Assembly (NCBI GenBank): GCA_026393855.1 | Contig: JAPKZJ010000123.1 | Location: forward strand, 1 to 59,141 | From: Candidatus Aminicenantes bacterium | GTDB taxonomy: Bacteria > Acidobacteriota > Aminicenantia > Aminicenantales > UBA4085 | Direction of reading: 5' to 3' | Length of the DNA stretch: 59,141 nt | Shown here: piece by piece, positions 1 to 59,141 of the stretch | Position numbering within the stretch: the stretch's first letter is position 1 | Layout of the letters: each line of letters begins with the position of its first letter | Program-made: the position numbers and the translations under genes | The notes under the pieces: model-generated | The model's input: only the letters and a program-made list of their open reading frames with translations | Told to the model about the DNA's origin: nothing | Databases searched by the model: none

Positions 1-141
1 ACCATCGTCACGACTAACCTCATCCCTTCGCAGTGGGGCAAGATCTTTGATTCGGTCACCGCTTCGGCCATCCTCGACCGGCTCAGCTTAAACGGCCGCT
101 TCATCATCTGTGAGGGGAGGTCCTATCGGAGCCAGAAGTGA
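1..141 (+). CDS. istB: IstB-like transposition ATPase, C-terminal fragment
   Basis: Frame 1 is open from the first base and gives 46 residues ending in TGA at 139-141. The peptide contains TTNLIPSQWGKIF followed by AILDRLSLNGRFI and a GRSYR tail. This matches the C-terminus of IstB, the AAA+ helper ATPase of IS21 transposases (usual form: TSNLPFxxWxxIF ... AxLDRLxHxxxxIxxxGxSYR). The Walker motifs would lie upstream of the window. It is partial only because the window starts here. Confidence 0.8.
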   Translation, partial: TIVTTNLIPSQWGKIFDSVTASAILDRLSLNGRFIICEGRSYRSQK

Positions 142-268
142 GATTCGAACCCAACGAGAACCCTATACTGCGGCCCGGAAACGAAAAAGCGGGAAGAACC
201 TCGGACTAAGCGGTTTCCGCACGGCGCCACCCTTGCCGCTTTTGGCTCCCTTTTGATTGCCGCCTACA
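1..268 (+). mobile_element. IS21-family insertion sequence, right end only
   Basis: The window opens inside an IS21-type element. The tail of istB ends at 141. About 100 bases later comes a stretch at 243-268 of the kind found in IS21 terminal repeats (TGGC..CCTTTTGATTG, ending in CA). The SIR2-like reading frame on the opposite strand loses its family-like character at about this point, which places the IS/target junction near 268. The left end and istA lie outside the window, so the exact terminus and target duplication cannot be checked. Confidence 0.6.
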
Positions 269-681
269 AGAGAGCCCAGATCGCGTACTCGAGCCTCGAA
301 ACTCCTTCCCTTCAGTATCGGGCGTACAGCACGCTCAATCGACTCGACGAATGAAGTTGGGATCGAGTTATCTGCCAGCCCTAAGTGCCACAGCTTTATT
401 GCCTCACAGAGCGAAAACAAATCCTCATAGGTAGGCGCTCCTCGATAAACGGCATTCTTAGTGCCGCGCTCGTCATACTTGTATATACATCGGAGAAACG
501 TGCGAATAACTGGAGTTGGATATATCTGCTGGGACGTGGCGTCTGGATTGCGTCCCGAAATGAAGTTCCCATCTCGATCCTGGTGGTATGGGTCATGAAG
601 GATCATCTGCGTCAGCCGGTCCACTTTTGGCAGGCCGGACGGTACGGATACTCCCGCCCCAAGGAAAAGAATGAGTTTCAT
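269..681 (-). pseudogene. SIR2-like protein, truncated by the IS21 element
   Basis: The frame starts MKLILFLGAGVSVPSGLP, the NAD-binding GAGxS signature of SIR2-fold proteins. Many short SIR2-like defence proteins start exactly this way. About 138 residues look genuine; the frame then runs into the IS21 end and continues as low-complexity Lys/Arg/Phe sequence, so the catalytic half is lost or lies beyond the IS outside the window. A small frame at 678-809 on the same strand (43 codons) overlaps the start as ATGA, and Shedu lies just upstream in the same direction. NAD hydrolysis in antiphage defence is inferred from the family, not shown. Confidence 0.6.
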
Positions 682-904
682 GCTGGGACTCGTCGCGGAT
701 TTCTTAAGATCGATGGCCCGATCGATACGAATGATATGCGGAAAAACCCAAGACGGTTGGCGTGCCCTTTCGCGATCACCGCATTCGCCAAATCCATGGC
801 CTTTTGCATGAGTTTCAGCCGCTTAAGTCTTTCATCGCGACCTGGTCGGAAACCGAGAGCCGCGTCATCACATTTTCAACTTTGCTATGGCGAAGTCGCA
901 TTAT

Positions 905-1882
905 TTACTCGATTCCAACAATACGCTTTGCCCTATCCAGAACATGATCATAGGTGAGAATCGTAAGATTATGGTAGCTTGAGTTAAGAATTCTATATGC
1001 TTCGCATTTCTTCTCGTCCCAATCAAACGACCTTCCGAAAATTAATATGCATCGAGGTTTAACTGTTTTGACAGATCCTACACGCTCAAGGAATTTTATG
1101 CTATTTGCTTCTCGTTCGACCTCATATATATATCTGGAAGCTTGGGTTATTGCTTTTACTAGATCCGATGAAGGGATATAGTTCCCGTGATCTTGGCTAT
1201 CCATCCAAAACTTTAGAGCACCTTCTGGTCGTTTGATTTCAACTATATCAAGGAAACCGTCATAAGCCTGCATTAGAAAATCAGAGATGTTGTCAATATC
1301 AATATCACGTTCGTCGAGTATTCGTACAAATTCTGTTCCAAGTACCCAGTCATTTTGTTCGAACCATTTTTGCCAGCGATGCTCTACGATATCAATATCA
1401 AGCATATGTTCGAATTCTTCGACTGCGTTTTTACGGTTAATGTTTTCAAGAGCCAAAACAAGATCTTGTGGAATAATTTCATGGCTTACTATGAAATCAA
1501 TAAGTTCTTGCTGTTCAGGGTTCTCAAAGATCGCCTTTAAATGAGCTACGTCTTTTTCATCGAATCGTCCATCTATCGGGACGTACTGCTTGATGCCCTT
1601 CTGGAATGGGGCATAGTTCTCCTGAAGAAAGTTAACAAGGTTGAGAAATTCCTCCGTATCTAGTGTGAGTTCACTCCGTGGTTGCTCACTCTCAGCTTTT
1701 TCAAATTCAAGCCCTGTAGAAGTTCTAATTCTATTATAGCGTCCTAATTTGAGGGCAACGTCTGAGCAACCTGATGACCGGGGAATTCCCCAAAATGAAA
1801 CTCTAGTAATTACGGTCGGTCGGTCTCTCAGTATGCCCAATAAATAATCTATTCCGCTTCTTGAAGTACGTATTTCAGGCAT
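905..1882 (-). CDS. sduA: Shedu (DUF4263) antiphage nuclease SduA
   Basis: A 325-residue protein. Its C-terminal half has the Shedu/DUF4263 nuclease pattern: FLDIVEIKRP at about residues 210-220 (the E-x-K of a PD-(D/E)xK-type core), SDLVKAITQASRYI, then the family tail PRCILIFGRSFDWDEKK and NLTILTYDHVL. The N-terminal half is the less conserved sensing or oligomerisation region typical of these proteins. A good Shine-Dalgarno (GGGGAG, 5 nt from the ATG) supports the start. Shedu proteins are single-gene defence systems that cut nucleic acid on phage infection. The gene is on the AT-rich island, co-directional with the truncated SIR2-like gene, and looks intact. Confidence 0.85.
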   Translation of the reverse strand: MPEIRTSRSGIDYLLGILRDRPTVITRVSFWGIPRSSGCSDVALKLGRYNRIRTSTGLEFEKAESEQPRSELTLDTEEFLNLVNFLQENYAPFQKGIKQYVPIDGRFDEKDVAHLKAIFENPEQQELIDFIVSHEIIPQDLVLALENINRKNAVEEFEHMLDIDIVEHRWQKWFEQNDWVLGTEFVRILDERDIDIDNISDFLMQAYDGFLDIVEIKRPEGALKFWMDSQDHGNYIPSSDLVKAITQASRYIYEVEREANSIKFLERVGSVKTVKPRCILIFGRSFDWDEKKCEAYRILNSSYHNLTILTYDHVLDRAKRIVGIE

Positions 1883-2748
1883 GACTTCTCCCCAAATAAT
1901 CCATTATTTCATTACTCGGCGCGGGATTTCCCGCTTAAGATAATGATAGGATTCTTTATATCATGATGTGATGCTACAGCCGAGCGGACGGTGCTGTCAA
2001 ACATGAATCGCATTACCCGCTAGGGGATAACGACGGCAGCCAGATGCCTCCCAAGTAGCGCCGGGAGCGTCCAGAGCTCCATTTTACCGGAGAGCAGCAG
2101 GAGGGGCCAACAGTTGGGGGGGCGGATGAGCCGAAGGAAGGCCCTATAGCGTCTCCGGCCAGGACTTCCTTGAAAAACAGCGGGACGGGTGAAGCCTAAT
2201 ATTATTGCCTCACTTCAAAAGTGGCAGACGGGCCGTCTCAGTAAATTCGACGAGCCTGATCTTATTGCAAGGGAAAATGGTTAATAATTATATAAAATTA
2301 TAAATATTCTATAACTATCACCGGCAAAAGAGATCATTCCCCATAGAATTCTAGCTTCGTTGGTGAAACTACCGCTAAGTATTCTATAATGCCGGGATTT
2401 GATAAGAGATTTAGGCTTAGTTTCCGAATAAATCCTGACAAAAAGCCCAAATTTCTAAAATACTGAATGGATATAGCCCTGTATCTCCAAAAAACGCGCT
2501 AGTAGCGCTTAGAATAGGCGAGCTTTCCCTCGGGTCGGGGATTTGCTACCTCGCTGCGATCACCCTTATACGGACGTTCAAGGCGGCATGCACGACATCC
2601 GTTTGATTTGAACATTCATAGGGGGGGCTCTGAAAATAGGGGTTCTTCGTGATAATGCCTGCTTGGAATCGCCAGAGACGCATCAATTCTTCGGTTGACA
2701 TGAATATTTCCAAGGGCTATAAAATTATCAATGTTCAAGGAGAGGCAA
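1883..2748 (+). other. Gene-less stretch of the island
   Basis: No frame here has recognisable protein character or a convincing ribosome site. The stretch mixes GC-rich patches (about 2030-2190, with short G runs) and very AT-rich DNA (about 2270-2500). It may hold decayed gene remnants, but I can assign nothing. Confidence 0.4.
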
Positions 2749-3855
2749 ATGAAGATCAATTCGTCCAAGGCTGCAATATATTTGCTCCCATTATTAATGA
2801 TGAGCTGTTCGGATCGTTCGGCTCAACTTACCCTACACGGATCTAAAATCAATCTAAAAGTGGGCGTGGTGATGAAATCCGGAGACGTAAAAAACGTGGC
2901 ACGACAAGATTTCGTTGTTTCTAAAATAGATATATTAACTATATTGCCGAAAACGGAAGCTTCCGGAAATGCGTCATATAATTTTTTACAACATCAAGAC
3001 ATCGAGAACAATGTCAAGAACCAGATTGACTATGACAATAAAAACAGGACATTACAAAGCCAAATTATTTCTTTGAATAATCAAATCAACTCATTGAACG
3101 AGCGGCTTTCCGTACTCCAAAATGAAAAGCAAGCTGAAATAGAAACTCTATTGCCGGCTCTTAAGCAAAACATGAAATTAGCATGTGATCTAAGCTTACA
3201 GTATGGAGGGGGCTTCACTCGATTCGATGAAGGAAATAGAAGTTATGCCGAAATTCGTTCCGCTATCATCGAACAGGAAGCGCTGTATAAAAAAATAACA
3301 AGCCAAGATTGGCAACCCGGGCTAAAAAAAGAATGGGCTGGCTTACATACCGGCTTTCTAGGAGTATTGGATTCTTTTAGGAGGATTGACGCTCCTTTAA
3401 ATAGTCTGCGGGTTGAGATCGAAAAGAAAAGGGCCAGTATTAATTCTATTAAGTCAGAAATCGAGGCCCTAAAATCAGATTTGGCGAAAAGAGTCTCGGA
3501 AATAAGCGATAAAGATAAAAAACAATCAGCACAAGAAGCTGCATCCTTAGAAGAGAAAAGAATCGCGAACCTCGAAAACAGCTTCACTGAATTTCAAAAA
3601 AAATTCTCCGAGAGCATAATAACGACTTTTAAAACGAATCTAAACGGCGACGCCGAAATAATTTTGCCAAAAGGGAAATATTTTGTTGTCGGGATCGCTC
3701 AAATTGGTCTAAACGAAATATTTTGGAATTATTCTATTCTGATAGATAAGGGTCCCCAAAAATTCGAATTATCGAATGACAACTCGACAGACATAAGCGG
3801 GGATACGCAATCTATATTGCGAAGAGCGATTTATCGCCTTCCGGTATCAAAATAA
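2749..3855 (+). CDS. Coiled-coil lipoprotein of unknown function
   Basis: A 368-residue protein starting MKINSSKAA, with a hydrophobic segment ending in the lipobox LMMSC (Cys at about residue 19), so probably exported and lipid-anchored. Two long heptad-rich stretches, about residues 95-145 (LQSQIISLNNQINSLNERLS) and 215-290, predict extended coiled coils. A compact beta-rich tail follows (AEIILPKGKYFVVGIAQIG). I chose the ATG at 2749 rather than 2731 because AAGGAG lies just before it and the lipoprotein signal then has normal length. Base composition is far lower in GC than the chromosome beyond 8.5 kb, which points to horizontal origin. I do not recognise the family. Confidence 0.65.
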   Translation: MKINSSKAAIYLLPLLMMSCSDRSAQLTLHGSKINLKVGVVMKSGDVKNVARQDFVVSKIDILTILPKTEASGNASYNFLQHQDIENNVKNQIDYDNKNRTLQSQIISLNNQINSLNERLSVLQNEKQAEIETLLPALKQNMKLACDLSLQYGGGFTRFDEGNRSYAEIRSAIIEQEALYKKITSQDWQPGLKKEWAGLHTGFLGVLDSFRRIDAPLNSLRVEIEKKRASINSIKSEIEALKSDLAKRVSEISDKDKKQSAQEAASLEEKRIANLENSFTEFQKKFSESIITTFKTNLNGDAEIILPKGKYFVVGIAQIGLNEIFWNYSILIDKGPQKFELSNDNSTDISGDTQSILRRAIYRLPVSK

Positions 3856-5392
3856 GCTGCGCGGCCAAAAATCCAATGTAATCACCTCGAACCGTAAGTT
3901 TCTTAAATAAGTGCGGATAATTCCCATTTCTTGTCGGGCTTAGGTCAATCGATCTTATATCGGCACTGTCATTGTTCTTGTTAGAGACTTCTCTTAATAG
4001 TATTGAGCCATGCATTGAAACTTTTTCACTTGGGCAAGTGGACTTATCCGTCAGCCCGTAGTAAGGATATAAAGACGGAAAGCACCGCTGGAGTAGAATG
4101 TTATCCGGCCGAAAGTGACTATCCCCCGCGCTTGGAGAACGAAAACGGCCTTGATCTCCCTCGAAATAACGCCCCAGGAGCCCTAGGACGGGCGATCTTT
4201 TTTCGCGGCCGAATTATTCTACCCCGCTGCGATCGGCCTGATATGGACTCTCTGGGGGGGGTATAAAGGCGATCCTCCTGTCCTTTCCGGAGGCGCTTCG
4301 GCCTTTCAGCAGAACCTACCTCTCATTGCAGCTTAATAACCTAAGAAAAAGCAAACTCTTCGGCAGCCTGGGAAAACGAGCCCGGATACTGACGCTGGAT
4401 AGAATGGAATCCGCCCGATCAAAATAGACAGAAGTACAGGCGTTCTCATCTTCTAATCTGGGAATAGGCCGTAACCTTGCGCCCGTAGAATAGATATCGC
4501 ATGGCCATCGGTTGCCTCTGTGGTTCCCGATGGCCTTTATTGCTTTCTAATAGGTTTTGCCTTCACGCGGTTTATAGGCCGGTTATCAAAGTCCGCCCTG
4601 GGTCGGATGGTGAGGATATTTTATTTCCTCTTAGCCATACTATACCTGTTTTCCGTTTCGCGCCCTGCAACGAGTAAGATCATCGTAATAAGCCCGACCT
4701 TTTATCAACGTTTCCTCTGATGGATTCGATCACTATTAAGCTGGAATACAGCTGATTCAAAGGGAGAATCGAATTGCCCTCCTGACCGCTGGGGTAAGAG
4801 AATGAAGATCACCGCTGAGCCGAGAATTCCTCCGCCACTCTCCGCATGATCAAGGCCCCTGCAATTCATTTTGCAGGCTTAATGCAACACCGTCCAGGTG
4901 AAGGCCATGCCCCTCTTGCTCTCGATTAGTCCGCTAGGGGGAAGATCTCAGAGCCTGAGCGCATCGCAGCTCGCACTTTCATAACGAATACCCACTGTCC
5001 CATTGTGACGTTGCGTTCTGTTTCGCAGAAAAATTTCTCGGGTATTCCTTCCCCAGGGGGGCTCGGGTTTTCTTCTGCGCCGGTTTCGGCGCATGCCGAC
5101 CGGAAGCGAGGCCGGTGGGCGGGGGCCAGAGGCCCCGACCACCGCGGCGAGCGTGAGGGAGGCATATTAGAAGAACCTCTGTTGCAATCCACAGAGCCCG
5201 AAGCGGGCTGCGGCGCGAAAATGCCGCGCCGCATAAGAATCTAAAAAAGAAATTTCCACCATTGCCCTCTTTGTTTATTACGGGCGTCGGAAACGACGCA
5301 TCACCAGGGGTTAATTATATTAATATAAGTATCTTACAAAATGCGTAATCCGAGCTATAAAGAAGGCCGGAATCCGATCTACTTCCAGGGGT
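3856..5392 (+). other. Long gene-less stretch of the island
   Basis: About 1.5 kb without a convincing gene on either strand. Candidate frames (for example 4520-4720, hydrophobic, 66 codons) lack ribosome sites and family-like sequence. The notable content is the hairpin cluster at 5076-5232, followed by a strongly AT-rich tract at about 5235-5345. The rest looks like decayed or non-coding DNA. Confidence 0.4.
5076..5232. repeat. Cluster of perfect hairpins, possible replication or transfer origin
   Basis: Five perfect inverted repeats occur in under 160 bp: TGCGCCG/CGGCGCA (5076-5093, 4-nt loop), GGGGCC/GGCCCC (5122-5136, 3-nt loop), CTCTGT/ACAGAG (5177-5196), AGCCCG/CGGGCT (5195-5209, 3-nt loop) and GCGGCGCG/CGCGCCGC (5210-5232). 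An AT-rich tract follows and a Rep-like winged-helix gene ends at 5393. This arrangement resembles single-strand or transfer origins of mobile elements. That role is inference; the stems are plain in the sequence. Confidence 0.45.
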
Positions 5393-6034
5393 TCAGGGAA
5401 GATCTGTATGTGCGAGAAATGCATCGTCACTTTCGGGGAAAACAGGGTAGTCTTTACGCACCGCTCCGCTTTCACCAAGATCTGCACAGGGTATATCCTC
5501 AATATCCGGGGGAGGGCCAAAAAATGCAATCATCTCTTTCTCGGATAATTTTGATCCATTATTGCCGTAAATGGCGGCTAGTTCGCGCCGATATCTTTCC
5601 CGAGAATATGGATCATATTCCTTGCCGAAAATGTCATATATTGCGGGGCGTGGACATTTGCCTTTCCATGCCACCAGCAACTTCATAGGTGCCGCGTTCA
5701 GGACATATTTATTCGGCTGCTTGCGCCCTTGGCGCTGGACGTCGATCCAGCCTTTCTCCTTCAGTTCATTGACCCGGATATCTATCCTGCGAACTGATTT
5801 ACCGCTGTCTTTCGCGAGCCTTTCTTTTGTGATGACGACTTCCGGGCGATTCTGGAGGCGCTTCTGCGGGCAGTATCCGTGGAGGAGGGCAAAGAGGGCT
5901 TTAGCCCCAGAGCTTATGTTCGGGTCTCTGCTCAGGGCTTGGGGCGTCTGGTCAAAGAAGGTTTGCCGAGGCCGCCCGCGCCGTTTTGCCGCGTCTTGAT
6001 CCGCTTTTATTTGCAAAAAGATTACTTTTTTCAC
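5393..6034 (-). CDS. Winged-helix (HTH_36-like) replication-type protein
   Basis: A 213-residue protein. Residues about 40-115 look like the winged-helix domain of plasmid and phage replication initiators: a helical SGAKALFALLHGY segment, then VVITKERLAKDSGKSVRRID (recognition helix) and LKEKGWIDVQRQGRKQPNKYVL (wing). The N-terminus is basic; the C-terminal 90 residues are unrecognised. The start codon is GTG with no clear Shine-Dalgarno, so the true start may be further inside. It sits beside the hairpin cluster at 5076-5232 on the accessory island, which suits a replication or regulatory gene of a mobile element. A transcription factor is the alternative. Confidence 0.6.
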   Translation of the reverse strand: MKKVIFLQIKADQDAAKRRGRPRQTFFDQTPQALSRDPNISSGAKALFALLHGYCPQKRLQNRPEVVITKERLAKDSGKSVRRIDIRVNELKEKGWIDVQRQGRKQPNKYVLNAAPMKLLVAWKGKCPRPAIYDIFGKEYDPYSRERYRRELAAIYGNNGSKLSEKEMIAFFGPPPDIEDIPCADLGESGAVRKDYPVFPESDDAFLAHTDLP

Positions 6035-6065
6035 GTCTATACCCAGCTGCCAGCGTCAACGAGGG

Positions 6066-6111
6066 GGGAGGGGCAGTCATCTCTTTAAAAATTGAGACTC
6101 GTGCCCCTCCC
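6066..6111. repeat. 10-bp perfect inverted repeat
   Basis: GGGAGGGGCA at 6066-6075 is repeated inverted as TGCCCCTCCC at 6102-6111 around a 26-nt AT-rich loop that itself contains short complementary bases. It lies between two leftward genes, 32 bp upstream of the winged-helix gene, so it could be an operator, an origin-type structure or a terminator for the upstream gene. There is no long T run after the stem. Confidence 0.45.
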
Positions 6112-6146
6112 GTCGCCGTCTGCACTTACTCCGCTGGAGGTAAAAT

Positions 6147-6458
6147 CTAGTTAATGTCTGGATCCTTAAGGTATATATCAGAGAGCTCCGTGAGCATCAC
6201 GCTTAGACCCCGGGACAGCTTTTTGTTGAGATCGTTAATTTCTTTATTGGAATCAGTACTCTCCGCCATCCGGGCAAAGAACACCTGCAAAAACCTGAGC
6301 TTAATAAGCAGCTTATCGTATACTGATCGACCATTCTGACTTATCAAATCCGGTTCTCCCTTGGAAATACGATTGCGATGTGGCCCTTTCGAATGATGCC
6401 CCTTTGGTCGTTCACGTACTTCCGGAAAAATTTTCTTCTTTGCCGAATTTTTTTTCAT
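6147..6458 (-). CDS. Small basic protein of unknown function
   Basis: About 103 residues from the ATG at 6458, which has AAAGGA at a suitable distance; an upstream ATG at 6518 is possible but lacks a ribosome site. The first 50 residues are very rich in Lys, Arg and His (KKNSAKKKIF, RPKGHHSKGPHR). The second half is predicted helical (LIKLRFLQVFFARMAE, LNKKLSRGLSVMLTEL). It precedes the winged-helix gene on the same strand and may be part of the same mobile-element module. I recognise no family; nucleic-acid binding is only suggested by charge. Confidence 0.45.
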   Translation of the reverse strand: MKKNSAKKKIFPEVRERPKGHHSKGPHRNRISKGEPDLISQNGRSVYDKLLIKLRFLQVFFARMAESTDSNKEINDLNKKLSRGLSVMLTELSDIYLKDPDIN

Positions 6459-6862
6459 CGTGTTTTTTCCTTTGAGCCTAGGACCATTACTGGCCCTTTC
6501 CGGCCCTCTCCGACTCATCCATAGATATGCCTCCTCGTGGATTTTTAGATTTTAAATGTTGGGCCTATCCCAGCATCCTGCTGACCAGGAGGCCAAAGGG
6601 CGGGCTCCGGCCGCTGTGGCCGAGCCGGGAGGGAGGCATGGGGAACATTGCATCCTCCAGCTATATTCCAGCTTCTTGCGAACAGAGGCCTTGCAATGCC
6701 TGGATCTGTAAATATTGGGAATTGTGTCGGATATAAGTTAAATAATCTTTAATACGGGGGAGCCAATTTTTATTATCCGCAAGTTATCCTCAATTTCCTA
6801 TTCTGGAAATGTGCTGACTCTTGGTATATGATTATTCCCAGTTGATCGTTGGGAGCTTAGTC
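6459..6862 (+). other. Gene-less gap
   Basis: Between the small basic protein and the HNH gene I see no frame with a ribosome site or family-like content. An AT-rich section at about 6725-6835 may hold the promoter for the HNH gene, but no clean -35/-10 pair stands out. Confidence 0.35.
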
Positions 6863-7177
6863 ATGCCAGTGACAGGGGAAAAGCGTTCATATCGATCCCG
6901 TCGCGAATATTTGTTGCGCGCCGTTCAGCTACAGCGAAAGAAAATCCGGCAATTAGCCATAGCGTACAAAGGGGGGAAGTGTTCTCGTTGCGGCTATGAT
7001 CGGTGCCTTGAAGCGCTAGAATTCCACCACATTTCTTCAGATTCAAAAGATTTTGGAATATCCGCCCGCGGGCATTCTCGTAGCTGGGAGAGGACCAAAG
7101 CGGAATTAAACAAATGCGTATTGCTCTGCGCGAACGGCCATCGCGAAATCCATGCTCGTATCATTTCTCCTGAGTGA
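6863..7177 (+). CDS. Small HNH-type zinc-finger protein
   Basis: About 104 residues. The core reads KCSRCGYDRC (first CxxC at about 39-42), LEFHHIS (His-His of the HNH motif at about 54-56), then CVLLCANGHREIHA (second CxxxC and final His). This is the layout of compact HNH endonucleases common on phages and integrative elements. I start at the ATG at 6863, preceded by GGGAG, rather than at 6821. The helicase fragment begins 7 bp after the stop. A role in DNA cleavage is inferred from the family; a regulatory zinc finger is possible. Confidence 0.6.
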   Translation: MPVTGEKRSYRSRREYLLRAVQLQRKKIRQLAIAYKGGKCSRCGYDRCLEALEFHHISSDSKDFGISARGHSRSWERTKAELNKCVLLCANGHREIHARIISPE

Positions 7178-7183
7178 GCCCGA

Positions 7184-7405
7184 ATGACAACTACTTGTCA
7201 TAGCCAATATTGGGCTCATCTTCTAACGCTCCGTGATCCGTCCGGGACGATCGAGTCCCTATCCCGTTCGATTGCCGGCGCCACAGCCCATGAGAAAGAA
7301 AATGGAGGCAAGCCGTCGTTGTATCTTCTTATTTCCCACGATGCGATTTCGGACAATAAAACACTTCAAGGACTGGCTGCTATCTATGCGATGAAGAATG
7401 CTTGA
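7184..7405 (+). pseudogene. N-terminal remnant of a SNF2-type helicase (probable)
   Basis: A 73-codon frame. The first 30 residues, with SQYWAHLLTLRDPSGTIESL and SRSIAGA, resemble the very start of large SNF2/DEAH helicases of defence islands. In those proteins this segment is normally followed by VDLNPHQVDAALFA and a Walker A motif. Here the match stops after about residue 33 and an unrelated tail follows, with no ATPase motifs. It reads as a deletion remnant. The match is by eye over a short stretch, so a small unrelated protein is possible. Confidence 0.4.
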
Positions 7406-7472
7406 AAATGCGATCATGATAACTCTTCGATTAGCCGCATCTGCTTAAGTGGTTGAAAATAGAGCGAATAAA

Positions 7473-8504
7473 ATGGAAGAAGCCTACGAAAAAGCGTTAT
7501 GTCCTTGCGGGTCGGGAAAACGATATGTCGAATGCTGCCTCAATCGGCATATCGAGAAAAGCCGAGAAAATCCGCTCCAAAACTCGAAAGAGGAATTGAA
7601 GAAAATCATGGCTCGGAAGGATTTCTCTTCTCTCGAGGCGGCTAATGAATTCCTCCGCGTCTACTGGACTAGGCGAAATTCCGAACCGCGGGCGGATTTT
7701 TTAGGCTTGTCATCGGATCAGATTCATCGTTTGATCGATCTCCCTTTCACACACACATCGGATATCGTTCGGTTCAACGCGGATTATGAAACGGAAATTC
7801 TAACGGAAATTCCAATCGTTAAGGATGTCCGGCGTTTCCTAGATGCCTTTGCGGGCGCCGAGCCCCTGAAGGCAACAGCTACCGGGAATCTTCCCCGCGA
7901 ATTTGCCAAAGCCCTGTTCGAAGAGCTGGACCGGTCGCGACTGAAGAAATACATCAAATTCCGAACAGAAACGGATTCCTTGGATGTCCACACGTTGCGC
8001 CTGGTCCTTGAGATTGTCGGCTGGGTCAGGAAGTCAAAAGGATATTTTCGTCTAACTCAGAAGGGGAGGAAGGCCCTTGACGTCGGCTTGTCCGCATCTA
8101 ATTATCTGGATCTTTTATCCTCTTATATATGCCGATTCAACTGGGGTTATCAAGATCGATATCCGGAATTTGAGATTATCCAGCGGGCGGCTTTATTTTC
8201 GCTTTATCTTCTTCATAAAAAGGCGCGCCAATCCGTCGCCAGCCATTCTCTCAGCCCTTATTTCATACGGGCCTTCCCTCGGATTCTCGCTGAAGTACAG
8301 TCACCTTGGAAAAATATCTTCTCGATCATCGACGACTGTTTTGCTCTGCGTTTTATTGAGCGATTCTGCGGCTATTTCGGGCTCATCGATGTTCAAGAGC
8401 GAAGTGATCCTCTGGGACATATACGTATTCTGCAAGTGAACGGATTCTTCGATCGCTTGATGACATGGAAAACGGAAGTCCCTTCTCGGCTGCTTGTCCA
8501 TTGA
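7473..8504 (+). CDS. SEC-C motif protein of unknown function
   Basis: About 343 residues. The SEC-C zinc motif CPCGSGKRYVECC lies at about residues 10-22; it is known from SecA C-termini and many stand-alone proteins, where it binds zinc and often mediates protein contacts. The rest (helical, Arg-rich, for example FTHTSDIVRFNADYET and FRLTQKGRKALDVGL) includes a stretch that reads like a winged helix near residues 175-205. An in-frame GTG at 7449 is an alternative start; neither has a strong Shine-Dalgarno. It is the last gene of the low-GC island. I cannot assign a function. Confidence 0.6.
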   Translation: MEEAYEKALCPCGSGKRYVECCLNRHIEKSRENPLQNSKEELKKIMARKDFSSLEAANEFLRVYWTRRNSEPRADFLGLSSDQIHRLIDLPFTHTSDIVRFNADYETEILTEIPIVKDVRRFLDAFAGAEPLKATATGNLPREFAKALFEELDRSRLKKYIKFRTETDSLDVHTLRLVLEIVGWVRKSKGYFRLTQKGRKALDVGLSASNYLDLLSSYICRFNWGYQDRYPEFEIIQRAALFSLYLLHKKARQSVASHSLSPYFIRAFPRILAEVQSPWKNIFSIIDDCFALRFIERFCGYFGLIDVQERSDPLGHIRILQVNGFFDRLMTWKTEVPSRLLVH

Positions 8505-8543
8505 ACCGATTGCCCTCAAAAGAATTCATATGAGGAGTGTTTC

Positions 8544-10940
8544 GTGAAACTTAATGTCGTCCCAGCCTTGTTGTTATCGATAGGATCGGTTCTCATATCT
8601 TCTGTTTATGGGAACGGAACCGTCAAAGCCGCGATCATCGCCAAAGCCCGGTCCCTGCCGTTGTCCGATGTCCGGCTGACCGGCGGTCCGCTCAAAACAG
8701 CTCAGGACCAGAACGGCCGCTACCTGCTTTCGCTGGAGGTCGATCGGATGATGGCTTTCCTGCGCCAATCCGCCGGGCTGGCCCTCAAAGCCGAAGGCTA
8801 TGGGGGGTGGGACGGCGCGGACCGCCAACTGACGGGCCATATCGCCGGACATTATCTTTCGGGCGTCAGCCTAATGTGGGCGGCCACCGGGGATCCGCGA
8901 TTCAAAGAGCGGGCGGATAGACTAGTCGATGAGCTCAAGGCCGTCCAGGACAAGCACGGCGACGGTTACATCGGCGCCCAGACCGATCGGGCCAAAGTCC
9001 CCGGCCGGACGCTCTACGGGCAGCTGGCCGCGGGCGACATCCGTTCGGGCGGCTTCGACCTCAACGGAATGTGGTCGCCTTGGTATGTTCAGCATAAGAT
9101 CTTCGCCGGGCTGCGCGATGCCTTTCGCTGGACCGGGAACCGAACCGCCTTGGACGTCGAAATCAAATTCGCGGCCTGGGCCGAGGGGGTGCTGTCGGGG
9201 CTGACCGACGAGCAGATCCAGAAGATGCTGGGCACCGAGTTCGGCGGCATGAACGAAGTCCTGATCGACCTCGGCCTCGACACCGGCGACGCCCGCTGGC
9301 CGGCCTTGGCCGACAAGTTCCGCCACCGCGCCGTCATCGAGTCTCTGGCCCGCGGAGAGGACATCCTGCGCGGCAAGCACGGCAACACGATCGTGCCCAA
9401 GATGATCGGGACGCTGTCCCGTTTCATCGCCACGGGCAGCGAACCGGATGGCGCCGCGGCCCGGTTCTTCTGGGAGCGGGCGGCCCTTCACCACAGCTTC
9501 GCCACGGGCGGGCACGGCCGGAACGAGTATTTCGGCGAGGCGGACAAGCCGGACGCCATGACCGAGGGCCGCACGGCCGAAAGCTGCAATGTCTACAACA
9601 TGATCAAGATGACCCGCACGCTGTTTGCGCTTGATCCCCAAATGAAATACGCCGATTTCCACGAACGAGCCTTGTTCAACCACGTCCTGGGATCGATGGA
9701 CCCGGCCGACGGGGCCACCTGCTACATGGTTCCGGTCGGCCGCGGCGTGCGCAAGGAATACCAGGACATGCAAAGGGACTTCACCTGCTGCGTCGGTTCG
9801 GGCATGGAAAGCCACGCCCTGCACGGCGACGGCATCTATTACGAGTCCGGGGACACGCTCTGGATCAATCTCTTTGTCCCCTCGACGGCGGTTTGGAGAT
9901 CCGCCGATATCGGGCTGGCCATGACGACGACGTTTCCGGAAGGGGAGGAGGCCGCCCTGACCATACAGGCGAAGGCGCCTCGGACGTTCGAAGTCGCCTT
10001 GCGCCGGCCTTTCTGGGCCGGCGAGGGCTACGCCGTCAAAGTCAACGGCGTCGTCCTCAAAGATATCGGTCCGGCGGGTACTTATATCCGCATCCGGAGA
10101 ACATGGAAGGCGGGGGATAAAATCGAATGGAGCCTGCCCAAGTCTCTCCGGTTGGAGCCTCTTCCCGACAACCCGGACCGGGCGGCGATCCTGTGGGGCC
10201 CCCTGGTTTTGGCGGGCGATCTGGGCGCCATCCCGGCGGGGCGGTCGAGCGACGAGGAGGCCAATGACACCTCGTCGGCCGGGCCCGAAACGCCGATCCT
10301 GGTGACGGATGAGCCGTCTCCGGCGGCTTGGATCAAAGCCGTCCCGGGAAATCCGGCGCGCTTTCGAACCGTCGGCGCGGGGCGTGATCGCGACGTCGAC
10401 CTGGTTCCGTTTTACCGCCTGCATCGTCGCATTTACACCGCCACCTGGGATATCCTGACGACGCCGAAATGGGATCGACTGGCGGCAGACCTGAAAGCGG
10501 CGCGGGATGCCGCCCAACGCCTCGAGGCGGCGACCGTGGCTTTCGTCCAACCGGGCCAAATGCAGAGCGAACGCGATTTCAACCAGCAGGGGGGGAAGAC
10601 TTCACCCGTCCAATACCAGGGCCGCTACGGCCGCCGGGCGGCGGACTGGTTCTCGTTCGACCTGGCGGTGGATCCGCGTTCGGCGCTCAAACTGATCCTC
10701 ACCTGCAATCGGGACGAACGGGCCGATCGCGCCTTCGCCGTCCTCATCGACGGCCGCAAGGTGGGGGAGGCCCGGATCGCCCGCCGTAGCCCGCAGGAGA
10801 AGGAAGGCTTCTTCGATTTCGAGTTCGATGTCCCGGCCGAGGCCGCGGCCGGGAAGGCCAAGGTCACCGTCCGCTTCGAGGGGTTGGCGGGCCAGGAGAC
10901 GGGAACGATCTACGGGATCCGCGTTCTCCGCGCGAAATAA
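8544..10940 (+). CDS. Secreted GH127-type beta-L-arabinofuranosidase (DUF1680)
   Basis: A 798-residue protein with an N-terminal signal peptide (about residues 1-23). The DUF1680 (alpha/alpha)6-barrel pattern is clear: SLEVDRMMAFLRQSAGL, then WYVQHKIFAGLRDA, TGGHGRNEYFG, TAESCNVYNMIK (Glu and zinc Cys at about 345-350) and FTCCVGSGMESHA (paired Cys at about 414-415). In characterised GH127 enzymes these Glu and Cys residues form the zinc-thiolate active site that releases L-arabinofuranose. A C-terminal beta domain follows (about 660-798). The GTG start is fixed by GAGGAG six bases upstream. It is the first high-GC gene after the island. Exact sugar specificity (GH127 or GH146) is not decided. 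Confidence 0.85.
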   Translation: MKLNVVPALLLSIGSVLISSVYGNGTVKAAIIAKARSLPLSDVRLTGGPLKTAQDQNGRYLLSLEVDRMMAFLRQSAGLALKAEGYGGWDGADRQLTGHIAGHYLSGVSLMWAATGDPRFKERADRLVDELKAVQDKHGDGYIGAQTDRAKVPGRTLYGQLAAGDIRSGGFDLNGMWSPWYVQHKIFAGLRDAFRWTGNRTALDVEIKFAAWAEGVLSGLTDEQIQKMLGTEFGGMNEVLIDLGLDTGDARWPALADKFRHRAVIESLARGEDILRGKHGNTIVPKMIGTLSRFIATGSEPDGAAARFFWERAALHHSFATGGHGRNEYFGEADKPDAMTEGRTAESCNVYNMIKMTRTLFALDPQMKYADFHERALFNHVLGSMDPADGATCYMVPVGRGVRKEYQDMQRDFTCCVGSGMESHALHGDGIYYESGDTLWINLFVPSTAVWRSADIGLAMTTTFPEGEEAALTIQAKAPRTFEVALRRPFWAGEGYAVKVNGVVLKDIGPAGTYIRIRRTWKAGDKIEWSLPKSLRLEPLPDNPDRAAILWGPLVLAGDLGAIPAGRSSDEEANDTSSAGPETPILVTDEPSPAAWIKAVPGNPARFRTVGAGRDRDVDLVPFYRLHRRIYTATWDILTTPKWDRLAADLKAARDAAQRLEAATVAFVQPGQMQSERDFNQQGGKTSPVQYQGRYGRRAADWFSFDLAVDPRSALKLILTCNRDERADRAFAVLIDGRKVGEARIARRSPQEKEGFFDFEFDVPAEAAAGKAKVTVRFEGLAGQETGTIYGIRVLRAK

Positions 10941-10944
10941 GAAA

Positions 10945-10980
10945 GCCCTCACCCCGGCTTTTTATGGCCGGGATGAGGGC
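10945..10980. terminator. Bidirectional hairpin terminator
   Basis: GCCCTCACCCCGGC pairs with GCCGGGATGAGGGC around a short T-rich loop. One mismatch interrupts an otherwise perfect 14-bp stem. It lies between the converging arabinofuranosidase and M28 peptidase genes and can serve both. Confidence 0.7.
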
Positions 10981-11005
10981 CGTTAGATCTTCTGCGGTCC
11001 GGTTC

Positions 11006-12865
11006 TTATCTGTCGGCGAAGGCGAAAATGGTCAGGAAGCCGTGCTGGCTGATCTTGGCGATCAGTTCGCCCGAGACCTTTTCGACACTGTCGCTCGGCT
11101 GATGGTAGTCGGTGGTCATGGCCGCCATGTAGTACACGAACGGCTTCTTGACCCCGGCGAAGGAAGCGTGGTCGGAACCGCCCGAGCCTACGCCCAGGGC
11201 GTTGCCCTGCAGGGCCAGGTCGAGGCCGACGTAGGCGTTCATTTCGCGGGCGATGTCGGCCAGCGGCGTGCCCTCGGTCCAGCTGAGGGTTACGAACCAG
11301 GGGGCCCGGATCTTCTTGACCAGCTCCTCGGCGCCGGGGACGCTGTAGCGGGTCATGGTGCGGGCGATCGTGGTCGCGTCATAAGGCCGGCTGATCATGT
11401 CGTAGTTCAAGTAGCCGATGGTCTTGTCCATGGCGAAGGTCGGGTTGAGGGTGTAATAGCGGCTGCCCAGCAGCCCCTCTTCCTCGCCCGCCCAGAGACC
11501 AAAGACGATGGTCCGTTTCGGCTTGATGGGATTCAAGGCGATGGCCCGGGCGATGTTCATAACGCCGACGGAGCCGGAGCCGTTATCGTCCGCGCCGTTC
11601 CAGATGTAATCGCCCCAGATGCCGTTATGGTCGAAGTGGGCGCCGACGACGAAGTATTCGGCCTTCAGGGTCGGGTCGGAGCCTTCGATGTAGCCGATGA
11701 CGTTGGTGGCTCGGACGAGGCCCGTCTTGGCCGTTGTGGTCATGGTCATCTTGGCGCCGGCCACGTCCATCGAGGCGGGCTTCTTGGCCGTCTCGATTTG
11801 GCCCTTCAGGTCGTCAATCGTCTTGCCGGTGGCCTCGAGGATGGCGTTGGCCATGTCCCGAGTGATGGTCATGGCGGCTGCACCGCCTCCGCCCATCATG
11901 CCGCCGCTGACGCCGGGAATAGCCAGGCTGACGCGGGGCTTGTTGATGATCGGCCGGTCGTCATTGACGTGGACGACGGGGGGAACCGAGAGGTTCCGAT
12001 AGGTGTCGGCATCCTTGCCCGTGTTCTGGACCTGGAGGATGGCCGCCGGGCCGAGCTTCTGGATCGCGTCCAGTTTGTTGAAGCGAGCCGGGCCGCCGGC
12101 ACGGGGACCCATGGCCGCGAACGCCGCCTGGCCGCCGCCGGCCGGGAAGTACTTGTCCTTCAGCTCCTTGGTCGCGTTGAAGGGTGAGGCGGGATTGTCC
12201 TTGCCGGGCGCTTCGGTCAGCAGCAGGACGATCTTGCCCTTGAGGTTCAGCCCCTTGAGCTCGTCCCAGCCGATCGAGGGCTCCTGGATGCCGTAGCCGA
12301 CGAAGACGACGGGCGCCGTGAGCGACCCGGGCTCTCCGCCGCCACGGCCCATGGCCTGGTAGTCGACGCCGGATTGGAACATCCGCGACTTGAGGGCGCC
12401 GGACTTGTTGACTTCCAGGGCCATCGAGCTCTGAACGTCCGAAGTCGATTTCAAGGCGAAGTTCTGGAAGTAGCTGCGCTCGGGGGGCGTCGCCGCCGCG
12501 CCGCCGCGCTGGCCGCCGCGCTGGCCGCCGAAGCCGGCCTGCGGCATGTCGCCGCCGGGCTTGATGCCCCACATCTTGAACAGCGAGACAACGTAATCGG
12601 CGGCCAGGGCGTAGCCCTTGGTCGCGGTCTCGCGTCCTTCCATCCAATCGGACGCCAGGAACGTCAACATGGCCATGGTGTCCTTGGCGTTGATGGAATC
12701 GAACCCAACCTTGTACTTATCGGGCACGGGCTGGGGTTTGTCGACCAGGCTGAGAGCCTTCTGGACGTCCTCGAGCTTCATCTGCGCCTGCTGGGGGGGC
12801 ATCTGGGCCCGGCCAGCCACGAGCAGCGTGAAGAGGAGAACGATGATCCACGCGTTCTTTCTCAT
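11006..12865 (-). CDS. Secreted M28-family zinc aminopeptidase
   Basis: A 619-residue protein with a signal peptide (MRKNAWIIVLLFTLL, cleavage near AGRAQ). The M28 zinc-ligand series is complete: VVGAHFDHNG (about 405-415), NGADDNGSGSVG, WAGEEEGLLGS (catalytic Glu plus ligand), NYDMISR and the final DYHQPSD. The N-terminal half contains a PA-type inserted domain (APVVFVGYGIQEP, KGKIVLLL). A low-complexity Gly/Arg stretch (about residues 110-122) lies early in the mature protein. Members trim N-terminal residues from peptides outside the cytoplasm. The start is supported by AGGAGG, and a TATAAT-like -10 sits at 12981-12986. It faces the arabinofuranosidase, suggesting a scavenging lifestyle. 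Confidence 0.9.
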   Translation of the reverse strand: MRKNAWIIVLLFTLLVAGRAQMPPQQAQMKLEDVQKALSLVDKPQPVPDKYKVGFDSINAKDTMAMLTFLASDWMEGRETATKGYALAADYVVSLFKMWGIKPGGDMPQAGFGGQRGGQRGGAAATPPERSYFQNFALKSTSDVQSSMALEVNKSGALKSRMFQSGVDYQAMGRGGGEPGSLTAPVVFVGYGIQEPSIGWDELKGLNLKGKIVLLLTEAPGKDNPASPFNATKELKDKYFPAGGGQAAFAAMGPRAGGPARFNKLDAIQKLGPAAILQVQNTGKDADTYRNLSVPPVVHVNDDRPIINKPRVSLAIPGVSGGMMGGGGAAAMTITRDMANAILEATGKTIDDLKGQIETAKKPASMDVAGAKMTMTTTAKTGLVRATNVIGYIEGSDPTLKAEYFVVGAHFDHNGIWGDYIWNGADDNGSGSVGVMNIARAIALNPIKPKRTIVFGLWAGEEEGLLGSRYYTLNPTFAMDKTIGYLNYDMISRPYDATTIARTMTRYSVPGAEELVKKIRAPWFVTLSWTEGTPLADIAREMNAYVGLDLALQGNALGVGSGGSDHASFAGVKKPFVYYMAAMTTDYHQPSDSVEKVSGELIAKISQHGFLTIFAFADR

Positions 12866-13077
12866 TCCGACCTCCTGATAATTTAGACTTCACCGTCTGG
12901 CTTTTGACGATCGCCATCTGAGTTTTCTTCCCATTCCTTCTTGATCCGCCGGGCGCTCCGGTTCCTCACCCGCGCCTGGAATTATAGGGCTTTGATAATA
13001 ATAGATTTAGAAGTCAACCTTAGTTAGCCCGCTTATTAAAGTGGGTTGATCGTGTCTAGCGAGGGGAAAACGGAAGT

Positions 13078-13120
13078 TTCATCCGGGCTTCATCGAACCT
13101 TAACCGCGAGAGATTATTCT
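13078..13120 (+). promoter_or_regulatory. Candidate Pho box and promoter of the porin-pst operon
   Basis: Three 7-base units start at 13078 (TTCATCC), 13089 (TTCATCG) and 13100 (TTAACCG), spaced exactly 11 bp apart. This is the 7+4 geometry of PhoB/PhoP direct-repeat boxes. A -10-like TATTCT follows at 13115-13120 and there is no normal -35, as in PhoB-activated promoters where the box replaces it. Genes downstream are porin and pstSCAB. Binding is inferred, not shown. Confidence 0.6.
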
Positions 13121-13219
13121 GACTTCCACTTCATGGAGGTGGAGTCCTCCATCGGGCCGGGGCGTCGGTGCACCGACCGGCCGGGAGGACCAAGATCATC
13201 AGCCAAGAAGGATCGTAAA

Positions 13220-14296
13220 ATGACAGGTTTTAAAAAGCTGGCTCTGACCGCCGGGGTGATTCTGGCCGCGGCCGGATGGATGGCCGCCCAGACGCCGCCG
13301 GCGCCCCCGCAGACATTCACAACCACGATCTACTTCGACTACTCCACCAACGCGTCCAACGACGGTTTCCTGACGGGCACGCCGAGCGCGCAGGCCCTCA
13401 GCAACAAGTTTGCCTTCCGCCGGGCCTATTTCACTTATGAGAACAAGATCAGCGACTACCTGAAGTTCCGCTTCCGGACCGACGCCGACAACACGGCCAA
13501 CATCACCTCGGTGAACTTCGTCAAATCGACGACCTCGAAGGACGACAAGCTCCGGCCGTTCATCAAGCACATCTATATCGAGTGGAGCAACGACTTCCTG
13601 CAGTCCAAGGTCAACATCGGCATGATCGAGACCATCTCCTTCAAGCTGGCCGAAGAGCGCTGGAGCTACCGTTCGGTGGCCAAGACGCTGCTGGACGGCT
13701 ACAAGGACATCACCGGTGTGGACATCAAGCAGACCAGCGCCGACCTAGGCGTGACCTGGAAGGGCACGCTCTCCAAGGAGCTGCGCTTCGGCCTGGGCTT
13801 CCACAACGGCGCCGCCTACTCGCACCCGGAAACCGACAAGTACAAAAAGGTCAGCGGCTACCTCCAGATCGTCCCCATCCGGGGTTTCAGCGTCGTCGGC
13901 TTCACGGACTACGAGAAGCAGCCCCTGGCCGATGGCTCGGCCAAGAGCGCCTCGACCTACAAGCTCGATGCCTGCTTCGACATGATCAAGAACCTGAATA
14001 TCTCGTTCGAATGGTTCCGCTACGACAACAAGACCCTGGCCAACAAGATCGGAGGCTGGTCGGCCTTCGCCACCTACAAGATCACCCCCGACAAGTTGGG
14101 CCTGTTCGCCCGCTACGACGCCTACCAGCCGAATGTCTCCGATTCCATCAAGGATATGAGCTTGATCATCGTCGGCTTAGACTGGTTCGCCTGGGGCAGC
14201 TACGGACGGCTCCAGCCGAACGTCTGGATCTGGAAGTATAACGACTCCCGCAAGGGCGACATCGTCGCCAACCTGACCTTCTTCCTCAGCTTCTAA
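13220..14296 (+). CDS. Outer-membrane porin, probably phosphate-linked
   Basis: A 358-residue protein from the ATG at 13220, which has AAGGA upstream; the frame is open further upstream but lacks a good start. A signal peptide (about 1-24, ending AAQT) is followed by alternating beta-strand sequence typical of a 16-stranded porin (NKFAFRRAYFTYENKISDYL, LGLFARYDAYQP) and a terminal aromatic residue (NLTFFLSF). Position behind the Pho box and 34 bp ahead of pstS suggests phosphate or oxyanion uptake across the outer membrane, like OprO/OprP. Substrate is inferred from context only. Confidence 0.75.
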   Translation: MTGFKKLALTAGVILAAAGWMAAQTPPAPPQTFTTTIYFDYSTNASNDGFLTGTPSAQALSNKFAFRRAYFTYENKISDYLKFRFRTDADNTANITSVNFVKSTTSKDDKLRPFIKHIYIEWSNDFLQSKVNIGMIETISFKLAEERWSYRSVAKTLLDGYKDITGVDIKQTSADLGVTWKGTLSKELRFGLGFHNGAAYSHPETDKYKKVSGYLQIVPIRGFSVVGFTDYEKQPLADGSAKSASTYKLDACFDMIKNLNISFEWFRYDNKTLANKIGGWSAFATYKITPDKLGLFARYDAYQPNVSDSIKDMSLIIVGLDWFAWGSYGRLQPNVWIWKYNDSRKGDIVANLTFFLSF

Positions 14297-14330
14297 TGAT
14301 GACGCATTCAATTAAAAAGGAGATAACCTC

Positions 14331-15242
14331 ATGAGCGTGAAATGGATCAAGTGGGTGGTTCTGGCCTGCCTGGCCATGGCCGCCGTCTTCACCCCCGTCC
14401 TGCTTTCGGCCCAGGGTCGCTACCTCCAGATCAAAGGGTCCGACACCATGATCAACCTGGCCCAGATTCTGGCCGAAGAATACATGGCCAAGAATCCCAA
14501 GTCCCCGATCGCCGTCCTGGGCGGCGGCTCCGGCACCGGAGTTACGGCCCTGATCAACGGCACCTGCGACATCTGCAACACCAGCCGCGACTGGAAACAG
14601 AAAGAGCTCGACCTGGCCTGGGAGAAGGGCATACAGGTCAAGATGTTCGCCGTGGCCGTGGACGGCCTCAGTATCATCGTCAACGAAAAAAATCCCCTGA
14701 CCCAGTTGACGATGACCCAAGTCGGCGCCATCTACCGCGGCGAGATCACCAACTGGAAAGCCCTCGGCGGCCCCGACGCCGTGGTCAGCCTCTACGGTCG
14801 CCAGTCCAACTCCGGCACCTACACCTTCATGATGGAGCACGTCATGGGCAACAAGCCCTACTCCCAGGCCATGAAGGAGATGAACGGCAACGCCCAGATC
14901 ATCGAGGGCGTCCTGGCCGACACCGGCGCCATCGGATACGTCGGCGTGGGCTACGTCGTCGACAAAGCCACGGGCAAGCCGATGAAGGGACTCAAGATCC
15001 TGAACATCAACAAGGACGCCAAGGCCCAAGCCTTCTCCCCCCTGGACAAGGCCGCCGTGGATTCCGCCCAGTATCCCATCGCCCGCCCGTTGTGGATGGC
15101 CACCAACGGCAAGCCCAAGGCCGTCGCGGCCGGATTCATCAACTGGATCCTCACGGACGAAGGCCAGAAGATCGTTGCCCGCGAGGGTTTCTACGCCATC
15201 GGCGCCAAGTACGTGGAGATGAACGCCAAGAACCTGAAGTGA
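14331..15242 (+). CDS. pstS: Periplasmic phosphate-binding protein PstS
   Basis: A 303-residue protein with a signal peptide (about 1-27). Phosphate-binding motifs are present: IKGSDTMINL near the mature N-terminus, GGGSGTGVTALINGTCDI (the SGTG phosphate loop), YGRQSNSGTYTFM, and the closing GFINWILTDEGQKIV. It captures periplasmic phosphate for PstCAB. AAGGAG precedes the ATG. It is the second gene of the porin-pst operon; the 127-bp gap to pstC contains stem-loops that may keep pstS mRNA more abundant than the membrane genes. Confidence 0.93.
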   Translation: MSVKWIKWVVLACLAMAAVFTPVLLSAQGRYLQIKGSDTMINLAQILAEEYMAKNPKSPIAVLGGGSGTGVTALINGTCDICNTSRDWKQKELDLAWEKGIQVKMFAVAVDGLSIIVNEKNPLTQLTMTQVGAIYRGEITNWKALGGPDAVVSLYGRQSNSGTYTFMMEHVMGNKPYSQAMKEMNGNAQIIEGVLADTGAIGYVGVGYVVDKATGKPMKGLKILNINKDAKAQAFSPLDKAAVDSAQYPIARPLWMATNGKPKAVAAGFINWILTDEGQKIVAREGFYAIGAKYVEMNAKNLK

Positions 15243-15253
15243 GTCCGCAGCCT

Positions 15254-15278
15254 CAAGGGCGAGGGCCCCAGGCCCTTG
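15254..15278 (+). promoter_or_regulatory. Stem-loop between pstS and pstC
   Basis: CAAGGGC and GCCCTTG form a 7-bp stem around an 11-nt loop just after the pstS stop, and a second GC-rich self-complementary stretch follows near 15296-15330. With no T run this is not a clear terminator. It could stabilise the pstS transcript or attenuate transcription into pstC. Confidence 0.35.
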
Positions 15279-15369
15279 TCCTGTGCCTCCGGGGACGGGC
15301 CGACGGGCCCGCCTCCGGGGCCGAATCCTAAAGAGGCTGCCGACAAGACTCCCTAAGGGGGAGTGAAAT

Positions 15370-16263
15370 ATGACCAAGCGAGCGCTGCGGAACCTGAAAG
15401 AGAAGTCCATCAAAGGCTTCTTCCTCCTCAACGGACTTTTAGCCGTTGTCGTCCTGGCCGGGATATTCTTCCTGCTCCTTGTCTCCGCGTTTCCGGCCTT
15501 CAAAGAAATCAACCTGCAGGATTTTCTTTTCACCAAGACCTGGGATCCGACGTCCCCGCTCAAGGAAAGTTATGGCATCCTGGGGCAGATCGTTTCTTCC
15601 ATCCTGGTCACCCTGGGCGCCATGGCCATCGCCGTCCCGATCGGCCTCGGCGTCGCGGCCTACCTTTCAGACGTTGCGCATTGGCGCGTCCGGGAGATCG
15701 TCAAGCCCGTCGTCGAAATCCTGGCCGGGATCCCCTCGGTCGTGATTGGGTTTCTGGGCATCGTCCTGATCGGGCCGGGCTTGGCCAAGCTGTTCCATCT
15801 GGGCCACGGGTTGATCGGCTTGAACGGAAGCCTGCTCCTGGCCGTCATGGCCCTGCCGACGATCATCAGCATCTCGGAAGACTCGCTGGCCGCCGTCCCG
15901 ATCGCCTATGGGGAAGCCTCCCTGGCCCTGGGCGGCTCGAAATGGCAGACCCTGATCCGAGTCAAGCTTCCGGCCGCCCTGTCGGGAATCATAGCCGCCG
16001 TCATGCTCGGCATGGGCCGGGCCGTCGGAGAGACGATGACCGTTCTGATGGCCACGGGCAACGCCCGGGCCTTCCCGACCGGGCTGTTCCATAGCCTGCG
16101 GACAATGACATCCAACATCGCCATCGAGCTGGGCGAAGTGCCTTATTTCACCACCCACTATTACGCGCTGTTCGCCATCGGACTGGTCCTCTTTCTCATG
16201 ACCTTCCTGGTCAACATGATCGCCGACGTCGTCCTGCGCAAGTACCAGGAGCGGGAAGCATGA
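15370..16263 (+). CDS. pstC: Phosphate ABC transporter permease PstC
   Basis: A 297-residue, six-segment inner-membrane permease. It shows the PstC hallmarks: a first membrane span at about 18-40, LKESYGILGQIVSSILVTLG, the EAA-type cytoplasmic loop (GEASLALGGSKWQTLIRVKLP, about 178-198) that contacts PstB, and GRAVGETMTVLMATGN. It pairs with PstA to form the channel. GGGGAG precedes the ATG; its stop overlaps the pstA start (ATGA), indicating translational coupling. Confidence 0.92.
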   Translation: MTKRALRNLKEKSIKGFFLLNGLLAVVVLAGIFFLLLVSAFPAFKEINLQDFLFTKTWDPTSPLKESYGILGQIVSSILVTLGAMAIAVPIGLGVAAYLSDVAHWRVREIVKPVVEILAGIPSVVIGFLGIVLIGPGLAKLFHLGHGLIGLNGSLLLAVMALPTIISISEDSLAAVPIAYGEASLALGGSKWQTLIRVKLPAALSGIIAAVMLGMGRAVGETMTVLMATGNARAFPTGLFHSLRTMTSNIAIELGEVPYFTTHYYALFAIGLVLFLMTFLVNMIADVVLRKYQEREA

Positions 16264-17114
16264 TCCGGCGCAAGTCCCTCGTCCAATTCCTCGGTTTTTG
16301 GGCGCTTCGCCTCTCGGTCCTGATCGTCCTGGCGGTCGTGGCCCTCTTCCTCACCGACATCATCCGCCGGGGCGCCGGTGTGATCAGTTGGGAGTTCCTA
16401 ACCAAGGCGCCGCGCCGCGGCATGACCGAAGGCGGGATCTTTCCGGCCATCTATGGGACTTTGTTGGTGACGATCGTGACGGCCCTGCTGGCCATCCCCG
16501 TCGGGATGTTCGCCGCCATCTACCTGAACGAATACGCCCGCCAAAGCCGCTTCACCTGGCTGATCCGGCTTTCCATCCGCAACTTATCCGGCGTGCCTTC
16601 GATCGTCTACGGCTTGTTCGGGGTCATTCTTTTCGTCAACCTCCTGAAGTTCGGCACGTCTATCCTTTCGTCCGGCCTGACCTTGGGGCTAATGACGCTG
16701 CCTTGGACGATCACGGCTTCGGAAGAAGCCCTCAAAACGGTCCCCAACTCCTATCGGGAGGGAGCCTTGGCTCTAGGGGCGACCAAATGGCAGGCCATCC
16801 GGACGAATGTCCTGCCGTATGCCCTGCCGGGCATGCTGACGGGCACCGTCCTGGGGCTGGCTCGGGCGGCCGGGGAGACGGCGCCCATCATGTTCACCGG
16901 GGCGGCCTTCTCCCTGCCTTTCCTGCCCAAGTCGCTTTCCGACCAGTTCATGGCTCTGCCGTACCATCTCTACATCATGGCCACCCAGCATCACGACATC
17001 GCCAAGGTTCGTCCGCTGGCCTATGGCACCGCCCTGGTCCTGGTCGTCCTGGTTCTCGGCCTCAATATGGCCGCGGTCGTCCTGCGCTACCGGCTGCGCC
17101 GCCGGAGGAGATAA
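16260..17114 (+). CDS. pstA: Phosphate ABC transporter permease PstA
   Basis: A 284-residue permease partner of PstC. Hydrophobic spans alternate with the PstA signatures [16 protein letters not shown], the EAA loop [21 protein letters not shown] and [16 protein letters not shown]. It starts within the last bases of pstC and is followed four bases later by pstB, so the transporter genes are tightly coupled. The length is normal for the family. Confidence 0.92.
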
Positions 17115-17118
17115 CGTC

Positions 17119-17880
17119 ATGTCCGCCCGACCCAAGCTCGAAGCCCGGACCCTCGACTTCTATTACGGGCCGAAGCAGGCCCTCAAGGGCATCAACCTAT
17201 CCTGCCCGGAGAACTCCGTGACGGCCATCATCGGGCCCTCCGGCTGCGGCAAATCGACCTTCATCCGGACCCTCAACCGGATGAACGACGTCGTGGCCGG
17301 GACCCGGGTTGCCGGTCGGATCCTCTTAGACGGCGAGGAGATCCATGCCCCCGGCACGGACCCCGTGGACCTGCGGCGGCGAGTAGGCATGGTCTTCCAA
17401 AAGCCCAATCCTTTCCCTAAATCGATTTATGACAACATCGCCTACGGGCTTCGCATCAACGGCCACAGGAACCGCGAGAAGCTGGACGAGGTGATCGAGC
17501 GGAGCTTGCGCGAAGCCGCCCTTTGGGACGAGGTCAAGGACCGCCTGCGCGAAAACGCTTTCTCCCTTTCGGGCGGGCAGCAGCAGCGCCTGTGCATCGC
17601 CCGGGCCCTGGCCGTCCGGCCCGAGGTCATTCTCTTCGACGAACCCTGCTCGGCCATCGATCCGATCGCCACGGCCAAGATCGAGGACCTCATCCAGCGG
17701 CTCAAAACGGACTATACCGTAGTCATCGTCACTCATAACATGCAGCAAGCCGCCCGAGTCTCGGACTTCACCGCGTTCCTGATGATGGGCGAGCTGATCG
17801 AGTTCGGGGATACCAAGACGATCTTCACCGCGCCGGCCCGGAAAATGACCGAGGATTACATTACGGGGCGGTTTGGATGA
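17119..17880 (+). CDS. pstB: Phosphate ABC transporter ATPase PstB
   Basis: A 253-residue ABC ATPase. Walker A is GPSGCGKST, the Q-loop is [12 protein letters not shown] (the PstB-specific form), the signature is [16 protein letters not shown], and Walker B is [14 protein letters not shown], with Cys where many family members have the same CSALDP motif. The switch His is in [13 protein letters not shown]. It energises PstCA and, in characterised systems, also takes part in PhoR signalling. GGAGGAG before the ATG at 17119 fixes the start. No phoU follows, which is unusual. Confidence 0.95.
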
Positions 17881-17910
17881 TCCCCGACCTGTTCGCCGGG
17901 CCCGCGTCGA

Positions 17911-17939
17911 TTTACTTCCCCCGCCTTTTGGGCTATAAA
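17911..17939 (+). promoter_or_regulatory. Promoter for phoB-phoR
   Basis: TTTACT (17911-17916) and TATAAA (17934-17939) are 17 bp apart, and the phoB ATG follows with a GGGGAGG ribosome site. The regulators can therefore be expressed apart from the pst operon. Confidence 0.55.
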
Positions 17940-17962
17940 CGAAAACGCCGGGGAGGTCGAAT

Positions 17963-18643
17963 ATGAACGAACTCGTGGCCATCATCGAGGACGAAGCCGA
18001 TTTGGCGGCTCTGACGGCGGAGCATCTTCGCCGGGAAGGCTTCCGGGTCGAAACGTTCGGCGAGGCCGAACGATTCTTCCGCTCCTTGGCCAAGAAAAGG
18101 CCTGATCTCATCGTTCTCGATCTGATGCTTCCGGACATGAGCGGCTTGGACGTCTGCCGGACGCTGAAACAATCCGATGACTGGCGGTCCATCCCGATCA
18201 TCATGGCCACCGCTCGGGCCGAGGAGACGGACCGCGTCATCGGGCTGGAACTGGGCGCGGATGATTATGTCGTCAAGCCTTTCTCCCATAAGGAGCTGGC
18301 GGCTCGGATCAAGGCCGTCCTGCGGCGCAGCGGGGCGCCCGAAGAGGGCCGGCCGCTTGCGGTCGGCAAGGATCTTGTCCTCGACTCCGAGCGCTTCGAG
18401 GCCCGCTGGAAAGGGGCTCTCGTGGATCTGACCTCGACGGAATTCCGCATTCTGCACCTGCTGGCCTCCAAGAAAGGCCGCGTTCTGACCCGGGAACAGA
18501 TCCTGGACGAGCTCTGGGGCCACGAGAAGATCGTCCTTGACCGGACGGTCGACGTCCATATCAAAAACCTGCGGGACAAGCTGGGGCCGGCGGCTTTTGT
18601 GGTCAAAAACATCCGCGGTGTCGGGTACAAAGTCGAACCATGA
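17963..18643 (+). CDS. phoB: PhoB-like OmpR-family response regulator
   Basis: A 226-residue two-domain regulator. The receiver has the acidic pair EDEAD near the start, the phosphoacceptor Asp in LIVLDLMLPDMSG (about 53) and the conserved Lys in DDYVVKPFS (about 102). The C-terminal winged helix (about 130-226) has LTSTEFRILHLLASKKGRVL and VDVHIKNLRDKLG, ending RGVGYKV. Position after pstB and before a PhoR-like kinase points to phosphate-starvation control, presumably through the 11-bp-spaced repeats at 13078. Identity as PhoB rests on context and domain type. Confidence 0.88.
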   Translation: MNELVAIIEDEADLAALTAEHLRREGFRVETFGEAERFFRSLAKKRPDLIVLDLMLPDMSGLDVCRTLKQSDDWRSIPIIMATARAEETDRVIGLELGADDYVVKPFSHKELAARIKAVLRRSGAPEEGRPLAVGKDLVLDSERFEARWKGALVDLTSTEFRILHLLASKKGRVLTREQILDELWGHEKIVLDRTVDVHIKNLRDKLGPAAFVVKNIRGVGYKVEP

Positions 18644-20391
18644 AACAGACCATCTTTCTCAAGATTCTGGCCGGCTTCGTCGTCGTCATTTTGCTGGGCA
18701 CGCTGCCGATCGTCCTGACTTCGTTTGCCTCCATGCGCCGGAGCGTCGAGATCAGCACGTCCAAGCACCTGGAGTCCCTGGGCCGGACGCTGCAAGCCGA
18801 AGTCGAAGCCCGCCTCGACGCCGGAGACGAACACGGTCTCGACGTCTGGTTCAAGGCCCTGGGCCCGACGATCGGGGCCCGGCTCACGGTCATCGATCCG
18901 TCTGGTCGCGTCCTGGCCGATTCCGAAAAAGATCCGGCCGTGATGGAAGACCATCGGTATCGCCAGGAAGTCGCGGAGGCGCTGCAGGGCCGGGTGGCCG
19001 AGTCGCTGCGCTTCAGCTATACCGTGGAAGCCCGAATGCTCTATATCGGCATGCCGTTGGTCAAGGGAGGCTCCGTCCGGGCCGTCCTGCGGCTGAGCCA
19101 GTATATGCGGGGCATCGACGAGTTCATCAGCCACAACCGCGTTGCGACATTCCGAGCGGCCTTGGCCGTCATCGCCCTGACGCTCGTCGGAGCCGTCCTG
19201 TTGTCCCTGCACTTCGCCAAGCCCGTGGCCCGTCTCCGCCTGGCCGCCGACCGGGTGGCCGGAGGCGACTTTTCCGTCCGGGTCAAGGTTCGCCAGCGCG
19301 ACGAGCTGGGTGCGCTGGCCGCCGATTTCAACCTGATGACCGAACGCTTGACGGCCCTGTTCGCCGACGCCACCCGCCAGCAGGACAACCTGGTTCGGAC
19401 GATCGGCGCCATCCAGGAAGGACTCGCGGTCCTGGACAAGGACGGCCGGATCATCCTGGCCAACGACGCCTTCCGGACCATGACTCGGGAAGCCGGCGCC
19501 GAAGGCAAGTTCTTTTGGGAGATTCTGCGTCGGCCGGCTCTGCGGGAGCTGGTGGCCCTGGTTCGGGCCGAGCGCGGCGTCCTGCGCCGCGAGCTCCGGC
19601 TGGATGAGCGCAGCTACCTCTGCACACTCAGCTATCTCCCGCATCAGGACGGCGTCGTGCTGCTGCTGCAGGACCTGACCGAGCTGCGCCGGGTGGAGGA
19701 CATCAAGAAGGACTTCGTCATCAACGCCTCGCACGAGCTGCGGACGCCGATTGCCGCCGTTTTGGGGGCGGCCGAGCTGTTGGAGATCGACCCGAGCCCG
19801 GCCCGGGACGCGGCCGCGCTGGAGATCCTCAAGCGCAACGCCGGCCGGCTGGGCGGCATCGTCGATGACCTCCTTAAGCTGGGCGAGCTTGAGGCTCCCA
19901 GCTTTCGGCTCGACCTCAAGCCTCTGACCGGACCGGAGCTCGCGGCCCGAGTGGTCCCGATCTACCAGGCTCGGGCGGCGGCCAAGGGCCTCGAGCTGCG
20001 GGTCGAATCGGCGCCCGGCTTGCCCCCGTTCACCGCGGACTCGGACCTGCTGGAGCGCATGCTCCACAACCTCATCGACAATGCCGTCAAGTACACCGAC
20101 CGGGGCCGCGTGGTTCTGTCCTTCCGCCGCGAGGGGGGCGATACCTTGATTGAAGTGTCGGATACGGGACCGGGCATACCGCCCGAGAACCAGGCCCGCG
20201 TCTTCGAGCGGTTCTACGTCGTGGACAAGTCGCGCTCGCGCAAGCTGGGCGGGACGGGGCTGGGGCTGGCGATCGTCAAGCACGTCGTCCAGCTCCACGG
20301 CGGGACGATTACGCTCCGCAGCGAGGAGGGGAAGGGGACGACCTTTACCGTCCGCCTCCCGGCCGAACCGGCCGCGCCGGCTCAGTCCTGA
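18640..20391 (+). CDS. phoR: PhoR-like sensor histidine kinase
   Basis: A 583-residue membrane kinase. One membrane span (about 8-29), an extracytoplasmic region of about 130 residues, a second span (about 168-190), HAMP (about 190-240), a PAS-like section (about 255-330), HisKA with the phosphorylated His in NASHELRTPIAAVLG, and the ATPase with HNLIDNAVKYTD, DTGPGIPPE and GTGLGLAIVKH. It overlaps the phoB stop (ATGA). The sizeable periplasmic domain differs from the short loop of E. coli PhoR and resembles Gram-positive PhoR. Its last bases overlap the converging gene by 10 bp. Confidence 0.87.
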   Translation: MKQTIFLKILAGFVVVILLGTLPIVLTSFASMRRSVEISTSKHLESLGRTLQAEVEARLDAGDEHGLDVWFKALGPTIGARLTVIDPSGRVLADSEKDPAVMEDHRYRQEVAEALQGRVAESLRFSYTVEARMLYIGMPLVKGGSVRAVLRLSQYMRGIDEFISHNRVATFRAALAVIALTLVGAVLLSLHFAKPVARLRLAADRVAGGDFSVRVKVRQRDELGALAADFNLMTERLTALFADATRQQDNLVRTIGAIQEGLAVLDKDGRIILANDAFRTMTREAGAEGKFFWEILRRPALRELVALVRAERGVLRRELRLDERSYLCTLSYLPHQDGVVLLLQDLTELRRVEDIKKDFVINASHELRTPIAAVLGAAELLEIDPSPARDAAALEILKRNAGRLGGIVDDLLKLGELEAPSFRLDLKPLTGPELAARVVPIYQARAAAKGLELRVESAPGLPPFTADSDLLERMLHNLIDNAVKYTDRGRVVLSFRREGGDTLIEVSDTGPGIPPENQARVFERFYVVDKSRSRKLGGTGLGLAIVKHVVQLHGGTITLRSEEGKGTTFTVRLPAEPAAPAQS

Positions 20392-21161
20392 ACGATGGGC
20401 GAGGGCGAGGCCGAAAAGGGGTTGACCCGGACGATCAGCGAGAAGAGGAAAGGATAGCTCGCCTTGAGGTGTTGGGCATAGGCCACCCACTCGCCGGCCA
20501 ACTGCGAGAAGGCCCTCTTCACGTCGTTGGCCAGGTGAGCCATATCGGAGGGGGGCAGGCGATCCAAAGCGTCTCCGCGCATTTCCAGTTCGTCGACGAC
20601 ATGAAAGACCGCCCAGAGAAGGTCGGTGAACCGCTCGTGCTCCAAGAGGTTCGGGTTTTCGAGCAGCCGCAGCAGAAACTCGCGGTGCCGACGCAGGAAA
20701 TCCCGCAGGCAGATCAGCGAGTCGGGCGATACCGCGACGTCATAGGCGAATTCGCGGGCTTCACATATGGCCGCCTGGAAGTCCTTCTTCTGCCAGCGGG
20801 GCTCGAAAGCCAGCCGGGGCGCCAGATCGGCCGCGTTCCGCACGAGGCTGGGAAACCGGCCCAGCAGCTCGAAGCCGACGTCGCTGAAGAAAGTCCCGAT
20901 GACCATGTTCATCTTCCGCAGCAGGGCCGTCTTCTCCCGCCGGGCCAGAATGCCATCGATGACCAGGGTCACGACCAGGATGTTGAGGAAGAGGAAGGCG
21001 ATGTCGCCCACCAGGTAGATGGCGATGTGGTGAAGATCGCGGAACAGCAGGTAGTGCAGGCCATACGTAGCCGCGGATGCGACGACGAGGGCCAGGGAAA
21101 GCTTCAAGCGCCAGGAAACCCGCTGGCGCCGGGAGCCGGAGGCGGATTCCTTGCGGGCCAT
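20382..21161 (-). CDS. Two-span membrane protein of unknown function
   Basis: A 259-residue protein. A basic N-terminus (MARKESASGSRRQR) is followed by two membrane segments (about 17-38 and 45-70). The soluble helical domain that follows contains DVGFELLGRFPSL, ICEAREFAYDVAV and LLWAVFHVVDELEMRG. The ATG at 21161 is the first credible start; the frame continues upstream antisense to the next gene but there it has no family-like content. It runs toward phoR and overlaps its end by 10 bp. I recognise no named family. Confidence 0.7.
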   Translation of the reverse strand: MARKESASGSRRQRVSWRLKLSLALVVASAATYGLHYLLFRDLHHIAIYLVGDIAFLFLNILVVTLVIDGILARREKTALLRKMNMVIGTFFSDVGFELLGRFPSLVRNAADLAPRLAFEPRWQKKDFQAAICEAREFAYDVAVSPDSLICLRDFLRRHREFLLRLLENPNLLEHERFTDLLWAVFHVVDELEMRGDALDRLPPSDMAHLANDVKRAFSQLAGEWVAYAQHLKASYPFLFSLIVRVNPFSASPSPIVQD

Positions 21162-21245
21162 GTCCCGTATTCTAGCAGAATCCGGCTGCGCCGTCCTCCC
21201 GCCTGCCGCCGGATCGGGTATAATGAGCCCCCAGGAGGCATGCCC

Positions 21246-22916
21246 ATGTCGACGACCCGCGGATTGGCTAGATTGGAAGACGCCCGGGCTCGGATCATCG
21301 GACAAGACCTGGAGTTCTCGACCCCGTATGGGCGGCGCCGGATGTTCTACGCCGATTACACGGCGTCCGGTCGGGGCTTGGCGCCCATCGAAGACCAGAT
21401 CCGGGAGATCCTGGAATCCTACGCCAACACCCATACCGAGGACGATTATTCGGGCCGCCGTTCGACCCGCCTCTACCACGCCGCTCTCGATCTCATCCAC
21501 CGCCTGGTCAACGCCGGGCCTCGGGGTGTTGTCCTTCCCGCCGGATCGGGCTCGACCGCGGCCTTGAAAAAGCTCTTGGAGATCCTGGGCCTCTACGTGG
21601 CGCCCGTCTTTCGCGAGCGGATCGCCGCCGTCGGCCCCCTGGCGGCCGGCTTGGACCGGGGCAAGCCCGTCGTTTTCATCGGCCCCTACGAGCACCACAC
21701 CAACGAATTGATGTGGCGGGAAGCGTTCGTCGAGGTTATCGTTGTCGGGCTGAACGGCCGCGGCCGGATGGATCTGGCCGATCTGGAGCACAAGCTGACC
21801 GATCCGCGCTTCGCCGAACGGATGCGCTTCGGGTCCTTCTCGGCCGGATCGAACATCACCGGGCTGCGGACGCCGGTCTACGATGTCGCCCGCCTCTGCC
21901 ACCGGCACGGCTGCCCGGTCTTTTTCGATTTTGCCGCGATCGCCCCCTATGTCGAGATCGACATGAATAAGGATGGGGAAGCCTATTTCGACGCGATCTT
22001 TTTTTCGCCGCATAAGTTCCTGGGCGGGCCGGGCAGCGCCGGGATCCTGGTCATCAACGATCATCTGTACCGCAAAGATCTCGCGCCGACGACGGCGGGG
22101 GGCGGGACGGTCGTCTTCGTTGGGCCGACTACGCACGATTTCTCCGACGACATTGAGACTCGGGAATCGGCCGGGACGCCCCCCATTTTGCAGACCATCC
22201 GGGCCGCGCTGGCCATGGACCTGAAGGACAAGATCGGAGCCGACGTGATCGGCCGAATCGAGACGGGCCTGAGGGCCCGCTTCCTGGATGGACTCGGCCG
22301 CCTGCCGGCGGTCGAGGTGATCGGCCGTCCCGATGATCCGGAATCGACGCCGATCCTTTCGTTCAACATCCGGCACGGCGACCGTATCCTCCACCCCAAA
22401 TTCGTGGCCCGACTGCTGAACGATCTGTTCGGCATCCAATCGCGGGCCGGCTGCAGCTGCGCCGGGCCCTACGGGCATCTCCTGCTGGACATCAACCACG
22501 AACGATCCCTGCAGTACCGGCAGGCGATCCAATGCGGCTATCAGGGTGTCAAGCCGGGTTGGGTGCGGATCAACCTCCATTACACCTTTACCGAAGAGGA
22601 CGTGGATTTTCTGCTGGCAGCCTTGGCTTTCATCGCCCGGCGGGGGGCGGAGTTTCTGCGGCTCTACCTTTTCGACCGGTCTACAGGCGAGTGGATGCAA
22701 GAGGACGAAGCGCAAGAGCGGCCGATCCTGTCGGTCGATTGGCATCCTTCCCGGACGGATGCCGGGGACAAACCGCTGTCGGAGCTGCGGTGCCTCTATC
22801 TGGCCGAGGCGGAGGCGGAGGCGGAACGGCTGGCCTTGCTCGGCGAGCCCGCTTATATCAGGGATACGGAGGCGATCGAGGGGCTCAAGTTTTTCCGTTA
22901 TATCCGGGCTCGCTAG
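21246..22916 (+). CDS. Class V aminotransferase-fold enzyme, cysteine desulfurase/selenocysteine lyase-like
   Basis: A 556-residue PLP enzyme of the NifS/SufS fold. Landmarks are YADYTASGRGLAPIE, AGSGSTAALKKL (PLP phosphate loop), PYEHHTNELMW, VFFDFAAIAPYVEID (Asp for PLP), FFSPHKFLGGPG (PLP-binding Lys in the SPHK motif) and the loop SRAGCSCAGPYGH, whose Cys would accept sulfur. It is about 150 residues longer than SufS, with extra C-terminal sequence. GGAGG is correctly spaced for the ATG at 21246, not 21240. A TATAAT sits at 21219-21224. DsrC follows by 67 bp, so sulfur delivery to DsrC is an attractive inference. Confidence 0.8.
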   Translation: MSTTRGLARLEDARARIIGQDLEFSTPYGRRRMFYADYTASGRGLAPIEDQIREILESYANTHTEDDYSGRRSTRLYHAALDLIHRLVNAGPRGVVLPAGSGSTAALKKLLEILGLYVAPVFRERIAAVGPLAAGLDRGKPVVFIGPYEHHTNELMWREAFVEVIVVGLNGRGRMDLADLEHKLTDPRFAERMRFGSFSAGSNITGLRTPVYDVARLCHRHGCPVFFDFAAIAPYVEIDMNKDGEAYFDAIFFSPHKFLGGPGSAGILVINDHLYRKDLAPTTAGGGTVVFVGPTTHDFSDDIETRESAGTPPILQTIRAALAMDLKDKIGADVIGRIETGLRARFLDGLGRLPAVEVIGRPDDPESTPILSFNIRHGDRILHPKFVARLLNDLFGIQSRAGCSCAGPYGHLLLDINHERSLQYRQAIQCGYQGVKPGWVRINLHYTFTEEDVDFLLAALAFIARRGAEFLRLYLFDRSTGEWMQEDEAQERPILSVDWHPSRTDAGDKPLSELRCLYLAEAEAEAERLALLGEPAYIRDTEAIEGLKFFRYIRAR

Positions 22917-22983
22917 AGGCGGCGGATTTTCCGAGGGGGCTGTGGTAAAATGCTCCTTCCGAATCTCAAACTGGAGCCACGCC

Positions 22984-23304
22984 ATGCCGACGCTGACGAT
23001 CGAAGGCCAAGCCGTCGAGCTCAACGAAGAAGGATTTCTCGCGGTTCCCGCCTGTTGGAATGCCGCCGTCGCCGAAGCTTTGGCTCGGCATGAGGAGGGG
23101 CTGGAGACGTTGACTCCGGATCACTGGAAAGTCATCGATTTTATCCGGGGCTTCTATGTTGAGAGGAACATGGCTCCGATGGTCCGCAAAGTCTGCCAGG
23201 CGTCGGGCTTCACCTTGAAACGGATTTACGAGCTGTTCCCCTCGGGCCCGGCCAAAGGGGCCTGCAAGCTGGCCGGCCTGCCCAAGCCCGACGGCTGCGT
23301 TTAA
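22984..23304 (+). CDS. dsrC: DsrC/TusE-family sulfur carrier with both C-terminal cysteines
   Basis: A 106-residue protein. It has the DsrC family core DHWKVIDFIRGFYVERNMAPMVRKVC and the swinging C-terminal arm GACKLAGLPKPDGCV. Two cysteines lie eleven residues apart in the arm, the last being the penultimate residue. True DsrC of dissimilatory sulfur metabolism has both; TusE has only the last. In known systems sulfur carried on the arm is passed between DsrAB and the DsrMK(JOP) membrane complex as a trisulfide. A DsrM/DsrK-like pair lies 2.2 kb downstream, but dsrAB is absent from the window. GGAG precedes the ATG. Confidence 0.9.
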   Translation: MPTLTIEGQAVELNEEGFLAVPACWNAAVAEALARHEEGLETLTPDHWKVIDFIRGFYVERNMAPMVRKVCQASGFTLKRIYELFPSGPAKGACKLAGLPKPDGCV

Positions 23305-23320
23305 GTGATCGGCGAAGCGC

Positions 23321-24496
23321 CTAGCGCCGGACGGGTGTCGCCGCGATCTCCCGGACGGCTGCGATGGCCGCGTCGATGTGGGCCTCGGTATTGAAAGGGC
23401 CGATACCGAAGCGGACGGCGCCGTGGATCTTATCCGTTCCGAGCTGTTCATGCACCATCGGTGCGCAATGGAGCCCGGTCCGGCAGGCGATGTTGTAATC
23501 GACGTCGAGCATGGTGCCGACGTGGGCGGCCTCCAGGTTATCGAGGTTAAAGCTCATGACGGCGATGTGATCGGCCAGGCCGTCCAGGCAGTAGATCTTG
23601 ACCCGGTCGATCCGCCGCAACCCCTCAACCAACCGCGCCAGGAGCGCCATTTCCCGATGGTGGATGGTCTCCATCCCTTGGCTTTGGATCCACTCCAGGC
23701 CCGCATGGAGGCCGGCGATGCCCATGATATTCGGAGTACCGAATTCCAGCCGGTACGGATATTCCTCGAGATGGGACCGCTGGGCCGAGCGCACGCCGGT
23801 TCCCCCGGCCCGGGTCTGCCGGACCTCGACGCCCTCGCGGACATAGAGGCCGCCGATCCCGGTCGGGCCGAGGAGGGATTTGTGGCCGGTGAAGGCCACG
23901 GCGTCCAGAAAGTCCGCTTCCATGTCGATCGGGACCTTGCCCGCCGATTGGCTGGCGTCGATGAGGAAGAGGATGCCCCGCTCGCGGCAGAGTCGGCCGA
24001 TTTCCCGGATGGGCTGGACCGTGCCGATGACGTTGGAGGCGTGGTTGACGACCACCAGCCGGGTTTCGGGCCGGAAGCGGGCGGCGATGGCCTCCGGCTC
24101 GACGAACCCGGCGGCGTTGAAGGCCACATGATCGACGGCGACGCCGTGATCACGGCTCAAGTGGAAGAGCGGTCGCAGGACCGAATTGTGCTCGAGGGTC
24201 GTGGTGATCGCATGATCGCCCGGCCCGAGCAAGCCGAAGATGAGCAGGTTGAGGGCGTCGGTCGAGTTGTAGGTGAAACAGAGCCGGTTGGGGTCGGCCC
24301 CGTGGAAAAAAGAGGCCATCTGCTTCCGGGTGCCTTCCAGCATCTCTCCGGCTTCCAGGCACAGGTCGTAGCCCGAGCGGCCGGGATTGACGCCGAATTT
24401 CCGGTAGAAGCGATCCATGAAGACATAGACCTCCTCCGGCTTGGGATAGGAGGTGGCTCCGTTGTCCAGGAATATGATTTTGTCGGTGTCGATCAT
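23321..24496 (-). CDS. Cysteine desulfurase family protein
   Basis: About 391 residues. NifS/IscS-type landmarks: FLDNGATSYPKPEEV at the start, NSTDALNLLIFG, TLEHNSVLRPL, LFLIDASQSAGKVPID (PLP Asp), FTGHKSLLGPTGIG (PLP Lys) and the short active loop ACRTGLHCAPMVHE with the catalytic Cys. It matches the desulfurase subfamily of about 380 residues often unlinked to isc genes. The ATG at 24496 is preceded by CGGAGG; an upstream ATG at 24550 lies right after the leader hairpin and has no ribosome site. It converges on dsrC with a 16-bp gap. Confidence 0.88.
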   Translation of the reverse strand: MIDTDKIIFLDNGATSYPKPEEVYVFMDRFYRKFGVNPGRSGYDLCLEAGEMLEGTRKQMASFFHGADPNRLCFTYNSTDALNLLIFGLLGPGDHAITTTLEHNSVLRPLFHLSRDHGVAVDHVAFNAAGFVEPEAIAARFRPETRLVVVNHASNVIGTVQPIREIGRLCRERGILFLIDASQSAGKVPIDMEADFLDAVAFTGHKSLLGPTGIGGLYVREGVEVRQTRAGGTGVRSAQRSHLEEYPYRLEFGTPNIMGIAGLHAGLEWIQSQGMETIHHREMALLARLVEGLRRIDRVKIYCLDGLADHIAVMSFNLDNLEAAHVGTMLDVDYNIACRTGLHCAPMVHEQLGTDKIHGAVRFGIGPFNTEAHIDAAIAAVREIAATPVRR

Positions 24497-24556
24497 CAGG
24501 GCCTCCGAATAGTCTGCGGAATGCGCCCGGCGGGCGGCGGAGTTTTCCATACCTTC

Positions 24557-24601
24557 GCGGCGCTAAAACCCCGATTTTCAAAGCGGGGCCAAAAGCGCCG
24601 C
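24557..24601 (-). promoter_or_regulatory. Leader hairpin upstream of the cysteine desulfurase
   Basis: An outer 8-bp stem (GCGGCGCT/AGCGCCGC) and an inner 5-bp stem (CCCCG/CGGGG) are separated by A/T-rich bulges on both sides. In the desulfurase mRNA it would lie in a leader of roughly 140 nt between the promoter at 24646-24674 and the start at 24496. It has no T tract. It could be an RNA control element or a simple palindrome. Confidence 0.45.
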
Positions 24602-24645
24602 TCCGTATGAGCCCTGCGAATACGCCGGGCTCATCGAGCGGGCTT

Positions 24646-24674
24646 ATACTAGTGGAAGGCCGGCCGAAAATCAA
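24646..24674 (-). promoter_or_regulatory. Promoter for the cysteine desulfurase
   Basis: Read leftward, TTGATT (24674-24669) and TAGTAT (24651-24646) are separated by 17 bp. The transcript would start near 24639 and carry the hairpin at 24557-24601 before the desulfurase start. Confidence 0.5.
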
Positions 24675-24682
24675 TCGGGCCT

Positions 24683-24735
24683 AGTGTCCCGTCTCAGAAA
24701 TTCCAATCCCACAGTCTCCCCGGAGACGGGACACT
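24683..24735. repeat. Palindromic element with 13-bp arms
   Basis: AGTGTCCCGTCTC at 24683-24695 is repeated inverted at 24723-24735 around 27 bases. Two further GC-rich self-complementary stretches follow (GGGGGG/CCCCCC at 24741-24759 and CCCCCTGAGGGGG near 24776). This looks like a REP/MITE-like intergenic element rather than a gene terminator. No second copy was noticed in the window. Confidence 0.5.
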
Positions 24736-24874
24736 TCCAGGGGGGAGACAAGCCCCCCTTCGGCGCTCCGCTGACCCCCTGAGGGGGCCTCGCCGCCTCC
24801 CTCATACTCCCCGGCGGTCGTGCGTCCAGCTCGCTTGGGACTTGGCCAATAGATTTTCGAGACGCACAACTCGC

Positions 24875-24903
24875 TTGACAGCGGCCCTCCGAAGCGATGA
24901 AAT
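24875..24903 (+). promoter_or_regulatory. Promoter for the CGGC-domain gene
   Basis: A consensus TTGACA at 24875-24880 is followed after 17 bp by TGAAAT at 24898-24903. The coding start at 24972 leaves a leader of about 60 nt with AAAGGAG inside it. Confidence 0.5.
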
Positions 24904-24971
24904 CGACTTCCCCCGCGGCGCGGGGCGCCGGCTCCGATGGGGGCCGGGACAGGAACAAAGGAGACTCGGCC

Positions 24972-25415
24972 ATGACCAGGATCGGCATCGTCATCTGCGC
25001 CCGCTACCAAAGCTGCGGCGGCGGCAAATGCTTTCGGGCCCTGCGGGAGCGGGCCGGCGCGTTCGCCCGCTACCCAAAAGAGGAGACCGTCGAGATCGTC
25101 GGCTTTTCCAATTGCGGAGGCTGTCCCGGCGGAAACATCGAATCGGTGCCCGAGGAGATGAAAAAGAACGGCGCCCAGGCCATCCACCTGGCGACCGGCC
25201 TCATCGTCGGCTATCCGCCCTGCCCCCACTTGCGGCGGTTCAAGGAGTTCATCGAGGCTCGCTACGGCCTTCCGGTCGTCATCGGGACCCATCCCATTCC
25301 TCTGAAATACAAGCAGGTCCATGACCGGCTTCCGTTTTGGCAGGAGTCCGGCATGGCCGATCTGGCGGGGGATCTCCTGGCCGAAAGCCCGGAGGTCATG
25401 GAAGCTTACAACTAG
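24972..25415 (+). CDS. CGGC-domain putative metal-binding protein
   Basis: A 147-residue protein of the small CGGC family. Conserved cysteines are in VICARYQSCGGGKCFRAL near the N-terminus and in GFSNCGGCPGGNIE (about 48-61), with a third in YPPCPH. Members are thought to bind a metal or cluster, but no reaction is established. It stands between a desulfurase and the DsrM/DsrK-like pair and has its own promoter. A link to sulfur or redox chemistry is suggested by neighbours and cysteine content only. Confidence 0.75.
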   Translation: MTRIGIVICARYQSCGGGKCFRALRERAGAFARYPKEETVEIVGFSNCGGCPGGNIESVPEEMKKNGAQAIHLATGLIVGYPPCPHLRRFKEFIEARYGLPVVIGTHPIPLKYKQVHDRLPFWQESGMADLAGDLLAESPEVMEAYN

Positions 25416-25433
25416 ACCGGAGGACTCGCCCGA

Positions 25434-25462
25434 TTGGATTCGATCATCGGGGCCTGTATAAT
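25434..25462 (+). promoter_or_regulatory. Promoter for the DsrM/DsrK-like operon
   Basis: TTGGAT at 25434-25439, a 17-bp spacer and a perfect TATAAT at 25457-25462. The first gene starts at 25497 with GGGAG before it. Confidence 0.65.
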
Positions 25463-25496
25463 AGTCCGTCCGATTCGGGCTGGGAGACGATCCGGC

Positions 25497-26204
25497 ATGA
25501 GCCCTTTCCTGAAAACGCTCGAGAACGAGGTCCAACTGATCTGCCTCGCGTTCCTGGCCCTCGTCTATATTTTACGGCTGGCATGGATCTTCCGTTTCCG
25601 TTCGGCTCGCGATCGCGGGCTGGCCGAGGGCAGCGGGTTCAGGGGCGCGGGCTACTCCCTAGGCAGCGTGGCGATGCCCTGGGCCATGGAGTCGATCCGG
25701 CGGCGCCCCTTCTTCTATATCCAGTTCGTCTTCTTTCATCTGGGTGTCGTCGCCGCGATCGCCGCCACTTTCATCATCCCCTACGCCCCCGGCCTGTTCG
25801 AAAAGCGGTTCATCGTTCGGGGCTTCCAGATCGTCATCGGCGCGGCCTTTGCCTCCGGCGTTCTGCGCCTCGTCCGGCGCTTGTCCAACCGCACCCTCCG
25901 CTCCATCAGCCGGCCCGACGACTATGCTTCGCTGGCCCTGATGATCGCCTTCTTTCTAGCCGGGACGCTGGCGATTCCCAATCATCCGGAGAAAGGGGAG
26001 GCGGCTCTGATCGCGTTCTTCGGCCTGACGGCGTTCTTTCTCGTCTACGTCCCGTTCTCGAAGATCTGCCACTACCTCTATTATCCGTTCACCCGCTATT
26101 TCCTGGGCTTGACCTTGGGCCGCCGCGGCGTCTGGCCGCCGGCCCGCGGACGGCGCGGATCCGCATCTTCCGCGGACGGAACCGCCGCCGGGAGGCCGTC
26201 ATGA
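25497..26204 (+). CDS. DsrM/NarI-like membrane cytochrome b subunit
   Basis: About 235 residues with five predicted membrane spans (about 11-31, 72-95, 110-127, 146-164 and 172-200). Histidines at the ends of spans (QFVFFHLGVV and PFSKICHYLYYPF) are placed as b-heme ligands are in DsrM, HmeC and NarI. Such subunits pass electrons between menaquinol and a partner iron-sulfur protein. Its stop overlaps the start of that partner (ATGA), as in dsrMK. I start at the ATG at 25497 because of its ribosome site; an upstream frame at 25434 would begin inside the promoter. Assignment is by topology and partner, so a generic NarI-like subunit is possible. Confidence 0.7.
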   Translation: MSPFLKTLENEVQLICLAFLALVYILRLAWIFRFRSARDRGLAEGSGFRGAGYSLGSVAMPWAMESIRRRPFFYIQFVFFHLGVVAAIAATFIIPYAPGLFEKRFIVRGFQIVIGAAFASGVLRLVRRLSNRTLRSISRPDDYASLALMIAFFLAGTLAIPNHPEKGEAALIAFFGLTAFFLVYVPFSKICHYLYYPFTRYFLGLTLGRRGVWPPARGRRGSASSADGTAAGRPS

Positions 26205-27616
26205 GCCGGACAACGGCGCCCCGATCGCGTCAGGTCATCGATCTGCCTCTCGATGTCCGAACGCAGGAGAAGGCCATAACGGAGAAAGCGCGCTGCGTCG
26301 AGGACGGCCGCCTGGCCACGTACCGGCCGGACGGGAGGAATGTGGAGCGGTTCCTGGCTCTGCTGTCCCGGCGGATGAACAGGCAGCTGGCCGTCTCGTT
26401 CACGGGCTGCGTCCACTGCGGACTTTGCGCCGATGCCTGCCACTACTCGCTGGCCTTTCCCGACGATCCGCAGATGGCTCCCGTGGCCAAGGCGGATCGG
26501 ATCCGTAAAATCTTCAAGCGGCATATCGATTGGACGGGGCGGATCGCGCCGTGGTGGGTCGGAGCCCGCCGGCCGGTCGACGACGAGGATCTCAACGAGC
26601 TCAAGAACGTGGTCTTCGGCCTGTGCAGCGGCTGCCGGCGCTGCACGCTCAACTGCCCCATGGGGGTCGACACCGCCGGCTTGATCCGCTTCGCCCGCGG
26701 CCTCCTGACCGAGCTGGGCATCGTGCCCGAGGGGATCTTCAACGTCAGCCGGGATCAATGGGACACCGGCAACCAGATGGGCGTTTCCGAGGAGGACTAT
26801 TTGGAAACCTTGGCCTGGATGCGCGACGAAGTCCGGGCCGAGCTGGGAACCGACACGGTCGACATCCCGGTGGACAAAGAGGGCTGCGACTTCCTCTATG
26901 TCATCAATCCCCGCGAGATCAAGTTCGATCCGCGATCGATCGGACAGGCAGCGAAGATCTTCCACTTGGCCGGAGAGTCCTGGACGATGCCCCGTTGGGG
27001 TTGGGACAACACGAACTTCGGCTTGTTTTCCGGGGACGACGCGCTGGGGGCGTTCGTGGCCGCCAACGCCTACGACGCGGCGACCCGGCTGAAGGCCAAA
27101 CGGATCGTCATCTCGGAATGCGGCCACGGCTTCCGCTCGACGCGGTGGGAAGGCTACGGCTGGGCCGGTCGCGACCAGGATGTCCCAAGCGAATCGGTGG
27201 TCGTCACGCTTTTCCGCTGGCTGGAAGAGGGGCGGCTGCGGGTCGATCCCGGCCGCAACCCGCTGCCCGTGACGTTTCATGACTCCTGCAACATCGCCCG
27301 ATCCGGGGGGATCACCGAAGAGCCGCGCCGGGTTTTGGCGCGCGTCTGCGCGGACTTCCGGGAAATGACCCCCAACCGGACGGAGAACTATTGCTGTACC
27401 GGGGGAGGCGGTCTCCTCTCGATGGCCGAATACCGCCCGGTCCGCTTGGAAGCGGCCGCCGTCAAGGCCCGGCAGCTCGAGGCCACCGGCGCCAAGCTCG
27501 TCTGCACGATGTGCCATAACTGCATCGACGGCTTGACCGACGTCATCAAGCACTATGGCCTGGATATGAAAGTCGTCCAGATTCTGGAGCTTGTCGACGC
27601 CGCGCTGGTGCTCTGA
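26201..27616 (+). CDS. DsrK/HdrD-like iron-sulfur protein with CCG domain
   Basis: A 471-residue cytoplasmic protein. Two [4Fe-4S] ferredoxin-type motifs are CVHCGLCADACHY (about 70-82) and CSGCRRCTLNCPMG (about 144-157). The C-terminal part has a CCG-type cysteine set: FHDSCNIARSGG, about 37 residues later NYCCTGGGGLLS, then CTMCHNC. In HdrB/HdrD and DsrK such cysteines hold the noncubane cluster that handles heterodisulfide or DsrC disulfide/trisulfide. It overlaps the membrane subunit gene by 4 bp. With a two-cysteine DsrC nearby, a menaquinol-DsrC oxidoreductase is the best guess; other quinone-linked partners remain possible. Confidence 0.78.
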   Translation: MSRTTAPRSRQVIDLPLDVRTQEKAITEKARCVEDGRLATYRPDGRNVERFLALLSRRMNRQLAVSFTGCVHCGLCADACHYSLAFPDDPQMAPVAKADRIRKIFKRHIDWTGRIAPWWVGARRPVDDEDLNELKNVVFGLCSGCRRCTLNCPMGVDTAGLIRFARGLLTELGIVPEGIFNVSRDQWDTGNQMGVSEEDYLETLAWMRDEVRAELGTDTVDIPVDKEGCDFLYVINPREIKFDPRSIGQAAKIFHLAGESWTMPRWGWDNTNFGLFSGDDALGAFVAANAYDAATRLKAKRIVISECGHGFRSTRWEGYGWAGRDQDVPSESVVVTLFRWLEEGRLRVDPGRNPLPVTFHDSCNIARSGGITEEPRRVLARVCADFREMTPNRTENYCCTGGGGLLSMAEYRPVRLEAAAVKARQLEATGAKLVCTMCHNCIDGLTDVIKHYGLDMKVVQILELVDAALVL

Positions 27617-27638
27617 CGCCGGGAGCGGGAATCGACCC

Positions 27639-28121
27639 ATGAAGATCCATCTCGGTTGGGGCGGAAACCTGGGCGATCGGGCCGCCTGTTGGGCCGCCGC
27701 CCGCGAAGCCTTGACTTGCAGAGGAGTTCGCCTCCTGCGGGAATCCTCGATCTACGAGACAGAGCCGGTCGGGCGCAAGGATCAGCCCCGGTTTCTGAAC
27801 GGGGCGGTCGAGGCGGAATCCGACCTGACGCCATGGCAGCTTCTGATCCTGGCCAAGTCGATCGAAGCCGCTCTGGGGCGTCGGTCAACCGGGAAAGACC
27901 GTCCCCGGCCGATCGACATCGACATCCTGCTCATGGGGGAGACCGTCCTCCGCACGGCCGGCCTGACCATTCCCCATATCCGCCTGGCCGAGCGACGCTT
28001 CGTCCTTGTTCCCTTGGCCGAGATCGCTCCGGGGCTTCGCCATCCGGTCCTGAAGGCCGCGATCCAAACGCTCCTCCGACGATGCCCCGATCCGTCGTGG
28101 GTGGAGCTGTGGCCCGGTTGA
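27639..28121 (+). CDS. folK: HPPK, 2-amino-4-hydroxy-6-hydroxymethyldihydropteridine pyrophosphokinase
   Basis: A 160-residue folate enzyme that transfers pyrophosphate from ATP to the pterin alcohol. Family motifs: GGNLGDRAA near the start (usual form GSNLGD), SIYETEPVG, FLNGAVE, IEAALGR and KDRPRPIDIDILLMG with the two metal-binding Asp, then IPHIRLAERRFVLVPLAEIAP. A Trp sits where most members have Leu/Ile (HLGWGGNLGD). It follows the DsrK-like gene by 22 bp, probably co-transcribed; no other folate gene is adjacent. Confidence 0.92.
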   Translation: MKIHLGWGGNLGDRAACWAAAREALTCRGVRLLRESSIYETEPVGRKDQPRFLNGAVEAESDLTPWQLLILAKSIEAALGRRSTGKDRPRPIDIDILLMGETVLRTAGLTIPHIRLAERRFVLVPLAEIAPGLRHPVLKAAIQTLLRRCPDPSWVELWPG

Positions 28122-28129
28122 ACAAGCGA

Positions 28130-28158
28130 TTGACAGCCTTCCGCCCAATCGATAGCAT
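28130..28158 (+). promoter_or_regulatory. Promoter for the TonB receptor, apparently leaderless
   Basis: Consensus TTGACA (28130-28135), 17 bp, TAGCAT (28153-28158). A start 7-8 bases after the -10 falls within about three bases of the ATG at 28168, and no Shine-Dalgarno is present. Confidence 0.6.
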
Positions 28159-28167
28159 CGGCCTCTC

Positions 28168-30369
28168 ATGAGAAAAACCGCGTCCATCCTCCTCCTCGTC
28201 GGCAGTCTCGTTCTGGGCTCGGCGGCGGCCGAGGGCGTCGTCAAGGGCCGAGTTGTGACTCTCGACGGCAAGCCCGTCTCCGGAGCGATCGTTTCTGTCG
28301 CCGGCGAATCCGTCCGGGCCGAGACCGACGCCGACGGCGCGTTCTCCCTCGAAGTTCCAGGCGCCGCGCGCTACCGGCTCATCGTCAAACACCCTTCCTT
28401 CTACGAGGAGACGATCCTGTTCGGTCCCGGCGATCGATCCGCGGCGGTCATCGTCCGCCTGACGCCGCTCATCCGCCAGAGCGAGGAGATTGCGGTGACC
28501 GCGCTCCGGTACCCCGAATCGATCTCCAAGATCCCGGCCGCCCAGACCGTCGTCTCCTCCGAGGCCCTGGCCGAGCGGATGGCGCCGAACATCACCGAGG
28601 CCCTGTCCGATATCCCGGGCCTGGCGCCTCTCGGCTCGGGCGGTTTCTCGCTCGTGCCTTCGATCCGGGGGCTCGCCCGCAACCGGATTCTCCTGCTTGT
28701 CGACGGCTGCCGAATCGTCAGCGACCGGAGGACCGGGCCCAACGCCTCCTTTGTCAGTCCCGAAGACCTGGGCCGCATCGAGATCCTCCGCAGCCCGTCT
28801 TCGATCTTCTACGGATCCGACGCCATCGGCGGCGTCGTCCAGCTGTTCACCGCGGATCCTCCGGTCGAGGCGGGCTTTTCGGGCCGCGTGCACGCCGGCT
28901 ACGGCTCGAACAACGGAGAAAAGTCCTACGGTCTGAGTCTGGCCGGGCGCCGGGGGCCTTGGGGCTTCCATCTTTCCTGCCAAGGGCTCGACGCGGGCAA
29001 CTATCGCTCGCCCTTGGGCAGCGTCCTGCAGTCCCAGTACGCGCAAAACGGGCTCTTCGGCAAGGTCGTCTATGAGACGGAAGCCCGCCGTGTCAGCCTG
29101 AGCCTGCTGGGGTCCCGCGGCACGGACATCGGCAAACCCAATCGGACAAGCGCCGCCAAGCCGACCTGGTACCCGCGTGAGAATGAGAACCTGATCCATC
29201 TGGCCTGGCGGGAAAAGGCTTTCGCCGGAGGCGAGCTGGCTTTCAATGCCTACGCCAATCCCAACTTCCTCGAAACCCGGACCCGAACGATCGCCGCTGC
29301 CGGATATGTCGACAAGGATTCCTTCAGCCGGACGGAGACAACGGATTTCGGGGCCCAGCTGTCCTTCGCCCGGCGCTTGAGCGAATCGTTCCGGCTGACC
29401 GCGGGCCTGGATTATTTCGGCCGCGGCGGCGTTCAAGCGATCTTGCACGAGGAATCGTTCGATGGGTCCGGAGCACTGACCAAGACGTATGACGAGAAGG
29501 CCTACGACCGCGGCCGGAGGAGCGACGTCGGCCTCTATCTCAGTGCCGACTATTCCGGGATTTTGGGGTTCGACCTTGTCGGCGGGGTTCGTTGGGATTC
29601 AATCGTTCAAGCCGCCCACCCCGGAGGAGGCGAGACGAGCCTGGAAAGCCGACGTTCGCCCTGGACCGGCTTCCTCGCCCTTTCCTATCATCTGTCGCGG
29701 CGGCTGGTCGCCTTTGTCGACCTCTCCACGGCGTATCGGACGCCCGGGCTGAGCGAGCTGTTCTACACCGGGATCACGGGGCGGGGGATGATCATCGCCC
29801 AACCGGATCTGACGCCGGAGCGAAGCTCGAATTGGGACGCGGGCCTCAAGTGGATCGGCGGCCGCATCTATGCCGGGGCCTATGTCTTTCAGTACACGAT
29901 CGCCGGGCTGATCGACCGCTACCTGGTTGCGCCCCAAATTTATACATACGGGAACCTCGACAAGGCCCGCATCCGGGGGCTCGAGCTCGAGGCGGAGTTC
30001 CACCCGTCGGCCGATTGGATGGTCTTCGGCTCCTTGGCCCTTCTCGAGGGCCGGAGCGTCGCGATCGGAGCGTCCGTGAACGACGTGCCTCCCGCCCGCC
30101 TGACCCTGGGCGGCCGGGTCTTCCTCGGTCGCTTCTCGGTCGAGGCCACGGCTCTTCTCCAGCGGCGCAAAAGCGATCCCGGGCCGGCCGAGATCGCCAT
30201 CCCCTCCTACTCGGTCCTCAGCCTGAAGGCGAATTACTATCTTCATCCGTTCGGCCTTTTCCTGGTCGCGGGCAATCTCACCGACCGCGTATACCTCGGC
30301 CGGGCCGATCCCGAAGCGATGGAGGAGCCGGGGCGCGGCGTCAAGATAGGGGCGAGCTTCAGCTTCTGA
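28168..30369 (+). CDS. TonB-dependent outer-membrane receptor
   Basis: A 733-residue protein. A signal peptide (about 1-23) is followed by a carboxypeptidase-regulatory-like domain (GRVVTLDGKPVSGAIVSV, about 26-105), the plug (AAQTVVSSEALAERM ... IRGLARNRILLLVDGCRI ... FYGSDAIGGVVQLF, about 120-230) and a 22-strand beta barrel ending in the aromatic C-terminus GASFSF. It would import a bulky ligand using TonB energy. No adjacent gene reveals the substrate. The added N-terminal domain is common in receptors for sugars or metal complexes. Confidence 0.9.
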   Translation: MRKTASILLLVGSLVLGSAAAEGVVKGRVVTLDGKPVSGAIVSVAGESVRAETDADGAFSLEVPGAARYRLIVKHPSFYEETILFGPGDRSAAVIVRLTPLIRQSEEIAVTALRYPESISKIPAAQTVVSSEALAERMAPNITEALSDIPGLAPLGSGGFSLVPSIRGLARNRILLLVDGCRIVSDRRTGPNASFVSPEDLGRIEILRSPSSIFYGSDAIGGVVQLFTADPPVEAGFSGRVHAGYGSNNGEKSYGLSLAGRRGPWGFHLSCQGLDAGNYRSPLGSVLQSQYAQNGLFGKVVYETEARRVSLSLLGSRGTDIGKPNRTSAAKPTWYPRENENLIHLAWREKAFAGGELAFNAYANPNFLETRTRTIAAAGYVDKDSFSRTETTDFGAQLSFARRLSESFRLTAGLDYFGRGGVQAILHEESFDGSGALTKTYDEKAYDRGRRSDVGLYLSADYSGILGFDLVGGVRWDSIVQAAHPGGGETSLESRRSPWTGFLALSYHLSRRLVAFVDLSTAYRTPGLSELFYTGITGRGMIIAQPDLTPERSSNWDAGLKWIGGRIYAGAYVFQYTIAGLIDRYLVAPQIYTYGNLDKARIRGLELEAEFHPSADWMVFGSLALLEGRSVAIGASVNDVPPARLTLGGRVFLGRFSVEATALLQRRKSDPGPAEIAIPSYSVLSLKANYYLHPFGLFLVAGNLTDRVYLGRADPEAMEEPGRGVKIGASFSF

Positions 30370-30382
30370 CCCTTGACCGGGA

Positions 30383-30751
30383 TCAGAAGGCGTCGATGAG
30401 GTGACGGAGGACGGGTTTCCCGTCCTCGGCGATCTCGACGGCGATCACGTCGAAGCGGCAAAAAGGCGAGCCGAGACCCTTCTCCGCTAAAAAGGCCCGG
30501 GCGATCCGCCGGACCTGGGTTTGCTTAGCCGGCGTGACGGCTTCTTCGGGCGGGCCGAAATCCTCGTCGGTCCTAGTCTTGACCTCGACGAAAACCAGCA
30601 TCTCGCCGTCCCTGGCGATGATGTCGATCTCGCCGCGCAGCCCGCGATACCCGCGCTCGATCAGCTCATAACCCTTGCGGACCAGATGCCGCGCGGCTTC
30701 GTCTTCTCCCCAACGGCCTAGGCGCCGCCGCCCGTCTTGATGATCTTCCAT
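30383..30751 (-). CDS. yraN: YraN/UPF0102 family nuclease-like protein
   Basis: A 122-residue protein with the UPF0102 pattern: LGRWGEDEAARHLVRKGYE, RGEIDIIARDGEMLVFVEVKTR (Glu, Asp and E-x-K of a PD-(D/E)xK-type fold) and a C-terminal RFDVIAVE. Function is unproven; the fold suggests a small nuclease or resolvase-like protein. Its start lies 34 bp inside the end of cysS, so the two genes form an operon with coupled translation. Confidence 0.88.
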   Translation of the reverse strand: MEDHQDGRRRLGRWGEDEAARHLVRKGYELIERGYRGLRGEIDIIARDGEMLVFVEVKTRTDEDFGPPEEAVTPAKQTQVRRIARAFLAEKGLGSPFCRFDVIAVEIAEDGKPVLRHLIDAF

Positions 30752-32142
30752 CGGACGCCGTCCTTCGTGTCCTCCAAGAGAACGCCCGCGGCCAGGAGCT
30801 CGCCGCGGATCGCGTCGGCCCGCTTGAAATCGCGAGCCTTGCGGGCCGCTTCCCGTTCCTCGATCCGGGCCCGGATCCCGTCCTCGATCAAGGCCTCCGG
30901 GCCGCGGTCCGGGAGCACGGCCAGGACCGTATCGAGGCGGCCGAGGAGATCGGACATGGCCGCCGCGTCGCCGGTCCGCAGCCGATCGTCCTTGATCAAG
31001 GTGTTGGCCTTGCGGATGAATTCGTAGAGAGCCGTTAATGCGATCGCGATGTTGAGGTCGTCCTGCAATCCGGCCAGGAAGCCGCGCTCGGCCTCGTCGA
31101 TCAGCCGCGCGGCCTCATCCGTAGTCCCCGGGGCGAAGGCCCGCGACTTGAGCTCGAACAGGAAAGCGGTGATCCGTTTGAGGGCGGCGGCCGCCTGGTC
31201 CAGGGCTTCGAAAGTAAAATTGAGGACGCGGCGGTAATGGGTCGAAAGGAGAAAAAACCGCAGCACGGAGAGATCGACGCCCCGGGCTTCCAAGTCCGCC
31301 AGGGTGTAGAAATTGTCCTTCGATTTGGACATCTTTTCCCCGTCCACGACAAGATGATGGCAGTGCAGCCAGTATCGGACGAACGGCCGCCCGGTATAGG
31401 CCTCGGACTGGGCGATCTCGTTCTCGTGGTGGGGGAAGATGTTATCGACCCCGCCGCAATGGATGTCGAAGCTCGGCCCGAGGTATTTGGCGCTCATGGC
31501 CGAGCATTCGATATGCCACCCGGGCCGGCCGGGCCCGATCGCGCTTTCCCAGGCCGGCTCGCCTTCCTTGGGCGCTTTCCAGAGGGCGAAATCCCGGACG
31601 CTCTCCTTCTCGTATTCGTCGGCCTCCAGGCGGGCGCCGACGCGATCCGTCTGGCGCAGGTCCTCGGGTCGGATGCCCGAGAGCTTGCCGTAGCCGGGGA
31701 AGCGGGCGATGGCGAAGTAGATCGAGCCGTCCTTGCGATAGGCGACGCCTTTGTCCAAGAGTCCTTGAATCATGACGGCCATCTCCGGGATATGCTCGGT
31801 GGCCCGGGGGTAGCGGTCGGCCGGCTCGATGCGCAGCGACCGCAGGCCGGCCATGAACTGGGCGATGAAAGGCGCCGTGTAATCGTTCAGGGCCAGACCA
31901 CGCTCCCGGGCGTTGCGGATCGTCTTGTCGTCCACATCGGTGATGTTCATGACGTGGAGCACGCCGTACCCGGCGAATTTCAAGGCCCGCTTGAGGAGAT
32001 CCTCGAAGACATAGGACCGGTAGTTCCCGATATGGGGGGCGCCGTAGACCGTCGGTCCGCAGGTATAGAGGCCGACCCGGCCCGGGACAAGCGGCTCGAA
32101 CGGCTCGCTGCGGCCGCCGAGAGTATTGTGGAAGGAGAACAT
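30718..32142 (-). CDS. cysS: Cysteinyl-tRNA synthetase
   Basis: A 474-residue class I synthetase charging tRNA-Cys. The zinc ligand Cys and HIGH box are in TCGPTVYGAPHIGNYRS; the other zinc ligands are in HIECSAMSAKYLG and GGVDNIFPHHENEIAQSE. The KMSKS loop is GEKMSKSKDNF (about 270). The C-terminal helical anticodon domain has normal length. A TATAAT lies only ten bases from the ATG, suggesting a leaderless message. yraN follows and overlaps its end. Confidence 0.96.
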   Translation of the reverse strand: MFSFHNTLGGRSEPFEPLVPGRVGLYTCGPTVYGAPHIGNYRSYVFEDLLKRALKFAGYGVLHVMNITDVDDKTIRNARERGLALNDYTAPFIAQFMAGLRSLRIEPADRYPRATEHIPEMAVMIQGLLDKGVAYRKDGSIYFAIARFPGYGKLSGIRPEDLRQTDRVGARLEADEYEKESVRDFALWKAPKEGEPAWESAIGPGRPGWHIECSAMSAKYLGPSFDIHCGGVDNIFPHHENEIAQSEAYTGRPFVRYWLHCHHLVVDGEKMSKSKDNFYTLADLEARGVDLSVLRFFLLSTHYRRVLNFTFEALDQAAAALKRITAFLFELKSRAFAPGTTDEAARLIDEAERGFLAGLQDDLNIAIALTALYEFIRKANTLIKDDRLRTGDAAAMSDLLGRLDTVLAVLPDRGPEALIEDGIRARIEEREAARKARDFKRADAIRGELLAAGVLLEDTKDGVRWKIIKTGGGA

Positions 32143-32151
32143 GATGGACTC

Positions 32152-32157
32152 ATTATA
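32152..32157 (-). promoter_or_regulatory. -10 element of cysS
   Basis: Leftward TATAAT with its inner edge ten bases from the cysS ATG; the -35 region (TTCCCT) is weak. Transcription would begin two to four bases before the start codon. Confidence 0.4.
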
Positions 32158-32188
32158 GGAATCCAGGCGGCAAAAGGGAAGGCCGCTA

Positions 32189-32218
32189 TTGCCGAGGATT
32201 GATCCGATATGTCATAAT
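32189..32218 (+). promoter_or_regulatory. Possible promoter for the LKR/SDH genes
   Basis: TTGCCG (32189-32194) and CATAAT (32213-32218), 18 bp apart, in the 124-bp gap between divergent cysS and the lysine-degradation genes. Confidence 0.35.
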
Positions 32219-32266
32219 TCAGTCTACCGATCAACCGTCCATTCCCTTCGGGGCTAGGATTCAGTC

Positions 32267-33610
32267 ATGCCAAACACCATCGGCATCCGGCGCGAGGACA
32301 AGAACCGCTGGGAGCGGCGCGTCCCGCTCATCCCCAGCCACCTGCGGGACCTCCGCCAGGAGAACGGGCTCGGCTTCATCGTCCAGCCCTCCACCATTCG
32401 CATCTTTCGGGATGAGGACTACCGGATGGAAGGCGTGCCCGTCGAAGAAAGCTTGGAGCCTTGCGCGGTCATCCTGGCCGTCAAAGAGATCCCGCTCCCG
32501 CTGCTCGAGGCGGGCAAAACATATCTATTTTTTTCCCACACCATCAAGGGGCAGGCCCACAATATGCCGATGCTGCGAAGGCTGATGGAGCTCGGATGCA
32601 CTCTGATCGATTACGAGAAGATCACGGACGAGCAGAACCGCCGCCTCCTCTTTTTCGGCCGCCAGGCCGGCCACGCGGGGATGATCGACACCCTTTGGGC
32701 CCTGGGCCGGAAGCTCGACGCCGAGGGCACCGCGAGCCCGTTCGGCGGCCTGCTCCAGACATACCATTACACCAGCCTGGTCGAGGCCAAAGAGGAGATC
32801 GCCGAGGTCGCCCACGCCATTCGGACGGACGGTCTGCCCGAGGCGCTGGTTCCGTTCATCTGCGGCTTCAACGGCTACGGCCACGTGTCGCAGGGGGCGC
32901 AGGAGATCTTCGACCTTCTGCCGATGGAGGAAATCCCGCCGGAGCGCTTCGGCTCCTTCCTCCGCCAGAAGAACTATTCGGCCCACCGCGTCTATAAGAC
33001 AGTATTCCGGGAAGAGCATCTGGTTCGGCCGCGAAGCCCGCGGCGGCTCTTCGAGCTGAAGGACTATTATGAGAACCCGGACGCCTACGAGCCCTTGCTG
33101 GAGGCTTATTTGCCGCACCTGACGGTCCTGGTCAACGGGATCTTCTGGGCGCCGGCGTATCCCCGGTTCGCCAGCAAGGCCTTCATCCGTGAGCTTTATG
33201 GAGCGCCCGGCCAGCCCCGTCTTCGGGTCGTGGGCGATATCTCCTGCGACGTCGAGGGCGGCATCGAATTCACCCTTCACTCCACTGACCCGGCCGATCC
33301 GGTTTTCGTTTACGACCCCGCCGCCGATACGGCCCGTTCGGGTTTCGAAGGCCGGGGGCCGGCCGTCATGGCCGTCGACAATCTCCCGGCCGAGATTCCG
33401 CTCGAGTCCTCGGTCTTCTTCAGCCAGGCTTTGAAAGCCTTTATCCCGATTCTGGCCAAGACGGATTTCGGGAGAAACGACGGCGTCTGCGACCTGCCCG
33501 GTCCGTTGAAGCGGGCCATGATCCTGTGCCGGGGTCGCTTGACGCCGGGCTTCGAGTATCTGCGCGATTTCCTGGAGCCGAAGGAATCCTCGGAGGCGCC
33601 CCATGCCTGA
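32267..33610 (+). CDS. Lysine-2-oxoglutarate reductase-like protein (saccharopine pathway)
   Basis: A 447-residue protein of the alanine dehydrogenase/LKR type. The N-terminal substrate domain has IGIRREDKNRWERRVPL, AVILAVKEIP and KTYLFFSHTIKGQAHNMPML. The LKR-specific LIDYEKITDEQNRRLLFFGRQAGHAG follows, then a nucleotide-binding region and VVGDISCDVEGGIEFTLHST near the end. This corresponds to the LKR half of eukaryotic LKR/SDH, which condenses lysine with 2-oxoglutarate to saccharopine. The next gene, overlapping by 8 bp, is the SDH half, which makes the assignment strong. The direction of the pathway (lysine breakdown) is inferred. Confidence 0.82.
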   Translation: MPNTIGIRREDKNRWERRVPLIPSHLRDLRQENGLGFIVQPSTIRIFRDEDYRMEGVPVEESLEPCAVILAVKEIPLPLLEAGKTYLFFSHTIKGQAHNMPMLRRLMELGCTLIDYEKITDEQNRRLLFFGRQAGHAGMIDTLWALGRKLDAEGTASPFGGLLQTYHYTSLVEAKEEIAEVAHAIRTDGLPEALVPFICGFNGYGHVSQGAQEIFDLLPMEEIPPERFGSFLRQKNYSAHRVYKTVFREEHLVRPRSPRRLFELKDYYENPDAYEPLLEAYLPHLTVLVNGIFWAPAYPRFASKAFIRELYGAPGQPRLRVVGDISCDVEGGIEFTLHSTDPADPVFVYDPAADTARSGFEGRGPAVMAVDNLPAEIPLESSVFFSQALKAFIPILAKTDFGRNDGVCDLPGPLKRAMILCRGRLTPGFEYLRDFLEPKESSEAPHA

Positions 33611-34931
33611 CATCCTCGTCCTCGGCGCCGGCTTTGTGGCCGGTCCCTTCGTTCGCTATTTTTTAGAGCGCGAAAACGTACGACTCCGGATCGGCGACCT
33701 GGAGCCCGATAAGGCGGCCGTCTTGGCCGGAGACGACCCCCGGGCCTCCGCCTTCGGCCTCGACCTGAGGGACGAGGCGGCCCTGGACAAGGAAGTCGCG
33801 GCGGCCGACATCGTCATCAGCCTGGTGCCCTATGCTTTCCATGTCGGCGTTGCCCGGGCCTGCCTGCGCCATCGCAAGAACATGGTCACGACATCCTACG
33901 CCAGCGACGCCATGCGGGCCCTGGACGCCGAGGCCCGGCAGGCCGGCATCGTCCTCCTCAACGAGGTCGGACTGGACCCCGGGATCGACCACATGGAGGC
34001 CATGCGCATCATCCATGGCGTCCAGGCATCGGGCGGGACCGTGCTGGGCTTCAATTCTTACTGCGGAGGCCTGCCGGCGCCCGAAGCGAACACCAACCCG
34101 TTCGGCTATAAGTTCTCCTGGTCGCCGCGCGGCGTCCTTCTGGCCGGAACCAACGACGCCCACTACCTCAAGGACGGCCGGGAAATTCACATTCCCGGAC
34201 GCGATCTCTTCGACCACTACGCGGTCCTGCCCGTGCCTGGGATGGGGCTTCTCGAAGGCTACCCGAACCGCAACTCGGTTCCTTACCTGGCGCTTTACGG
34301 CATCCCCGAAGCGCATTCGATGTTCCGCGGGACATACCGCTATCCCGGCTGGTGCCGAACGATGAAAGCCATCGCCTCGCTGGGCTATCTGGGCCAGGAA
34401 GGGCGGGTCCTGGAGGGTTGGAGCCCGCGAGCCCTGACCCTGGCCTTGGTTGAGGCCTCGTCCGGGGGCGATCCCCGGGCCGCCGTCGCCGCTCGTTTGG
34501 GGCTGGATCCGGCTTCGGACATCCTGGACCGAATGGCCTGGCTGGGCTTGTTCGACGACGACCTGATCGAGATCGCACACGGATCGCCGCTCGACGTTCT
34601 GGAGCGCTTGATGCTGCGCAAGCTGCGCTACGAGCCGGGCGAGCGGGACATGATCCTGCTGCGGCACGTCATCGATGCCCGGATGGGAAGCGGCCGGCCG
34701 ATCCGGATCGCTTCGACCTTGATCGCCTACGGCATCCCGGGCGGGGATTCGGCGATGGCCCGCACGGTCGGGCTGCCGGCGGCCGCGGGGGCGCGCCTCC
34801 TGCTGGAGGGCCGCATCGCCCGGCGCGGCGTCCTGATTCCGATCTGGCCCAAAATCTACGAACCCATCCTGGCCGAGATCGCCGGCCGGGGGCTGATCTT
34901 CGAAGAGCGGCGCGACGAAGCGGCGGTCTGA
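33603..34931 (+). CDS. Saccharopine dehydrogenase (glutamate-forming) / SDH
   Basis: A 442-residue oxidoreductase. It has an N-terminal Rossmann motif (LVLGAGFVAGPFVRYF), VISLVPYAFHVGVARACL, the family hallmark NEVGLDPGIDHMEAMRII, and the substrate region FNSYCGGLPAPEANTNPFGYKFSWSP. This closely follows the SDH domain of animal and plant LKR/SDH, which splits saccharopine to glutamate and aminoadipate semialdehyde. It starts inside the end of the LKR gene, so the two enzymes are coupled but not fused. Confidence 0.87.
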   Translation: MPDILVLGAGFVAGPFVRYFLERENVRLRIGDLEPDKAAVLAGDDPRASAFGLDLRDEAALDKEVAAADIVISLVPYAFHVGVARACLRHRKNMVTTSYASDAMRALDAEARQAGIVLLNEVGLDPGIDHMEAMRIIHGVQASGGTVLGFNSYCGGLPAPEANTNPFGYKFSWSPRGVLLAGTNDAHYLKDGREIHIPGRDLFDHYAVLPVPGMGLLEGYPNRNSVPYLALYGIPEAHSMFRGTYRYPGWCRTMKAIASLGYLGQEGRVLEGWSPRALTLALVEASSGGDPRAAVAARLGLDPASDILDRMAWLGLFDDDLIEIAHGSPLDVLERLMLRKLRYEPGERDMILLRHVIDARMGSGRPIRIASTLIAYGIPGGDSAMARTVGLPAAAGARLLLEGRIARRGVLIPIWPKIYEPILAEIAGRGLIFEERRDEAAV

Positions 34932-34932
34932 G

Positions 34933-35751
34933 ATGGGCGATGTTCCCCGGAGGCGGCCGGCCGTGGCTGGGGCTTTCTACCCGCGGGATCCAGCGGCTTT
35001 GCGCCTCCAGCTGGCCCATCTTCTGGTGCCCGGCCGCTCCCGAGGCCCGGCGATCGCCCTCATCTCGCCGCATGCCGGCTACGAGTATTCCGGGGCGGTG
35101 GCCGGGGCGGTCTTCTCTTCGGCCGATCTGCCGGATACGTTTATCATCATGGCCCCCAGCCACCGGCCGATCCGGCCGATCTTCGCCGTCATGACGGAAG
35201 GCGTCTGGGAGACGCCTCTCGGCGACGTCCCCATCGCGGCCGACCTGGCCCAGGCGCTGGTCCGGCGCTTGCCCCTTGTCCGGATCGATCCTTCGGCCCA
35301 CGAGATGGAGCACTCGCTGGAGGTTCAGCTGCCTTTTCTGCAGGCGCTTCGCCCCGCGCCGGCCATCGTTCCGGTCGCCGTCTCCATCCAAGCCAGGGTC
35401 GAGGACCTGCTCGAGCTGGGCCGGGTTGCCGCCGCCGCGATCCGCGAATGCGGGCGCGATGTCCTCCTCATCGCCTCCACCGATATGAGCCATTATGTCG
35501 GCGCCGAGGAGGCCCGGCGAAAAGATTTCCTGGCCATCCAGAAGATTCTCGAGTTGGATCCGCGGGGCCTGGTGGAGATCGTCCGCTCCGAATCCATCTC
35601 GATGTGCGGCTTCCAGCCCGCGGCCGCCGTGCTGGCCGCGGCCCTCGAGCTGGGCGCCCGGAAAGCCGACCTGATCATGTACGCCCATTCCGGCGAGCGG
35701 ACGGGCGAGGAGCGGGAAGTCGTCGGATACGCCGGCCTTCGCATCGCCTGA
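34933..35751 (+). CDS. Memo-family protein (AmmeMemoRadiSam system protein B type)
   Basis: A 272-residue protein. Memo-family motifs: RRPAVAGAFYPRDP at the start, ISPHAGYEYSGAVAG, IIMAPSHRPI, HEMEHSLEVQLPFLQ, ASTDMSHYVG and AHSGERTG at the end. His, Asp and Cys of the putative active site (PHAGY, SHYV, MCGFQPA) are in place. Animal Memo is a metal-binding protein; bacterial members often occur beside AMMECR1 and a radical SAM gene, which are not here. It begins one base after the SDH stop, so it belongs to the same operon. Confidence 0.85.
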   Translation: MGDVPRRRPAVAGAFYPRDPAALRLQLAHLLVPGRSRGPAIALISPHAGYEYSGAVAGAVFSSADLPDTFIIMAPSHRPIRPIFAVMTEGVWETPLGDVPIAADLAQALVRRLPLVRIDPSAHEMEHSLEVQLPFLQALRPAPAIVPVAVSIQARVEDLLELGRVAAAAIRECGRDVLLIASTDMSHYVGAEEARRKDFLAIQKILELDPRGLVEIVRSESISMCGFQPAAAVLAAALELGARKADLIMYAHSGERTGEEREVVGYAGLRIA

Positions 35752-35762
35752 TCCCGGCATGA

Positions 35763-35768
35763 TATAAT
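35763..35768 (+). promoter_or_regulatory. -10 element of the heat-shock operon
   Basis: A perfect TATAAT 14 bases before the hrcA ATG, with only a poor TTCGCA at 19-bp spacing. No CIRCE repeat (TTAGCACTC-N9-GAGTGCTAA) is seen around it and there is no Shine-Dalgarno. Confidence 0.4.
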
Positions 35769-35782
35769 AATCCTCGCCAGCC

Positions 35783-36829
35783 ATGACCCAATCCGGCCTG
35801 CGAGAGAAAGACCGCACCGTCCTGAGGACGATCGTCGAAATCTATCTGCAATCGGGCTGTCCCGTCAGTTCCGGCCTCATTCACGGCCGGAAGACCCTGA
35901 ACGACTCGCCGGCCACGATCCGCAATATCATGGTCAAGCTGGAGGAAATGGGCTACCTGACCCAGCCCCACGCCTCGGCCGGGCGCGTTCCGACCGACTT
36001 GGGCCTGCGCTTCTACGTCAACACCCTGCTTGTCGACGGGCCGCGGGGGGGGGAAGAGCCCGAAATCGCGATGGAGGGATTGGCTTCCCGCCGGGGGGAC
36101 CTTAACGCCCTTCTGGACGGGGCGTCGCGGCTCCTGGCCGACGGCTCGGACAGCGTCGGGTTCGTTCTCTCGCCGCGGGTCTCGCGGATCAACTTCCAGC
36201 ACCTCCGGTTCGTCCAGATCGGCGAGGCCAAGGTCATGGTCATCCTGGTCACGACCTTCAACATGGTTCTGACCGAGATCGTCGCGGTCGAGACCGATTT
36301 CACCCAACCCGAGCTCGACCGGGCTTCGCAGTACATCAACCAGAATTTCGCCGGCAAGAGCCTGGCCTCGGTCAGGGACTACCTGCTGCGGGATCTGCCC
36401 CGGGCCAAGTCGCAGTTCGACCAGGCTTTCGGCCGGCTGATGTCCCTCCTCAAGTCGTCCGTGACCCAGGAGGAAAAGGAGCCGCCGATTTTTGTCCAAG
36501 GCGCCTCCCGGCTGATCGATAAGTTCGACGAAGCGGACATGACCGTCCTCAAGACCCTACTGAAGAGCTTCGAGGAGAAAGCCAACCTGGCCAAGCTGCT
36601 CTCCGATTTTATCGCCCTGGATCGGGTCAAGGTCCTGATCGGGGCCGAGGCCAATGTGCCCGAGATCGCCGACTGCTCCCTGATCCTATCCCATTACGGG
36701 GACGCCCATCAGGTGCTGGGCTCGCTGGGCATCATCGGCCCCAAGCGTCTGCCGTACCAGAAGATCATCCCTCTGGTCGATCATGTGGCTACGAAGCTGA
36801 GCCGGACCATAACCCGGAAACCCTCCTGA
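35783..36829 (+). CDS. hrcA: Heat-shock transcription repressor HrcA
   Basis: A 348-residue repressor. The N-terminal winged helix has REKDRTVLRTIVEIYLQSG, SPATIRNIMVKLEEMGYL and HASAGRVPTDLGLRFYV, the diagnostic HrcA sequence; the C-terminal dimerisation and inserted domains follow with normal length. HrcA normally binds CIRCE to repress groE and dnaK operons, but no CIRCE stands upstream here. It is first in hrcA-grpE-dnaK-dnaJ-rsmE. Confidence 0.93.
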   Translation: MTQSGLREKDRTVLRTIVEIYLQSGCPVSSGLIHGRKTLNDSPATIRNIMVKLEEMGYLTQPHASAGRVPTDLGLRFYVNTLLVDGPRGGEEPEIAMEGLASRRGDLNALLDGASRLLADGSDSVGFVLSPRVSRINFQHLRFVQIGEAKVMVILVTTFNMVLTEIVAVETDFTQPELDRASQYINQNFAGKSLASVRDYLLRDLPRAKSQFDQAFGRLMSLLKSSVTQEEKEPPIFVQGASRLIDKFDEADMTVLKTLLKSFEEKANLAKLLSDFIALDRVKVLIGAEANVPEIADCSLILSHYGDAHQVLGSLGIIGPKRLPYQKIIPLVDHVATKLSRTITRKPS

Positions 36830-36842
36830 GGTGAGACTACGC

Positions 36843-37526
36843 ATGACCAGCGACAACGACGAGCTCAAGACGGATCAGGGCCCTGCGGCGGACGTGATGG
36901 CTGCCCCAGTGGACGAAATCCCGCCCGATGAAGGGTCGGGGATTTCATCGCTTCCGGCCGAAGCGGCGGCGGCGGAAACCGCGGGGGAAGCGGAGCCGGC
37001 TCACTTGCCTCGGAGACGGGGGGGACGGGGGAAGGACAAGGACGAGCCCGTTTCGGCGGACCCGCCCGAAAATGCCCTGGCTGACGTCCGCCGGGAGCTC
37101 GCCGAGTTCAAAGACCGCTACCTGCGGACCGTGGCGGAGACGGATAACCAGCGCAAGCGCCTGGAGCGGGAGAAAGGGGAATACTTCCAGTTCGCCCTGG
37201 CCGATCTGATGAAGGAGCTGCTCTCGGTCCTGGACAACTTCGAGCGGGCTCTGCAGGCCGAACCGGGATCCGACCCGGCCGGATTCCAGGAAGGGATCGG
37301 CCTCATCCACAAGCAGATGACGGACCTCCTGCGCAAGCGCGGCGTCGAGCCCATCGAAACCAAGGACGACGCCTTCGACCCTTCGATCCAGCAGGCCATC
37401 GTCACCGAGGCCTCGACCGAGGTCGAGGAGCCCCGCGTGACCGAGGAGCTGCAGCGCGGCTACCGCCTGCACGGCCGCTTGCTGCGGCCGGCCTTGGTTA
37501 AGGTGCTGATCCCCAAAAAGGACTGA
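36843..37526 (+). CDS. grpE: Nucleotide exchange factor GrpE
   Basis: A 227-residue protein. A long acidic disordered N-terminus (about 1-80) is followed by the coiled coil EFKDRYLRTVAETDNQRKRLEREK and the beta-wing region FDPSIQQAIVTEASTEVEEPRVTEELQRGYRLHGRLLRPALVKV. It releases ADP from DnaK. AGGTGAG before the ATG at 36843 makes this the better start than the GTG at 36831. The acidic extension is longer than in E. coli. Confidence 0.93.
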   Translation: MTSDNDELKTDQGPAADVMAAPVDEIPPDEGSGISSLPAEAAAAETAGEAEPAHLPRRRGGRGKDKDEPVSADPPENALADVRRELAEFKDRYLRTVAETDNQRKRLEREKGEYFQFALADLMKELLSVLDNFERALQAEPGSDPAGFQEGIGLIHKQMTDLLRKRGVEPIETKDDAFDPSIQQAIVTEASTEVEEPRVTEELQRGYRLHGRLLRPALVKVLIPKKD

Positions 37527-37527
37527 T

Positions 37528-39105
37528 ATGGAACCCCTCATCGGCATCGACCTCGGAACGACCTACTCCTGTCTGGCCGGGATGATCGACGGCGTGGCCA
37601 AAGTCATCCCCAATCTGGAAGGCGCGCCGACGACGCCGTCGATGGTCTGCCTGACTTCCTCGGGCGAGACGTTGGTCGGCAACCTGGCTCTGCGGCAAGC
37701 CCTGACCAATCCCGAACGAACCCTCTACGCGATTAAAAGGCTGATCGGCCAGAAGTTCCGTTCGCCGCGGGTGCAGGAAGCCCGCCGGCGCCTGCCGTAC
37801 ACGCTGGCCGAGGCGGCCAACGGCGACGTTCTGATCGAAGCCGGCGGGCGGGTTATCACGCCGCAGGAGGTCTCGGCTCTCGTTTTGGGTTACCTGAAGA
37901 AGAGCGCCGAAGCCTATTTCGGGCAGACCGTCAGGGAAGCGGTCATCACCGTGCCGGCCCATTTCGACGACAATCAACGGCAGGCCACCAAGGACGCGGC
38001 CATCATCGCCGGGCTGGATGTCCTGCGAGTCATCAATGAGCCGACCGCGGCCAGCCTGGCCTTCGGGCTCCATCGCAAGCGAGCCGGCAAGGTGGCCGTC
38101 TTCGATATGGGCGGCGGGACGTTCGACATCACCATCCTGGAGATCAGCGACGGCGTCTTCCACGTTCTGGCCACGGCCGGCGATTCCTTCCTCGGCGGCG
38201 AGGACTTCGATCAGCGGCTGGTCGATTGGCTGTTGGCCGAGTTCCGGCGAGAGACGCGGGAAGACCTGTCCCATGACAAATACGCCCTGCAAAGGATCAA
38301 GGAAGCGGCCGAGAAGGCCAAGCGGGAGCTGTCCTTCACCCACGAGTCCGAAATCAACCTCCCGTTCATTTCCTCCCTGCCCTCCGGCTCGCGCCACCTG
38401 CGCAAGACCATGACCCGGCCGCTGCTCGAGGAGCTGACCCGGGACCTGGTCGACAAGGCGTTTCCGCTCATCCAGAAGGCCCTGGCCGCGTGCGGCTTGG
38501 GGGCGGGCAACATCGAGGAAGTCATCTTAGTCGGGGGGCAGACGCGCATGCCGCTGCTGCGCCGGCGGGTGGCCGAATTCTTCGGCCGAGCCCCCAACGA
38601 CCAGCTCAACCCCGACGAGGGCGTGGCCGTGGGGGCGGCCATCCAGGCCGGCATCCTGGCCGGCGAGATGAACGAGATCGTCCTGCTCCTGGATGTGACG
38701 TCGCTGTCGCTGGGCATCGAGACCGATCAGGACGGGTTCGAGCGGATCATCGAGAAGAATGCCACCTTGCCGGTCCGCAAGAGCAAGCCTTTCACCACGG
38801 TCGAGGATGGGCAGCGGCGGGTCCGCATCCATGTCCTGCAGGGCGAAAGCCCCAAGGCCGGCGAAAACACCTCGCTGGGGATGTTCGACCTGGTCGGGAT
38901 CGCCCCGGCCGGCGCGGGCATTCCGCAGATCGACGTCACCTTCGAGATCGACGCCAACGGCATGGTCCGGGTCTCCGCCCGGGACGCGGCGTCCGGCCGT
39001 GAGCAGAAGATGGTCGTCCAGCCATCCTCGGGGCTGAGCCGCCCGCAGCGCGACGCGATCATGGAGCGGGCTGCGGCCCGGGAAACCAAGCATGGCCAAA
39101 CGTGA
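37528..39105 (+). CDS. dnaK: DnaK chaperone lacking the C-terminal helical lid
   Basis: A 525-residue Hsp70. The ATPase domain is intact: IGIDLGTTYSCLAG, AVITVPAHFDDNQRQATKDA, VINEPTAASLAFG, VFDMGGGTFDITIL and EVILVGGQTRMPLL. The beta substrate-binding domain is present (about 385-500). The protein then ends at QRDAIMERAAARETKHGQT, where the alpha-helical lid of normal DnaK (about 600-640 residues) would continue. dnaJ starts inside the last 14 bp, so no lid sequence is hidden downstream. The N-terminus and peptide-binding loops suggest a specialised paralogue; a second full-length dnaK may exist elsewhere. Confidence 0.9.
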   Translation: MEPLIGIDLGTTYSCLAGMIDGVAKVIPNLEGAPTTPSMVCLTSSGETLVGNLALRQALTNPERTLYAIKRLIGQKFRSPRVQEARRRLPYTLAEAANGDVLIEAGGRVITPQEVSALVLGYLKKSAEAYFGQTVREAVITVPAHFDDNQRQATKDAAIIAGLDVLRVINEPTAASLAFGLHRKRAGKVAVFDMGGGTFDITILEISDGVFHVLATAGDSFLGGEDFDQRLVDWLLAEFRRETREDLSHDKYALQRIKEAAEKAKRELSFTHESEINLPFISSLPSGSRHLRKTMTRPLLEELTRDLVDKAFPLIQKALAACGLGAGNIEEVILVGGQTRMPLLRRRVAEFFGRAPNDQLNPDEGVAVGAAIQAGILAGEMNEIVLLLDVTSLSLGIETDQDGFERIIEKNATLPVRKSKPFTTVEDGQRRVRIHVLQGESPKAGENTSLGMFDLVGIAPAGAGIPQIDVTFEIDANGMVRVSARDAASGREQKMVVQPSSGLSRPQRDAIMERAAARETKHGQT

Positions 39106-40231
39106 CTACTACGAGATCCTAGGCGTTCCCCGGGGCGCCGGCGGCGAGGAGATCAAGAAAGCCTATCGCCAGGCGGCCCTCCGCCACCATCCCGACCGCA
39201 ACCCGGGCGACAAGGCGGCCGAGGATCGGTTCAAAGAGGCGGCCGAGGCCTACAGCGTCCTGGGCGACGCCGAGAAGCGCTCGACCTACGACCGGTTCGG
39301 GCACGACGGGCTGCGGGGCGAAAGCTTTCAAGGCTTCAACTCGACGGTCTTCGAGGATTTCGAGGATATCCTGGGCAATTTCTTCGGCTTCAACTTCGGC
39401 CTCGGCGACCTGTTCGGAGGCGGACGGCGATCGCGGATCCAAGCCCGGGGCCAGGACCTGGCCCTGGAGATCGAGATCAGCCTCGAGGAAGCGGCCGCCG
39501 GAACGGAAAAGGAGATCGCCCTGGACCGGGCTGAGCCTTGTTTAGCCTGCCACGGCTCGGGGAGCAAGCCAGGCACCCGCAAATCCGCCTGTCCGACTTG
39601 CGGCGGGAGAGGCCAGGTCCGTCATCAGCAAGGCTTCTTTTCTGTAGCCCGGACCTGCCTCCATTGCCGGGGCACCGGTGAGATCGTCTCCTCGCCCTGC
39701 GAAGACTGCCGGGGCAGCGGGCTCAAACGGAGTAAAAAAGACCTCCGCGTCCGCATTCCCGCCGGCATCGACGGCGGGACGCGCCTGCGGCTTACGGGCG
39801 AAGGCGAGGCCGGCGAACGGGGAACGCCGCGCGGCGACCTCTATGTCGGCATCCGGCTCCAGCCGCATGATTTCTTCGAACGGCAGGAGAGCCACCTGAA
39901 CTGCGAGGTGGCGCTGTCGTTCGCCCAGGCCGCCCTGGGGCTGACGCTGGAGATCCCGCTGCTCGGCGGCGGCGTCGAGAAGCTCAAGATTCCGGCCGGG
40001 ACCCAATCCGGAGCGATTTTTCGGATCAAAGGGCAGGGGATTCGGGAGTTGGACAGCCGCCGGACCGGGGATCTCTTTGTCCGCGTCCATGTTCAGACGC
40101 CGGCCGACCTCGGCAAGGACGAGAAGGCTTTGTTGCGTCAGTTCGCATCGCTGCGGGGCGAGCCCCTGGAGATCATCGACCGCGAAACGATCCGGCGGAC
40201 CCGGCCTGCCGCGGCCAAGGATGGGCGGTGA
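39092..40231 (+). CDS. dnaJ: DnaJ co-chaperone
   Basis: A 379-residue class A J-protein. The J domain (about 1-70) has HHPDRNPGDKAAEDRFKEAAEAY; the G/F region is short and Phe-rich (FEDILGNFFGFNFGLGDLFGG). The zinc region has four CxxCxG-type repeats (CLACHGSG, CPTCGGRG, CLHCRGTG, CEDCRGSG), followed by the two C-terminal beta domains. It delivers clients and stimulates DnaK ATPase. It overlaps dnaK by 14 bp and rsmE by 4 bp. Confidence 0.95.
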   Translation: MAKRDYYEILGVPRGAGGEEIKKAYRQAALRHHPDRNPGDKAAEDRFKEAAEAYSVLGDAEKRSTYDRFGHDGLRGESFQGFNSTVFEDFEDILGNFFGFNFGLGDLFGGGRRSRIQARGQDLALEIEISLEEAAAGTEKEIALDRAEPCLACHGSGSKPGTRKSACPTCGGRGQVRHQQGFFSVARTCLHCRGTGEIVSSPCEDCRGSGLKRSKKDLRVRIPAGIDGGTRLRLTGEGEAGERGTPRGDLYVGIRLQPHDFFERQESHLNCEVALSFAQAALGLTLEIPLLGGGVEKLKIPAGTQSGAIFRIKGQGIRELDSRRTGDLFVRVHVQTPADLGKDEKALLRQFASLRGEPLEIIDRETIRRTRPAAAKDGR

Positions 40232-40971
40232 CGGCCAACCTGTTTTTCCTGGAAAAAGCCCGACTGTCCGGGGCCGAATGCCTGCTGGAAGGACCGGAGC
40301 ACCATCATCTCGGCCGGGTGGCGAGGCTGCGGCCCGGCGACGAAGTTTGGCTCTTCGACGAGGAGGGCGGCAAGGTCAAGGCCCTGGTGGAGGAGGTCGG
40401 CCCCGAACGGACCCGGCTGAAGCTGGGCCTCCGTCTCGCTCCCGGGAGCTCGGGCCCGCGCGTCTCGCTGGTTCAGAGCTTGTTGAAGAACAAGGCCATG
40501 GATGAAGTCGTTTCGGGCGCGGTCGAATGGGGTGTCGCGGCCATCCTGACCGTCCTGGCCGAACGATCGGTCGTCCGGCTGGAGGACGGGGGGGGCCGAA
40601 AGCTCGATCGATGGCGGCAGGTGGCCCTGGCCGCCGCCAAGCAGTGCAAGAGCGGCCGTTTGCCGGCCTTCGAGCCGCCGGTCCCGCTGGCCTCGTTCCT
40701 TGCCGGCGACCGGGCCGGCCGCAAAGTCGTTCTGACCGAGCACGGCGGCCGGCCGTTCAAGGACGTCATCGCCGCGGCCGCCGTTCTCCCCGCGTCCGCA
40801 GACGACGCTTGGCTGGTGCTGATCGGGCCGGAGGGCGGTTTCTCGGAAGGGGAAGTGGGCTCGATCGTCGCCGCGGGCTATGAACCGGTCAGCTTGGGGG
40901 CGAACATCCTACGAGCCGAGACGGCGGCTTTAAGCGCCGTCGCGATCCTGATCCACGCCGGGAGTTTTTGA
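40228..40971 (+). CDS. rsmE: 16S rRNA m3U1498 methyltransferase RsmE
   Basis: A 247-residue SPOUT-type methyltransferase. The N-terminal RNA-binding part has EGPEHHHLGRVARLRPGDEVWLFD; the knotted SAM site has LIGPEGGFSEGEVG and SLGANILRAETAALSAVAIL. It methylates U1498 of 16S rRNA. The GTG start overlaps the dnaJ stop. rsmE behind dnaJ is a common arrangement in many bacteria. Confidence 0.93.
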   Translation: MTANLFFLEKARLSGAECLLEGPEHHHLGRVARLRPGDEVWLFDEEGGKVKALVEEVGPERTRLKLGLRLAPGSSGPRVSLVQSLLKNKAMDEVVSGAVEWGVAAILTVLAERSVVRLEDGGGRKLDRWRQVALAAAKQCKSGRLPAFEPPVPLASFLAGDRAGRKVVLTEHGGRPFKDVIAAAAVLPASADDAWLVLIGPEGGFSEGEVGSIVAAGYEPVSLGANILRAETAALSAVAILIHAGSF

Positions 40972-40973
40972 TC

Positions 40974-41912
40974 GTGTTCATGCAGGGCCAGAAAGTAGGG
41001 AAGTACGAGATCATCCGGTCTCTGGGCAGCGGAGGATTCGGCTCCGTGTATCTGGCCAAGGACGTCTGGCTCGACATCAAAGTGGCCATCAAGGTCCCCC
41101 ATAAGCAGTCCCTGGAGCTCTACAAGCTGCTCAAGGAGCCGCGCATGCAGGCGGCCCTGGACCATCCGAACATCGTTCGCCTGCTGGCGGCCGAGAAGGT
41201 GGACAAGGTCTTCTTCTTTGTCATGGAATACGTCCGGGGGCGGACCCTGGAGAAGATCCTGCAGAAGGAGAAGACCCTGGATGTACCGGCCGCGATCGAC
41301 ACCATCCGCCAGGTGGCGGCCGGTGTCGAGCATGCCCACAAGAACAAGATCATTCACCGCGACCTGAGGCCCTCGAACATCATGGTCTCCGAGGAAGGGC
41401 AGGTCAAGATCACCGACTTCGGAACCTCGGCCTGGCTCCAGAACGTCCCTTATGCCACGACCCGGATCGGATCGCCTCCCTATATGGCGCCCGAGCAGTT
41501 CCTGGGCAAGGCCGGGTTCGCGGCGGACATCTATTCCATGGGCTGCATTCTCTACGAGATGCTGATCGGCCGGCCGCCCATCTACGATCCCGACCCGTTC
41601 AAGATCCTGGAGAAAGCCCAGGAGGGCAAGATCACCCCGCCCCGGATCAAGAACATGCGGGTCCCGCGTGAGCTGGACGAGATCGTCATGAAATGCCTGG
41701 CGGCCAAGACCGAGGAGCGGTACGAACGTCCGGGCGAGCTGTTGCGGGCCCTGGCCGAGATTCGCGGCGAAAAGCATCCCAAGACCGAGATCGACGACAT
41801 TCTGGGCCGGATCCGGGCCCGGGAGCGCTCGACGGGCGATCTGTGCTGGAACTGCCGGCGGCCCCTCCCGTTCCGCTCCCGCCATTGCCCCTACTGCGGC
41901 GAATCCGGCTGA
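40974..41912 (+). CDS. Hanks-type Ser/Thr kinase with C-terminal zinc ribbon
   Basis: A protein of about 312 residues. Kinase motifs: GSGGFGSVYLAKD (P-loop), VAIKVP (Lys), IIHRDLRPSN (catalytic loop), KITDFGTSAW (DFG), then RIGSPPYMAPEQFLG. The C-terminal tail has a four-Cys zinc ribbon (LCWNCRRPLPFRSRHCPYCG). There is no membrane span or PASTA domain, so it is soluble. In-frame starts at 40968 (TTG), 40974 (GTG) and 40980 (ATG) are possible; GGGAG is best spaced for 40974. It follows rsmE directly and ends the chaperone operon. Targets are unknown. Confidence 0.88.
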   Translation: MFMQGQKVGKYEIIRSLGSGGFGSVYLAKDVWLDIKVAIKVPHKQSLELYKLLKEPRMQAALDHPNIVRLLAAEKVDKVFFFVMEYVRGRTLEKILQKEKTLDVPAAIDTIRQVAAGVEHAHKNKIIHRDLRPSNIMVSEEGQVKITDFGTSAWLQNVPYATTRIGSPPYMAPEQFLGKAGFAADIYSMGCILYEMLIGRPPIYDPDPFKILEKAQEGKITPPRIKNMRVPRELDEIVMKCLAAKTEERYERPGELLRALAEIRGEKHPKTEIDDILGRIRARERSTGDLCWNCRRPLPFRSRHCPYCGESG

Positions 41913-41919
41913 CTCGGGT

Positions 41920-41948
41920 TGACCGGGCCGCCCCGGCCGGGTAAGATG
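41920..41948 (+). promoter_or_regulatory. Promoter for pilT-alaS
   Basis: TTGACC (41920-41925) and TAAGAT (41943-41948) are 17 bp apart. The pilT start at 42032 gives a GC-rich leader of about 75 nt ending in GGGAGG. Confidence 0.6.
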
Positions 41949-42031
41949 GATTGCCTCCGCCGCCCCCTGCGCCGCAGAGGCCGCCGAGCCCGCCGCGGGC
42001 CGGCGCGGCCGAGGACTGATGGGAGGCCGAC

Positions 42032-43177
42032 ATGCACATCGACGACCTGCTGAAGATCGCCATCGAGATGGACGCTTCCGACGTCCACATCAAGGTCGGC
42101 AACCACCCCCAATTCCGGGTTCACGGCATTCTGGTGCCCCTGACCCAGCTGCCCAAGCTCGGTCCCCAGGACACGGAGGAGATCGCCTTCCAGGTCATGA
42201 ACGAAGCCCAGAAGAAGCGCCTGGAGGAGGATTTCGACCTGGACCTGGCTTACAGCCTGCCCGGGTTCGGCCGCTTCCGCGGCAGCATCTTCCGCCAGCG
42301 CGGTTCGTTGGCGGTGGCCCTGCGGATCATCCCCTTCGAGGTCAAAAGCTTCCAGGAGCTCCTGCTGCCGCCGGTGATCGAGCAGATCGCCGCCACCGAG
42401 CGCGGCCTGGTCCTGGTCACGGGCTCGACCGGCAGCGGCAAGACAACGACCCTGGCCTCGATAATCGATTTTATCAATCGGAGCCGCCGCGAGCACATCA
42501 TCACCATCGAGGACCCGATCGAGTACCTGCATCGCGACCAGAAGAGCGTCATCTGCCAGCGCGAGGTCGGCTGGGACGTCAAGAGCTTCGCCCGCGGCTT
42601 GCGCGGCGCCCTGCGCGAGGATCCGGACATCATCCTGGTCGGCGAGATGCGCGACCTGGAGACGATCGAAACGGCCATCCTGGCGGCCGAGACGGGCCAT
42701 CTCGTCCTCAGCACCCTTCATACGGTCGACGCTCCCGAGACGATCAACCGCATCGTCTCCGTCTTTCCGCCCCATCAGCAGCGCCAGATCCGGCTGCAGC
42801 TGGCCTCTATCCTGCAGGCGGTCATCTCGCAGCGGCTGGTGCCGCGCAAGGACGGGCGCGGCCGGGTGCCCGCGGTCGAGGTCCTGTTGGCCACTCCCTA
42901 TGTCCGGGAGTGCATCCAGGAGCGGGAGAAGACCTTCCTCCTGCGCGATGCCATCGGCGCGGGCTACTCCCAGTACGGCATGCAGACCTTCGACCAGTCC
43001 GTCTTTCATCTCTACGACCGGGCCTTCATCTCGTTCGAGCAGGGGCTGCGCTATTCCACCAGCCCCGACAATTTCCGGCTCCGGGTCCAGGGTATCCAGT
43101 CCACCCAGGATATCGCCCAGGAGGAGATGGAGAAGAACCTGGGCAAGATGAAGCCCGAACGCAAACCCGAGGATTGA
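42032..43177 (+). CDS. pilT: PilT-family twitching ATPase
   Basis: A 381-residue secretion-type ATPase. The N-terminal PAS-like domain opens MHIDDLLKIAIEMDASDVHI. Walker A is GSTGSGKTTT, the Asp box is IITIEDPIEYLHRD, Walker B lies in EDPDIILVGEMRDLETIE and the His box is GHLVLSTLHT. AIGAGYSQYGMQTFDQS resembles the C-terminal PilT AIRxGxxxGMxTFDQ motif. It powers retraction of type IV pili. No pilus structural gene is nearby. It precedes alaS by 4 bp, an unusual pairing. Confidence 0.9.
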   Translation: MHIDDLLKIAIEMDASDVHIKVGNHPQFRVHGILVPLTQLPKLGPQDTEEIAFQVMNEAQKKRLEEDFDLDLAYSLPGFGRFRGSIFRQRGSLAVALRIIPFEVKSFQELLLPPVIEQIAATERGLVLVTGSTGSGKTTTLASIIDFINRSRREHIITIEDPIEYLHRDQKSVICQREVGWDVKSFARGLRGALREDPDIILVGEMRDLETIETAILAAETGHLVLSTLHTVDAPETINRIVSVFPPHQQRQIRLQLASILQAVISQRLVPRKDGRGRVPAVEVLLATPYVRECIQEREKTFLLRDAIGAGYSQYGMQTFDQSVFHLYDRAFISFEQGLRYSTSPDNFRLRVQGIQSTQDIAQEEMEKNLGKMKPERKPED

Positions 43178-43181
43178 GGGC

Positions 43182-45182
<2,001 letters not shown>

Positions 45183-45818
45183 CTGTGCGGCGGCGCCCAC
45201 GCCGGATCCACCGGCCAGATCGGCCTGTTCAAGATTACGGCCGAGACGAGTGTGGCGGCCGGGATGCGCCGCATCGAAGCTCTGACGGGTGACGAGGCCC
45301 TGCGGCATCTGCAGGAGATCGATCGGCTGGCCTCCGAGTCGGCCCGGCTTGTCAACGTTCCCCGCAAGGACCTGCCGGCCCAGCTCGAGAAGATGCTGGA
45401 CCAGATGAGGGAGAAGGACCACGAGATCAAGGCTTTGCGGCAGAAGATCCTGGCCGGCTCGGCCGAGCCTCCGGCCGAGGAGATTCGCCGAGTCGGGGGG
45501 CTGAAAGTCCTGGTCCGGCGGATGGAGGGCCTCAGCCCCGAGGAGGCCCGGACGATGACCGATCAGCTCAAGCAGAAGCTTGGTTCCGGCATCGTGCTTT
45601 TGGGAGGGGTGCGGGAGGACAAGGCTTTTCTCGTCGCGGCCGTGACCAAGGACCTGAGCGGCCGCGTCTCCGCGGCCGGGCTGATCAAGGCTCTGGCTCC
45701 CGTCATCGGCGGTGGGGGAGGCGGTCGGCTCGATTTTGCCCAGGCCGGCGGCCCTCTGACAGGCGAGCTCGACAAGGCTCTGGCCGCGGGCCTTGAGGCC
45801 GTAGCCCGCCTGCTCTGA
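45183..45818 (+). pseudogene. alaS: C-terminal part of AlaRS beyond the TAG codon
   Basis: The same frame as the upstream portion, beginning LCGGAHADSTGQIGLFKI and running through the coiled-coil hinge (VPRKDLPAQLEKMLDQMREK) to the C-Ala domain, whose glycine-rich closing motif (GGGGGGRLDFAQAGG) is intact. In-frame restarts exist (GTG at 45252, ATG at 45264), so a separate fragment of about 185 residues could be made, though no strong ribosome site precedes them. There is no further decay, which argues that the TAG is very recent or not real. Confidence 0.8.
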
Positions 45819-45894
45819 CCGGACCGAAGGGGAGGAGAGACCCGCCCCCCATATCACCCCTGCGGGCGATTGACGGCGGGAGGCCGATTCCGGC

Positions 45895-46482
45895 ATGATG
45901 AAGCCGATGAAACGAGGCTTCATTCGGATCGGAACCCTGGCCGTCGCGGCCTGCGCGGTTCTGTCCGCCGCTGCTCCCCCCGCCCCCGGCTTTCCCGCCT
46001 ACTTGAAGACTAAATATGACCCATTGATTCGGGCTTCCGCGCTCCGCAACGGGCTGCAAGTGGGCCTGATCCATGCGGTTATCCAGGCCGAATCGGCCTA
46101 TAACCGCTGGGCCGTGTCCGAGGCCGGTGCGCAGGGCCTGATGCAGCTGATGCCCGCCACGGCCGCGTTCTATGGAGTTGCCGACGTTTTCGAGCCGGTT
46201 CAGAACATCGAGGGGGGCGTACGCTATCTAAAAGACCTCGACCGGCTTTACGACGGCCGCACCGACCTCATCCTGGCCGCCTACAACGCCGGGCAAGCGG
46301 CGGTCGAGAAATACAAAGGCATTCCTCCCTATAAGGAAACGCGGGCCTACATTGCGACCGTCCAGGCCGCTTTCCGCAAGAGCGGGAGCCGGGTCCGGAC
46401 GAGGCTCTTCACGGTGGTGGATGCGGACGGCCGCAAGATCGTGACCAACGATCCGCGCTTGGCCCGGCGGGAATCCCGCTAG
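45895..46482 (+). CDS. Soluble lytic transglycosylase-like protein
   Basis: A 195-residue exported protein. A signal peptide (from MKRGFIRIG to about residue 28) precedes an SLT domain: GLIHAVIQAESAYNRWAVSEAGAQG (catalytic Glu in AESAYN), LMQLMPATAAFYG, VRYLKDLDRLY and AAYNAG. The tail VVDADGRKIVTNDP is a short domain often seen in such proteins. It cleaves glycan strands of peptidoglycan. Starts at 45895, 45898 and 45907 are in frame; GGGAGG favours the first, while a TTGACG/CATGAT pair could give a leaderless message for 45907. It converges on the lipid kinase. Confidence 0.88.
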   Translation: MMKPMKRGFIRIGTLAVAACAVLSAAAPPAPGFPAYLKTKYDPLIRASALRNGLQVGLIHAVIQAESAYNRWAVSEAGAQGLMQLMPATAAFYGVADVFEPVQNIEGGVRYLKDLDRLYDGRTDLILAAYNAGQAAVEKYKGIPPYKETRAYIATVQAAFRKSGSRVRTRLFTVVDADGRKIVTNDPRLARRESR

Positions 46483-46495
46483 CGCGGGAGCAGGC

Positions 46496-47431
46496 TCAGA
46501 GATATCCCTTGATCGGCAGGCTGCGCGGCGCGATGGTGAAGACCGCCGGCAGGGTGCCCAACTGCTCGCCGTCGAACTCGAGAAGGACCGGATCGTCGTC
46601 CTCGGGGTCGGCTTCCACCCGGCGGCCGCGGATTACGTCGACCTTGCGGTAGCCGGTGTGCGAGCCGTTCATCAGCCTCCAGCCGTGCAGGCAGAACTCG
46701 ACGAAGCGCATGCCTCGGACCAGGACCGTATCGAAGAGCCCGTCGTCGAGGCGCGCATCGGGCGCGATCTTCATGCCTTTGCCGAAAATCCGGCCGTTGG
46801 CCACGGCCCCGATCAGATATTCGCCGCGCGGAAGCTCCTGCCCGTCCACCCGGATGCGGACTTTTTTATTCTTGTAGTGGGCCATGGTCTCGACCAGGCA
46901 GCGGACGTAGGACGAGGCTTTCCGCTCCAGCCGCCGGGTGTTGACCTTGTGGACGACTTCGCCGCCGACGCCGAAGTCGGCGACGTTGAGAAAAATCCGC
47001 TCGTCCGGGCGGCCGTCACCGCCGCGGAACGCGACCCGGCCGACGTCGATCGTTCGGGTCGGGGCTTCGGTGATGACCTGCATCGCGCCGCGCAGGCGCG
47101 GCGGGATCCGCAGCGAGCGGGTCAGATCGCAGCCCGTCCCGGACGGCACGATGCCCAGGCTGGCCGCCGGGTTGATCAGTCGGGCGTCCTCGTAGAAGCC
47201 GTTGGCGATCTCGTTCATCGTCCCGTCGCCGCCGACGCCGATGACCAGGTCGGTGCCGTCGCGAAGCGCCGAGCGGGCGATCTCGATGGCTTGCAGGGGC
47301 TTCTCGGTGAACTCGACCTTGAAATCCCGGATGAAGTGGCGGATGCCTTCCTTAATCTGAGTCCAGCGGCGCCGGGTCTGACCTTTGGCCGATTCGGGGT
47401 TGACGATGACCTGGGTCTTGAAGCGCCTCAA
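46496..47431 (-). CDS. Diacylglycerol kinase-family lipid kinase
   Basis: A 311-residue protein of the DagK/YegS type. KTQVIVNPESAKGQTRRRW opens the nucleotide domain; GVGGDGTMNEIANG is the ATP-binding GGDGT motif and IVPSGTGCDLTRSL the next conserved loop. The C-terminal beta domain (FGKGMKIAPDARLDDGLFDTVLV) follows. It would phosphorylate diacylglycerol or a related lipid. The start is a TTG overlapping the stop of the upstream membrane protein (TTGA), with GGGAG six bases before it, showing translational coupling. Confidence 0.87.
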   Translation of the reverse strand: MRRFKTQVIVNPESAKGQTRRRWTQIKEGIRHFIRDFKVEFTEKPLQAIEIARSALRDGTDLVIGVGGDGTMNEIANGFYEDARLINPAASLGIVPSGTGCDLTRSLRIPPRLRGAMQVITEAPTRTIDVGRVAFRGGDGRPDERIFLNVADFGVGGEVVHKVNTRRLERKASSYVRCLVETMAHYKNKKVRIRVDGQELPRGEYLIGAVANGRIFGKGMKIAPDARLDDGLFDTVLVRGMRFVEFCLHGWRLMNGSHTGYRKVDVIRGRRVEADPEDDDPVLLEFDGEQLGTLPAVFTIAPRSLPIKGYL

Positions 47432-47937
47432 ACGTGGCTCCCGGGCTGCGGCGGCAGCGGCGCCCCCGGCGGCGGGGTGCGGCGGGCAAATAGGGACATG
47501 CCGATGATTCCGCCGAGAGCGGCCAGCGCGGCAAAAACGGCGGCGTTGATGACGAGGCCGATAAAGAACCAGAAGAAGGAGAACGGGCCGACGCCGCGGG
47601 TGAACCATTGCTCCCAGCCCGCCGGCATCTCCTGGACGTACTCGGCCATGCGTTCGAGGAAACGACGGAAGAAGACGGCGTTCAAGGCGGCCAGCGGGAT
47701 GCTCATGAGCGAGACGGCGCCGGCCGCGACGACACCCGTGAACGCTCCGACCAGGGCTCCGTCGCCCGCGGTCGGAGGCGCGGGGGCATCCTTGGCCATC
47801 AGATAGGCGGCCAGGATGCCGGCGCCGATCATCCACAGACAGCAAAGGCAATTGACGAAGGGGATGCCGGAAAGAACACCGCCGGCCGCGCCGGCGATCA
47901 GAGCCGGGGCTAAAAGACTGGGCTTGCGACCATTCAT
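47428..47937 (-). CDS. Small membrane protein with Cys-rich first span
   Basis: About 169 residues with four predicted spans. The first region has GIPFVNCLCCLWMIGAGILAAYL, and later spans lie at about 60-80, 110-135 and 140-155; the C-terminus is Pro-rich (TPPPGAPLPPQPG). I chose the ATG at 47937 because of GGAG upstream; a GTG at 47949 is an alternative. It is coupled to the lipid kinase gene by a 4-bp overlap. Proteins of this layout are common and uncharacterised. Confidence 0.65.
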   Translation of the reverse strand: MNGRKPSLLAPALIAGAAGGVLSGIPFVNCLCCLWMIGAGILAAYLMAKDAPAPPTAGDGALVGAFTGVVAAGAVSLMSIPLAALNAVFFRRFLERMAEYVQEMPAGWEQWFTRGVGPFSFFWFFIGLVINAAVFAALAALGGIIGMSLFARRTPPPGAPLPPQPGSHV

Positions 47938-47961
47938 GCCATTCTCCACGTCCTCGTCATT

Positions 47962-48441
47962 CTATTTTTTTTCCGCTCCGGACGCAAACAGGCTCCCCAG
48001 ACCGGCCAAGAAATAGAACGGCAGGATGGGCCCCCAGATCAATCCGGTGGCGAAGCGCAGGGCTCCCGGGGAGCGCCAGATCCCGAACAGGTTGGCCGCC
48101 GCATCCACGGCGATCGGCAGGCTCACGGCTAGAAACGCCGCGGCGCAAGGCGGGCGGAGGTCGGTGAGAGGACGGAGGAACGGCCGCGCGATCAACCCGA
48201 GGAAGGCGCCCAGATAGATGCCGGTGCAGCGGGCGCAGACGGCGAGGGGAAACCCGGCCAGGGAAAAGCACCGTTCCGGCTGCTGATGGCAGAGCGGGGC
48301 AAAGACGGCATAGAGGAAGGCGGCGGCTCTCGAGCCCCTGGCCATGAGCAGGGGCGCGGCGGCGACGGCGGCGAGCCCGACGGCGCCGGCGGCCAGGGTC
48401 AGGCCATAGAACCAGGCCATCCGGGTCCGGAAGGTCTTCAT
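47962..48441 (-). CDS. DUF2085 membrane protein
   Basis: A 159-residue protein with four spans. The DUF2085 signature is clear: FAPLCHQQPERCFSLAGFPLAVCARCTGIYLG (paired Cys/His motifs CHQxPERCF and CARCTGIY), followed by IAVDAAANLFGIWRSP. Conserved Cys and His suggest a metal or disulfide at the membrane surface, but no function is known. It lies between another membrane protein and a glycosyltransferase on the same strand. Confidence 0.85.
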   Translation of the reverse strand: MKTFRTRMAWFYGLTLAAGAVGLAAVAAAPLLMARGSRAAAFLYAVFAPLCHQQPERCFSLAGFPLAVCARCTGIYLGAFLGLIARPFLRPLTDLRPPCAAAFLAVSLPIAVDAAANLFGIWRSPGALRFATGLIWGPILPFYFLAGLGSLFASGAEKK

Positions 48442-48467
48442 GGCTGTCCGACCTCGGCCCCCGCGCC

Positions 48468-49622
48468 TTACGCGGCCCGCCTCCGGCGCAAGTCAAGGAG
48501 CCCGGCTGCCAGGATCAGGAAGGCCAGCGTCGGAAGGGATCGGCCGAGGTAGAAGTGGAACAGCCCCGGTCGCATCAGGTCGTAAAGAGAAAGCGCGATC
48601 AGGACGAAATCCGCCGTAAGAACGGCTCGGAAGGCTCCGGAAAAGCTCGACCAGCGGGCCAGGAGGACGGATATGGCCAAGATGGCGGAAAGATAAGTAT
48701 ATTCCCAGCCAAGAGGCGAGATGAGCGGGATCGCCAGCAGGAGCAATCCGACTTCCAGCGGCTCCGGGCGGCTGATTCCGTCTCCCCTGATCAGGACGAA
48801 GAGAACGGCCGCGGCCAGAAGGGCAACGGCGGCTCCATAGAGCCAGGTCGCCGTCGCGGAAGGACCGAGCCACTTGGAGAAGAAGGCCAGCAAAGAGACA
48901 TTGTCCTGCGACACGAGCAGCGGCGGCGTTGATCGCGACAAGGTCCGGATCCATTCCGCGTGGACGGTCCAGTTGCCTTTCCAGCCATAAAAGGCGGCGG
49001 GCAGGAGAAGCGAGAGGCCCAGGAACGAGACGGCCGCGGCCAAGGCCGCCCAGCGCCTTTTCAAGAAAAGGTAGGGCAGCATGATGACGCCATAAGGCTT
49101 GAGGGCCGCGCCCAGTCCGGCCAGAAGTCCCGCCGACGCCTCGGCCAAGGGAGCGCGGCGGCCTTCCCGTGCCGTCAGCAGAAGGGCCATGCCCAGGAAG
49201 ACCGCGGTGATCAGAGCGTTGATCTGGCCCAATTCCAGCTCGCGCAGGAAATACTTGGCCAGGATGAGCCCCGGCCAGGCCGCCCGCCAAGGTTGATCGG
49301 GGACCGCTAAACCGGCCAACCGAGCGGACCACGAAGCGGCCAGAAAACAAGCGCCCAGGATCAAGGCCAGCCAGACTGATTTCGCAACGGTCAAGGGAAG
49401 CCCGGCCAACGGAGCGTAGATCACGGCCGAGAACGGGGCGTACTTGAACTGGTAGTGCTCGTCCGACGTCCGGTAAAGCGTCTCGCCGTGGATCAGCCGA
49501 TCGCCGGCCTGGAGGTTGACCTGGAAATCTCGCAAGCCCGCTTTCCCGACCCAGAGCAGGGCCAGCCCGACGGCCAGGAGGACGGCATAAAGTACGGCGG
49601 CCGGCGGTCGAGTGCGTCGCAT
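48468..49622 (-). CDS. GT87/DUF2029-like membrane glycosyltransferase
   Basis: A 384-residue protein with about ten membrane spans. An early loop has LRDFQVNLQAGDRLIHGETLYR and QFKYAPFSAVIYAPLAGLP, typical of polyprenyl-phosphate-mannose-dependent GT87 enzymes (acidic residues after span 1, then YxxxPF). Then come ELGQINALITAVFL and LGAALKPYGVIMLPYLF, conserved in the family. It would add a sugar from a lipid carrier on the outer side of the membrane. The acceptor is unknown. Its promoter (49631-49659) predicts a start almost at the ATG. Confidence 0.78.
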   Translation of the reverse strand: MRRTRPPAAVLYAVLLAVGLALLWVGKAGLRDFQVNLQAGDRLIHGETLYRTSDEHYQFKYAPFSAVIYAPLAGLPLTVAKSVWLALILGACFLAASWSARLAGLAVPDQPWRAAWPGLILAKYFLRELELGQINALITAVFLGMALLLTAREGRRAPLAEASAGLLAGLGAALKPYGVIMLPYLFLKRRWAALAAAVSFLGLSLLLPAAFYGWKGNWTVHAEWIRTLSRSTPPLLVSQDNVSLLAFFSKWLGPSATATWLYGAAVALLAAAVLFVLIRGDGISRPEPLEVGLLLLAIPLISPLGWEYTYLSAILAISVLLARWSSFSGAFRAVLTADFVLIALSLYDLMRPGLFHFYLGRSLPTLAFLILAAGLLDLRRRRAA

Positions 49623-49630
49623 CGAACCTC

Positions 49631-49659
49631 AAACTACCCGATGGTCGGCGCGAAGTCAA
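49631..49659 (-). promoter_or_regulatory. Promoter for the GT87-like gene, apparently leaderless
   Basis: Leftward TTGACT (49659-49654), 17 bp, TAGTTT (49636-49631). The expected start is about two bases before the ATG at 49622. It stands back to back with the rightward promoter at 49668. Confidence 0.5.
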
Positions 49660-49667
49660 CTCGATGA

Positions 49668-49696
49668 TTGACAGGGCGGGAACGGCATGTCAAAAT
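49668..49696 (+). promoter_or_regulatory. Promoter for the TPR/trypsin-like gene
   Basis: Consensus TTGACA (49668-49673), 17 bp, CAAAAT (49691-49696). The coding start at 49739 has a strong AGGAGG, so this message has a normal leader of about 35 nt. Confidence 0.55.
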
Positions 49697-49738
49697 ATCC
49701 ATTCATCCGGGCCGCGATGCGGCCTTTCAGGAGGCATC

Positions 49739-51571
49739 ATGAAGCATAAATCCATCATCGTCTGTCTTTGCGCGGCGCTGCTCCTCGGCTCCGCGGTGGT
49801 CCTGCCCGCGGGACAGGAAGATCCCGCCGTCAAGAGACTCGAGGATTCGGGGCCCGGCGTCCTGTCCCTGATCGCCTATGATAAGGACAAGAAGGAGATC
49901 GCCAAGGGCTCGGCCGTCGCCCTGGCCAAGGATCTGGCTCTGACCAACTACCACCTGATCAGCGGCGCGGCCTCGGCCATGGGCTTCAACTATAAGAAGA
50001 AGGAAGTCGACGTCGAAGGCATCGTGGCCGTCAACAAGGCCCTCGATCTGGCCCTGATCCGGATCAAGGGCAAGGTGACTCCGCTCGTCCCCGCGCCCGA
50101 CGCCCTGGGCAAAGGCAAGAAAGTCCTGGCCATCGGCGCCAACGAAGCGGGCGAAATCGTCGTCGCCTCGGGCGAGATCCGGGATGCCCGCGATCTGGGA
50201 GCAGGATCCACGGTCGCGGAAATCAGCGCCGCAGTGCCCGAGGCTTTCGCCGGTGGAGCGGTGTTCGGCGAGGACGGCAAGTTCGTCGGCCTGCTGACGA
50301 TCCTGGATCGCCAGCTCCGGTTCGTCGTGCCGGCGGCCGCTTTCGACGGTCTGAATCGGGCCGCGGCCGTCCAGGCGTTCAAAACCTGGACGCCCGAAGA
50401 ATATCTGGGCACGGTGGAAGGCGCCTGGCTGGCGGGCCGCCTCTACAACTGGATGGAGCAATCCCTCAACGCCCAGCGCAACCTGGAGAAGGTGACCAAG
50501 GCCCAGCCGAACAACCTGGAAGCCTGGACCTTGCTGTCCGCGGTCTACAACAAGCAGCGCGATTTCGCCAACGCCGTGACGGCCTTCAAGAAGGTCATCG
50601 AGCTTGACCCCCAAAACGTCGTCGCCTATCTAGGCTTGGGCGATATCCTGGTCCGGATGCAGAAGCCGATGGAAGCTGCGCCCTACCTGGAGAAGGCTCT
50701 GGCCATCGACCCCTCCAAGAAGGAAGCCCTGATGTTTCTGGGCAACGCCTATCAGGACGCCCGGGAATGGGCCAAGGCGGCGGATGCTTATGAGAAGTAC
50801 CTGGTGGCCGGCCCGGCCAACGCCTGGACGATCTACAAAAGCCTGGGCGACTGCCGGCTGGAAGCGAACGAGTTCGAAAAAGCAGCCGCCGCGTACGGCG
50901 AGGCACTGAAAACCCAACCCGACGACCAATCCATCGCCTTTCGGCAGGCCCAGTCCTATGAGCGGGGCGGCAAGCTGGAGCAGGCCGAGGCGGCCTACGC
51001 CAAGCTGGCGCTAATGAGTCCCAAGGACGCCGGCGGCCACTACCAGCGAATCCTGGCGATGTACGACAAGGCCAACAACCCGACCAAGGCCGTGGCTGCG
51101 GCCAAGAAGCTCGTCGAGCTGAACCCGAAGGACGAACAGTCCTTCTACAACCTCGGGTTCATGTATCAGAAGATGCAGAACTACCCGGAGGCGATCGCCA
51201 ATTTCCGCAAGGCCATCGAGCTGAAGCCCACCTACGATTTTGCCTGGTTCCAGACCGGCTTCTGTTATTACATGCAGAAGAACTACGCCGAAGCGGCCAA
51301 AGCCTTCCAGAAGGACGTCGAGATCGTTCCCGACAATTTCTACGCCTACCTCTACATCGGCATGTGCCACATGCAGACCAAGCAGTTCACCCTGGCCATG
51401 GACCCGATGAAAAAGGCCGTCGACCTGAAGCCGGACGACGGGACGGCGCTTTTCAACCTGGGCATCATCTACCTTAATCTGCACGACAAATACAGCGCCC
51501 AGGCAGTGGCCAAGAAACTGCAGGCGATTGACGCCAACTTGGCCGTCAAGCTGCGCGGCTACATCAAGTAA
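49739..51571 (+). CDS. Exported TPR protein with degenerate trypsin-like domain
   Basis: A 610-residue protein. A signal peptide (about 1-25) leads into an HtrA-like protease fold: LALTNYHLISG carries the His, KALDLALIRI the Asp, but the Ser motif reads EAFAGGAVFG where active enzymes have GNSGGP, so the nucleophile is Ala. From about residue 235 to the end run about ten TPR repeats (for example AVTAFKKVIELDPQNVVAYLGLG, AIANFRKAIELKPTYDFAWF). It is likely an envelope scaffold that binds peptides or proteins rather than a protease. AGGAGG fixes the start; a perfect terminator follows. Confidence 0.82.
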   Translation: MKHKSIIVCLCAALLLGSAVVLPAGQEDPAVKRLEDSGPGVLSLIAYDKDKKEIAKGSAVALAKDLALTNYHLISGAASAMGFNYKKKEVDVEGIVAVNKALDLALIRIKGKVTPLVPAPDALGKGKKVLAIGANEAGEIVVASGEIRDARDLGAGSTVAEISAAVPEAFAGGAVFGEDGKFVGLLTILDRQLRFVVPAAAFDGLNRAAAVQAFKTWTPEEYLGTVEGAWLAGRLYNWMEQSLNAQRNLEKVTKAQPNNLEAWTLLSAVYNKQRDFANAVTAFKKVIELDPQNVVAYLGLGDILVRMQKPMEAAPYLEKALAIDPSKKEALMFLGNAYQDAREWAKAADAYEKYLVAGPANAWTIYKSLGDCRLEANEFEKAAAAYGEALKTQPDDQSIAFRQAQSYERGGKLEQAEAAYAKLALMSPKDAGGHYQRILAMYDKANNPTKAVAAAKKLVELNPKDEQSFYNLGFMYQKMQNYPEAIANFRKAIELKPTYDFAWFQTGFCYYMQKNYAEAAKAFQKDVEIVPDNFYAYLYIGMCHMQTKQFTLAMDPMKKAVDLKPDDGTALFNLGIIYLNLHDKYSAQAVAKKLQAIDANLAVKLRGYIK

Positions 51572-51591
51572 GCGGCGGCGGCGCGACCCGG

Positions 51592-51627
51592 CCCCGCCTC
51601 TCCCCTAGGAAGGGGAGAGGCGGGGTT
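51592..51627 (+). terminator. Strong hairpin after the TPR gene
   Basis: A 14-bp perfect stem (CCCCGCCTCTCCCC with GGGGAGAGGCGGGG) around a 6-nt loop, followed by TTG. The T run is short but the stem is very stable. It separates the TPR gene from the tRNA-Leu/tig unit. Confidence 0.65.
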
Positions 51628-51685
51628 GTGACCCGCTTCTCCTGACCGGCGGGGGAGGGAGACGCCGGGCCCGGAGGAAATCCGT

Positions 51686-51714
51686 TTGACAGGGGGCGGA
51701 GGGTTGTGATAAAA
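51686..51714 (+). promoter_or_regulatory. Promoter upstream of tRNA-Leu and tig
   Basis: Consensus TTGACA (51686-51691), then TGATAAAA with the best -10 (GATAAA or ATAAAA) 16-17 bp away. The tRNA begins about 70 bases further on, so a trimmed leader is expected. Confidence 0.5.
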
Positions 51715-51787
51715 GATTGTCTTCAGTTCCCCGTTCCCTTCGAACGCGTCTCCAAGATCCCTCGAATTGAAGGCTGTTTTTGCATAT

Positions 51788-51870
51788 GGGCAAGTGGCGG
51801 AACGGCAGACGCGCTAGGCTTAGGACCTAGTTCCTGAAAGGGAATGCGGGTTCGATTCCCGCCTTGCCCA
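51788..51870 (+). tRNA. tRNA-Leu, anticodon UAG
   Basis: Acceptor GGGCAAG pairs with CTTGCCC plus discriminator A. The anticodon stem CTAGG/CCTAG encloses CTTAGGA, giving anticodon TAG, which reads CUA and related Leu codons. A long variable arm (TTCC/GGAA region) marks a type II tRNA. The T arm is GCGGGTTCGATTCCCGC. CCA is not encoded. Trigger factor starts 32 bp downstream, probably on the same primary transcript. Confidence 0.95.
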
Positions 51871-51901
51871 TGGACGATCCCCGGACAAGGATAGGACTCC
51901 C

Positions 51902-53182
51902 ATGACCGAACCGATCGAGCGCCTGAAAAGCACGGTGAAGGATCTAGCCCCCACCCGCAAGGAAGTCGAGGCCGAACTGAGCGCGGCCGAGGTGGCCCAC
52001 GAGTTCGAACACGTCTTGGAGCATTACGCCGAGCGGGCCCGGATGAAAGGGTTCCGGGCCGGACGGGCGCCCAAGGACATGGTTAAGCAGGTCTACCAGC
52101 ACGAGATCCAGCACGAGCTGGTCGATCGGCTGGTCCCCATGGTCCTGGAGGAGATCCTGACGGCTCACGGCATTCATCCCGTCGGCAGCCCGGTCATCGA
52201 GGACCTCTCGATCGAGGCTGGGGCGCCCCTGAAGTTCAAGGCCGTGGTCGAAATCTGGCCGGACTTCGCTTTGCCGGCCTACCGCAAGGTCCGGACGACC
52301 CGCCGCTCGGCCGAGGTTCCCGAGGCCGACGTGGACAAGACGATTGAGGACCTGCGGCGCAAAGCGGCCGAATACATCCCCGTCGAGGACCGCGCCGTCG
52401 TCGCCGGCGACTACGTCGTCGTCGAGACGCAGGCTCGCGACCTCCGGACTAAGCGGATGCGGCCGGTCGAAAAGGCCGTCGTCCTCGTCGGCCGCCCGGG
52501 CAACGACCCGGCCGTGGACGAGAACGTCCGGGGCCTTCGGCCGGGTGAAAGCAAGTCCTTCCAATCGACCTACCCCGAAGACGCCCCGGTCCGGGCTCTG
52601 GCCGGCAAGGACATCGAGACCACGCTCAAAGTCCAGTCGATCAAGGCCGAACGCTTGCCCGAGCTCAACGACGATTTCGCCAAGAGCTTGGGCGAGTTCG
52701 ACAGCTTGGCCGTCCTGCGCGAAAAGGTCCGCTCCGAGCTCGGCAAGGCCCGCGAAGCCCAGGCTCGGCGGGATGCTTCCGAGGACGTCCTGGCCCAGCT
52801 CATCGAGCAGACCGCCATCGACCTGCCCGAGGGAGCGGTCGAAGAGGAAGCCGAGGAAGTCCTGAAAAAGACCTTCCAATCGATTCCGGCCGAAAGCGTC
52901 ACCCCCGAGCTCGTCGAGCAGTTCCGCCCGCGGGCCCGCGAGCAGGCCGTCGGGGCGATCAAGCGACAGCTCCTGCTGCGCCGGATCGCCGAGGCCGAGA
53001 AGATCGAAGTCGGCGAAGACGAAGTCGATCAGGAGATCCGCGACCTGGCCCGAGCCAATGGCGTGCCGGCGCCCCGGCTCCTCGAATCCTTCGCTCAGGA
53101 AGGCCGTCGAGACGGGCTCAAAGCCAATCTGGTCCTGCGCAAGGCCGTTGACTTCCTGGTCGGCCAGGCTATAATGGAGTAA
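51902..53182 (+). CDS. tig: Trigger factor
   Basis: A 426-residue ribosome-associated chaperone. The ribosome-binding tail has the diagnostic [16 protein letters not shown] (family GFRKGKVP). The central FKBP-type domain (about 155-240) has [13 protein letters not shown], and the helical arms run to the C-terminus. AAGGATAGG precedes the ATG. The FKBP domain is divergent from the E. coli type, but length and order are normal. It heads tig-clpP-clpX-lon. Confidence 0.94.
53148..53175 (+). promoter_or_regulatory. Internal promoter for clpP within the end of tig
   Basis: TTGACT (53148-53153), 16 bp, perfect TATAAT (53170-53175), inside the last codons of tig. It gives clpP a short leader of about 20 nt with no clear Shine-Dalgarno and lets clpP-clpX-lon be made apart from tig. 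Confidence 0.6.
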
Positions 53183-53201
53183 CCGGCTTCCCGGGCCCCC
53201 C

Positions 53202-53798
53202 ATGACTCTCATCCCCTTTGTCGTCGAGCAGGACGGCCGCTCCGAGCGGGCCTACGACATCTATTCCCGCCTGTTGCGCGACAACATCATCTTCATCGGG
53301 ACCGAGATCGACGACAGCCTGGCCAACACGGTCATCGCCCAGCTGCTGTTCCTGGAAGCCGAGAATCCGGAGAAGGAGATCTCGGTCTATATCAACTCGC
53401 CCGGCGGGTCGATCACCGCCGGCCTGGCCATCTACGACACCATGCAATACGTCAGCAACGAGATCTCGACCATCGGGGTCGGCCAGGCAGCCAGCATGGC
53501 GGCGGTGCTGCTCGCGGCCGGCGCGCCCGGCAAACGGATCGCCCTGGCCAACACCCGGGTCCTGCTGCACCAGCCTTTCGGCGGCACCCAAGGCCAGGCC
53601 TCGGACATCGCCATCCAGGCCAAGGAAATTCTGCGGATGCGGGACTCCCTGTACCACATCCTGGTCAAGCACACCCGCCAGCCCAAGACCAAGATCCAGG
53701 CCGACATCGAGCGCGACTTCATCATGTCCGCGGTCCAGGCCCGGGAGTACGGCATTATCGACCAGATCTACACCTCCCGGACCCCGGCCAAGAAATAG
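53202..53798 (+). CDS. clpP: ClpP protease subunit
   Basis: A 198-residue serine protease. [19 protein letters not shown] is the family N-terminus. The catalytic Ser lies in [16 protein letters not shown] (about 97) and His in [14 protein letters not shown] (about 122), and the Asp lies in the [15 protein letters not shown] region (about 171). It forms the double-heptamer chamber fed by ClpX. A 17-bp gap separates it from clpX. Confidence 0.96.
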
Positions 53799-53815
53799 GG
53801 GACGACCCGAGACTC

Positions 53816-55066
53816 ATGGACGAGATCAAGAACGGCCGGTCCGAGAGCCTGGTCAAGTGCGCCTTCTGCGGCCGCGGCCAGGCCCAGGCCCGCAAGCTCA
53901 TCGCCGGGCCCGGCGGCATCTTCATCTGCGACAACTGCGTCGAGGTGGCCCATACGATCGTCGAGGCCGACAAGCCCAAGCCGGCCGAGACCGTGACGGC
54001 GCCCGAGGAATCGCCCACTCCGGCCGCCATCAAGGCTGCCCTGGACGAATACATGATCGGCCAGGACAAGGCCAAAAAGAAGATCGCCGTGGCGGTCTAC
54101 AACCACTATAAACGCATCCGCCAGCCTCACTCGGCCTCGGACGTCGAGATCTCCAAAAGCAACATCCTGCTGATCGGGCCGACGGGAACCGGTAAGACCC
54201 TCATGGCCCAGATCCTGGCCCGAATCTTGTCGGTGCCGTTCGCCATCGCCGACGCCACCACCCTGACCGAAGCGGGCTATGTCGGCGAGGACGTGGAGAA
54301 CGTCATCCTCAAGCTCTACCAGGCGGCCAAGGGCGACATCGCCCGGGCCCAGAAGGGCATCATCTATATCGACGAGATCGACAAGATCAGCCGCAAAAGC
54401 GACAGCCCCTCGATCACCCGGGATGTCTCGGGCGAGGGCGTCCAACAGGCCTTGCTTAAAATCATCGAGGGAACGAGCGCCAACATCCCGCCGCAGGGAG
54501 GGCGTAAGCATCCCTATCAGGAATTCATCCCGGTCGACACGACCGACATCCTATTCATCTGCGGCGGAGCGTTCGTCGGGCTGGATCGGATCATCGCCCA
54601 GCGGCTGGGCCGTTCCATGGTCGGATTCAAGGCCGAGGCCAAAGTCCGGCCGGATGCGGCCTCCGGGCTGCTGGCCGATCTCATCCCGCAGGATCTGATC
54701 AAGTACGGCCTGATCCCCGAGCTGGTCGGCCGCATCCCGGTCGTGGCCGTCTTCGACGAGCTCGGCCCGGACGAGCTGGTCGCCATCCTGACCCGGCCCA
54801 AGAACGCCATCATCCGCCAGTACCAGCGGCTGTTCGAGATGGAGGGCGTCGAGCTGGAGTTTAGCGATGAAGCCCTGGCGGCCATCGCCCGCAAGTCCCT
54901 GGAGCGCAAGCTCGGGGCCCGCGGGCTGCGGACGATCATCGAGGACCTCATGCTCGATCTGATGTTCGATCTGCCCTCCTCGCGCAAGCCCGGCCGGATC
55001 AAGATCACCAAGCGGATGGTCGAGGAGAATGGGTCGGAGCGGACCAAGCCGGTCGCGGGAGAGTGA
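53816..55066 (+). CDS. clpX: ClpX unfoldase
   Basis: A 416-residue AAA+ protein. The N-terminal zinc domain has four Cys ([14 protein letters not shown] ... [10 protein letters not shown]). Walker A is GPTGTGKT, Walker [12 protein letters not shown], the pore loop lies near [10 protein letters not shown], and the ClpP-contact region IGF is replaced by a related VGF sequence ([10 protein letters not shown] is a separate conserved stretch). It unfolds tagged proteins into ClpP. The gene ends two bases before lon. Confidence 0.96.
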
Positions 55067-55067
55067 C

Positions 55068-57509
55068 ATGGAACCGAACGGCGAATCGCTGGAAACCCTC
55101 AAAACGCTGCCGCTTATTCCGCTTCGCGACCTGGTCGTCTTCCCGGCCACCCTCGTCCCGTTCACCATCGGCCGACCCTCGTCCATCCTGGCCCTGGAGA
55201 AGTCGGCCGATACCGACCGGATGATCGTCCTATCGGCCCAGATGGACCCGACCCTGGACAACCCCCAGCCCAAGGACATCTACTCGCTGGGGATCACGGC
55301 TAAAGTCATCCGCACCGCCCCCGTCGACGACAAGAACGTCAAGGTCATCGTCGAGGGCAAAAAACGGGCCCGCATCCTCGAGGTCGTCGGGTCGCACCCG
55401 TTCTACCAGGTCCTGATCAAGGAAGTCCGGGTCTACGACGACGGCGGCAAGGAGGCGGCCGAGGAGCTGCGCCAAGTCCTGCCGATGTTCGAGGAATACC
55501 TCAAGTTCAACCAGAATGCCAACGTCCAGGCCATCATTCCGGCCTTGCGCGAACACACCCCCGATCGGATCGCCGACATCATCTCGTCCCATCTCTACCT
55601 GCCGCTGGACGAGAAGCAGAACCTGTTGGAGACGATCAACAGCCTGGAGCGGCTGCGGCGGCTTCGCTTCCTGCTCGAGTCCGAAATCTACCGCCTTCAG
55701 TCTTCGAGCCGCAAGGACGGCCGGGCCGGCGGCAAGCGCAAGACCGCCTTCACCCCGGGCGGCTCCGGCTCTTTGCCGCCGGGAGCCAAGCGGGACGAGC
55801 CGGCCAGCGAGGTCGAGGAACTGCGCAAGAAGGTGGCTGCGGCCAAGATGCCCCCCGACGCCGCCGAAAAGTCCCGCAAGGAACTGGAGCGCCTGGAGAG
55901 CATGCCGCCCATGTCGGCCGAGGCGACCGTTTGCCGCAACTACCTGGACTGGCTGATCGCCCTGCCCTGGATCAAGAAATCCCGCGAGAAGCGGGACCTG
56001 GCCGAGGCCGAGCGCATCCTGAACGAGGATCACTTCGGGCTGGACAAGGTCAAGGAGCGGATCCTGGAATATCTTTCCATCCGCCAGCTGGTCAAGGATC
56101 CCAAGGGGATCATCCTCGGCCTGGTCGGCCCCCCGGGCGTCGGCAAGAGCTCCCTGGCCAAGTCCATCGCCCGCTCCACGGGCCGCAAGTTCGTTCGGCT
56201 GTCGCTCGGCGGCGTGCGGGACGAAGCCGAGATCCGGGGCCATCGGCGGACGTACATCGGCGCCTATCCCGGGCGGATCATCCAGATGATCAAGCGGGCC
56301 GGGACCCGCAACCCGGTCTTTCTGCTCGACGAAGTCGACAAGATGAGCATGGACTTCCGGGGCGACCCGGCTTCGGCCCTGATGGAGGTCCTCGACCCCG
56401 AACAGAACAACGCCTTTCTGGACCATTACATCGACACCGATTTCGACCTCTCCCAGGTCATGTTCGTGGTCACGGCCAACTCCCTGGAGCCCGTGCCGCG
56501 GCCGCTCATCGACCGCATGGAGATCATCCGCATCCCCGGCTACACCGAGGAGGAGAAAATCCAGATCGCGAAGCAGTTCCTGTGGCCCAAGCAGTTAAAG
56601 GCCCACGGGCTGACGGCGGCCAATCTGGCCATCTCCGATTCGGCGCTCGGCCAATTGATCGACGACTATACCCGGGAAGCGGGTGTGCGCAACTTGGAGA
56701 GGGAGATCACCCGCATCTGCCGCAAGGTCGTCAAGCGGGTTGTCCAGAAGGGCAAGGATCGGAAGGAAAAAGTCAGCGTCAAGAACCTGGAGGCCTATCT
56801 CGGCGTGCCCAAGTTCCGGCGCTCGGCCTTGGACTACGAAGACGAAATCGGAGTGGCCATGGGTATGGCCTGGACCGAGTTCGGCGGCGAAATGCTGACC
56901 TTCGAGGCCATGAGGGTTCACGGCAAGGGCACTTTCGTCCTGACCGGGCAGATGGGCGAGGTCATGCAGGAGTCGGCCCAGGCCGCCTTCAGTTATGTCC
57001 GGGCCAAGGTCTTCGAGCTCAACGTGGCCAAGGACGTGACCAAGGACTTCGACATCCATATCCATGTCCCCGAGGGGGCGACTCCGAAGGAAGGCCCTTC
57101 GGCCGGGATCACCATCGCCATCGCCATCCTCTCGCTGCTGACCGAGATCCCGGTCAGCAAGAAGCTGGCCATGAGCGGGGAAATCACTCTGCGGGGCAAG
57201 GTTCTGCCCGTGGGCGGGATCAAAGAGAAGCTGCTGGCCGCCCATCGCGAGGGGATCCGGGAAGCGATCCTGCCGCGGGACAACAAGGCCGACCTGAAAG
57301 ATCTGCCCAAGACCATCCTGCAATCCATGAAGATCCACCTGGTCGAGACGATGGACGACGTTCTCAAGCTCGTTCTGACCAGGGAGCTGCCGCTGGCGCC
57401 CGGCCCGGCCCGGCCCGGCGGCGGCAAGACCGATGTCCGGGCGGGGGAGACCCCGGCCGGTCCGGCCGGCGAGGCCAAGGACAGCCCCGAACCGCCGGTC
57501 ACGCACTAG
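55068..57509 (+). CDS. lon: Lon protease
   Basis: An 813-residue ATP-dependent protease. The N-terminal LON domain starts LPLIPLRDLVVFPATLVPF. A linker of about 40 residues (about 215-255) is rich in Gly, Lys and Ser and unusually long. Walker A is GPPGVGKSSLAKSIA and Walker B PVFLLDEVDKM. The protease domain has the catalytic Ser in PKEGPSAGITIA and Lys in the GKVLPVGGIKEKLLAA segment. The tail is Gly/Pro-rich. It starts right after clpX and would be co-transcribed with it. Confidence 0.96.
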   Translation: MEPNGESLETLKTLPLIPLRDLVVFPATLVPFTIGRPSSILALEKSADTDRMIVLSAQMDPTLDNPQPKDIYSLGITAKVIRTAPVDDKNVKVIVEGKKRARILEVVGSHPFYQVLIKEVRVYDDGGKEAAEELRQVLPMFEEYLKFNQNANVQAIIPALREHTPDRIADIISSHLYLPLDEKQNLLETINSLERLRRLRFLLESEIYRLQSSSRKDGRAGGKRKTAFTPGGSGSLPPGAKRDEPASEVEELRKKVAAAKMPPDAAEKSRKELERLESMPPMSAEATVCRNYLDWLIALPWIKKSREKRDLAEAERILNEDHFGLDKVKERILEYLSIRQLVKDPKGIILGLVGPPGVGKSSLAKSIARSTGRKFVRLSLGGVRDEAEIRGHRRTYIGAYPGRIIQMIKRAGTRNPVFLLDEVDKMSMDFRGDPASALMEVLDPEQNNAFLDHYIDTDFDLSQVMFVVTANSLEPVPRPLIDRMEIIRIPGYTEEEKIQIAKQFLWPKQLKAHGLTAANLAISDSALGQLIDDYTREAGVRNLEREITRICRKVVKRVVQKGKDRKEKVSVKNLEAYLGVPKFRRSALDYEDEIGVAMGMAWTEFGGEMLTFEAMRVHGKGTFVLTGQMGEVMQESAQAAFSYVRAKVFELNVAKDVTKDFDIHIHVPEGATPKEGPSAGITIAIAILSLLTEIPVSKKLAMSGEITLRGKVLPVGGIKEKLLAAHREGIREAILPRDNKADLKDLPKTILQSMKIHLVETMDDVLKLVLTRELPLAPGPARPGGGKTDVRAGETPAGPAGEAKDSPEPPVTH

Positions 57510-57521
57510 GAGGAAACGACC

Positions 57522-58928
57522 ATGCCGAATCAGAGACAAGGGCGCTATAACCGCGGCCCCAAGCCCCACGGCCCCAAAGACCTGCCGCCGGACCCCCGGC
57601 CGGAGTACGAAGAATACGAGCCGCCCCGCGATCCCGAGGGAGTCCATGACTTCGGGTTGATCGAGATGGAAGGCAAGGATCTCAAGGAGGTCCTCAAGAT
57701 CGCCGCCCAGGTCGGGATGGCCGAGGCCGACATCGAGGCCGATAAGGCCAACAAGCACAACCTGATCTTCAAGATCCTGGAGGCCCAGGCCAAACGGCAG
57801 GGCCTGCTCTTCTCGGAGGGCGTCCTGGAATGCCTGGAGGACGGCTTCGGGTTCCTGCGGGCGCCCGAATTCAGCTACCTCCCCAGCCAGGACGATATCT
57901 ACGTCTCGCCCTCGCAGATCCGCAAGTTCCAGTTGCGGACGGGGGACACCATCTCGGGGCTCGTCCGGCCGCCCAAGAACGGGGAGAAGTACTTCGCCCT
58001 GATCAAGATCGAGGCCATCAACTTCATGCTGCCCGACGTCCTGATCGAGCAGCGGCGCAACGTCCACTTCGAGCAGCTGACGCCTCTCTACCCGCACGAG
58101 AAGATCATTCTCCAGGACGGCAACCCGAAGAACCTCAACGCCCGGATCATGGAGCTGCTGACCCCCATCGGCAAAGGTCAGCGAGGCCTGATCGTCTCGC
58201 CGCCCCGGGCCGGCAAGACGACCCTGCTCAAGACGATCGCCAAGTCGATCGAGAAGAACCACCCCGAGATCTTCCTGATCGTTCTGCTCGTGGCCGAGCG
58301 GCCCGAGGAAGTCACGGACTTCCAAAGAAGCGTCGCCGGCGAAGTCGTGGCCTCCACCTTCGACGAGCCGCCCGCCCGCAACGCCCAGGTCGCCAATATC
58401 GTCCTGGAGAAGGCTAAGCGGCTGGTTGAGATCAAGCGCGACGTGGTCATCCTGCTCGACTCCATCACCCGGCTGGCCCGGGCCCACAACGCCATCATCC
58501 CGCCTTCGGGCAAGGTCCTCTCGGGCGGCATCGACGCCAACGCCCTGAACCGGCCCAAGAAGTTCTTCGGTTCGGCCCGCAAGATCGAGGAGGGCGGGAG
58601 CTTGACGATCATCGCCACCGCCCTGGTCGACACCGGGAGCCGGATGGATGAGGTCATCTTCGAGGAGTTCAAGGGCACGGGCAACATGGAGATCAACCTC
58701 GACCGGAGGCTGGTCGACAAGCGGACCTTCCCGGCCATCGACATCAACCGCTCGGCCACCCGCAAGGAAGAGCTCCTCATTGAGGAAACCGAGCTCAGCC
58801 GGACCTGGGTCCTGCGCAAGATCCTGTCCCAGCTCAGCGAGGTCGAGGCCATGGAGCTGCTGATCGAAAAGCTCGGCAAGGCCAAGACCAACCAAGACTT
58901 TCTCAACGCCATGAGCAAGGGGATCTAA
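57522..58928 (+). CDS. rho: Transcription termination factor Rho
   Basis: A 468-residue hexameric RNA helicase. A basic, Pro-rich N-terminal extension (about 1-45) precedes the RNA-binding cold-shock-like domain ([35 protein letters not shown]). Walker A is [15 protein letters not shown], the Q-loop [12 protein letters not shown], Walker [17 protein letters not shown], and the C-terminal [14 protein letters not shown] and [13 protein letters not shown] are diagnostic. AGGAGG precedes the ATG. A classic terminator lies 30 bp after the stop. Confidence 0.97.
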
Positions 58929-58959
58929 GCCCGAAACGGCGGAATTCTCTCGAACCCCC

Positions 58960-58995
58960 AGCCCCGCTTTTCCGAAAGGGAAGGCGGGGCTTTTT
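58960..58995 (+). terminator. Rho-independent terminator after rho
   Basis: AGCCCCGC pairs with GCGGGGCT; the stem is extended by TTTTCC/GGGAAG pairs around a GAAA loop, and it is followed directly by TTTTT. This is the clearest terminator in the window. Confidence 0.85.
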
Positions 58996-59141
58996 ATTTC
59001 ATCTCCCATCTCCGGGAGATGAGCCCTTTTTTCTCCCGTTTCCGGAAAAAGCCAAGCCGTCGCCCGAAGAGCGAAAGCTCCCGTCGCGGCTCTTGGGCCT
59101 GATGCTGCGCGGGCTTCTGAAGATTGACGGCAACCGGACGG
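58996..59141 (+). other. Window end; possible start of an uncharacterised gene
   Basis: After the terminator there is a short palindrome (ATCTCCC/GGGAGAT, 59001-59020). A rightward frame then stays open to the window edge and reads like protein (RLLGLMLRGLLKIDGNRT), with a candidate ATG at 59102. No ribosome site or family is recognisable in so short a piece. Confidence 0.25.

Follow-up and report, generated by a model that had tools for sequence, protein, structure and literature searches.

A conserved operon linking DsrC to a membrane CCG iron–sulfur pair in Aminicenantes genomes without a detected sulfite reductase

Introduction

DsrC is regarded as working together with sulfite reductase, and it serves as a marker for metabolism based on sulfate/sulfite or on sulfur oxidation. 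The window analysed here, a stretch of 59,141 nucleotides from a Candidatus Aminicenantes genome, carries a DsrC gene close to a cytochrome b/CCG pair and two desulfurase-like enzymes. It thereby raises the question of what DsrC does, and which enzymes serve it, where no dsrAB accompanies it. The source genome (3.68 Mb, 95% complete) is a metagenome-assembled genome (MAG), as is every genome compared, and statements about whole genomes derive from family searches and fetched stretches of genome.

Results

The initial annotation listed a DsrC, two desulfurase-like enzymes, a CGGC protein and a cytochrome b/CCG pair, and each of these genes is present. On the plus strand, desA (21246–22916; a class-V aminotransferase/cysteine-desulfurase-like enzyme of 556 aa) precedes dsrC (22984–23304), which is convergent with desB (23321–24550, minus strand) across a gap of 16 bp. 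The genes of a CGGC-domain protein (24972–25415), a TmcC/HmcE-like cytochrome b membrane subunit (25497–26204) and a CCG iron–sulfur protein (26201–27616) follow on the plus strand, with a 4-bp overlap between the cytochrome b and CCG frames. Strand and spacing resolve about three blocks (desA–dsrC, desB, and CGGC–cytochrome b–CCG–folK) in place of the four transcription units initially counted. Within the window DsrC lies 2.2 kb from the CCG pair, with desB on the opposite strand.

The DsrC of the window (PF04358, 117 bits) has both functional cysteines claimed for it. C94 and C105 stand 11 residues apart, as in the other two-cysteine sequences of alignment A2, the arrangement that defines a respiratory-type DsrC. 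Nor does the protein group with TusE: solved DsrC chains in the PDB match it at up to 138 bits, a TusE-type chain at 47 bits, and the TusE model NF008562 at 78 bits against a cut-off of 191. Of the 59 genomes searched in the order, the source genome included, 49 have DsrC. The source genome encodes a separate single-cysteine DsrC, DsrC2; a second cluster in it has a rhodanese, an SQR/FCSD-like flavoprotein, a single-cysteine DsrC and DsrE2.

No match to the NIR_SIR domain (DsrA, DsrB, AsrC, CysI) was found in the source genome or in its 58 relatives, that is, in 0 of 59 genomes of the order, 39 of which have a completeness of 90% or more and a contamination of 5% or less. Applied as a positive control to 38 outside genomes, the same model gave matches in 30, for the most part neighbouring pairs of dsrA/dsrB size. 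We therefore reject a dsrAB or asr hidden elsewhere in the source genome, and the absence of dsrAB proposed from the locus extends to the genome as a whole. Likewise, no dsr operon with its own DsrMK turned up there, neither a sulfite reductase nor another DsrK-like CCG protein being found. DsrD was also detected in 0 of the 59 genomes; that search gave no control-genome match, yet the model does detect the true DsrD of the dsr island L148. An 80 aa gene of another dsr island (L162) was rejected as DsrD for want of Pfam support. The form without sirohaem sulfite reductase is one derived clade (support 100/99). The decoupling of the putative DsrC reductase from DsrAB is well supported.

The cytochrome b-like subunit has about five membrane helices in its predicted model and invariant H81 and H192 (alignment A3). 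Its partner (PF02754, 43 bits) contains motifs for two 4Fe-4S clusters and one HdrB-type CCG motif (C363, C398-C399, C438-xx-C441), with cluster cysteines that are invariant in 20 sequences. The motif conforms to the HdrB/HdrD-type pattern C-x(31-39)-CC-x(35-38)-C-x2-C, and the predicted fold is HdrB-like, matching EtfD, LutA and HdrB. The pair had been named DsrM/DsrK-like, but it is not DsrMK: the CCG protein reaches 263 bits against a cut-off of 400 (NF045796), where the true DsrK of L148 scores 710. TmcB/TmcC and HmcF/HmcE, the nearest models, were rejected as well, at 331 vs 735 bits for TmcB (NF045724) and 49 vs 240 for TmcC (NF045723), and at 315 vs 750 for HmcF (NF045711) and 61 vs 275 for HmcE (NF045716). 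The CCG protein represents a separate family within the TmcB/HmcF/DsrK superfamily, nearer TmcB/HmcF than DsrK.

Outside the order, this CCG/cytochrome b family occurs in genomes that contain DsrAB. There it is often part of a dsr island, and in three such islands (L148, L160, L171) a two-cysteine DsrC is also near the pair. In some contigs the neighbours are of the reductive type (sat, dsrD, dsrMK). A Zixibacteria genome (L150) whose CCG protein falls in the dsr-island clade also gave no NIR_SIR match, more probably because that genome is incomplete.

In many relatives from several genera, the cytochrome b, CCG and DsrC genes are consecutive on one strand and form one operon, and in each of the 18 relatives with wide context no more than 3 kb separates desB from DsrC. 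We conclude from this operon and the constant presence of desB that the linkage of these genes is not coincidence. The order DsrC–cytochrome b–CCG recurs in one Fibrobacterota contig, together with desB, and in two syntrophic Desulfobacterota contigs, which carry no desB. In consequence, the functional linkage that the initial annotation could only suppose is now backed by a gene order kept among relatives and in two other phyla.

Both desulfurase-like enzymes contain a PLP-binding lysine and an active-site cysteine. DesB belongs to the TIGR01977 cysteine desulfurase family (428 bits, cut-off 377), Lys224 and Cys362 being conserved in 45 of 45 sequences; it was rejected as the selenocysteine lyase SclA (308 bits vs a cut-off of 525 for NF040779). 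For DesA (PF00266, 126 bits) the best NCBIfam model is SufS at 111 bits, with a cut-off of 475, and Lys257, Cys403 and Cys405 are conserved in 5 of 5 homologues. Its gene is only an occasional neighbour, found close to DsrC in 4 of the 18 relatives with wide context, a linkage far less consistent than that of desB. By its adjacency to DsrC, desB rather than both enzymes is the candidate for the sulfur supply suggested earlier. The CGGC protein (PF08821, 99 bits) has C9, C15, C20, C48, C51 and C84 conserved in 7 of 7 sequences and is a neighbour in part of the family.

Coupling to the menaquinone pool, as originally worded, is conjectural. MqnA/MqnD and MenD were not detected (PF02621 in 0 of 59 genomes; MenD not found in the source genome), despite complex I genes, an EtfD-like protein and a MenA-like prenyltransferase in the genome. 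Since no quinone pathway was found, a quinol is at most a candidate electron donor.

Discussion

We favour, at somewhat less than an even chance, a membrane module that reduces DsrC and has no need of sulfite reductase, in which sulfur loaded onto DsrC by DesB is reduced and released as sulfide. DesB would draw sulfur from cysteine (or hand on other sulfane sulfur) and would probably load it onto the C-terminal cysteine of the carrier DsrC, whose other cysteine would then resolve the persulfide, yielding an intramolecular disulfide and H2S. The CCG/cytochrome b complex would be a DsrC reductase, its non-cubane 4Fe-4S centre reducing the disulfide (or a trisulfide) with electrons presumably drawn from the membrane via haem b. 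In sum, sulfane or cysteine sulfur would act as an electron sink and leave as sulfide. Against such a module speak the 2.2 kb between DsrC and the CCG pair in the window, desB on the opposite strand, the quinone pathway looked for and not found, the syntroph contigs without desB, the MAG status of all the genomes and another use that DesB could have. A wider version is doubtful: a respiratory-type DsrC cycle, present in more than one phylum, in which a cysteine desulfurase replaces sulfite reductase. Reduction of cysteine or sulfane sulfur on DsrC by the membrane CCG complex would then be a terminal electron sink, and DsrC would have a dissimilatory function independent of DsrAB.

DsrC might instead carry nothing but electrons, linking the membrane pair to a soluble partner as a dithiol/disulfide shuttle; no sulfur would be transferred, and DesB would meet a separate sulfur need. 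The syntroph operon without desB fits this idea, as does the interaction of DsrC with FlxABCD-HdrABC during fermentation in D. vulgaris cited in PMC10504309 and PMC10553843. It sits poorly with the constant nearness of desB to DsrC in the Aminicenantes loci. Furthermore, no HdrB was found in the genome, the only CCG domains detected being those of the window protein and of one EtfD-like protein, and HdrABC was rejected as the soluble partner on that ground. We consider the shuttle rather unlikely. That the module is decaying after loss of a dsr pathway, or that dsrAB was missed through incomplete assembly, is very improbable and largely refuted: the genomes are MAGs and the pair is of a dsr-associated family, but none of the 59 genomes matched NIR_SIR, including the 39 that are near-complete and low in contamination, and the families compared have all kept the two DsrC cysteines and every cluster ligand.

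Quite improbable, in our estimate, is an oxidative direction, with sulfide or persulfide bound on DsrC and electrons delivered to the membrane by way of the CCG protein for sulfide disposal. CCG/DsrC systems can work both ways, and sulfur oxidisers use DsrMK with DsrC (PMC10504309); the second cluster, with its rhodanese and flavoprotein, could be read likewise. Against this, neither an oxidising partner rDsrAB nor a known acceptor is present, and relatives of the pair in DsrAB genomes keep reductive-type neighbours in some contigs. We give little credence, too, to a role in sulfur trafficking or persulfide homeostasis (e.g., tRNA thiolation or cluster assembly) outside energy metabolism, in which the membrane pair would merely recycle DsrC. 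E. coli does have a relay from cysteine desulfurase to TusE, and Aminicenantes have been described as fermenters (PMC11631310). However, the TusE role requires the last cysteine alone, the genome has the separate single-cysteine DsrC2, and the Tus relay contains no membrane CCG reductase.

The IscS–TusA–TusBCD–TusE relay shares with the locus a cysteine desulfurase accompanying a DsrC/TusE-family protein; unlike it, the locus has a two-cysteine DsrC, a membrane CCG reductase in the operon and a TIGR01977 enzyme rather than IscS. In DsrMK(JOP), too, a CCG protein is believed to act on DsrC in company with a cytochrome b, whereas neither DsrJOP nor DsrAB is found here and the DsrK score stays below its cut-off. 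Nearest are the transmembrane redox complexes TmcABCD and HmcABCDEF, whose TmcB–TmcC and HmcF–HmcE are the best-scoring families for both subunits, combine a CCG protein with a small cytochrome b, and have been proposed to hand electrons to DsrC (PMC6470260, PMC10553843). Yet the scores here fall far short of the equivalog cut-offs, the loci read have no cytochrome c gene of the TmcA/HmcA kind adjoining the pair, DsrC and desB share the operon, and DsrAB is not found. In the Desulfovibrio fermentation system, an HdrB-like enzyme also uses DsrC outside sulfite reduction (PMC10504309); here the enzyme is a membrane one. One earlier mention of the pattern, an Aminicenantes MAG with a two-cysteine dsrC and without dsrAB, appears in PMC6081815. 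The lineage name is the same, but that MAG was about 50% complete, had dsrD and was classed as a candidate sulfate reducer, and the passages on it describe neither the CCG pair nor desB.

A conserved DsrC–reductase operon in an order without a detected sulfite reductase makes the use of DsrC as a marker unsafe. DsrC and membrane CCG enzymes are predicted to have a sulfite-independent job, one amenable to study with a defined four-gene set, and the sulfur for DsrC redox chemistry in Aminicenantes would come from a source other than the sulfite reductase route. If true, the favoured module would give abundant, uncultured bacteria in anoxic sediments a candidate electron sink.

Gene content of the dsrC locus

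The genome carrying the window comprises 3.68 Mb in 144 contigs and is 95% complete. Two cysteine-desulfurase-like genes, desA (21246-22916, + strand) and desB (23321-24550, − strand), flank dsrC (22984-23304, +). They are followed by a CGGC-domain protein gene (24972-25415, +), a TmcC/HmcE-like membrane protein gene (25497-26204, +), a CCG iron-sulfur protein gene (26201-27616, +) and folK. The membrane-subunit and CCG genes, hereafter the pair, overlap by 4 bp. By profile matches and coordinates, all genes named in the initial annotation were recovered. DesB, at 428 bits against a TIGR01977 cut-off of 377, qualifies for that family, and 45/45 homologues share its Lys224 and Cys362. A membrane protein without a Pfam family is encoded at 20382-21162 (−); homologues (34-37%) adjoin DsrC in a further three relatives (L074, L088 and L093).

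Both C-terminal cysteines are present in the window DsrC, and the DsrC profile reaches up to 138 bits against solved DsrC chains vs 47 against a TusE-type chain. A second sulfur cluster lies at the end of another contig of the same genome (L033:7540-10167), with a rhodanese, an SQR/FCSD-like flavoprotein, a single-cysteine DsrC2 and a DsrE2 protein.

The CCG protein belongs to a family distinct from DsrK

The CCG protein carries two ferredoxin-type 4Fe-4S motifs and one HdrB-type CCG motif, invariant in 20 homologues, and its predicted model (pLDDT 86) has structural matches to EtfD, LutA and HdrB. The membrane subunit has about five predicted membrane helices with invariant H81 and H192, as would suit a single haem b. 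Against the TmcB, HmcF and DsrK models the CCG protein reaches 331, 315 and 263 bits, in each case under the equivalog cut-off, while the true DsrK on contig L148, from an outside genome, scores 710 bits and the window-family member there is a separate gene. Assignment to DsrK, under the earlier DsrM/DsrK-like label, is rejected on these scores. Because of them and the co-occurrence in L148, the window's CCG protein is assigned to a separate family within the TmcB/HmcF/DsrK superfamily.

Sulfite reductase is not found across the order

The NIR_SIR family takes in DsrA, DsrB, AsrC and CysI. A family search found it neither in the window's own genome nor in any of the 59 genomes of the order (own plus 58 relatives), 39 of which have completeness of at least 90% and contamination of at most 5%. 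The lack of dsrAB first noted for this locus thus extends genome-wide and to the relatives. DsrC occurs in 49/59 genomes and DsrD in 0/59. Applied as a positive control to 38 other genomes that share the CCG family, the model detected NIR_SIR in 30, in most cases as two neighbouring frames of ~370-450 aa, as dsrAB would give. The remaining eight are five Aminicenantes, one Chitinivibrionales (Fibrobacterota), one Syntrophorhabdus and one Zixibacteria; the Syntrophus genome (L118) has one match, in a 294 aa frame.

Two-cysteine dsrC with dsrD but without dsrAB has been described in an Aminicenantes MAG (~50% complete), its role being left open by that study (PMC6081815). In the literature searched, which included few subscription papers, neither the CCG pair nor desB was described from a DsrAB-less setting.

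Linkage is conserved among relatives and other phyla

In all 18 relatives with wide context, desB lies at most 3 kb from DsrC, on the opposite strand in 17. By a simple estimate that ignores shared descent, the chance of a given gene lying <3 kb from another in a 3 Mb genome is ~0.2%. Several genera have cytochrome b, CCG and DsrC in direct succession on a single strand. A second Aminicenantes type, with its CCG protein at 40-45% identity, runs DsrC, cytochrome b, CCG, desB; in one genus (g15) DsrC adjoins desB and the CCG pair is absent from the stretch read. Outside the phylum, the four-gene order of this second type recurs on a Chitinivibrionales contig, and its first three genes, in that order but with no desB, are found on Syntrophorhabdus and Syntrophus contigs. 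In all three DsrC has two cysteines; these are MAG contigs, in which misbinning is possible. The desB-DsrC proximity and conserved gene order support a functional linkage that had been offered as inference, and show that the gene linkage is no coincidence.

The context of the pair differs with the presence of DsrAB

In most genomes with DsrAB, the pair (CCG 55-62% identical) has a Macro-domain gene and a PAS histidine kinase as neighbours, frequently joined by a response regulator; dsrN, sat or dsrMK occur on several of the contigs as well. The set of Macro-domain protein, kinase and response regulator is conserved beside the pair across many phyla (L119-L173, e.g. L162:6718-10782). Two-cysteine DsrC also lies near the pair in L148, L160 and L171, which supports DsrC as partner of the CCG family. 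The clade that lacks sulfite reductase gave no Macro gene next to the pair; its kinase matches, weak at 30-31%, come from an upstream two-component gene, and DsrC, usually with desB, stands in place of the set.

In a careful tree this clade forms one group (23 rows, 100/99 support) with a Fibrobacterota sequence at its base and both syntroph sequences inside; it is bordered by Desulfobacterota/Myxococcota sequences whose genomes contain NIR_SIR. This topology suggests a single decoupling from DsrAB followed by spread, the direction of change being inferred.

Contigs L134 (6053-6700) and L152 (8371-9012) encode, near a cytochrome b/CCG pair, tandem-duplicated DsrC-like proteins with two DsrC domains per chain and no C-terminal GC(V) tail. 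An 80 aa dsr-island protein without a Pfam DsrD match is found at L162:3636-3878 and in L149, L156, L160, L168 and L171.

A possible route for sulfur and electrons

Electron transfer to DsrC has already been proposed for Tmc- and Hmc-type CCG complexes (PMC6470260, PMC10553843). This precedent, together with the gene order, makes reduction of oxidised DsrC the most likely role of the pair. With no sulfite reductase, that oxidised form must have another source. Since a cysteine desulfurase is near-constant beside DsrC, the best candidate is desB, which would load DsrC as a persulfide that would then resolve to the disulfide with release of H2S. A shuttle role of DsrC towards HdrABC is less likely, as no HdrB was found in the window's genome.

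Menaquinone, the coupled pool envisaged earlier, is a possible electron donor. Futalosine-pathway genes (MqnA/MqnD family) were detected in 0/59 genomes, and a search of the window's own genome gave no MenD, although a MenA-like UbiA prenyltransferase, an EtfD-like protein and complex I genes are present. In relatives, loci L054-L059 (e.g. L056:2168-9398) have a third CCG protein type (~35% identical), not found with its hydrogenase module in the window's own genome. Its operon encodes NiFe hydrogenase large and small subunits, cytochrome b, TusA, DsrE2, DsrE and a GcvH-like lipoyl carrier, and by gene content is a hydrogen-linked sulfur module.
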